From contig CACPKO010000010.1 in NCBI GenBank assembly GCA_902634555.1, positions 1-39,256 of the forward strand: a DNA stretch of 39,256 nucleotides, in the 5' to 3' direction. The notes beneath the pieces were generated by a model. The model saw only the letters and a list, made by a program, of their open reading frames with translations, ran no database searches and was not told the origin of the DNA. This stretch comes from Actinomycetota bacterium (GTDB lineage Bacteria > Actinomycetota > Acidimicrobiia > Acidimicrobiales > MedAcidi-G1). A program made the position numbers and the translations under genes. Shown here in pieces: positions 1-39,256 of the stretch (positions are counted from its first letter, which is position 1; each line of letters starts with the position of its first letter).

Positions 1-45
1 GAACCTTGAACTAAGGTCTTAGTAATGCCTTCTGAGGGAGAAAAC

Positions 46-1314
46 ATGTCAAACGATCATGGAAGTTTGTTCGCTACCGCGTTAACTCAATTCAACCGGG
101 GAGCAGACCTGATTGGCCTTTCCGATGATCTTCGACAGATTTTGTCTCAGCCGAAAAACGAAATCATCGTGAACTTCCCGGTAAAAATGGACGACGGAAG
201 GTTTGAAGTTTTCACTGGATACAGGATTCAACACAATAATGTTCTCGGGCCTTATAAAGGCGGGGTTCGATTTAGCCCCATGGTCAATCTAGATGAAGTC
301 AAAGCTTTGGCTTCTTGGATGACTTGGAAGTCAGCTTTGTGCGATATTCCTTTCGGTGGCGCTAAAGGCGGGATCTCCTTTGATCCGTATCTCTGCAGCA
401 GCGACGAACTTGAACGAGTGGTACGAAGATTCACTCATAGTCTCGGAGGAAATATCGGCCCAGACTATGACATTCCTGCACCAGACCTTGGAAGTAACTC
501 TCAAACGATGGTTTGGATGATGGACACCTATGCAAATTCGACTGGTTCATCCGAAAGACAAAATGTTAAACGAGTGGTAACAGGAAAGACCCTTGAAACG
601 GGCGGTAGCCACGGTCGAGAAAAGGCCACTGGGCAAGGAGTAGTTTTTTGTCTTCAACATTGGGCTGATGAAGTCGGGTTTGATCTTTCAAGCGCAACGG
701 TTGCTTTGCAAGGTTGGGGAAATGTGGGAAGTGCTACTGGAAGAATCCTGCAGGTCCACGGAGCCAAAGTATTAGCAGTAGCTGATCATGCTGGAGCAAT
801 CGCTGATGAGGATGGCATTGACGCCTTTGATCTCACCGATTGGGTGCAGGAAAACGGGTCAGTGAAGGGTTATCCGAATGCGGACTGGATTGAACCGTCG
901 GATCTCTGGAGCGCAGATGTTGATATTTTGATTCCAGCTGCTTTAGAAAATCAAATCACTGCTGATAACGCCAACGACATAAAAGCGAAAGTAGTGGTGG
1001 AGGCCGCCAATGGCCCAACAACTCTTGAAGCCGAGGAAATTCTTAGCGAAAAAAGCGTTGACGTTCTTCCTGATATTTTGGTTAATGCTGGAGGAGTCAT
1101 TGTTTCTTACTTTGAATGGCTCCAGAACAGGTCTGCTCAGCGTTGGGATCTTGACGATGTTGATCATCGGCTTCGTGAAACCTTGTGGACTGCAGCCGAT
1201 TCAGTTGTGGCCTTACAGAAGGATCTAGAAAGCTCTTCTCGGCGGGATGCCGCTTACGCCGTTGCGCTTCAGCGACTAAAAACTGTCTATAACCAGCGTG
1301 GAATTTTCCCTTAA
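46..1314 (+). CDS. gdhA: Glutamate dehydrogenase (Glu/Leu/Phe/Val family)
   Basis: Cytosolic enzyme interconverting glutamate and 2-oxoglutarate plus ammonia with NAD(P). The 422-residue product has the substrate block NNVLGPYKGGVRF, the catalytic-lysine motif PFGGAKGGI, the PAPD segment, the GREKATGQGV segment and the dinucleotide-binding loop GWGNVGSATG. Length fits hexameric GDHs of about 420 residues. An upstream in-frame ATG at 25 exists, but GAGGGAG at 34-40 sits five bases before the ATG at 46, so 46 is preferred. It is monocistronic here: the next gene is convergent. Cofactor preference cannot be read with confidence. Family call is very sure; glutamate rather than leucine as substrate is inference from the overall resemblance to RocG/GudB-like enzymes. 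Confidence 0.93.
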   Translation: MSNDHGSLFATALTQFNRGADLIGLSDDLRQILSQPKNEIIVNFPVKMDDGRFEVFTGYRIQHNNVLGPYKGGVRFSPMVNLDEVKALASWMTWKSALCDIPFGGAKGGISFDPYLCSSDELERVVRRFTHSLGGNIGPDYDIPAPDLGSNSQTMVWMMDTYANSTGSSERQNVKRVVTGKTLETGGSHGREKATGQGVVFCLQHWADEVGFDLSSATVALQGWGNVGSATGRILQVHGAKVLAVADHAGAIADEDGIDAFDLTDWVQENGSVKGYPNADWIEPSDLWSADVDILIPAALENQITADNANDIKAKVVVEAANGPTTLEAEEILSEKSVDVLPDILVNAGGVIVSYFEWLQNRSAQRWDLDDVDHRLRETLWTAADSVVALQKDLESSSRRDAAYAVALQRLKTVYNQRGIFP

Positions 1315-1324
1315 TAAGGTTGTG

Positions 1325-1759
1325 TTAGAGATTCTTCTGTTCTAAAACTTTCTCACGTGTTGGTACCCGTTTAAAGATGTATAAGATCCCTGCGAGTCCT
1401 ACGCCAATCACCACGAGACGAACGACAAGGGAATTAATCAAAACTCCTGCGCTAACTCCACTTGTTATAACAATTATTGATATTGCCATCTGTTTTGCTC
1501 TTCTTGGCATTCCCAGTCCGCTGCGGTAGTCCTTCACCATTGGTCCTATTGCCGGTAGGTCAAGGATCCACTGTTCGAATCGAGGAACTGAACGTGCGAA
1601 ACATGACGCTCCGATAATCATGAAAACAGTTGTTGGAAGCCCAGGAACAATTATTCCAATCCCACCAATGGCTACTGAAATGCATCCGATAAAAGCCCAC
1701 AGAATACGAGCAGGCTTCCTACTTAGCGATTGATTCGACTCGCTTGGATTGTCAGTCAT
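1325..1759 (-). CDS. DUF454 (YbaN-like) inner-membrane protein
   Basis: 144 residues. The signature of the family is visible: a first hydrophobic hairpin (about residues 17-52) containing the PGLPTT motif at 39-44 followed by FMIIGASCFARSVPRFEQWI, then a basic loop and a second hydrophobic pair (about 90-129). This matches DUF454/YbaN proteins, small integral membrane proteins of unknown function. The start ATG lies 11 bases after the stop of the upstream gene at 1771-2094, so the two are probably co-transcribed. No strong Shine-Dalgarno is seen. The function is not known; only the family is claimed. Confidence 0.85.
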   Translation of the reverse strand: MTDNPSESNQSLSRKPARILWAFIGCISVAIGGIGIIVPGLPTTVFMIIGASCFARSVPRFEQWILDLPAIGPMVKDYRSGLGMPRRAKQMAISIIVITSGVSAGVLINSLVVRLVVIGVGLAGILYIFKRVPTREKVLEQKNL

Positions 1760-1770
1760 CTTCGTGTTTC

Positions 1771-2094
1771 TTAGCTAACAAGTTCCGCCACATCAAGCAC
1801 CACTAAAACAAGAAGTAACGCAATGACAGCGATGTTTATCGGAATGACCAGCTTCTTTAGTTGATGTCCAGATTTCGTGAATCGTTTGATACTAGAAATG
1901 TTGAACCAGATAGCCACTAGAGCAATCGGAATACCAATGAGTGGGCCAACAGTTCCTGTAACCCCTAGAACAGGAAGGAGCCAAGGAAAGACAACATAGG
2001 AAAGCATGCATCGAATGCCAGAAATAATCATTGATTTTGAGAACATCCGGGTGCTGGAGTCAATTTGTGTTACGGAATTGAGACCATCGGTCAT
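1771..2094 (-). CDS. Small hypothetical membrane protein
   Basis: I do not recognise a named family. The 107-residue product has a hydrophilic N-terminus, a hydrophobic stretch with PWLLPVLGVTG and IGIPIALVAIWFNI, a basic connector (SIKRFTKSGHQLKK) and a C-terminal helix rich in Val/Leu, suggesting three membrane segments. I chose the ATG at 2094 because AGGA lies eight bases upstream. A GTG at 2154 would add 20 residues but has no ribosome-binding site. It precedes the DUF454 gene by 11 bases and probably shares its transcript. The upstream gap 2095-2225 holds its likely promoter and nothing else I can identify. Confidence 0.7.
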   Translation of the reverse strand: MTDGLNSVTQIDSSTRMFSKSMIISGIRCMLSYVVFPWLLPVLGVTGTVGPLIGIPIALVAIWFNISSIKRFTKSGHQLKKLVIPINIAVIALLLVLVVLDVAELVS

Positions 2095-2225
2095 GGCTGC
2101 TGTCCTATCGGAGTTAAATGAAGTTTGATCGTTTTCAAATGACGACCTATCCACATCTTATAAGTGGTTTAGCGCTTAGAACTATTACGGAAGAAAGTAG
2201 TTGCTTTAAGTGTTAATTTTTTGAA

Positions 2226-2564
2226 TCAGCCAGTGCGGTTTAAGGCTGCAGCTGCTCTTTGGGCGGCCACCTGTCTTCTTCCAATAATTGGAGTTGTGGG
2301 AGCAAACCCGGCTGTTGCTCGCTCTGATTCTGACTCTCCGCCCCAGAATCCTAGTTCTCTATTTTCTCGGGCATACGCTCGACAAGGGTCTGCAGAAGGG
2401 CACGCTTCGCAAATTTTACGAGCTTTAGCTTCACGCCTGACTCGGGCTTCTGGTCGCTCTGCAAAGGGAGCAAAGAATAGTGAGCTTTCTCCTCGGCAAC
2501 TTCCTTGGTCGACCCAACTCATGGTTGGATATTCATCGGGCATTTTTACCGAGACTTCAAACAA
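2226..2564 (-). CDS. whiB: WhiB-family iron-sulfur transcriptional regulator
   Basis: 112 residues with the full WhiB signature: four cysteines at 23, 52, 55 and 61 (C-x28-C-x2-C-x5-C) that would hold a [4Fe-4S] cluster, then the turn motif GFWGG at 72-76 and a basic, Ala/Arg-rich tail. WhiB proteins are found in Actinobacteria and their phages and act in the cytosol, usually with the principal sigma factor. The start is TTG at 2564: AGGGGAG at 2574-2580 is nine bases upstream, far better than what precedes the ATGs at 2543 or 2522. A perfect palindrome lies just upstream of that site. The paralogue (WhiB1, 2 and so on) cannot be told from this. Confidence 0.93.
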   Translation of the reverse strand: MFEVSVKMPDEYPTMSWVDQGSCRGESSLFFAPFAERPEARVRREAKARKICEACPSADPCRAYARENRELGFWGGESESERATAGFAPTTPIIGRRQVAAQRAAAALNRTG

Positions 2565-2585
2565 TTTTCTATTCTCCCCTACTAA

Positions 2586-2602
2586 ACCAAAATATTTTTG
2601 GT
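2586..2602. promoter_or_regulatory. Palindrome in the whiB 5' region
   Basis: ACCAAAATATTTTTGGT is a perfect inverted repeat (7-base arms, 3-base centre) lying six bases upstream of the whiB ribosome-binding site. It could be an operator or an RNA hairpin near the Shine-Dalgarno. The repeat is seen; its role is inferred. Confidence 0.45.
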
Positions 2603-2670
2603 CTTACACCTCGCGCGACAGTACGTAAAAGATTGGCCTTAGTAAAGAGTTTTTTGATAATTGTTAGAGA

Positions 2671-2701
2671 ACATGCCTATCTCTAAAAATGATAGGTGTG
2701 T
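2671..2701 (-). terminator. Possible weak terminator hairpin after the Mct-like gene
   Basis: Arms ACATGCCTATC and GATAGGTGTGT with a 9-base loop lie between the Mct-like stop and whiB. Two positions pair only as G-U in the plus-strand RNA, so in the minus direction the core is six pairs (CCTATC/GATAGG). The tail on the minus strand is pyrimidine-rich rather than a clean U run. It may end the peroxiredoxin/Mct transcript. The rest of the 189-base gap 2565-2753 is the presumed whiB promoter region. Confidence 0.3.
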
Positions 2702-2753
2702 GTATTGTGAATTTCCTAATGTGATTACTCACCGGTAGCAACTGGGCGACTCG

Positions 2754-3959
2754 TTAAATGGTTGCGACTACTCCACTGTCAATGAGTGCACCAATAGCAG
2801 TAGGAGTCAGTCCGAGATCTTCAGAAAGAATCTGTTCTGTGTGTTCTCCAAGCAGAGGAGCTGTTGCTGCACCACGATCTTGAATTTGCGAAAATGCAAG
2901 TGGTGATCCTGGAACTAGATGCTTTCCGACACCAGGTTGTTCTAAATCAGCAAATAGCGGGTTTTTAGTTGAACATCTTTCATCTTCCTCAACTAACTCC
3001 ATAAAGGACTGATAAGGACCCCAGCAAACTCCATGGTCATCAAGTGATTTAGATACTTCTAAAAAAGTTCTTTTTTCAAACCACGGTAAAAAAAGTTGGG
3101 TCAATTTATCTCGAGCAAGAAACCTCTCCCCCTCATCGGAAAAATCAACTCCCAGGGCTGAAGCGAGCTCTTGAACTTGAGGAGCTGTACCTGTAGCTTC
3201 CTGTAGTCCTCGCCATTGTTTCGGGCTTATCGCAACTACCATGACTCGACGACCATCTTGGGTAACAAAATCTGTTCCATAAGCTCCATAAAGATCATTC
3301 CCGATTGGGGGCCTCTCCGTTTGATTGATTTGAGCTTCAGCGATTCCTCCAAGCATTCCTGCAGCAGCGAGAGCTACATCGGTTAACGCAAGTGTCACTA
3401 AATCGCCATGACCGGTTTGAAAACGGTATCTATCGGCCGCCAATAGGCCAAGGGCCGCCATTTGTCCACACATTAGGTCCCATGCTGGGACTACGTTATT
3501 TACTGGGCGAGGGTCGTCTGGATAGCCAGTCGCATTCGGATAACCAATTGCGCAATTTACGGTGTAATCCACGGCAGTTGTTCCATCATGGCTTCCAATA
3601 ATGGAAACCATGACGAGATCTTCGCGTTGAGCGCTTAATTCGCCGTAATCAAGCCAACCTTTTGTGGGAAAGTTCGTAATAAAGTTCCCTGCTTTTGCTA
3701 TCAGCGCGGAAAGCAGGTCTTGTGCTTCAGGGTCTCTTAAATTCAGTGCGATTGACCGTTTTCCTTTGTTGAGACCATTCCAATAAAGGCTGGCCCCATT
3801 TTCTGTAAGCGGCCATCGTTTGTGATCAATTCCGCCACCTATCTGATCAAATCGTATGACATCAGCTCCAAGTTGAGCCAAAGTCATGCCTCCAGAAGGA
3901 GCGGCAACAAAGGCTGAGCCTTCAACGACGCTCAATCCTTGAAGTGGACGGTCCCTCAA
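2754..3959 (-). CDS. mct: CoA-transferase family III, mesaconyl-CoA C1-C4 transferase-like
   Basis: 401-residue CaiB/BaiF-type (family III) enzyme. The N-terminal block VVEGSAFVAAPSGGMTLAQL, the following ADVIRFDQIGGGIDHKRWP, the segment DYTVN, and PAWDLMCGQMAALGLLAA resemble, from memory, 2-methylfumaryl-CoA isomerase (Mct) of Chloroflexus, which moves CoA within mesaconyl-CoA in the 3-hydroxypropionate bi-cycle, more than general formyl-CoA or carnitine CoA-transferases. Asp161 in AWD is the expected catalytic aspartate. The start is TTG at 3959, overlapping the TGA stop of the upstream peroxiredoxin as TTGA, so translation is probably coupled. Family is sure; the specific reaction is inference from sequence resemblance, and no other bi-cycle gene is adjacent. 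Confidence 0.8.
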   Translation of the reverse strand: MRDRPLQGLSVVEGSAFVAAPSGGMTLAQLGADVIRFDQIGGGIDHKRWPLTENGASLYWNGLNKGKRSIALNLRDPEAQDLLSALIAKAGNFITNFPTKGWLDYGELSAQREDLVMVSIIGSHDGTTAVDYTVNCAIGYPNATGYPDDPRPVNNVVPAWDLMCGQMAALGLLAADRYRFQTGHGDLVTLALTDVALAAAGMLGGIAEAQINQTERPPIGNDLYGAYGTDFVTQDGRRVMVVAISPKQWRGLQEATGTAPQVQELASALGVDFSDEGERFLARDKLTQLFLPWFEKRTFLEVSKSLDDHGVCWGPYQSFMELVEEDERCSTKNPLFADLEQPGVGKHLVPGSPLAFSQIQDRGAATAPLLGEHTEQILSEDLGLTPTAIGALIDSGVVATI

Positions 3960-4423
3960 CTCAACTCTTCTATATCTTTGAGAAGTTGGGCCGAATGCTC
4001 TTCTAGGCTCGTGGCACTGCTTGGATCATAGGCTCTGGCGATCACCCCGTCTGGAGAAATAAGATAGGTGATTCGTTCCGGCAAACTCACAAATGGGTGA
4101 TCTGGAGGACGAGCAGCTTCATAAGCTGTCCCCATCACTCGATCTGGATCTGACAATAAGGAGAACTCGTATCCTTGACTGTCAGCAAATGCTTTTTGCT
4201 CTTCAACTGTGTCAAAACTGGCGCCAATTATGACTGCATTTAACGCTTCAAATTCGAGAGTTCGGTCACGGAACCCTCCTCCTTCAAGCGTTCAACCAGG
4301 GGTGCTGGCTTTCGGATACCACCAAAGAGCTACCCATTTGCCAGTCAAGTCTTCTAGTTCAACAATATTTCCATGTTGATCTGATGCTGAGAATTTCGGC
4401 GCAGCACTACCTTCTTTAAGCAT
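3956..4423 (-). CDS. Selenocysteine-containing peroxiredoxin (BCP/PrxQ type), read through TGA
   Basis: Thiol peroxidase of the AhpC/TSA superfamily, reducing peroxides in the cytosol. Reading frame 4423 to 3956 encodes 155 residues, the normal BCP length, with one in-frame TGA at 4292-4294 (codon 44). It falls exactly on the peroxidatic cysteine: P37-K-A-S-T41-P-G-[TGA], the PxxxTxxC motif, followed by TLEGGGFRD, typical after that cysteine. The conserved Arg is at 117 (ERITYLISPDG). No other stop interrupts the frame and the protein has no cysteine, so no resolving Cys. A SECIS-like hairpin follows the TGA. The ATG at 4423 has GGAGG four bases upstream; an earlier in-frame ATG at 4498 adds an unrelated tail. 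The alternative is a nonsense mutation or sequencing error; the evidence favours selenocysteine. SelA/B/C/D are not in this window. Confidence 0.85.
4256..4278 (-). promoter_or_regulatory. SECIS-like hairpin downstream of the peroxiredoxin TGA
   Basis: In the mRNA sense, GAGGGUUC (4278-4271) pairs with GAACUCUC (4263-4256) over eight pairs including one G-U, closing a 7-base loop CGUGACC. The loop begins 21 bases after the UGA and has G at its second position. Bacterial SECIS elements are described as hairpins inside the coding region with the apical loop about 16-37 bases after UGA and a G in the first two loop positions, so this fits. They recruit SelB with Sec-tRNA. Pairing is seen; function is inferred. 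Confidence 0.75.
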
Positions 4424-4504
4424 TCTTCCTCCAGTATTCGGACAACCTGACTGTAGTAGCAATCCGCCTTCAGGCGTGACATTTTCCGCCATCCTCACCC
4501 TTCT

Positions 4505-4522
4505 AGGAAAATTTTTATTCCT
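4505..4522. promoter_or_regulatory. AT-rich inverted repeat in the divergent peroxiredoxin/thiolase promoter region
   Basis: AGGAA-N8-TTCCT lies in the roughly 180-base stretch between the peroxiredoxin start (4423) and the thiolase start (4604), which must hold both divergent promoters. It might be an operator. I see no convincing consensus -10/-35 pair for either side. Confidence 0.25.
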
Positions 4523-4603
4523 CTGGTTCTACCCGACGCTGGTATCTGGTTAGGATTACCAAAACTGACGAAATTCATTAGTCAACAAAGTGAGGAGAAC
4601 ACA

Positions 4604-5806
4604 ATGCCCGAAGCTGTAATAGTTGCTACTGGTCGAACCCCAATTGGTCGAGCAGGAAAAGGTAGTTTAGTTGAAGCGCGACCTGACGATATGTCCGCTT
4701 TCATCGTTGACGCGGTGCTTAATAAGGTCCCAGAACTTCCACGTGAAGAAATAGAGGATGTTATTTGGGGAACAGCACAGCCTGGTGGAGAACAGGGATT
4801 CAATTTAGGCCGTGTTGTGAGCCTTTTGGCTGGACTTGAAGCCCCAGGCGTAACTGTGAACCGTTATTGTTCTTCTTCGCTGCAAACAATCCGCATGGCG
4901 GCTCATGCCATTATGGCTGGTGAAGGTGATGCTTTCGTCGCTGGTGGAGTTGATTGTGTTAGCCGGTACGGCTACGGAGCATCCGATACTGCTTCTCATA
5001 ACGAAAAATTCTCTGAGGCAGAGGCTCGCAGTGCTCAAAGAAGTGGCGGCGGTACAGGAGTTTGGGCTCCTGCTGAGGGTTTACCTGATCTGTATATCGC
5101 TATGGGCCAAACCGCTGAAAATGTTGCTGAGTCTCAGGGCGTTTCAAAAGAGGCTCAAGATGAGTGGGGTGTCCGTTCGCAAAATAGAGCCGAAGATGCT
5201 CAGAATCGTGGTTTCTTTGAGCGAGAAATCACTCCTTACACTTTGCCTGATGGAACTGTTGTTTCTTCAGATGATGGCATCCGCGCTGGAACAACATACG
5301 AGAAGGTTTCTCAGCTTCAACCAGTGTTCCGTGAGAATGGAACAGTGACTGCTGGGAATGCTTGCCCGCTTAATGATGGTGCAGCTGCAGTCGTTGTTAT
5401 GAGTGACACCAGAGCGGCCGAACTGGGATTAACCCCGATAGCGAAAATTATCTCTTCCGGAGTTTCTGCCCTTAATCCAGAAATTATGGGACTTGGACCA
5501 GTTGATGCAATAAATCAAGCTTTGGGTAGAGCAAATATGACGCCTGATGATATTGATCTTTTTGAAATTAATGAGGCTTTCGCTGCTCAGGTCTTGCCTT
5601 CAGCGGAACAAGTCGGCATTGATCTAGAAAAATTAAACGTTAATGGTGGAGCTATCGCCCTTGGTCATCCTTTTGGTATGACCGGAGCTCGAATCATGAC
5701 TACCTTGCTTAACGGGTTAGAAGATACCGACAAAGAATTTGGTGTTGAATCTATGTGTGTTGGCGGAGGACAGGGCATGGCCATGGTGGTTCAACGCCTA
5801 AATTAA
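4604..5806 (+). CDS. Acetyl-CoA C-acyltransferase (thiolase)
   Basis: 400 residues, thiolase superfamily, two repeated domains. It condenses two acyl-CoA units or cleaves 3-ketoacyl-CoA in fatty-acid degradation. The nucleophilic Cys89 is in VNRYCSSSLQT, the NEAFA motif is present, the His is in GGAIALGHPFGMTGAR, and the second acid/base Cys is in CVGGGQGMA near the C-terminus. All three catalytic positions are intact. The start at 4604 is backed by GAGGAG seven bases upstream. It stands alone on the plus strand between the divergent peroxiredoxin and the convergent SCO6745-family gene. Chain-length preference (FadA-like or acetoacetyl-CoA-forming) cannot be decided. Confidence 0.92.
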   Translation: MPEAVIVATGRTPIGRAGKGSLVEARPDDMSAFIVDAVLNKVPELPREEIEDVIWGTAQPGGEQGFNLGRVVSLLAGLEAPGVTVNRYCSSSLQTIRMAAHAIMAGEGDAFVAGGVDCVSRYGYGASDTASHNEKFSEAEARSAQRSGGGTGVWAPAEGLPDLYIAMGQTAENVAESQGVSKEAQDEWGVRSQNRAEDAQNRGFFEREITPYTLPDGTVVSSDDGIRAGTTYEKVSQLQPVFRENGTVTAGNACPLNDGAAAVVVMSDTRAAELGLTPIAKIISSGVSALNPEIMGLGPVDAINQALGRANMTPDDIDLFEINEAFAAQVLPSAEQVGIDLEKLNVNGGAIALGHPFGMTGARIMTTLLNGLEDTDKEFGVESMCVGGGQGMAMVVQRLN

Positions 5807-5838
5807 AGCCGCCTTGGATTTCATTCAGGTTAAATAAA

Positions 5839-6753
5839 TTAAACTTGGCGGTCATTGAACCGGTTGTCGCGCGCTGCAGGCATCCAGAGTGGTCCTGCTG
5901 TTTGATCTATCCGTTCAACATAACGAGAGCCGACTGGTTGGATCAGTTCAATGAACTGTGATGTTTCTTTTAGTCCAAAAGTTTTCCAAGCTGTAGCAGT
6001 CAAGTCATCAAGTTTGTCTTCAAGTTCTTGACGATACAACAACCCTGCTTCTGTAACATTGTGGTCTTTGGCTAATCCTCGTTGCTCGAGTTTTTCGTAA
6101 GCTTTCTTTAACGCCGCGTCGTCTGCTCCGCGACTTCGCGGCAGCCAGTCGTCTTCATAGCCTCGCCAGGCACCATCAAGAACGCCTACCATGCTTTCAT
6201 CCAGCTCTTCGCTGATCTGTATCGCCCAATGAGTGTCTCCGCGCCATTCTCTGATCGCGTTTACTGCCAGCCAGGCTGATACGAGTTGGTTTTCATTTCG
6301 GGGCCAGTCAATTAGAGAAGAGAATAGGACACGGCCTGCGACAGGAAGACTTTCAGCTGCCTTCCATAATTGTGGTTCAAGCGCGGCTAACGGTTCGCAT
6401 ATTTCCGGTGAAAATTTTTCGAGCCCAGACGCTACTGCTTGGTCTCGGGCAGCAGCCGTTTTTTCAAATGTGGTGTGTTCTCGACATAAGTCAAGACATC
6501 CTTCTACATATTTGGGAGAGATTGAATAAAATGCTGCGGTGACAGCAGAGTTTCCGGCTGCTCCAAGAGATGATCCACGGGTGGCTATGTAGTATCCAAA
6601 ACCGTCTGGTACTCCAAGCGCAGCGTAGTTAGCTATTGCCTCTGGATCCCAGTAGATCCATCCAATCAGTTGATGTGAAACGAAAGCTGCTTTACCGCTT
6701 AACTCTCGCCAAGTATTTGGATCGTCTTCTAGTTTTTTTGAGCCTTGAGGCAT
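5839..6753 (-). CDS. SCO6745-family protein
   Basis: 304 residues resembling the SCO6745 family of actinobacterial proteins, recognised from the N-terminal pattern (HQLIGWIYWDPEAIANYAALG, then GYYIATRGSSLGAAGNSAVTAAFYSISP) and the C-terminal half with EYxDDW-like RGYEDDWLPRSRG and a winged-helix-like stretch (ALKKAYEKLEQRGLAKDHNVTEAGL). The function of the family is unknown to me. It starts nine bases after the ilvC stop, so it probably rides on the ilv transcript. The convergent thiolase ends 32 bases away with no terminator hairpin visible between them. A link to branched-chain synthesis is only suggested by position. Confidence 0.65.
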   Translation of the reverse strand: MPQGSKKLEDDPNTWRELSGKAAFVSHQLIGWIYWDPEAIANYAALGVPDGFGYYIATRGSSLGAAGNSAVTAAFYSISPKYVEGCLDLCREHTTFEKTAAARDQAVASGLEKFSPEICEPLAALEPQLWKAAESLPVAGRVLFSSLIDWPRNENQLVSAWLAVNAIREWRGDTHWAIQISEELDESMVGVLDGAWRGYEDDWLPRSRGADDAALKKAYEKLEQRGLAKDHNVTEAGLLYRQELEDKLDDLTATAWKTFGLKETSQFIELIQPVGSRYVERIDQTAGPLWMPAARDNRFNDRQV

Positions 6754-6762
6754 TGGCTTCTT

Positions 6763-7794
6763 TTAGCCTTGTCCGCCTGATGCTTCCTGAACGGAAACTT
6801 TCCCGGCGCTTATCCACGGCATCATCGCACGCAGTTTTGAACCAACTTGTTCTATGCGGTGTTGGCGGCCTTTTTCTTCTAGCGCATAAAAGTTTTCTCT
6901 ACCGGAATGAGCTTCGGCAACCCATTCTTCAGCGAAGGTTCCTGATTGAATTTCTTCAAGAACTTTTTTCATGGTGACTCGAACTTGATCATCTATGACT
7001 CTTGGACCCCGAGTTAAGTCACCATATTCGGCGGTGTCAGAAACTGAATAACGCATACCGCCGATGCCTTGCTCGTACATGAGGTCAACAATGAGTTTTA
7101 ATTCATGAAGGCATTCGAAGTAGCAGATTTCTGGCTGGTAGCCAGCATCAACGAGTGTGTCGAAAGCGCTTCTTACAAGTTCGGTTACACCGCCGCAAAG
7201 AACGACTTGTTCACCAAAAAGGTCTGTTTCGCATTCTTCAGTGAACGTCGTTTCAATGATTCCTGCTCGAGCCCCACCAACGCCATCTGCGTAAGCTAAT
7301 GCGAGGTCTTTTGCTCCACCTGTCGGGTCTTGCTCAACCGCGATGAGGCATGGAACCCCTCCGCCCTCAACATAAGTTCGGCGAACGAGGTGCCCTGGTC
7401 CTTTTGGAGCGATCATGATGACGTCAACATCTTCCGGAGGTGTGATGAGGTCAAACCTGATGTTAAAACCATGAGCGAACGCTAAAGCGTCTCCCTCATT
7501 TAGATTCGGGGCGACATGCTCTTGATAAACCTCTGCTTGATCTGTATCTGGGAGAAGGATCATGATGACATCTGCCCATGCTGAGGCTTCTGAAAGCGAA
7601 CGAACGGTGAGTCCTGCTTCTTCGGCTTTTGCAACGGACCCTGATCCTTCTCGAAGTCCGACACAAACGTCTACGCCAGATTCTTTCAAATTCAATGCAT
7701 GTGCATGCCCTTGTGATCCGTAGCCCAAAATAGCTACTTTTCGTTCAGCGATCGCTGCTCGGTTGATGTCACTTTCGTAATAGATATTTGCCAT
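6763..7794 (-). CDS. ilvC: Ketol-acid reductoisomerase
   Basis: 343 residues, class I KARI. It isomerises and reduces acetolactate or acetohydroxybutyrate using NADPH and Mg2+, the second common step of valine and isoleucine synthesis. The Rossmann loop [10 protein letters not shown] is at 24-33, the cofactor loop with Arg48 and serines (GLREGSGS) points to NADPH, and the metal ligands lie in ETDLFGEQ with the knotted C-terminal domain intact. It lies 33 bases behind ilvN and ahead of the SCO6745-family gene in one minus-strand run, so it should be governed by the attenuator before ilvB. Confidence 0.97.
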
Positions 7795-7827
7795 TTTTCT
7801 CTCTTATCTTTCTTTACTTTCAGTTCT

Positions 7828-8340
7828 TTATTCGATGGTTTCGTCTAAGTTCGCCAGTGCGACTCGTCCTGTTCTCTGAATTTCTAAAATTCCGAAGGGT
7901 CGAAGCAGGTTTTCAAACGTATCAATATGTTCTGGGTCTCCCACTAGAGAAAGCATCATGGAGTCGGCCCCCACGCTCATAACTTTCCCGCCTGCACGGT
8001 CAAGTTGTTCCACGATATCGTCACGGTGTTCTGGTTCGACTGCGACTGTGACCAGCATCAATTCTCGTTCTATCGCGTGGCCGGGTTGCAAGTCCTGAAT
8101 GTCTACAACGTTGATGAGTTTGTCTAGTTGGTTAACTACTTGTTCGATGGGTGCCGATTCCCCATCAACAACAATTGTGATACGGCTTAAATGATCATCT
8201 TCAGTTGGAGCAACAGCGAGCGAGCGAATATTAAAAGCTCTTCTAGCAAACAAGCTGGCGACTCGTGCTAGTACACCGGATTTGTTTTCTACAGTAACTA
8301 CTAGCGTGTGATTACGATGCCCCTGAGATTCAGCGCTCAT
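7828..8340 (-). CDS. ilvN: Acetolactate synthase small (regulatory) subunit
   Basis: 170 residues, the usual size of IlvN/IlvH. An ACT domain occupies roughly residues 10-85 (LVVTVENKSGVLARVASLF, RRAFNIRSLAV), followed by the ALS_ss C-terminal domain. It binds the catalytic subunit IlvB and normally confers valine feedback inhibition. Its ATG overlaps the ilvB TGA as ATGA, implying coupled translation and balanced subunit synthesis. Confidence 0.96.
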   Translation of the reverse strand: MSAESQGHRNHTLVVTVENKSGVLARVASLFARRAFNIRSLAVAPTEDDHLSRITIVVDGESAPIEQVVNQLDKLINVVDIQDLQPGHAIERELMLVTVAVEPEHRDDIVEQLDRAGGKVMSVGADSMMLSLVGDPEHIDTFENLLRPFGILEIQRTGRVALANLDETIE

Positions 8341-10070
8341 CGAATTTCCTTTTCTTGAGAAGGAGGAACAATCACATCTGAGTTTCCGGTTCCTGATGCG
8401 ACCATTGGATACACTTTTTCTTCAGCAGCTGTCCGGAAATCGATGACAACAGGACGATCTTCTACTTCATTCGCTCGTGCAATAGCTTCTTCTACTTCAT
8501 CTGGGTCATCTACTCGCATAGCGAAACAGCCCATGGACTCTGCCCAACCTTTGTAATCAGGTATTTCTTTTGAAAGGAAGACTTCTGAATGGCGCTCTTC
8601 GTAGAACATGTCTTGCCATTGTCTTACCATCCCTAAATATGAGTTGTTCAAAAGCGCAACTTTGATTGGGATGTTTTCAACTCTTGCAGTGACAAGTTCT
8701 TGCGCAGTCATTTGGAAGCATCCGTCTCCATCAACTGCCCAAACCATTTTGTCAGGACAGCCAACTTTGGCTCCAATTGCTGCCGGGATTGAGAAGCCCA
8801 TTGTTCCTAGTCCGCCTGAATTTATCCATGTGTATGGATGGTTGAACGTCCAGTATTGGCTCGCCCACATCTGATGTTGGCCAACTCCCGATGCAACTAT
8901 GGTGTCTGCAGGCGTTGCGTCGCGAAGTTTTTCAATTACAAATTGTGGCTTTAAAGCCTGACCAGGTGTTGATGCTTCATAAACGAGAGGGAAACGTTCC
9001 TGCCATCCACTGATACGTGACTTCCAAGCCGTCCGGTCGGTATCGCCTGAGCCCGAGTCTCTTATGACAGAAACCATTGCTTCTATCGCTGTGCGGCAGT
9101 CTCCTTGTATAGGTACATCTGGTCTGCGGACTTTACCGAGTTCTGCTGGGTCTATGTCGACGTGTACGATTTTTGCGCTTACTGCAAATTCGTCGAGTTT
9201 TCCGGTTACACGGTCGTCAAATCGTGCACCTAAAGCTATCAATAGGTCTGATTCTTGCATCGCGGTTACTGCAGTGAAGTTCCCGTGCATGCCTGGCATT
9301 CCGAGACAGAGTTCGTGGCTATCAGGAAAAGCTCCGCGTGCCATCAATGTGGTGACGACATGAATGCCTGTGAGTTCTGCAAGTTCCAGAAGTGATTCTG
9401 CTGCTCTTGATTTGAGGATTCCCCCGCCGATATAAAGGATTGGTCTTTCCGCGTTCTGAATCAGTTCTACGGCTTTTTGAATGGCCTCTGGGTCTACTGA
9501 TGTATCTACTTTGTAGCCAGGAAGATCTATTTCAACGTTGTCTTCTAGTTCAAGAGAAGAACGAGGGTTAGTAGGGTCGACAATGTCTTTGGGGATATCT
9601 ACTAAGACTGGGCCAGGGCGTCCGGTTGTAGCGATGTGAAAGGCTTCTCGTATTACTCGTGGGATATCTTGTGCTTCGGTAACGAGGAAGTTGTGTTTAG
9701 TGATTGATGCAGTTATTCCAGTAGTGTCGCATTCTTGGAAGGCATCTGTTCCTATTGCTGCCGTTGGCACTTGTCCGGTTATAACCACCATCGGGATTGA
9801 GTCAAGATAGGCGTCACATAGTGGGGTAACAATGTTTGTAGCTGCTGGTCCGCTTGTAACCATAGCGACACCAGGTTTTCCAGTTGCTTGAGCGTAACCT
9901 TCTGCCATATGCCCTGCGCCTTGTTCGTGGCGAACCAGAATATGTCGAATTTTGGAGTCAATAATTGGGTCATAGACCGGCAAAATTGCTCCTCCGGGCA
10001 GGCCAAACATGACTTCCACTCCCTCTCTTTCGAGAGATCGGATTAGGGCTTGACCGCCATCTGTTTTCAT
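8337..10070 (-). CDS. ilvB: Acetolactate synthase large (catalytic) subunit
   Basis: 577-residue thiamine-diphosphate enzyme condensing pyruvate with pyruvate or 2-oxobutyrate, the first committed step to valine, leucine and isoleucine. The N-terminal TPP domain carries Glu49 in RHEQGAGHMAEGYA; the central FAD domain and C-terminal TPP-binding segment GDGCFQMTAQE...NN are present, and the C-terminus includes the QWQDMFY segment. Start ATG at 10070; ribosome-binding site weak (GAGA). It is first of ilvB-ilvN-ilvC and preceded by a leader peptide and terminator, so it is probably controlled by branched-chain amino acid supply. Confidence 0.97.
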   Translation of the reverse strand: MKTDGGQALIRSLEREGVEVMFGLPGGAILPVYDPIIDSKIRHILVRHEQGAGHMAEGYAQATGKPGVAMVTSGPAATNIVTPLCDAYLDSIPMVVITGQVPTAAIGTDAFQECDTTGITASITKHNFLVTEAQDIPRVIREAFHIATTGRPGPVLVDIPKDIVDPTNPRSSLELEDNVEIDLPGYKVDTSVDPEAIQKAVELIQNAERPILYIGGGILKSRAAESLLELAELTGIHVVTTLMARGAFPDSHELCLGMPGMHGNFTAVTAMQESDLLIALGARFDDRVTGKLDEFAVSAKIVHVDIDPAELGKVRRPDVPIQGDCRTAIEAMVSVIRDSGSGDTDRTAWKSRISGWQERFPLVYEASTPGQALKPQFVIEKLRDATPADTIVASGVGQHQMWASQYWTFNHPYTWINSGGLGTMGFSIPAAIGAKVGCPDKMVWAVDGDGCFQMTAQELVTARVENIPIKVALLNNSYLGMVRQWQDMFYEERHSEVFLSKEIPDYKGWAESMGCFAMRVDDPDEVEEAIARANEVEDRPVVIDFRTAAEEKVYPMVASGTGNSDVIVPPSQEKEIR

Positions 10071-10114
10071 AACTTGTCTCAGTCTAAATTGATTTGTTTC
10101 TAGTAATTGGGCTG

Positions 10115-10147
10115 AAAAGTAAAATGACCTCCCAATATCGGGAGGTC
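10115..10147 (-). terminator. Attenuator terminator upstream of ilvB
   Basis: On the minus strand a perfect 8-bp stem GACCTCCC/GGGAGGTC with loop GATATT (10126-10147) is followed by ATTTTACTTTTC, the layout of an intrinsic terminator. It lies 45-77 bases before the ilvB start and after the leader peptide, so it would stop transcription before ilvB unless translation of the leader is delayed. Confidence 0.85.
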
Positions 10148-10181
10148 AGGCACACATTCGTCTTTCTGACGATGTGCGCCT
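10148..10181 (-). promoter_or_regulatory. Long leader hairpin between leader peptide and attenuator terminator
   Basis: In the minus-strand RNA, AGGCGCACAUCGUC pairs with GACGAAUGUGUGCCU over 14 pairs (one G-U, one bulged A) around loop AGAAA. The 5' arm begins inside the UAG stop of the leader peptide and the 3' arm abuts the terminator stem. A ribosome stalled on the Val codons would cover the 5' arm. How this competes with the terminator is not clear from pairing alone. Confidence 0.65.
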
Positions 10182-10224
10182 AGGGCACTACTACTAACCA
10201 GGTCGTGGTGCTTTTACTTTTCAT
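10180..10224 (-). CDS. ilv leader peptide (attenuation)
   Basis: A 14-codon open frame reads MKSKSTTTWLVVVP and stops with TAG. Four consecutive branched-chain codons (Leu-Val-Val-Val), three of them Val, stand just before a long hairpin and an intrinsic terminator ahead of ilvB. This is the architecture of ribosome-mediated attenuation leaders known from ilv operons including corynebacteria. Shortage of charged tRNA for Val or Leu would stall the ribosome here and let transcription proceed. There is no good Shine-Dalgarno; the ATG lies seven bases after a possible -10 (TACTTA), so the leader may be translated from a nearly leaderless transcript. Too short for standard gene calling. Confidence 0.85.
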   Translation of the reverse strand: MKSKSTTTWLVVVP

Positions 10225-10230
10225 AGGCTT

Positions 10231-10260
10231 TAAGTATGGGTCTTTAGAGACCCAAGCAAC
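10231..10260 (-). promoter_or_regulatory. Candidate ilvBNC promoter with internal palindrome
   Basis: On the minus strand TTGCTT and TACTTA are spaced by 17 bases, just before the leader peptide ATG. The spacer plus flanks contains a perfect inverted repeat TGGGTCT-CTAA-AGACCCA (10237-10254). It may be an operator sitting between -35 and -10, or a hairpin after the DUF4177-like gene. The repeat is seen; the promoter is a guess. Confidence 0.4.
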
Positions 10261-10288
10261 AACCTTGAAGGGTTCATCGACTGTCAAA

Positions 10289-10522
10289 CTAGTTGACTGG
10301 TCTACCTAAGATGACGGTTATTTCGCCGCTACTTTCGGCGTGGGTCCAAACGTAAGAACTAATAAGGACCCATCCTTCTTGCGCGTACGCATTTAATGCT
10401 GTTCCTAATAGTTCTGGATCATTTGGGTCGACGAGCCAACCGACCTTTCCACCAGCTTCCTCAACTTTGTCTTTAATTTTTTCTAAATTAAGGACTTCAT
10501 ATTCCATCGTTTGCTCGTTCAT
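10289..10522 (-). CDS. DUF4177-like small protein
   Basis: 77 residues, soluble. The pattern YEVLNL near the start, then LGTALNAYAQEGWVLISSYVW and a final strand ITVILGRP, resembles DUF4177, short proteins in which a helix ending in EGWELV is framed by beta strands. The function is unknown. ATG at 10522 is preceded by AAAGGAAAG at good spacing. It lies 38 bases after ilvD and just upstream of the ilvB leader, so it is enclosed in the branched-chain amino acid block; whether that has meaning is open. Confidence 0.7.
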   Translation of the reverse strand: MNEQTMEYEVLNLEKIKDKVEEAGGKVGWLVDPNDPELLGTALNAYAQEGWVLISSYVWTHAESSGEITVILGRPVN

Positions 10523-10560
10523 GGCTTTCCTTTAGCAGATAGAGGTGTTTAGAAAGTTAT

Positions 10561-12252
10561 TTATGCGTCGGTTACTGCGCCTTCTTCAGCGCCGCGAGCT
10601 AACGCTGCGTATTTGGCTAAAAAGCCGGACTCGTAGCGCGGTTGGAATGGTTTTAGGTTGGCTTGTCTTTTTTCTAATTCTGTTTCTTCCACCATTAAAT
10701 CAATAGTGTTGCTTCGAACATCAATGACTATTCGGTCGCCTTCTTCTATTAACGCGATGGGGCCTCCATCTACGGCTTCAGGGGCGACGTGCCCTACACA
10801 AAATCCGTGGGTTCCTCCAGAGAAGCGTCCATCTGTTATTAATGCGGCGTCTCCGCCTCGTCCGGCGCCTTTCATCGCTCCTGTTATTGCAAGCATTTCT
10901 CTCATACCAGGTCCACCTTTGGGGCCTTCGTAGCGTATGACAACAATGTCTCCAGCTTCGATTCTGTCACCTAGGACTGCTTCCATTGCGTCGTCTTCTC
11001 CGTCAAAGACACGGGCTCTGCCTTCAAAGTGATCTATATCGATTCCAGCGACTTTGAGTACTGAGCCTTTCGGAGCGAGTGAGCCGGTGAGAACCGTTAT
11101 CCCGCCAATGTCATTTATTGGGTTGTTGAAAGTGTGAATAACTTCACCGTCTGGTTCTGGTGGGTTAAGCATTTCTAGGTTTTCTGCAACTGTCTTGCCG
11201 GTAACGGTGATTTCATCTCCGTGTAAAAGTCCTTCTTCTAATAGCATCTGCATCAACACTGGAACGCCGCCAATTTGGTCAATATCAACCATGTGGTATT
11301 GGCCATGTGGTTTAGTGTCCGCTAAGTGCGGGACTCGGGCGGCGACCTTATTGAAGTCTTCTAGGGCTAGGTCAACTCCGGCTTCAAAAGCGATGGCAAG
11401 GAGGTGAAGTACCGCATTGGTGGACCCACCTAACGCCATGACTACGGCTATAGCGTTCTCAAAAGCCGCTTTTGTCATTATGTGTCGTGGTCGGATTCCT
11501 GCTGATAACAGTTGCATCACTGCAGTTCCACTTGCGTAGGCAATATCGCCACGACGGTTATCTATTGCGGCGGCAGAAGCTGATCCAGGCAAAGACATTC
11601 CGATAGCTTCTCCTACAGCGGCCATGGTGTTAGCAGTGAACATTCCCGCACATGAACCGATTGTGGGGCAGGCTTTACTTTCTATTGCGTGAAGTTCCTC
11701 ATCGTCTATTTCGCCTACGGCGTGTGCTCCAACTGCTTCAAAAACACTTACGATGTCAAGTTTTTTACCGTTGTGTTCTCCCGGCATGATTGATCCGCCA
11801 TAAACGAAAACTGCGGGTAGGTTGATTCGGGCAGCGGCCATCAGCATGCCGGGTAATGATTTGTCGCAGCCGGCAAAACTGACGAGGGCATCAAATCGTT
11901 CGGCGTGCATTACCGCTTCAACAGAGTCAGCGATGATTTCTCGACTTACGAGGCTGGCTCGCATTCCCTCATGCCCCATTGATATCCCGTCAGAGACGGC
12001 GATTGTGTTGAATTCAAATGGGTAGCCGCCTGCTGCTTTTACCCCGACTTTTGCTCGTTTTGCTAGATCATCTAGCGGAAGGTTGCAGGGTGTTACTTCG
12101 TTCCAAGAAGATGCCACTCCGACTTGTGGTTTGGAAAAATCATCTTCTGTCATTCCTACTGCCCGTAACATCGCTCGAGCAGGAGCCCGACTGGCGCCTT
12201 CTGTGACTTCGCGCGAACGGGGTCTTGGATCGTGTTCTGTGGTTTCACTCAT
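10561..12252 (-). CDS. ilvD: Dihydroxy-acid dehydratase
   Basis: 563 residues, IlvD/Edd family. It dehydrates 2,3-dihydroxy-3-methylbutanoate and the methylvalerate homologue to the 2-keto acids, the third common step of valine and isoleucine synthesis. The three cluster cysteines Cys56 (NEVTPCN), Cys129 (AGCDKSLPG) and Cys201 ([12 protein letters not shown]) are present, as expected for an Fe-S enzyme. It heads the minus-strand block ilvD - DUF4177-like - ilvBNC, diverging from the MATE gene across 62 bases. As the attenuator is downstream, ilvD should escape that control. Confidence 0.97.
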
Positions 12253-12314
12253 ATCTTGAAGGGTAGAGCGGAAAACCTGACATCTGCACCTTGAGCTTGA
12301 AGTAGGCTCGTTTA

Positions 12315-13619
12315 ATGCCTATTTCTTCTCGTGATAAACAGTTGCTGAAGTTGGCTGTTCCTGCTCTTGGAGCGCTCTTAGCGGAACCACTCTATGTTCT
12401 CGCAGACACTGCTGTTGTGGGTCATCTTGGAACATCTGCTCTTGGTGGTTTAGGCGTTTCTTCTTCTGCTTTGATGCTTATTTATGGATTATGTTTTTTT
12501 CTTGCTTATGGAACAACTGCTACTATCGCAAGGCTCACGGGGGCAAAAGAAAATGAGGAGGCGGCGAGTCAAATAGTGCAAAGCATTTGGCTTGCTATTT
12601 TTACTGGAATTTTTTTAGGGGCAATTGTTTTCTTTTTCTCCGATCAGCTGTTAGGCGCCATGGGAGCAACCGGGGATCTTCTTACTCAAGCACGCATTTA
12701 CCTTCGTATCAGCATGTACGGGGCGCCGGCGATGTTAATCATGTTGGCTGGTGTGGGGTATTTACGTGGAGTGAAGGACACTGTGCGTCCCCTTTGGGTA
12801 TCTATCGGGACTGCAGTATTAAATCTCGTTATTGAGTTAATTCTTATTTATGGTTTGGATCTTGGTATAGGAGCTTCGGCTGCAGCGACGGTAATAGCCC
12901 AATGGATAGGAGCATTTATCTATTTGGTTTGGATCGGTAAAGAAACTCGCGTACATGACGTTTCGTTAACTCCGCAATTTTTGCTTTTGAAACGTCAGGT
13001 TCGAGTATCTGCAGAACTATTGATGAGGAATTTGTCGACTGCGGGAACATTTTTGATTGCTACTGCTGTTGCTACTCGTATTAGCGATGTGGACGTCGCC
13101 GCTCATCAAGTCGCTTTTCAAATTTGGTTTACGTTGGCTATGGCTATGGATGCTATGGCTATAGCGGCGCAAGCCATGGTTGGGAATCTTCTCGGAGCAG
13201 GTGAGCCTGGTGAGGCTAGAAAGGTTGGGCAAAGAGCCATTGTCTGGTCCGTGGGAGTCGGTGTTGTCGGTGGCGGTATTTTGGCCATTGTTCATCTTCC
13301 CTTAGCTGAAGTTTTCTCCAACGACCCTGCTGTGGTCGCTTTATCTGGGTTTTTATTTCTTCATGTGGCATTAATGGCTCCATTGTCTGGAGTGGCTTTT
13401 GCTCTAGATGGGATCCTTATAGGAGCAGGAGATCACAACTATTTAGCTAAGGCAATGTCTGTTGCAGCTGTATGCGCAACCTCAATAATGTTCTTAACGA
13501 GAATTTGGGATCTTGGAATTGGCTGGTTATGGGCCGCTGTTTGGGTATTTATGGGTTTGAGGTCAACTCTGCTGGGCGCTCGTTTTTATAGCAGCCGGTG
13601 GCAAGTTATTGGGGCTTAA
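12315..13619 (+). CDS. MATE family efflux transporter (DinF-like)
   Basis: 434 residues with about twelve hydrophobic segments in two similar halves. The opening [40 protein letters not shown] is the MATE signature, with the second-half counterpart near [26 protein letters not shown]. These proteins export drugs or metabolites across the inner membrane using Na+ or H+; the substrate is unknown. Start ATG at 12315 has no clear Shine-Dalgarno and may be leaderless. The stop overlaps the convergent gatB stop by four bases. Confidence 0.92.
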
Positions 13620-15049
13620 TTCTCTGCGCGATGTAAGAGAATGTCGTTGACTACTTTTCCGTCTGCTTGACCTTTAGTCATTTTCATTACTTGCCCTACA
13701 AAAAAGCCAGACTTTTTCTTGCGTTCTTCCGCGTCTCCTTGAACGAACGCCAACCAATCATCAGGGTGTTCGTTGATGATGCTTTCAATGAGTGCGTCAA
13801 GTTCTGAGGTGTCCATCGCTTCGAATCCGTGATCGGCGGCGACTTGGTCTGGATCGCCGCCTTTATCTACAAGATCCGCTAAAACTGTTTTCGCTTGAGT
13901 GGCGCTTAGATCTCCGCTTGTTTCTAAATGGATCAGTGCGGCGAAAGCATCTTCGGTGAGGTGGCCAACTCCGTCAGCCAAGTTGTTCGCGAGATGTACT
14001 AGCACTCGGGAGGCATCCGCCCCCTTTTCAATTGCTGATAGCGCGAATTCGTCGAGATCTTTTTGAACTATTAACGCCACATCTCGAGGTTCTGTTTTTG
14101 ATGCTTTGGCGAGATCTATTCTTCGCTGACGCGGTAATGATGGTTGTGATTCTTGTATTTCAGTGATCCATTCAGGAGAAGGGTCTAAGGGAACAAGGTC
14201 TGGTTCAGAAAAATAACGGTAATCAAAGGCTTCTTCTTTAGAGCGGAGGGTGTGTGTTCGGCCGTCTGCTTCGTCCCAGTGGCGAGTTTGTTGTTCCACT
14301 TGTTGCCCAGAAGTGATGATGTCGACTTGTCGTCGTGCTTCATATTCAATTGCCCGTCCCAGAGAACGAAGAGAGTTAATATTTTTTACTTCACAACGGG
14401 TTCCGAACTCTTGGTTTCCTTGTGGCCGAACTGAAACATTGCAGTCGACCCGCATTGAACCTTCTTCCATTTTCCCATCCGAAGCTCCGATCGCTACCAA
14501 AATAGAGCGTAATTCTGCTACGTATTCTCGGGCGTCATCCGCACTTCGTAAATCGGGTGCTCCAACGATTTCAATGAGGGGAACCCCGGCTCGGTTGTAA
14601 TCAACAAGAGAGTAGTCAGCTTCATGTATTCGGCCGCCTCCTCCTACGTGTGAGCTTTTACCTGTGTCTTCTTCTAGGTGGGCCCGTTCTATGCCTATCT
14701 GGCGTCCGTCCGGAAGTTCAAGCCATCCCCCTTCATTTATTGGGAGATCAAATTGTGAAATTTGATAAGCCTTGGGCATGTCCGGATAAAAATAGTTTTT
14801 TCGGGCGAAAACCGAGCGCTGGACTCGACAGTTCAACGCCAAGCCGACTCGGATCGCTAATTCCACTGCTTTTTTGTTCAACACCGGCAATGATCCAGGA
14901 AGACCTAATGAAACCGGATCAATGTTTGTATTTGGTTCTCCTCCGAAAACGTTTCGGGCAGACGAAAAAAGTTTGGTGTTTGTTGCCAGTTCAGCGTGAA
15001 CTTCTAAACCAATCACTGTTTCCCAGCCGTCAAGAATGTCGCCTGTCAT
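13616..15049 (-). CDS. gatB: Asp-tRNA(Asn)/Glu-tRNA(Gln) amidotransferase subunit B
   Basis: 477 residues, usual GatB length. The N-terminus (WETVIGLEVHAELATNTKLFS, GLPGSLPVLN) and the KNYFYPDMPKAYQISQ segment are diagnostic. GatB activates the misacylated Glu or Asp on tRNA with ATP; its C-terminal GatB/YqeY domain (about residues 330-475) binds tRNA. Its start overlaps the gatA stop as ATGA. With gatA and gatC it forms the complete heterotrimer used where GlnRS or AsnRS is missing. Confidence 0.97.
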   Translation of the reverse strand: MTGDILDGWETVIGLEVHAELATNTKLFSSARNVFGGEPNTNIDPVSLGLPGSLPVLNKKAVELAIRVGLALNCRVQRSVFARKNYFYPDMPKAYQISQFDLPINEGGWLELPDGRQIGIERAHLEEDTGKSSHVGGGGRIHEADYSLVDYNRAGVPLIEIVGAPDLRSADDAREYVAELRSILVAIGASDGKMEEGSMRVDCNVSVRPQGNQEFGTRCEVKNINSLRSLGRAIEYEARRQVDIITSGQQVEQQTRHWDEADGRTHTLRSKEEAFDYRYFSEPDLVPLDPSPEWITEIQESQPSLPRQRRIDLAKASKTEPRDVALIVQKDLDEFALSAIEKGADASRVLVHLANNLADGVGHLTEDAFAALIHLETSGDLSATQAKTVLADLVDKGGDPDQVAADHGFEAMDTSELDALIESIINEHPDDWLAFVQGDAEERKKKSGFFVGQVMKMTKGQADGKVVNDILLHRAEN

Positions 15050-16482
15050 GATTTTCCTTGGTTTGATGCTTCAAGTACTGCTCCGGCGCGAAACATCGTA
15101 TGTTCATCCATGGCTGAAGCGAGGACCTGAATTCCGACTGGAAGCCCATCTGTTCCTTCACCAAACGGAACAGACATTGCAGGATGCCCTGCCAAGTTAG
15201 AAGAAATGGTACAAATGTCTTGTAAATACATTTGGAGAGGATCTTCAGTTTTATCGCCGAGTGGAAAAGCGGTAGTAGGCGCAGTGGGGCTGAGAAGTAA
15301 ATCATATTTTTTGTAGGCATTCGCGAAATCGTTCATTATGAGAGTTCGAACTTTTTGCGATTTTCCGTAGTAGGCATCGTAATAACCTGCTGAAAGCGCG
15401 TAGGTGCCAAGCATGATTCGGCGCTTTACTTCGTCTCCGAACCCCGCTGTTCGCGTAGCTACCATCATTTCTGAAGTTGTTTTAGCGTCAACTCTCGGGC
15501 CGAACCGCACACCGTCGTAGCGGGCCAAGTTTGAAGATGCTTCTGCGGGGGCAATCACGTAATAAGCAGATAGTCCATAAACAGTTGAAGGCACGGATGT
15601 TCGTTCAACTATGGCACCAGCGGAAGTTAATGCTTGTACCGCGTCTTCTAAACATCCGAGCACGTCATCTGAAATGCCTTCTATTGCTCCCCCGCTTAAC
15701 TCGTCAATCACTCCGATTCGAAGTCCCTCTACTCCTTGAGTCAGAGCAGTAGAAAGATCAAGTGGGGGTTCCGGAATAGAGGTTGTGTCAAGTGGATCAT
15801 GCCCAGATATCACTTCAAGAAGTAGCGCCGCATCGGCCACTGTTTCTGCAAATGGTCCGATTTGATCCAGACTGGAAGCGAAAGCTACGAGGCCGTAGCG
15901 GGAAACACGACCGTAAGTTGGCTTTACTCCTACGACGCCGCATAAGGCTGCGGGTTGACGGATTGAACCACCGGTGTCGCTTCCGATCGCTAAAGGTGCG
16001 AATCCTGCAGCTACTGCTGCGGCTGAACCCCCCGAAGACCCGCCGGGAACACGTGTCGTGTCAAGAGGGTTTCGAGTTGGTCCAAAAGCAGAATTTTCTG
16101 TTGAAGCCCCCATGGCGAATTCATCAAGATTTGTTTTACCAACGATTACTGCTCCTGCATCACGAAGACGTTCAATAATCGTGGCGTCGTAAGGAGGACG
16201 CCATCCATCCAGAATCTTTGAGGAACACGTAGTGGGTACTCCTTGAGTGCAAACATTGTCTTTTACCGCAATTGGTATGCCGGTTAATGGCCCTGGGTCT
16301 TCCCCTTTAGCTGCAAGTGCATCTATCCGTTCTGCTTCGTTCCTAGCTTCTTCTTCCATCACGAGATTGAAAGCATGAATCTCTTCTTCTCTGTTCTGAA
16401 TAACTTTCAAATGAGTTTCAAGAACTTCTTTAGCGGTTGTTTCGCCATTTCGTATTGCCGATGGGATCTCTCTAGCGTTCAT
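15046..16482 (-). CDS. gatA: Asp-tRNA(Asn)/Glu-tRNA(Gln) amidotransferase subunit A
   Basis: 478 residues, amidase-signature family. The Ser-cisSer-Lys triad is visible as Lys74 (GIPIAVKDN), Ser149 (PGGSSGGSAAAVAAG) and Ser173 (GSDTGGSIRQPA), with spacing equal to that of known GatA. It hydrolyses glutamine and channels ammonia to GatB. Start and stop overlap gatC and gatB by four bases each (ATGA), so the three subunits are made from one coupled message. Confidence 0.97.
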   Translation of the reverse strand: MNAREIPSAIRNGETTAKEVLETHLKVIQNREEEIHAFNLVMEEEARNEAERIDALAAKGEDPGPLTGIPIAVKDNVCTQGVPTTCSSKILDGWRPPYDATIIERLRDAGAVIVGKTNLDEFAMGASTENSAFGPTRNPLDTTRVPGGSSGGSAAAVAAGFAPLAIGSDTGGSIRQPAALCGVVGVKPTYGRVSRYGLVAFASSLDQIGPFAETVADAALLLEVISGHDPLDTTSIPEPPLDLSTALTQGVEGLRIGVIDELSGGAIEGISDDVLGCLEDAVQALTSAGAIVERTSVPSTVYGLSAYYVIAPAEASSNLARYDGVRFGPRVDAKTTSEMMVATRTAGFGDEVKRRIMLGTYALSAGYYDAYYGKSQKVRTLIMNDFANAYKKYDLLLSPTAPTTAFPLGDKTEDPLQMYLQDICTISSNLAGHPAMSVPFGEGTDGLPVGIQVLASAMDEHTMFRAGAVLEASNQGKS

Positions 16483-16781
16483 GAAGGGTCTCCGAGAGCT
16501 GGGGGCACTTTGAACTGGTTATTTTCAACTTGTGGGGCACTTGCTAAAAATGCTTCTCTATCTGCCACTGCTCCGGGTTCGTCATCACGCAAAACATTAG
16601 CCAGCGGTAAGGGATGCGCTGTTGGTTCAATTTCTTCAAGTTCAAGTGCGTCAAGGTCTGCGGCATGTTCCAAGATGTCTGCAAGTTGACTGGTAAAGGA
16701 GTCAAGTTCGTCATCTGTCAAAGACAAGCAGGCCAAGCGGGCCACATGTGCTACATCGTCGCGCGAAATTCGTTCATTCAT
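16479..16781 (-). CDS. gatC: Asp-tRNA(Asn)/Glu-tRNA(Gln) amidotransferase subunit C
   Basis: 100 residues, typical GatC size. The opening ISRDDVAHVARLACLSLTDDELDSF and the segment DILEHAADLDALELEEIEPTAHP are characteristic. GatC wraps around and stabilises the GatA/GatB interface. It is the first gat gene, 52 bases after the PASTA kinase stop, and its stop overlaps the gatA start. Confidence 0.95.
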   Translation of the reverse strand: MNERISRDDVAHVARLACLSLTDDELDSFTSQLADILEHAADLDALELEEIEPTAHPLPLANVLRDDEPGAVADREAFLASAPQVENNQFKVPPALGDPS

Positions 16782-16833
16782 TAGATTTGAGGGTAGAGCC
16801 TAACTGTTAGTTTTCTTTGATTAATTTTACTGT

Positions 16834-18702
16834 TCATTGAATGACTAACTCAATCGTGTCATTTGGTATCGCCATTTCTCCTGCGGCAGGGGTTTGTTCG
16901 GCCACTACCCCGTTTTCAGATCCATCTACCGCTATCACAAGGAATCCGGCTGATTGTAAACGCATTTCAGCGGTTACACGATCTAATCCCACGACATCTG
17001 GAACAGCGCGGGGCATGAGTCCCAAAGAGATACCAATCACTACTGTTGAGCCAAAATCTATTTCTGATTGTTCTGGAGGGCTTATTGAAGAGACGAAGCC
17101 TATTTCAATAGTTGAACTGTACTCTTCGACTATTTCTAGGTTGAGCCCAAGAGCGGCGAGGACGCTTTGAACTTCGGAGACTTCTTGCCCTACTAAACCT
17201 TCAGGGATTGTCCTAGGAGATGGGCCTTCGGATATTTCTAAATCAACTGGTCCGCCACGGGGGAGATCCTCTGATAAAGCGAGTGAACCGATGACGAGAC
17301 CTTTAGGAACTTCTTCGCTGTAAGTGAAGAGGACTTCACCTAAAGTAAGGCCTGCTTCTTCAATCAATTGCGTCGCAATTTCTAAAGTGTTGCCTTGAAT
17401 GTCGGCGGGTATGGCCACTCGAGTGGGACCTAAAGAAATGATCACCGCTACCGTTTGTTCTTTTTCGTAGAAGGATCCAGCCGGTGGATCGGTGCCGAGT
17501 ATTTGCCCTTCTGTAGTTCCATCTCGTCGTTCATATCGTTCTTCTACTGTCCATCCGAGTTTGATGAGACGTTCATAGGTTTCCTCAATTTGCCGGCCGG
17601 CGACTGAAGGAACTGCTATTTCTTCTGTTTGTGCGTTTTGCCATAAGAAGGTGCCGCCGATAATCGCTCCGGCTAAGAGTAAGGCCGCTAAAGCTATTGT
17701 CGGCCAGCGTCGTTTGGGCCCAACTGTTCGCATTCGTTGAGGTTTCTCTATTCTCTGCTCTAGTTGTGGAGCGACTGTTGTTGCTTCACCGGGTAGCGGA
17801 GCGGCTCCTATTTCTCCAGGGCCAACGAGGGGAAGAGGGTTGGGGCGCGGAAGCAAAGGAGATGCTTCGAGAAGCATTTGTCTCATGCGTTCTGCTGTTG
17901 GGCGGCTAGCCGGATCGGCTGACCCTGATTTTTGCATTGTCGGGGCTAACGGTCCAAGAGTTTCTGGGACTGGAACTGATTTTCCTATACGAGAATTTAA
18001 GGTTTCCGCGAGAGTGTCTGCCAGAAATGGGATGCGTCCGGTGATCGCTTCGACAAAAACAATAGTTAACGCATAAATATCTGAACTTCCGTTGAGTGGC
18101 TGTTTATTGGCTTGTTCTGGTGATGCGTAACGTACTGTTCCAGCAAACCCTTCGGTAAAGATTTCTGAGTGGGTTACTTCATTTAACGCACTTGCTAATC
18201 CGAAGTCGCTGATGCGAAGTTTTCCATCCTGACCGAAAAGAAAATTGGCTGGCTTGATGTCTTGATGGATGACTCCACGTTCGTGAGCGTAACTAAGGGC
18301 TTTGCATGCTTCTAGTCCCATGAGAAGTGCTTGGCTTGGGCTTAGCGTGTAGCCGGTTGCCAAAATGCTTCTCAAACTTCCTCCGCCTAAATACTCGGTC
18401 ACTAAATAGGGAGAGCCGTCTACTCCCCAGTCTCGTAATTTGAGAATATTCGGGTGATTAAGAGTGCTGACCCTCTTTGTTTCAGCATAAAAACGTTCAA
18501 TGAATTTCTTATCGCTGCTTAGAGAAGGGTGTAATACTTTTACCGCCACTCTTTGACTCGTGTTGAGGTCAACTGCGACATAAACCGTGCCGGAAGTTCC
18601 TGTCCCGATTATCTGATGTAGCCGGTATCGCTGATTTAGGACCGTTCCGCTTAAATCAGGGGAATTCGCCTCTACAGGAGTTGATTCGTTTGATTCATTC
18701 AC
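16834..18702 (-). CDS. Serine/threonine protein kinase with four PASTA domains (PknB-like)
   Basis: 622 residues. The kinase domain spans about 26-285: glycine loop GTGTSGTV (33-40), Lys55, catalytic loop HQD at 146-148, DFG at 166-168, ASPEQ at 193-197. One membrane helix at about 334-354 is followed by four extracellular PASTA repeats (from about 363 to the end) that bind peptidoglycan fragments or lipid II in relatives. Such kinases tune cell-wall synthesis and division. The catalytic loop has Gln instead of the Arg of HRD, so this is a non-RD kinase, which suggests activation not strictly dependent on loop phosphorylation. All other catalytic residues are present. It precedes gatCAB on the same strand. 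Confidence 0.93.
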   Translation of the reverse strand: MNESNESTPVEANSPDLSGTVLNQRYRLHQIIGTGTSGTVYVAVDLNTSQRVAVKVLHPSLSSDKKFIERFYAETKRVSTLNHPNILKLRDWGVDGSPYLVTEYLGGGSLRSILATGYTLSPSQALLMGLEACKALSYAHERGVIHQDIKPANFLFGQDGKLRISDFGLASALNEVTHSEIFTEGFAGTVRYASPEQANKQPLNGSSDIYALTIVFVEAITGRIPFLADTLAETLNSRIGKSVPVPETLGPLAPTMQKSGSADPASRPTAERMRQMLLEASPLLPRPNPLPLVGPGEIGAAPLPGEATTVAPQLEQRIEKPQRMRTVGPKRRWPTIALAALLLAGAIIGGTFLWQNAQTEEIAVPSVAGRQIEETYERLIKLGWTVEERYERRDGTTEGQILGTDPPAGSFYEKEQTVAVIISLGPTRVAIPADIQGNTLEIATQLIEEAGLTLGEVLFTYSEEVPKGLVIGSLALSEDLPRGGPVDLEISEGPSPRTIPEGLVGQEVSEVQSVLAALGLNLEIVEEYSSTIEIGFVSSISPPEQSEIDFGSTVVIGISLGLMPRAVPDVVGLDRVTAEMRLQSAGFLVIAVDGSENGVVAEQTPAAGEMAIPNDTIELVIQ

Positions 18703-18719
18703 CCCTCCTACGCTAGTCC

Positions 18720-21220
<2,501 letters not shown>

Positions 21221-21275
21221 CTATCGGGATGCTCTGGTTGGACCGGGAAGGGGTGAAATCCTCTAGCGTTACCTT

Positions 21276-22172
21276 GTGACCATTTATCAAAGAAACATGA
21301 ACCGGCTGCTTTTGTTTGGTTTGAGCGTCATTTGGATTGTTTTTCCCCTTGGTGTCGGGCCGTTGCTCGCTGATGGTTTAAACCCTCTTGAAGAGATTCC
21401 CCGCTCAGTGCTTTCCGTAGTTCTTTGGGTTCTTTGGGGATTAGCCCTTTTTTCTACTTTTATTCCTCGGCCTTTGTCCCTTACTGTTATTCGTTTCGGG
21501 ACGGTTACTGCGAGTGTTCTTGTCCTTTGGGCGTCTACATCTTCAGCTACTTCTTCTGTGATAGTTGTCGCATTGATTTTTGTTGCGGTCGCTTTGTTAG
21601 CGAGTTCTAATGCGACTGTTGGGGATGTTTTTGTGGATCAGCTTTCTTACGGTGACGAAAAACGTTTTTTGTTGCGGTCTTCAGCTGCAGTTACCGGTTT
21701 TCTTCGTCCGGCGACTTATTTGGTTTCTGTTGCTGGTTTGATTTGCGGCCCGTACTTGTTGGCGGAAGAATCTTTCGTTGTTGGTGCCATTATCTGTGTT
21801 GTTGGGTTTCCTTTGACTTTCTTTGGGTTGCGGTCTCTTCATCAGCTCAACCGGAGATGGGTGGTTCTTGTTCCTGCTGGGTTAGTGCTCCATGATCATT
21901 TGGCGTTGAATGAGCCGACTCTTTTTCAGAAGAGTGAAATTGATTTAATTGGGCCGGCTTCTATAGATACTGACGCCACGGATTTCACTCAAGGTGCTTA
22001 CGGTCTCGCTCTTGAAGTTCGTTGTGAATCTCCGCATGATGTGTGGCCGGCTGCGGTTAAGAAAGAAACTGAAATGGTGACTATTGATGCTTTTTTGTTT
22101 GCTCCGGTTCGCCCGGATTCTTTTTTATCTGAAGCGGTTGGCCGTTCGTTAACAGGCCATTCCCCCGCCTAG
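21276..22172 (+). CDS. Hypothetical multi-pass membrane protein
   Basis: I cannot assign a family. The 298-residue product begins with about four hydrophobic helices within residues 8-110, then two more around 140-185, ending in a soluble C-terminal domain of about 100 residues (RRWVVLVPAGLVLHDHLALNEPTLFQKSEIDLIGPA...). This last part resembles a PH-like beta domain in layout, but that is an impression only. GTG at 21276 is taken as start; an ATG at 21297 is possible. Its 3' end overlaps the 3' end of mnmA by 24 bases tail to tail. Confidence 0.7.
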   Translation: MTIYQRNMNRLLLFGLSVIWIVFPLGVGPLLADGLNPLEEIPRSVLSVVLWVLWGLALFSTFIPRPLSLTVIRFGTVTASVLVLWASTSSATSSVIVVALIFVAVALLASSNATVGDVFVDQLSYGDEKRFLLRSSAAVTGFLRPATYLVSVAGLICGPYLLAEESFVVGAIICVVGFPLTFFGLRSLHQLNRRWVVLVPAGLVLHDHLALNEPTLFQKSEIDLIGPASIDTDATDFTQGAYGLALEVRCESPHDVWPAAVKKETEMVTIDAFLFAPVRPDSFLSEAVGRSLTGHSPA

Positions 22173-23177
22173 TACTTCGTCGTTGTCGTAAAATACGACG
22201 GCTTGGCCGGGGGCGACTCGGCGTTGTGGTTCTTCCCAATAAATGGTGTTGTCTTTTAGTGTTGCTTTCATGGGTTTACCGTGGGCGCTGATTTGAACGA
22301 GCACCGGTCCGTTAGTTAGTTGGTTTGCCCAGACGCAGTCTTTAACTGATGTTGATTCGACTAAGAGGTCTTCTGGTGTTCCTACGGTGACTGTTGCATT
22401 GGGTACGTCGACGTTTATGGCGTAACGAGGGTTTGTTCCTCCCGCTGTGGCCATTCCTTTTCTTTGCCCGATGGTGACCATCTCTACTGCATCAACGCTG
22501 CCTACTTCGGTTCCTTCAGTGTTGACTACTCGTCCAGGGGTGAGCGGGATTCTTTTTCGAAGAAAATCGTCTCGGCCGTGTTCGCGAGTTATGAAACAAA
22601 CGTCTTGGCTGTCTGGTTTGGTTGCGGTTCGTAAATCTAGTTGTGTTGCTAAGTCTCGTACTTGGTCTTTGGTGAGGTCTCCGATGGGTAGATCTAGTGT
22701 GGAGAGTTTGTTTTGGTCAAGCATGTAGAGAACGTAGGACTGGTCTTTGCTGGTGTCGATGGCGCGTGCCAGTCGATAGGTTCCGTCGGGTTGTGTGGCG
22801 ATGCGGGCGTGGTGGCCGGTGGCGAGGCGGTCAAAGCCGAGAGCTTGGACTCGATGGTGGAGAAGGTCGAATTTTATGTGTCGGTTGCATTCGATGCAGG
22901 GGTTTGGGGTGAGGCCGGTGGCGTGGCTGGAAACATACGGGTCAACAACGTGGTGGTCGAACTCGTCGCTCATGTTGAATACATGATGTTCTATGTTTAA
23001 CGTGTCGCAGACTCGGCGTGCGTCGTCTACGTCGGAGATGGCGCAGCAGCCGGAATCTGATTCTCCGCCCCAAAGTCGTAGTGTTACTCCGACTACTTCG
23101 TGGCCTTCTTCTTTCATTAACGCGGCCGCGACTGAAGAATCGACACCTCCTGACATGGCGACCATGACTCTGCTCAT
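22149..23177 (-). CDS. mnmA: tRNA-specific 2-thiouridylase
   Basis: 342 residues. It thiolates U34 of Lys, Glu and Gln tRNAs using ATP and sulfur relayed from a cysteine desulfurase. The PP-loop SGGVDSS is at 9-15, the tRNA-handling segment NPCIECNRHIKF holds Cys97, and the second catalytic cysteine is Cys194 in QDVCFI. The frame is open for 58 further codons upstream, but that part is Arg/Pro-rich and antisense-like, while ATG at 23177 overlaps the desulfurase stop as ATGA and starts directly with MSRVMVAMSGGVDSS. Confidence 0.96.
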   Translation of the reverse strand: MSRVMVAMSGGVDSSVAAALMKEEGHEVVGVTLRLWGGESDSGCCAISDVDDARRVCDTLNIEHHVFNMSDEFDHHVVDPYVSSHATGLTPNPCIECNRHIKFDLLHHRVQALGFDRLATGHHARIATQPDGTYRLARAIDTSKDQSYVLYMLDQNKLSTLDLPIGDLTKDQVRDLATQLDLRTATKPDSQDVCFITREHGRDDFLRKRIPLTPGRVVNTEGTEVGSVDAVEMVTIGQRKGMATAGGTNPRYAINVDVPNATVTVGTPEDLLVESTSVKDCVWANQLTNGPVLVQISAHGKPMKATLKDNTIYWEEPQRRVAPGQAVVFYDNDEVLGGGMAC

Positions 23178-24307
23178 TTGGGGTATTCCCTTAGTTGGGT
23201 GACGGCGGCAGGTACGACGGTGAGGGCGTGGTTTATTTCTTCTTCGGTGGTTGTCCATCCTAAGGAAAGGCGGATAGATCCTGCTGCGGTTTCGTAGTCG
23301 ATGCCCATGGCGTGGAGAACATGGGAGGCTTGTTGTGCTCCGCTGGCGCAAGATGAAGCGGCGCTGGCTGCGATTCCTTCTTGTTCTAGAAGAAATAGTA
23401 ACGATTCGCTTTCTACGCCTTTGAAACAGAGGTGCGCTATTTGTGGGGTTCGGTTGCTGTCTTGTGGCAGAGTGCGGAATGTGTCTGGGACTAAAGCAAT
23501 GAGTTCTTCTTCGAGTCGGTCACGTAAAGCGGTGACACGGGATGCGAGTGTTTCTCGTTCGTTCATGATGAGTTGAGCGGCTTTGCCGAGGCCGACAATG
23601 GCGGGAACGTTTTGGGTTCCGCTTCGTCGTTCTCTTTCTTGCCCTCCTCCGCGTTGTGTGGCCGCGAAAGGGACACCTTTTTTGACGATGAGAGCGCCCG
23701 CTCCTTTTGGCCCCCCGAATTTGTGTCCCGTGATGCTTACGAGATGGGCGCCTTCGCAGTGTTTGACTAAATCAAGCCAAGCGGTTGCTTGGACCGCGTC
23801 GGTGTGGAGGAGGGTTTCTGGAGATCGTTCTTGTAAAAGAGCGACGATGTCTGTTACCGGGTTGATGATTCCTGTTTCGTTGTTGGCGGTCATAGCGGAA
23901 ACTAACGAAATGTTGTCAACTGAATCTAAAGTTTCTGTGAACGTTTCTAAATTTATTTGCCCTAATTGGTCGGTGGGGATAATCATGCCGCCGCTGTCTC
24001 TTACTGGTTCAAGAACTGCGGGGTGTTCAGTTGCCGTGCAGATCGGTGTTCCGCCTTTGGCTCGGAGAACGCCGTCTATAGCGAGGTTGTCTGCTTCGGT
24101 TCCGCCGCTGGTGAACACCACTTCGGAAGAATCGGCTCCGACAAGTGCGGCGACTGCGTCTCTGGCTTCATCTACGGCTCGGCGGGCTTCTCGTGCTTGA
24201 TGATGGGCGCCCGAAGGATTGCCTGGGTGTTGGGTGAACCAAGGCATCATCGTTTCGACTACTTCTGGTCGAGTTGGGGTGCTCGCAGCGTGATCTAAAT
24301 ATGTCAT
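23174..24307 (-). CDS. Cysteine desulfurase (NifS/IscS family)
   Basis: 377 residues, aminotransferase class V fold. PLP is held by Lys196 in SITGHKFGGPKGAG, with the TEHPAV and SGGTEADNLA segments, and the persulfide cysteine is Cys320 in ASSCASGAQQ. It takes sulfur from cysteine, giving alanine. The coupled overlap with mnmA suggests it chiefly supplies tRNA thiolation, though Fe-S assembly is possible. A GTG at 24310 immediately precedes the chosen ATG; no good ribosome-binding site for either. With a possible selenoprotein nearby, such enzymes can also release selenium from selenocysteine, which is only a speculation here. Confidence 0.94.
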   Translation of the reverse strand: MTYLDHAASTPTRPEVVETMMPWFTQHPGNPSGAHHQAREARRAVDEARDAVAALVGADSSEVVFTSGGTEADNLAIDGVLRAKGGTPICTATEHPAVLEPVRDSGGMIIPTDQLGQINLETFTETLDSVDNISLVSAMTANNETGIINPVTDIVALLQERSPETLLHTDAVQATAWLDLVKHCEGAHLVSITGHKFGGPKGAGALIVKKGVPFAATQRGGGQERERRSGTQNVPAIVGLGKAAQLIMNERETLASRVTALRDRLEEELIALVPDTFRTLPQDSNRTPQIAHLCFKGVESESLLFLLEQEGIAASAASSCASGAQQASHVLHAMGIDYETAAGSIRLSLGWTTTEEEINHALTVVPAAVTQLREYPK

Positions 24308-24369
24308 CACTAGTTAAGGGTAGGTGTGTTCCCTGTCGGTAACGACCCGATTGAGGGCATAGTAAAGGA

Positions 24370-25128
24370 ATGGAAAAGTATGGGCCGGAAACTTACGGGG
24401 ATTTATTTGCTTGTGTTTACGACGACTGGTACGGCGAAGACGGCAATGTTGCTCTGTCCATAATGGGGAATCCGGATGCGGTCGCGGAGAAAATATTTTC
24501 TTTAGCGGACGGTGGTTCGGTGCTTGAACTTGGGGTTGGAAGCGGCCGTCTTGCTTTGCCAATAGCTAAAAAAGGTTTAGATATTACAGGGGTGGATGCT
24601 TCAGACGCGATGCTTGATCTTTTACGAGCTAAACCAGGTTCTGAAGCGATCAGAATCATTAAAGGCGATATGGCTGATCCGCCCGGATTAGAACCGGAAA
24701 CGTTTTCGCTAATTTTTGTGGGTTTCAATACTTTTTTTAATCTCACCAGCCAAAAAGATCAGGAGTCTTGCATCGCAGCGGTTGAGCGACTACTTAAACC
24801 TGAGGGGCGTTTCATTATCGAAGCTTTTGTTCCCGATCCTAAAACGCATGATGGTTTCTCCATCAGATCTATAGAGATAGATCGCATTCTCGCTGACGCT
24901 GTACTAACTGATGAAGAAGAACAAACTATTACGGGGCAAAGAATTGAAATGACGTCTTCTGGCAACCGGTTATTTCCTTATTTGTTGCGTTACGTGTATC
25001 CGTCACAACTTGATGACATGACATCGGCAGCGAACTTGTCTTTAGAACACCGGTGGGAGAACTGGCTTGACTCGCCTTACACCGAAGAGTCAACGGTTCA
25101 TGTCTCAGTGTGGAAGAAACCCGTCTGA
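24370..25128 (+). CDS. Class I SAM-dependent methyltransferase
   Basis: 252 residues, seven-strand methyltransferase fold. Motif I is VLELGVGSGR at 51-60, followed by ITGVDASDAML (motif II acidic residue) and the LLKPEGRFIIEAFVP strand of motif III. The N-terminal YDDWYGED resembles the Methyltransf_25-type group. The substrate is unknown. AAAGGA abuts the ATG without spacing, so the message may be leaderless. It lies 13 bases upstream of the saccharopine-dehydrogenase-like gene in one operon and diverges from the cysteine desulfurase. Confidence 0.88.
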   Translation: MEKYGPETYGDLFACVYDDWYGEDGNVALSIMGNPDAVAEKIFSLADGGSVLELGVGSGRLALPIAKKGLDITGVDASDAMLDLLRAKPGSEAIRIIKGDMADPPGLEPETFSLIFVGFNTFFNLTSQKDQESCIAAVERLLKPEGRFIIEAFVPDPKTHDGFSIRSIEIDRILADAVLTDEEEQTITGQRIEMTSSGNRLFPYLLRYVYPSQLDDMTSAANLSLEHRWENWLDSPYTEESTVHVSVWKKPV

Positions 25129-25141
25129 TTGGAGAAAGATA

Positions 25142-26365
25142 ATGAAAGAAATTCCTGAGAACCCGGTGGTAGCTGTTTTGGGTGGGGCTGGAGAGATGGG
25201 TCGAAAAGCTGTCTCTATTGTGTCTCAGTTTGAAGGTATCAGCGAATTGATTGTTGCTGATTTTGATTTGGGTGCAGCAGAAAAAATTGTTGCTAAAAAC
25301 ACGGCAGAAGCAAAAATATCTCTTACCGCGGCTCAAGTAGATGTGACTGATGCTGAACAGTTGGCGGAATTATTAGACGGGGTTGCTGTTGTGTTGAACA
25401 TGACTGGCCCGTTTTATCGTTTAGGGGTGTCGGTATTGCAAGCCGCTCTATCTGCAGGGTGTCATTATCTCGATATTTGTGATGATTGGGAACCAACAGT
25501 GGACATGCTTGCCCTCAATAAGGAAGCTGTTGAGTCTGATGTCGTAGCAATTATCGGTATCGGAGCGAGCCCGGGTATTTCCAATATTCTTGCCCGGGTT
25601 GTTTGTGACCGTCTTGATCATGTTGATGATTTGTATACGGTGTGGCCGGTTGATGCTGGTGATGAACGTGGTGATGCGATTCAAGTAGCGGTTGAAGAGA
25701 ATCAAGGAGCGTCTGCGGCCATTGTGCATTGGATGCAACAAATTTCTGGTGAAATAGAGATCGTTAAAGAGGGTCAACTAGTAGCGCAGCGTCCAATGCT
25801 ACCGGTCACTTTGAATTATCCGAATGTGGGTGAAGGGACTGGCTACACGGTTGGTCATCCGGAACCCATCACACTGGTGGAAACGATGGATATACGCGGG
25901 TCTTCTGCCAGTTTGATGCTGCTACGTAAAAGTACTGCGGCTTTCATCGATGGTCTCCGTAAACGAATTGATGCCGGTCAACTCTCTTTAGAAGCAGGCG
26001 CGAAAGAAATCGGTAAACCCAGTCGACTCGGCCGTTTGAAAGCTGCTTTTCGTAGCTTCTGGTTTCCTGGTCCCGGTGATTTACCGCTGTTCTTCGCGTG
26101 GGCGCGTGGTGGACGTAACGGTGAGTCATGTGTTGTTGGCGCAACTTTTACCTCTGCGCCTGCTGATGGCATGGCCGGTATAACGAGTTGGCCGCTCGCT
26201 GTTGGTTTACGTCAACTACTTGATGGACACATCAGCACTGTCGGGGTTCACCCACCCGAAACTGTTATAGAACCTGAACATTTCTTTAACATGCTCGCCA
26301 GCGCCTGTGACCCACCAGTTAATGGAATGGAAGAACTCGTTATTCAGGACATTAGCAATATTTGA
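25142..26365 (+). CDS. Saccharopine dehydrogenase-like NAD(P)-binding protein
   Basis: 407 residues. The N-terminal Rossmann domain shows VAVLGGAGEMGRKAV and two acidic positions, then VVLNMTGPFYRLG and AALSAGCHYLDICDDW, the usual layout of the Sacchrp_dh_NADP family. These enzymes act on amino-acid-derived substrates or lipids; the true substrate is unknown. Start ATG 25142 has GGAGAAAG four bases upstream; an in-frame ATG at 25067 lies inside the methyltransferase and is rejected. The stop TGA directly abuts the stop of the next, convergent gene in the palindrome TGATCA. Confidence 0.85.
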   Translation: MKEIPENPVVAVLGGAGEMGRKAVSIVSQFEGISELIVADFDLGAAEKIVAKNTAEAKISLTAAQVDVTDAEQLAELLDGVAVVLNMTGPFYRLGVSVLQAALSAGCHYLDICDDWEPTVDMLALNKEAVESDVVAIIGIGASPGISNILARVVCDRLDHVDDLYTVWPVDAGDERGDAIQVAVEENQGASAAIVHWMQQISGEIEIVKEGQLVAQRPMLPVTLNYPNVGEGTGYTVGHPEPITLVETMDIRGSSASLMLLRKSTAAFIDGLRKRIDAGQLSLEAGAKEIGKPSRLGRLKAAFRSFWFPGPGDLPLFFAWARGGRNGESCVVGATFTSAPADGMAGITSWPLAVGLRQLLDGHISTVGVHPPETVIEPEHFFNMLASACDPPVNGMEELVIQDISNI

Positions 26366-27286
26366 TCAGTAGTTATATTTTGATCCGTGGTCGCACCCTA
26401 AAGTGACTGTCACTGAGTCGGGTCCGCGTTCAGACGCTATTTCTAACGCTGCGGTTACGTTTAACCCTGTTGACGGTCCACAAAAAATTCCTTCTTCAAC
26501 CGCAAGCTTTTTACACATTTGGAACGCTTCGTTTTCATCAATAGCCCGTATTTCATCACATCGGTCGAGATTGAGAAACGGAGGGGCGAATCCCAAGCCG
26601 ATTCCTTCGATCCGGTGTGCCCCACCTTGCCCAGTAGTCAAGAAGGGAGATTGGAGTGGCTCTAAAGCTATGAGTTCTGGTGCTTGCCCTGCTTGGTTCA
26701 ACCCTTTGGTTGTTCCGGTAAACGCTCCACCGGTTCCTACGGCAGCACAGAAGACGTCTACATCTGATCCGATTTGGTCGGCGATTTCTTTCCCCACGGG
26801 GACGTATCCTCCGATCACGTCTGGGGATCCGAATTGGTCGGCGTAAAACGTGTTTGGTTCTTCCGCTATTTCGTATGCCCGTTGCTTCATCGCTGCTATA
26901 AGTTCTGGTGTGATTTTTCGTTCTTCGCTGGGGATAATGATTACTTCGGCTCCGTAGGCGCGCATGGCGTCAAGTTTTGATTGAGCGAACGCGTCTGAAG
27001 ACACGGCAATAAATTTGATTTCGCATCGGGCGGCTACATGAGCTAACGCTGTTCCAGTGCTCCCTCCGGTGTATTCGACCATTCGGTCCCCTGGTTTAAG
27101 GTCACCTCTGGCGAAAGCGTTTTTTACTACGCAGTACGCCATGCGGTCTTTGTAGCTGCCGGTCGGGTTTCCGCTTTCAACTTTGACCCATACTTGCCCT
27201 GACGATGGAGAGGGAAGGTTTTTTAATTGCACGAGCGGTGTTCCGCCAATAGCTTGCTCCAGATATGGGTCAGAGAAAAGTTCCAT
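26366..27286 (-). CDS. PLP-dependent cysteine-synthase-family enzyme
   Basis: 306 residues, fold type II. The PLP lysine is Lys46 in NPTGSYKDRMA, the phosphate loop is TGGSTGTA at 73-80, and the C-terminal Gly/Ser motif is GPSTGLNVTAAL. Canonical CysK has S-V-K-D-R; here Tyr replaces Val, and the C-terminus ends GCDHGSKYN, so O-acetylserine sulfhydrylase is likely but cystathionine beta-synthase-like or cysteine-lyase activity is not excluded. It begins 17 bases after the rhomboid protease stop and is last in the minus-strand run. Confidence 0.88.
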   Translation of the reverse strand: MELFSDPYLEQAIGGTPLVQLKNLPSPSSGQVWVKVESGNPTGSYKDRMAYCVVKNAFARGDLKPGDRMVEYTGGSTGTALAHVAARCEIKFIAVSSDAFAQSKLDAMRAYGAEVIIIPSEERKITPELIAAMKQRAYEIAEEPNTFYADQFGSPDVIGGYVPVGKEIADQIGSDVDVFCAAVGTGGAFTGTTKGLNQAGQAPELIALEPLQSPFLTTGQGGAHRIEGIGLGFAPPFLNLDRCDEIRAIDENEAFQMCKKLAVEEGIFCGPSTGLNVTAALEIASERGPDSVTVTLGCDHGSKYNY

Positions 27287-27303
27287 ATCTTGGTTTCGAT
27301 TCT

Positions 27304-28185
27304 TTATCCAAATACAGGGTCATACCAGCGATGACCTGCCCATACGCCTGCAACTACACAAAGAATTGTAAACGTTATGGTGACCGCTGTTCCAAAATTA
27401 CGGTTTAGACCTCTGCGATCTGTTTCTTCTATCGCCCATGCGAGAAAACCACCACCCAACAATCCCCCAAGATGTCCAGCGACACTTATTCCGGGCCGGG
27501 CAAAAGTAAAAATCAAGTTCAGTATAAGTAAACCTCCTATCCCGGATCTCCAAGGGCTCATACCGCGACGTTTTTGATGAACGAAGGTTGCGGACATAAG
27601 TCCAAATACCGCCCCAGAAGCACCCCCCGTTACTGATACTGGGTCTAAGAGCATCACCCCAAGCGAGCCAGCCGTTAACGATCCAAAATAGAGGCCGAGG
27701 TATCGGCTTCTTCCGTGTAAACGTTCAAGTTGTTGCCCTAAGAACCAAAGCAGAAACATATTTACTGCAAGATGTAAAAGACCATCATGTAAGAACGCTG
27801 AAGTGAAAAGACGCCACCATTCGTTTTCTCCAACTCCACCAGGAAATGTTGATCCATCCGAAAAACGCACTCCTCCAATCAATGCATAATCTTGGTAAAC
27901 GGAAGACCTCCCTCCCTGTCCAAGAGATCCTCCATTTATCAATGTCCAAATGAACGCCAACGCGTTGAGACCCATAAGTGTTCGGGTTGTTATCGGATCA
28001 CCCGTGAAGCTTTTAAGTTTTCTTTGCGTTCGTTTATCTATCGGTGAAACAGTGGCGCAGGAAGGGCAGTGAAAACCTACTGACGCGTTTCTCATACAGT
28101 CTGGGCAGATGCGACTGTTGCATCGTTGGCATCGCACGCCGGCCCGCCGATCCGGGTGCCGGTCGCAAGTTTCTGTTTCATTCAT
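27304..28185 (-). CDS. Rhomboid family intramembrane serine protease with N-terminal zinc finger
   Basis: 293 residues. The first 45 residues contain a B-box-like zinc-binding module (Cys7, His10, Cys19, Cys22, Cys27, Cys30, Cys40, Cys43). The rhomboid domain follows with about six membrane segments: HLAVNM (His138, Asn142), the catalytic GGASGAVFG (Ser190) and AGHLGGLLGG (His238), so the Ser-His dyad is intact. Such proteases cleave membrane proteins within the bilayer; the target is unknown. It is placed 29 bases after the DMSP-lyase-family gene. Confidence 0.93.
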   Translation of the reverse strand: MNETETCDRHPDRRAGVRCQRCNSRICPDCMRNASVGFHCPSCATVSPIDKRTQRKLKSFTGDPITTRTLMGLNALAFIWTLINGGSLGQGGRSSVYQDYALIGGVRFSDGSTFPGGVGENEWWRLFTSAFLHDGLLHLAVNMFLLWFLGQQLERLHGRSRYLGLYFGSLTAGSLGVMLLDPVSVTGGASGAVFGLMSATFVHQKRRGMSPWRSGIGGLLILNLIFTFARPGISVAGHLGGLLGGGFLAWAIEETDRRGLNRNFGTAVTITFTILCVVAGVWAGHRWYDPVFG

Positions 28186-28214
28186 GTCGGAGACGGTACC
28201 GTTTCGTTTCTTTA

Positions 28215-28847
28215 TTAAAGGCGGACAATTACTGGAATTGATTCCGGGTTAGTAACCCACGCGAACAGCATAAGGACTGGAGACTCGTTAGTTACTGTTG
28301 CGTGCCGAACACCGGGTTCGTGCAACAGAACGGAGCCTGATTCTCGGTGGCTCCATTCGTCTCCTTTTTGCCATTCAGCGTAACCGGCTACGGTCCAATA
28401 TATTTCTGCCGCACGATGCACATGCGAAGGATAATTTATGTGCGGTCCTTGAAGAACAACTCCGGCATAAATTTGGTTCGATGAGTACAGCGGGAGTGGG
28501 AGCGGTTCGCTGCGGTTGCCTTTCTGTGACCCAATAATGGGAGCGAACGCATAGTTCTCTCTTAATTCATCCATGTCTGGTTCTCCGACATGTTCGGCGT
28601 AAGGGACACCCCAACTAAGCCGATCAGCAGTTAATGAAACAAGGTCTGCGAGTACTCCGGATCCTTCGCCCAATATTTTTTTGAAATGTTTTTCCACTAC
28701 CGGATACGTATAGTGTTCGCCTGTTTCTTCTGGTTGCGCGCCTTTTAATCCTTGAAGTAACAAATTCATCTCTGAAGTGAGCGTGGGGGTGCGTTTTATT
28801 TCGTCTTCTGCTAGTTGACAGAACGCTTCAAGGATTGGCTCTGACAT
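28215..28847 (-). CDS. DMSP-lyase-family cupin (DddL-like)
   Basis: 210 residues, C-terminal cupin. The order YAFAPIIGSQKG, then AGVVLQGPHINYPSHVHRAA, AEIYWTVAGYAEW, and GSVLLHEPGVRHATVT, ending LMLFAWV, follows from memory the DddL/DMSP_lyase pattern. Metal ligands would be His142, His144, Glu148 and His182, with Tyr150 near the expected catalytic tyrosine. If active it would split dimethylsulfoniopropionate to DMS and acrylate in the cytosol. The frame is open 25 codons further upstream inside the enoyl-CoA hydratase gene, but ATG 28847 leaves a 7-base gap and gives a normal length; the ribosome-binding site is weak. Family is fairly sure; the DMSP substrate is inference, since many family cupins are untested. 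Confidence 0.7.
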   Translation of the reverse strand: MSEPILEAFCQLAEDEIKRTPTLTSEMNLLLQGLKGAQPEETGEHYTYPVVEKHFKKILGEGSGVLADLVSLTADRLSWGVPYAEHVGEPDMDELRENYAFAPIIGSQKGNRSEPLPLPLYSSNQIYAGVVLQGPHINYPSHVHRAAEIYWTVAGYAEWQKGDEWSHRESGSVLLHEPGVRHATVTNESPVLMLFAWVTNPESIPVIVRL

Positions 28848-28854
28848 GTGATGA

Positions 28855-29646
28855 TCAGGTTCCGGTGAAAGTGGCTTTACCAGGACCGTGTTCGAAGAAT
28901 GTGGCGATCCCTGTGGCGGCATCGTTGGTGTCGAAAAGGTCGTCGAACATTTCGCCTTCGAGGTCTAAACCTTCGGAGAGTGCCCCGTCGATGCCAGTGT
29001 CGATCGCAGTTTTTGCGGCCCGTAAAGCAAGTAACGGTCCTTTGGCGAGTTTTTCTGCCCGAGCGATAGCTGTGGGCAAAATCTCTTCGTCTGGTACCAC
29101 TGCGTTGACTAAACCGGCGTTTTGGGCGTCTTCGGCGGTGAGTTGTTCTCCTTCGAACACGATTTCTTTTGCTCGTGCGGCTCCGATTAGTCGGGCGAGT
29201 CGTTGTGTCCCTCCGGCTCCTGGGATGATTCCAAGAAGTATTTCTGGTTGCCCAAATACCGTGCTTTCACCGGCGATTCGGTAATCGCAACACCATGCCA
29301 GTTCTGCTCCTCCTCCGAGGGCAAGTCCGTTAACCGCGGCGATCGTGGGGCAAGGGATACCGGCTACGGCATCAAAGGCGTCTCTGAATGCTTTAAGGAG
29401 AGGTTCGCGGGTAGCCGGGTCAGTGAATTCTGAAATTTCCGCTCCGGCGGCAAAGAATCTTCCTGCCCCGGTGATTACTACAGCTCCGGGTGGATCCGCA
29501 CTGCAGGCTTCAGCAGCGATAAGTAATTCTTCAAGCAACGCTGTGGATAAGGCGTTTACTTTGGGGCGATTTAACGCTATTTCAACTACGGGGCCGCCGC
29601 CGTCTATTTGATGGGTGGTTACTTGCAGATTCTCAAAATTGTCCAT
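28855..29646 (-). CDS. Enoyl-CoA hydratase/isomerase family protein
   Basis: 263 residues, crotonase fold. Oxyanion-hole segments are FFAAGAEISEF and GLALGGGAELAW; both catalytic glutamates are present (Glu115 in GGAELA and Glu135 in FGQPEILLGIIPGAGGTQRL), so true hydratase activity is expected. It adds water to 2-enoyl-CoA thioesters. It lies seven bases before the DMSP-lyase-family cupin on the same strand; hydration of acryloyl-CoA to 3-hydroxypropionyl-CoA is an attractive but unproven role, ordinary beta-oxidation being the default. Confidence 0.92.
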   Translation of the reverse strand: MDNFENLQVTTHQIDGGGPVVEIALNRPKVNALSTALLEELLIAAEACSADPPGAVVITGAGRFFAAGAEISEFTDPATREPLLKAFRDAFDAVAGIPCPTIAAVNGLALGGGAELAWCCDYRIAGESTVFGQPEILLGIIPGAGGTQRLARLIGAARAKEIVFEGEQLTAEDAQNAGLVNAVVPDEEILPTAIARAEKLAKGPLLALRAAKTAIDTGIDGALSEGLDLEGEMFDDLFDTNDAATGIATFFEHGPGKATFTGT

Positions 29647-29684
29647 GCCCTAACAGTATCCGAAGACCCAGTAGAGACGACCAC

Positions 29685-29984
29685 TTAAAGACTTACAGAT
29701 GTTCCTTCTTCTTCGAGTGTCTCACCGACGTTACGCACGGAAGTTATTCCAGGTACCCGGTCTTTGAGTATGCGTTCGATGCCTGCTTTGAGGGTCTGGT
29801 CAGAAGCTGGGCAAGTTGTACATGCGCCGAACAGTTCAACAGTGACTTCACCGGTTTCTTCATCAACACCGTGTAACGCAATGTCTCCTTCGTCAGCTTG
29901 AATAGCTGGCCGAATGACATCTATTACTTTTTTAACTTCTTCGTTTAATGAACCTGACTGTTCAGATGCAACATCTAATGACAT
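29685..29984 (-). CDS. NifU C-terminal domain Fe-S scaffold protein
   Basis: 99 residues consisting of the NifU domain alone. The paired cysteines Cys55 and Cys58 (GACTTCPASDQTLKAGIE) bridge a [4Fe-4S] cluster between subunits, and the IRPAIQADEGDIAL opening is typical. It assembles or carries Fe-S clusters for client proteins such as IlvD or WhiB elsewhere. It is upstream of the enoyl-CoA hydratase by 38 bases and diverges from a small membrane protein gene. Confidence 0.93.
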   Translation of the reverse strand: MSLDVASEQSGSLNEEVKKVIDVIRPAIQADEGDIALHGVDEETGEVTVELFGACTTCPASDQTLKAGIERILKDRVPGITSVRNVGETLEEEGTSVSL

Positions 29985-30035
29985 AGTTTTATTCTCGCAT
30001 GCCAGAACCTTTCTTCCTCCTCATAGATTAGAGAA

Positions 30036-30179
30036 ATGATCAAAGTGCTAGTTTTCGCCCATCAAGGGGGTTGGGACGAGATTCTTATTGTCGCCGGACC
30101 TTTGATTGTTGTCGCAACGTTGCTTTGGGTGGCTGATCGTCGGGCACGACGGTTAGAACCGCCAGAAGATCAAGAATAA
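30036..30179 (+). CDS. Small single-span membrane protein (47 residues)
   Basis: An ATG at 30036 opens 47 codons ending TAA. The peptide has a short N-terminus containing FAHQGGWDE, a hydrophobic helix ILIVAGPLIVVATLLWVA and a charged tail with RRARR then acidic residues, i.e. one membrane span with positive-inside tail. This regular layout argues for a real gene. It is divergent from the NifU gene and its end overlaps the 3' end of the convergent murA by ten bases. No clear Shine-Dalgarno (GAGAA before ATG), so it may be leaderless. Function unknown. Confidence 0.6.
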   Translation: MIKVLVFAHQGGWDEILIVAGPLIVVATLLWVADRRARRLEPPEDQE

Positions 30180-31441
30180 GAAATTTTTGCGCCAAGGGAG
30201 CTGAGGTTCCCTACCAAGTCTTGATATCCGCGAGATATGTGATGGGCGTCGCTGATCCGGGTTTCGCCTTCAGCAGCGAGGCCTGCCACTACGAGGGCTG
30301 CTCCTGCTCGAATATCGTGGGCTCGTACAGGAGCACCAGATAGCGAAGGCAACCCGCGCACTACGGCGTGATGCCCTTCGACTCGTATGTCCGCTCCGAT
30401 GCGAGCGAGCTCGTCTGCGTATCGGAACCTTCCCGCGAAAATGTTTTCTGTGACGATGCCTACACCATCGGCAACCGACAGCATGGCAACAAAAAGTGGT
30501 TTGTAGTCAGTGGCGACTCCAGGATACGGCAAGGTAGATATGTCTACCGATTTGAGCCGTTCTGGTGCTGCGGCTTTAAGCCCGTTAACAGTAGGTGATA
30601 CCGACATGCCCATCTCTCCGAGTTTTCGGATCATCATGTCCATGTGGTCTACGCGGGCTTGTTCGATTTCTATTTCCCCGCCGGCTATTCCTAAAGCAGC
30701 AAGGTAGGTTGCGGCTTCGATACGGTCAGGAATCACGGTGTGTTCAACGGGATGTAATTCATTTACTCCGTCAATAGTGATTATTGATCTTCCCGCTCCG
30801 CTGATTTGCGCCCCCATACGGTTTAAAAAATCGGCGAGGTCAGAAATTTCTGGTTCGCGAGCTGCGTTATCAATAATTGTTGTTCCTTCAGCGAGAACAG
30901 CGGCCATAAGAAGGTTTTCTGTGGCGCCGACGCTGGGAAATTCAAGCAGCACTCGTGTTCCAGTCAGACCGGCAGATGTTGCCTGTATATATCCATGGCT
31001 GGTAGTAAATTCTGCGCCTAACTCTTCAAGACCTCTTAAATGCATGTCTATGGGGCGGTGCCCGAAATCATCTCCGCCGGGGACAGACACTCGGGCAGTA
31101 CCAAAACGAGCAAGCAGCGGCCCTAAAACCACAATTGAGGCTCGCATGCGTTCAACCAGTTCGTAGGGGGCTTCAGGTATAAGGGTTTCTGGAACATTTA
31201 TGGTTAATTCATTTTCGTTGAAAGAAATAGAAGCACCCATGTGTTCTAAGAGTTCTGACATCCACTTCACATCAGCGATCATTGGAACGTTACGAAGGGT
31301 GAACGTACCTGGGGCGAGCAGACAAGCTGCCATAATTTTCAGAGCAGAATTTTTTGCTCCTGATACTGTTACGGATCCGTGCAGAGGCCCTGATTTTTCG
31401 ACGAGAATAGGAGTATTCTCAGAAAGAGTTTCATTGTTCAC
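30170..31441 (-). CDS. murA: UDP-N-acetylglucosamine 1-carboxyvinyltransferase
   Basis: 423 residues, EPSP-synthase fold. It transfers enolpyruvate from PEP to UDP-GlcNAc, the first committed step of peptidoglycan synthesis. Lys30-Asn31 in SGAKNSALK bind substrate. At the catalytic-loop cysteine (E. coli Cys115, in PGGC) this protein reads PGGDDFGHRPIDMHL, with Asp124 in its place, as in mycobacteria and chlamydiae, whose enzymes remain active but resist fosfomycin. Start is GTG at 31441 with no ribosome-binding site. It diverges from the MFS gene with only 14 bases between the starts. Confidence 0.95.
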   Translation of the reverse strand: MNNETLSENTPILVEKSGPLHGSVTVSGAKNSALKIMAACLLAPGTFTLRNVPMIADVKWMSELLEHMGASISFNENELTINVPETLIPEAPYELVERMRASIVVLGPLLARFGTARVSVPGGDDFGHRPIDMHLRGLEELGAEFTTSHGYIQATSAGLTGTRVLLEFPSVGATENLLMAAVLAEGTTIIDNAAREPEISDLADFLNRMGAQISGAGRSIITIDGVNELHPVEHTVIPDRIEAATYLAALGIAGGEIEIEQARVDHMDMMIRKLGEMGMSVSPTVNGLKAAAPERLKSVDISTLPYPGVATDYKPLFVAMLSVADGVGIVTENIFAGRFRYADELARIGADIRVEGHHAVVRGLPSLSGAPVRAHDIRAGAALVVAGLAAEGETRISDAHHISRGYQDLVGNLSSLGAKISYS

Positions 31442-31455
31442 CTATTAAGTATGCT

Positions 31456-32994
31456 TTGCTGCGCACCAGACTGAAAGGCAGCCCACCGATTCCTCAAGTT
31501 TCTCACACCGTAATTGTTGATAACGCAGGCTTAATTGAGCTGCGTTCACCTCGTGATGACCTCATGAAAGAGCAACTTGAAGGCCAAGATCGATTTGTTT
31601 GCGTGCACGGACCTTTTGAACATTATGAACGCACGTTGGTTGTTTCTGAGGGAGAAAACGAGCATGAGGTAACAGAATCTTTTGTATTTCGTTTAGCCAT
31701 CCCGCTCTGGCGTCCATTATTTAACCTATTTTTTCGTCGAAGTTTGCTGAAACGAAACATCCCGTGGTGGGCTCCTCCGAATCGTCTTGATGCAAGAGCA
31801 GCCAAAATTCTTTCTTTACTTGCCGCGATACAGATCGTTGACGGCTATCTGGGAACAGTAATAACTCAAACTATTACTTTCGCTGCAGATGAGTTCGGGC
31901 GAGGGAGCACCGCTCAAGGCGTCACGTTGGCGGTAGTTCGAGTAGGCGTTTTAGTTGCTTTAGGTGTGATGTTTATCGCGGATAAGAAAGGGCGCCGGCG
32001 GCTTCTGCTTGTCGCTACGTTAGGGGCCCTTGCGTTAACCGCTCTTGGTGCCTTCTCCCCCAATTTGTGGTTCCTTGGTGGAACACAAATTGTTGCTCGC
32101 GGCCTCACTACCGGTATGGGGATCCTTATTGGAGTGATGGCTGCTGAAGAACTACCGCGTGGCTCGCGCGCCTACGGGGTGAGTTTGTTGTCTTTGTCGG
32201 CTGCGTTAGGGGCAGGCATGGCAGTATGGGTTCTTCCCGTCGCCGACTTACATGAACAAGGTTGGCGGATCGTGTACTTGGTTCCGCTTCTTTCGCTACC
32301 TTTGATCGCTGCGATAAGACGTCAGTTGCCGGAGACTTTAAGATTCCAAGTCAACTCTGAAGTGGAGAGTTTGAGTTCCGAGCAACAGCATCTTGAGTAC
32401 CGGCGACTTTTCTTATTGGCTGCTGGAGCTTTCTTATTTCTTTTCTTCGCTTCTCCAGCAAGCCAATTTCAAAATGATTTCCTGCGAGATCACCGCAATT
32501 ACAATGCCGCGGGTATAACCCTGTACACGCTGCTGACGTCTACTCCTGCCGCTGTTGGTATTTTTCTGGCTGGCAAATGGGCTGATACGCGTGGGAGACG
32601 TCCGATAGGGGCGTTAGGGCTTGTCGGAGGAACTCTGTTTATAACAATGAGTTATTTCGCATCAAGTTCACTGATGTGGGCAACTCATTTAGCTGGAATT
32701 GTTATCGGTTCTCTCACTGTTGCGTTAGGGGTGTATGGTCCGGAACTGTTCTCTACTCGGCATCGTGCCAAAGCTAACGGAACAATCGTCACCATTGGGG
32801 TGCTAGGTAGTGCGTCGGGGTTGCTTCTCGTTGGCCTTCTTCAGGACCATTTCAATAACTATGGGCCGGCTTTTTTGATCGCCGCAGCAGGGCCTTTATT
32901 GGCTGCTGTACTGGTTTTAACTCGATACCCGGAGACTGCTCAAACAAAACTTGAAGAGTTAAACCCGGACGATATTGAGATAAGTGATTTGTAA
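31456..32994 (+). CDS. Major facilitator superfamily transporter
   Basis: 512 residues. A cytosolic N-terminal extension of about 110 residues precedes about twelve membrane segments. The MFS loop motif appears as ADKKGRRRLL after the second helix and again as ADTRGRRPIG in the second half, resembling the sugar/metabolite-transporter branch. The substrate is unknown. TTG at 31456 is used; ATG at 31564 is an alternative that would shorten the extension. The N-terminal extension has no homology I recognise. Its stop TAA directly abuts the convergent hydrolase stop. Confidence 0.87.
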   Translation: MLRTRLKGSPPIPQVSHTVIVDNAGLIELRSPRDDLMKEQLEGQDRFVCVHGPFEHYERTLVVSEGENEHEVTESFVFRLAIPLWRPLFNLFFRRSLLKRNIPWWAPPNRLDARAAKILSLLAAIQIVDGYLGTVITQTITFAADEFGRGSTAQGVTLAVVRVGVLVALGVMFIADKKGRRRLLLVATLGALALTALGAFSPNLWFLGGTQIVARGLTTGMGILIGVMAAEELPRGSRAYGVSLLSLSAALGAGMAVWVLPVADLHEQGWRIVYLVPLLSLPLIAAIRRQLPETLRFQVNSEVESLSSEQQHLEYRRLFLLAAGAFLFLFFASPASQFQNDFLRDHRNYNAAGITLYTLLTSTPAAVGIFLAGKWADTRGRRPIGALGLVGGTLFITMSYFASSSLMWATHLAGIVIGSLTVALGVYGPELFSTRHRAKANGTIVTIGVLGSASGLLLVGLLQDHFNNYGPAFLIAAAGPLLAAVLVLTRYPETAQTKLEELNPDDIEISDL

Positions 32995-33570
32995 TTAGAT
33001 TTTGTTTAGCCACTCGCTAACAGCCTCACCGATGTCTTCATCTGCGCCTCTGAGGTCGTGCCGCTTGCCTTCTAAAACGACTCTGGTAACTGGTCCTGAA
33101 ATCTGTGGGAGATGCTGAGAGAACTCTTCTGGTGTTCCAAATTCGTCTTTATCTCCGGAAATAAACAGACAGGGAACTTTAATGTCGGGAAAATGTTTGA
33201 CTCGAAGTTTTTCAGGTTTTTTCACTGGATGTAGCGGGTAGCAGATGAGGATCAGACCGGCGGCTGGCAACCCCTCTGCTACAGCCATGGAACATACTCT
33301 TCCCCCGAGTGACCGCCCACCTAAAATAAGTTTCTTACTGTCTATACCTTCACGGTTCGACATTTTTACAACTGCCTCATTGACTTCACCTACAAGTCTT
33401 TTTACTGGAGGGGGGAAAGGTTTTCCATCTTCTCGATATTGAAAGTTGAATCGTTCAACAGGTAGCGGGTGCAAAAGGTTTTCGAGATAACAAAGAGTGG
33501 AATGATCCCGATTTGATCCTGATCCCGGAGTAAGAAAAACACCGGAATAATGGTGAGTAGTGCTTGGCAT
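32995..33570 (-). CDS. Alpha/beta hydrolase (KANL3/TEX30-like)
   Basis: 191 residues, compact alpha/beta hydrolase of the KANL3/Tex30 or dienelactone-hydrolase-like type. The oxyanion segment LTPGSGSNRDH, nucleophile elbow GGRSLGGR (Ser87), acidic loop ISGDKDEFGTPEE and His171 in LEGKRHDLRG complete the triad. The substrate is unknown. It is convergent with the MFS gene and divergent from the desaturase (35 bases between starts). Confidence 0.85.
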   Translation of the reverse strand: MPSTTHHYSGVFLTPGSGSNRDHSTLCYLENLLHPLPVERFNFQYREDGKPFPPPVKRLVGEVNEAVVKMSNREGIDSKKLILGGRSLGGRVCSMAVAEGLPAAGLILICYPLHPVKKPEKLRVKHFPDIKVPCLFISGDKDEFGTPEEFSQHLPQISGPVTRVVLEGKRHDLRGADEDIGEAVSEWLNKI

Positions 33571-33605
33571 ATCTAAATCCTAGAACCGCTACTAACATTT
33601 AATTC

Positions 33606-34583
33606 ATGAACGAACCATCAGATCATGCTGCTCTTGTCGCAACAATGACTGGCGGAATGGTTTCAGAAGCACCTGATTTCAGCGGAAGCGACCGGCTTCA
33701 TTCTGATGGACGGCCAAAAGGAGTGTTTCGCGATGAGTTGCGAAAAGTTCCTAATTTGCTCAATGCGTGGACAGTTCTTTCTTCTCTCGCCGCACCTGTC
33801 GTACTGGTATGGGTAGCACTAAAAGTGAATCATCCCGCAGCATGGATTGCCGCTGCGTTACTCATGGGCATTTCGCAAAATCGATTATTCATCCTTCATC
33901 ATGAAGCAGCTCACAGAACACTCTTTAGTAAACGCAAAATCAATGACTTAATTGGAATCAATTTTATCGGTCTTCTTACTTTCGGAACGGGAAGCCACGG
34001 ATACCGTATCGGCCACATGAACCATCATCGTGATGAGTTCGGACCTAAAGAACCAGATTTTTTGCTCTATAGCTTCTACCCGATTTCTAAATCCTCCATG
34101 CGGAGAAAACTTACCCGTGACGCCACCGGAGTGTCAGCATTTCGTATCGTGCGTCCACGTTTTCAAAGACTTAATGAACCGCGACACCGGAAACTAACGA
34201 TGATGTTTCTTTTTGGACAAGCAGCGGTCTTGCTTACTTTCTTCCTCATCGGGCATCCCTGGCTTTATCTTCTGCTCTGGATCGCTCCATGGGCTTTCAT
34301 CTACCAGGTACTTAACCGGTTACGAGCCATTGCAGAACATGGCGGTATGACGAGATCTAAGGACCGTCGATGCACCACTCATCAAGTACGCCAGTCTCTG
34401 CTAACGAGAGCTCTTATTACTCCTGTGGGTGTCGGATACCATCTCGCTCATCATGTTGACATGACTGTTCCGTGGAGAAACCTTCATCGGCTTCATCAGG
34501 CTTTAATTGAAGACGGCTATCTCACAGAATCTTTTATTTGGCCGAATTATCGGACGCTTTGGAAAGCGATGTTAAAAAATTAG
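33606..34583 (+). CDS. Fatty acid desaturase family protein
   Basis: 325 residues, membrane di-iron enzyme. Three histidine clusters are present: HHEAAH at 98-103, HMNHH at 137-141 and HLAHH at 279-283, with an extra His245 in AEHGG. Four hydrophobic segments separate them (about 55-95, 115-130, 200-240). The pattern fits desaturases/hydroxylases acting on lipid acyl chains, possibly also sphingolipid-like or carotenoid substrates. Start ATG 33606 lacks a clear ribosome-binding site. Confidence 0.9.
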   Translation: MNEPSDHAALVATMTGGMVSEAPDFSGSDRLHSDGRPKGVFRDELRKVPNLLNAWTVLSSLAAPVVLVWVALKVNHPAAWIAAALLMGISQNRLFILHHEAAHRTLFSKRKINDLIGINFIGLLTFGTGSHGYRIGHMNHHRDEFGPKEPDFLLYSFYPISKSSMRRKLTRDATGVSAFRIVRPRFQRLNEPRHRKLTMMFLFGQAAVLLTFFLIGHPWLYLLLWIAPWAFIYQVLNRLRAIAEHGGMTRSKDRRCTTHQVRQSLLTRALITPVGVGYHLAHHVDMTVPWRNLHRLHQALIEDGYLTESFIWPNYRTLWKAMLKN

Positions 34584-34596
34584 GTAGAGATCAGGC

Positions 34597-35385
34597 TTAA
34601 ACCATTTGCCGTAAAACTTCAGTCAATGCGTTCGCTAAAAGTTTCAAATCTTCGTCGCTGGTGTTTCCTTCAGCCAACAAATCAACTAGCTCGTTTGTTT
34701 TTTCTCCAAGTAAATTCCAGGTAACAGGATTAAAGCCAAAGGGGGGTCGATGACTGACGAGTAACGGGGCATGGGCGAGGATCTCTTCTACTCCTCGATT
34801 ATCGCGAGGGTCTTTCCGGAGACGGTCACAAGCCACAAACACGTTTGAAAGCAAAGCATTCGCGTCAAGTCCTTCAAGTTCGGGGCGATCATCATTCGCT
34901 CCTTGGAACGCATCTAACGCTGCTTCTACCGCGTCTTCGTCTTCCACCAGCACCAATAAATCTCCCGCTTCGTCAAATTCGTGGGGAATACCTAACCGTG
35001 CAAGCAACTCGCTAAACGCTGTTTGTTCATCTGCTGCCCACCCTTCAACTTCGTAAGCGATTTTTTCTGCTTCAGGGTCTAAAACAGGGCCGCCTGTTTC
35101 ATCCGTTGCTTCAACAATTTCATCAACACTTTCTTCATCGGCTGCCCGTATGACAAGCGTGGCTCCTAACCAAGAGTGCGCAATGTTTTGACCAGTTAAC
35201 TCTTGATCAAGAGCTCTTCTGCTCTCTCCCGCCCATTCATGAAGTTCATAAACGATTTGTTCTTCATCTGACCCCCCAACGTCATCTAGCTCTGTAGGGG
35301 CTTGGGTAATGAGCTCTACGCCGCACTCCACGCATTCAACTACGTCTTCTGCGTATTCAGTTTGACATTGAAAGCACCAACTCAT
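34597..35385 (-). CDS. Zinc-ribbon protein with two tandem alpha/beta repeats
   Basis: 262 residues, soluble and strongly acidic. Cys4, Cys7, Cys18 and Cys21 form a zinc ribbon. Two similar units follow at about 45-93 (YELHEWAGESRRALDQELTG) and 109-159 (YEVEGWAADEQTAFSELLAR), each a strand, a helix, then a strand pair ending in an acidic helix; they resemble DUF2007-type signal-transducing folds, which is only an impression. The C-terminal 90 residues are helical. The frame extends 36 codons upstream to 35493 but the zinc ribbon begins at ATG 35385 (MSWCFQC). Function unknown. It diverges from glpX. Confidence 0.75.
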   Translation of the reverse strand: MSWCFQCQTEYAEDVVECVECGVELITQAPTELDDVGGSDEEQIVYELHEWAGESRRALDQELTGQNIAHSWLGATLVIRAADEESVDEIVEATDETGGPVLDPEAEKIAYEVEGWAADEQTAFSELLARLGIPHEFDEAGDLLVLVEDEDAVEAALDAFQGANDDRPELEGLDANALLSNVFVACDRLRKDPRDNRGVEEILAHAPLLVSHRPPFGFNPVTWNLLGEKTNELVDLLAEGNTSDEDLKLLANALTEVLRQMV

Positions 35386-35520
35386 TGTGTCATCTTTGCA
35401 TGGTGGCCTCTTAACCCCAACTTCAAAGGCAGGTTCTTTAGTGAAAATATTTTCTATCACTACCTCTAAGTTCAAGGCCATAGTGTGTAACACCGTTTGG
35501 TTTCCACTAAGTTCAACGGT

Positions 35521-36504
35521 ATGGATTCTCTTAATGACACCTCTGAACGCAACCTCGCTCTTGAATTGGTACGAGTAACCGAAGCCGCAGCGTTAGCTGC
35601 ATCTCGGTGGATGGGAAGAGGCGACAAAAACGGTGCAGACGGAGCAGCCGTTGACGCTATGCGAGAAGTCCTCAACCACGTTCAAATGGATGGATTAGTC
35701 ATCATTGGTGAAGGCGAAAAAGATGAAGCCCCAATGCTTTTCAACGGAGAAAAGGTAGGCGATGGTTCTCAACCTCAAACCGATATCGCTGTTGACCCAA
35801 TTGACGGAACCACCCTCACCTCACTCGGTCGAGGTAACGCTCTAGCAGTCATTTCTGTCTCTCCGAGAGGAACAATGTTTGACCCTGGGCCTTGTGTTTA
35901 TATGGAAAAAATTGCTGCCGGACCTGACTGTCATGACGCTATAGATATCACCCGTTCACCTACAGAAAACCTTGAAGCAATCGCTGCCGCCAAGGGAGAA
36001 TCTGTGCGAGATATCACCGCAGTTATTCTTGACCGCGACCGTCACCACGATTTAATCAACGAAGTACGGGCCGCCGGTGCCCGCATTCGTTTGATCCCTG
36101 ATGGAGATGTTGCCGGAGCCATATCAACTGCATGGCCGGATTCAGGAGCAGATGTTTTATTTGGAATAGGGGGAACCCCTGAAGGAGTCATTTCCGCAGC
36201 AGCTTTGAAATGCATGGGCGGAGTTATGCAAGGACGACTTTGGCCCCGCAACGAAAGCGAACGACAAGAAACAATTGAAAAAGGCTACGACTTAGACGCT
36301 GTTCTTACTATTGAAGATCTAATTTCTGGCGACAGTTGCTTTTTCGCAGCCACTGGAATCACTGATGGAGAGCTACTCAAAGGTGTTCATTACTCTGGCG
36401 GCAAAGTCCATACCCAGTCGCTCGTCATGCGTTCTAAATCAGGGACGGTAAGACAAATTGATGCAAGTCACATTATTGACAAATTGGAATCAAGCAGTTC
36501 TTGA
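35521..36504 (+). CDS. glpX: Class II fructose-1,6-bisphosphatase
   Basis: 327 residues, GlpX type. The metal and substrate motif DPIDGTT is at 92-98, with [11 protein letters not shown] upstream and the [17 protein letters not shown]-terminal helix, all typical. It removes the 1-phosphate of fructose-1,6-bisphosphate in gluconeogenesis. ATG 35521 is chosen; an in-frame TTG at 35497 would add eight residues. Neither has a Shine-Dalgarno. The convergent atpC ends 16 bases after its stop, with no terminator hairpin seen. Confidence 0.95.
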
Positions 36505-36520
36505 TCAAATTCGAAAAGGT

Positions 36521-36913
36521 TTAAACTCCAGCAACCTGTAAACGTAGTTCTGCTCGCGCGAGCGCATCAGCTGCTTCAATGTCTTCATCGTTTTGCGACA
36601 GTTTTTGTTCAGCACTATCTTTTGCTTGCTGAGCGCGCTCTACATCTATTTCACTTGACTTCTCCGAAACATCGGAAAGAACACTGATTTTGGTTCCTGC
36701 CACTTGAACAAACCCTCGATGAACCGCGAAAACGTCCCGATCACCGTCTGGTCTTATAACTTCAACTGACCAAACAGCAAGAACCCCAATAAATGGCACG
36801 TGACCTGGTTGAAAGGCGATATCTCCGCCTTCCAAAGTTCTCGCGATAACCATCTCTGCTTCCCCGCTATAAGTAATAGCTTCTGGGGAAACCAGTTCTA
36901 CTTGAAAAGTCAT
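36521..36913 (-). CDS. atpC: F-type ATP synthase epsilon subunit
   Basis: 130 residues. The N-terminal beta-sandwich (FQVELVSPEAITYSGEAEMVIARTLEG, GHVPFIGVLA) and the short C-terminal helical hairpin (residues about 87-128, Glu/Ala/Lys-rich) are typical. It belongs to the central stalk and damps ATP hydrolysis. It starts three bases after the atpD stop, last gene of the atp operon seen here. Confidence 0.96.
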   Translation of the reverse strand: MTFQVELVSPEAITYSGEAEMVIARTLEGGDIAFQPGHVPFIGVLAVWSVEVIRPDGDRDVFAVHRGFVQVAGTKISVLSDVSEKSSEIDVERAQQAKDSAEQKLSQNDEDIEAADALARAELRLQVAGV

Positions 36914-36916
36914 GAA

Positions 36917-38362
<1,446 letters not shown>

Positions 38363-39256
38363 TTAGTTCTCTGCCCCGGCTGGGACTAGGTCTTCAGGTT
38401 GATCATCATCACCTAATGCTTCAGCACCACCGATGATTTCCATTATTTCGGTTGTGATGGCGTCTTGACGTGCTCTATTCATTTCCCGATCTAGTTTCAC
38501 GATTAAATCTTCAGCATTATCGGTTGCTGATTTCATTGCTCGTTGACGATTTGCGTGTTCTGAAGCTGCTGATTCCAGCAGCGCCCCGAATAAGCGGGCT
38601 TCTACGTAGCGGGGAAGTAACGATTCAAGTACCGCTTCAGGCGATGGTTCAAACTCAAAAGAGTCTGTATTTTTCGAATCTCCACTTCCTTCGGTAGCGA
38701 TTGTTTCTGTACTTTCGAGAGGAAGGAAACGTCGAGTAGCTACTTTTTGGCTACCGATGCTTAAAAATTCGGTGTAGACCAGTTCGACACGGTCAATGTG
38801 ATTGTCAGTAAAGAGGGTTGCGACTGTTTCTGCGATTCTGCGGGCGTCTTCGTACGTGGGGTTGTCGCTTATACCTTCGGTGAAAGATTCCACAGTGAAG
38901 TTACGGAAAGCAAAATAGTCTCGTGCTTTCTTTCCAATTACGATAAGTGAGTAATCTGCACCTTCCGAACGAGCATTTTGTACTTGCCGTTCTGCTGCAC
39001 GAATAACTGAAGAGTTGTAGGGGCCTGCGAGTCCACGATCTGAAGAGATAACGATAACGCCAACTCTTTTCACATTTTCTGCTTGACGAAGCAAAGGGTG
39101 GTCTATTTCCGCTCCCCCAGCAGCAAGATTTTCAATCACCGTAGTGATTTGTTCAGCATAAGGTCGGGCTTCACGTGCTCGTTGCTGTGCTTTAACTACT
39201 CGAGTTGCGGCTATCAATTCCATCGCTCGTGTAATTTTTTTCGTATTTTGAACACT
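38363..39256 (-). CDS. atpG: F-type ATP synthase gamma subunit (5' end outside the window)
   Basis: 297 residues seen; the gene runs off the right edge. Rotor stalk subunit of F1. The frame before the internal ATG at 39223 stays open and reads VQNTKKITRAMELIAATR, the conserved N-terminal helix of gamma, so the true start lies beyond 39256, likely about ten codons further. The C-terminal helix (SEHANRQRAMKSATDNAEDL, then LDREMNRARQDAITTEIMEI) is intact. It heads the visible order atpG-atpD-atpC. Confidence 0.96.
   Translation of the reverse strand, partial: SVQNTKKITRAMELIAATRVVKAQQRAREARPYAEQITTVIENLAAGGAEIDHPLLRQAENVKRVGVIVISSDRGLAGPYNSSVIRAAERQVQNARSEGADYSLIVIGKKARDYFAFRNFTVESFTEGISDNPTYEDARRIAETVATLFTDNHIDRVELVYTEFLSIGSQKVATRRFLPLESTETIATEGSGDSKNTDSFEFEPSPEAVLESLLPRYVEARLFGALLESAASEHANRQRAMKSATDNAEDLIVKLDREMNRARQDAITTEIMEIIGGAEALGDDDQPEDLVPAGAEN

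Follow-up and report, generated by a model that had tools for sequence, protein, structure and literature searches.

A bacterial gene, referred to here as sec-prx, almost certainly encodes a functional selenocysteine (Sec)-containing peroxiredoxin of the PrxQ/BCP type, in which UGA at codon 44 would be decoded by way of a SECIS hairpin. The gene was found in a 39,256-nt stretch of DNA (the window), contig C10 of an assembly of 1.28 Mb that is 72.65% complete. Its features and those of its neighbours are listed in Table 1.

Table 1. Features at and near the sec-prx locus of the window
Feature	Position	Strand	Details
sec-prx, PrxQ/BCP-type peroxiredoxin gene	4423-3956	minus	155 codons, one in-frame TGA; terminal stop TGA 3958-3956
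TGA codon 44, read here as selenocysteine, peroxidatic position	4292-4294	minus	basis: frame and ortholog conservation
Shine-Dalgarno-like GGAGGA	4427-4432	minus	just 5' of ATG 4423
bSECIS upper hairpin	4256-4278	minus	8-bp stem: 5' arm 4278-4271, 3' arm 4263-4256; 7-nt apical loop CGUGACC 4270-4264
UGA plus whole extended SECIS hairpin, 54 nt	4241-4294	minus	MFE -22.7 kcal/mol, z -4.6, 0/200 shuffles as stable
CoA-transferase family III gene	2754-3959	minus	directly downstream of sec-prx; longest ORF, TTG start 3959
WhiB-like transcription factor	2226-2564	minus	Pfam E 8e-13; two genes downstream of sec-prx
127-aa ORF	1771-2154	minus	no Pfam match

The sec-prx frame and its conservation

The sec-prx frame runs for 43 codons from its ATG to the TGA at 4294-4292 and is then open to the terminal TGA. 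Read through, the frame matched Pfam AhpC-TSA over residues 5-129 (E 4e-31), which confirmed the proposal of the first-pass annotation that the locus holds a 155-residue BCP-type peroxiredoxin with a single TGA. The TGA had been placed at the Cys of the PxxxTxxC motif, and residues 37-44 indeed read P K A S T P G U. An open downstream frame with an FRD motif and Arg117 had also been described; Arg117 and RDR at residues 52-54 were present and conserved. The AhpC-TSA domain over most of the length, the PxxxTxxU motif and the active-site Arg place the product in the PrxQ/BCP type. The score against NCBIfam PRK09437 (thiol peroxidase) was 88.5 bits, under the equivalog cut-off of 140, and therefore the product is, by sequence score, a PrxQ-like relative outside the PRK09437 equivalog. 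The score against NCBIfam PrxU (NF040737) was 34.5 bits, also under the equivalog cut-off (270). With the standard code, no ORF of at least 80 aa was listed at the locus. Standard calling would therefore overlook sec-prx as readily as split it in two, whereas the first-pass annotation had expected the split.

TGA was found at codon 44 in all 40 orthologous loci of the GTDB species-genome collection (48-94% identity), every one of which ends at an ordinary stop; this was the alignment of homologues at position 44 that had been proposed as a check. Whole-genome searches showed sec-prx with one TGA in 37/37 genomes of the window's family, and a search of the order gave TGA in 68 of the 69 best matches. 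Seven more genomes, from other families of the phylum, also carried the TGA in sec-prx. Marine Acidimicrobiales MAGs were the nearest named genomes, including MedAcidi-G2B at 91% identity and the more distant MedAcidi-G3 at 54%. Comparison with the two nearest relatives gave dN/dS ratios of 0.045 and 0.095 for the part 3' of the TGA; therefore the downstream part is translated and under selection. Many orthologs, like the window, have a purine-rich GGAGG stretch ahead of the ATG. A Sec-peroxiredoxin 56% identical to that of the window, with a differently built hairpin, was seen in a MAG named Deltaproteobacteria (L037, PAQX01000033.1), which suggests either transfer or misbinning.

The codon-44 UGA corresponds to a Cys codon in homologues, being TGC in genomes G160 and G173 and in more distant PrxQ. 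The G160 ortholog (L154, G160:C200) is 50% identical; selA is still present in this genome, and the hairpin has decayed to 4/7 pairs with the loop CGAGAUA. Codon 44 is TGA in G087 and G128, which belong to the same family as G160. In the G173 genome, selA was not found. A third exception, in the selA-positive genome G106 (L156, G106:C39), has Ser in place of the peroxidatic residue, and its active site is degraded. The Cys and Ser homologues kept just 1-4 of the 7 SECIS pairs, and in the more distant PrxQ homologues, which have Cys at the site, the hairpin was absent. In the protein tree, the Sec proteins together with G160, G173, and G106 were grouped apart from ordinary Cys PrxQ (support 100/99); on this tree Sec requires four changes, with the positions of the three long-branched exceptions unsure. 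G160 is likely to represent a change from Sec to Cys, and its TGC ortholog, in which the hairpin has decayed, offers a ready-made natural control.

The longest ORF of the CoA-transferase gene starts at the last sense codon of sec-prx; therefore, the two genes may be co-transcribed.

The SECIS hairpin and the selenocysteine machinery

According to the bacterial SECIS model, the loop is 3-9 nt with G in its first two positions, the stem is 4-16 bp, the distance from the UGA is 16-37 nt and the MFE is -7.5 kcal/mol or lower (PMC13188914). The sec-prx hairpin falls within this model: its 7-nt loop starts with C-G-U and begins 21 nt after the UGA, its stem has 8 bp, and the 23-nt stem-loop alone gave -8.7 kcal/mol. 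The short stem by itself was unexceptional against shuffles (z -1.5). A scan of the window with Rfam at gathering thresholds returned nothing. Because bacterial SECIS elements are too variable to be captured by one general model, an alignment of our own was used; the model of the element had a single match in the window's own genome, at sec-prx.

Covariation in the stem was analyzed in 38 distinct sequences. The data showed pairing in 90% of cells; the figure was 84% for shuffles and did not exceed 57% on sliding. The number of cells changed on both sides was 23, against a shuffled mean of 8.7 (0/500 shuffles as high), and about 11 separate double changes were counted on the tree. In the same 38 sequences, neither the number of pairs nor the number of pair types was above that in shuffles, and the case for covariation is for this reason based on the double-changed cells, the slide control, and the tree count. 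In a wider set, all seven inner pairs were kept in 63/76 distinct sequences; in several of the others the pairing appeared by eye to be one base out of register, with GCGUGAC as the loop. The hairpin also marks the protein sequence. Codon 52 (Arg), which lies in the CGUGAYC loop, was CGT in 79/80 sequences, while CGT makes up 23% of the Arg codons in the window; as judged from this usage, the loop fixes the codon. The stem links codons 49-51 with 54-56, and in the orthologs Phe51 occurs mostly with Thr or Ile55 and Leu51 with Ala or Val55, so the amino acids at residues 51 and 55 appear to be paired as base pairing would require. The covarying SECIS, with its stem coupling these two residues, is a clean case of RNA constraint on protein sequence.

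The window's own genome contains intact, adjacent selA (422 aa) and selB (572 aa) genes with a one-base overlap on contig C29 (G000:C29:6956-9942, L089). The first-pass annotation had proposed a search for selA, selB, selC, and selD as a check, and the result was divided: selA and selB were present, but neither selC nor selD was found in this genome, which is about 73% complete, and the tRNA-Sec model gave only below-cut-off matches, taken as ordinary tRNAs. The absence of selC is explained by a contig break. The distance between selA and tRNA-Sec in relatives is about 13 kb (in G001 C8, selA is at 61.6-62.7 kb and selC at 76.0 kb; in G005 C18, selC is at 14.8 kb and selA starts from 27.8 kb), while C29 ends 6 kb past selA on the side where relatives have selC. 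A tRNA-Pro was seen on the contig carrying selA and selB, and near these genes in several relatives too. Among the 37 genomes of the family, selA was found in 34, selB in 33, selC in 34, and full-length selD in 34, and those without one sel gene were all at most 88% complete; in most relatives selB, selC, and selD are all present. The UCA anticodon was confirmed by ARAGORN in the sampled tRNA-Sec loci of relatives. The selD gene of most Acidimicrobiia relatives itself has one in-frame TGA (loci L099-L106 and the family table), and in related genomes a short hairpin follows the selD UGA, its loop sharing GUGAY with the sec-prx SECIS (by eye in L100, L102, and L106). The first-pass annotation had called the gene a probable selenoprotein, and the conserved TGA, the genome's own selA and selB, the tRNA-Sec and selD of relatives, and the covarying SECIS all supported this call.

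Active site, proposed mechanism, and alternative explanations

The usual peroxiredoxin site was retained, with Pro37 nearly invariant and Thr41, Sec44, and Arg117 invariant. The window protein contains no cysteine; position 49, five residues past Sec44, is Gly. Among 82 distinct Sec proteins, 68 had no Cys, 13 had one, and one had two. The AlphaFold2 model, made with 24 orthologs, had a mean pLDDT of 93 and a pTM of 0.89, and its best PDB matches were BCP/PrxQ proteins and AhpE (TM about 0.8-0.9).

In the mechanism that we propose, SelB and Sec-tRNA-Sec would decode UGA-44 under the direction of the SECIS, which lies within the coding sequence 21 nt downstream. Pro37, Thr41, and Arg117 would position the Sec44 selenolate as they do in other peroxiredoxins, and the selenolate would attack the peroxide to give a selenenic acid. 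Since the protein has no cysteine, it would act as a 1-Sec enzyme, and an external thiol would have to reduce the selenenic acid; this could be a protein of the thioredoxin type or a low-molecular-weight thiol, for example mycothiol. Mycothiol is a possible reductant: full-length MshC-like proteins were present, all of them matching below the curated cut-off, the best in the window's genome at 442 bits and the next, probably a cysteinyl-tRNA synthetase, at 295 bits. A glutaredoxin-type mycoredoxin was not found in a search of this 73% complete genome.

Two alternatives would deny selenium to the protein. If sec-prx were a pseudogene, or its TGA a miscall or mutation of TGC or TGT, the codon would simply be a stop, as UGA normally is in this genome. 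However, a TGA shared by 40/40 loci from independent assemblies excludes sequencing error, and the low dN/dS 3' of the TGA (about 0.05-0.1), the conserved start region and length, and the covarying SECIS speak against a decayed gene; pseudogene and sequencing error were both rejected on conservation, and we give them practically no chance. It is also highly improbable that the UGA is read without selenium, whether a special tRNA inserts Trp, Gly, or Cys or a leaky ribosome reads through. The failure to find a tRNA-Sec gene in the incomplete genome would agree with such reading, but selA and selB are present, the selD of relatives carries its own TGA, the hairpin fits the bacterial model, and the UGA stands exactly at the position of the catalytic Cys. 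Moreover, UGA is the ordinary stop of 7 of the 24 long ORFs in the window; therefore there is no general recoding, and global UGA recoding was rejected on this stop usage.

A third alternative accepts Sec and questions the function, the protein serving mainly as a redox sensor or relay, for example, instead of as a peroxidase. Turnover would depend wholly on a partner, since there is no resolving Cys and most of the Sec proteins are Cys-free, and a WhiB-like gene lies two genes downstream. Yet the peroxiredoxin site keeps its catalytic residues, and the 1-Cys peroxiredoxin AhpE, an active peroxidase, is close in fold. We regard a main role as sensor or relay as unlikely, and a Sec-dependent peroxidase as the best account of sec-prx.

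Significance and comparison with known systems

The results indicate that a group of marine actinobacteria, the MedAcidi-type Acidimicrobiia, depends on selenium for a conserved antioxidant enzyme, and they correct a gene that is truncated or overlooked in standard annotation. A broader scenario can be offered tentatively, with somewhat less than an even chance of being right. The Cys-free, single-selenium peroxiredoxin would be ancestral and nearly fixed in a large marine Acidimicrobiia clade, rarely lost or reverted to Cys (as in G160); together with a Sec-containing SelD it may keep the costly Sec machinery in small genomes, and its selenium would be reduced directly by a mycothiol-like thiol.

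Sec-peroxiredoxins with TxxU have long been known from Eubacterium acidaminophilum (2001, as cited in PMC13188914). Among the known families of the Sargasso Sea selenoproteome they ranked second in abundance, with 43 sequences (PMC1088965), and the GOS metagenomes contained 253 (PMC2398784). A survey in 2006 counted five Cys-to-Sec changes and no Sec-to-Cys change in Prx (PMC1794560). In the searchable literature, which leaves out most subscription papers, we found no description of a Sec-peroxiredoxin in Acidimicrobiia or MedAcidi. The first-pass annotation had described Sec-peroxiredoxins as known in general but not from a streamlined marine actinobacterium. The enzyme type is thus already known, and the new part appears to be only the assignment to marine Acidimicrobiia. 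Some metagenomic TxxU reads may come from these bacteria, probable owners of some of the marine TxxU peroxiredoxins that have so far been orphans.

The window protein resembles the bacterial Sec-Prx family in its PF00578 fold, in Sec at the peroxidatic TxxU, and in a bSECIS directly downstream (PMC1088965, PMC2398784, PMC13188914). It differs from the known members in having no Cys and in being spread over an Acidimicrobiia clade, and, unlike PrxU of Eubacterium acidaminophilum, it falls far below the PrxU cut-off and is nearer to the short PrxQ/BCP subfamily. With PrxQ/BCP proteins (PRK09437; Xanthomonas, Sulfolobus Bcp, M. tuberculosis BcpB) it shares length, fold (TM about 0.9), the PxxxTxxC site, and Arg117, but it would have Sec for the peroxidatic Cys and has Gly at position 49, the place of the resolving Cys in many PrxQ (L151, L153, L160). 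AhpE, the 1-Cys peroxiredoxin of M. tuberculosis, for which a PDB entry with mycothiol exists (5id2), likewise has a single catalytic chalcogen, no resolving Cys, and a similar fold; its chalcogen is that of Cys, whereas Sec is predicted here, and the identity over the structural alignment is 26-28%.
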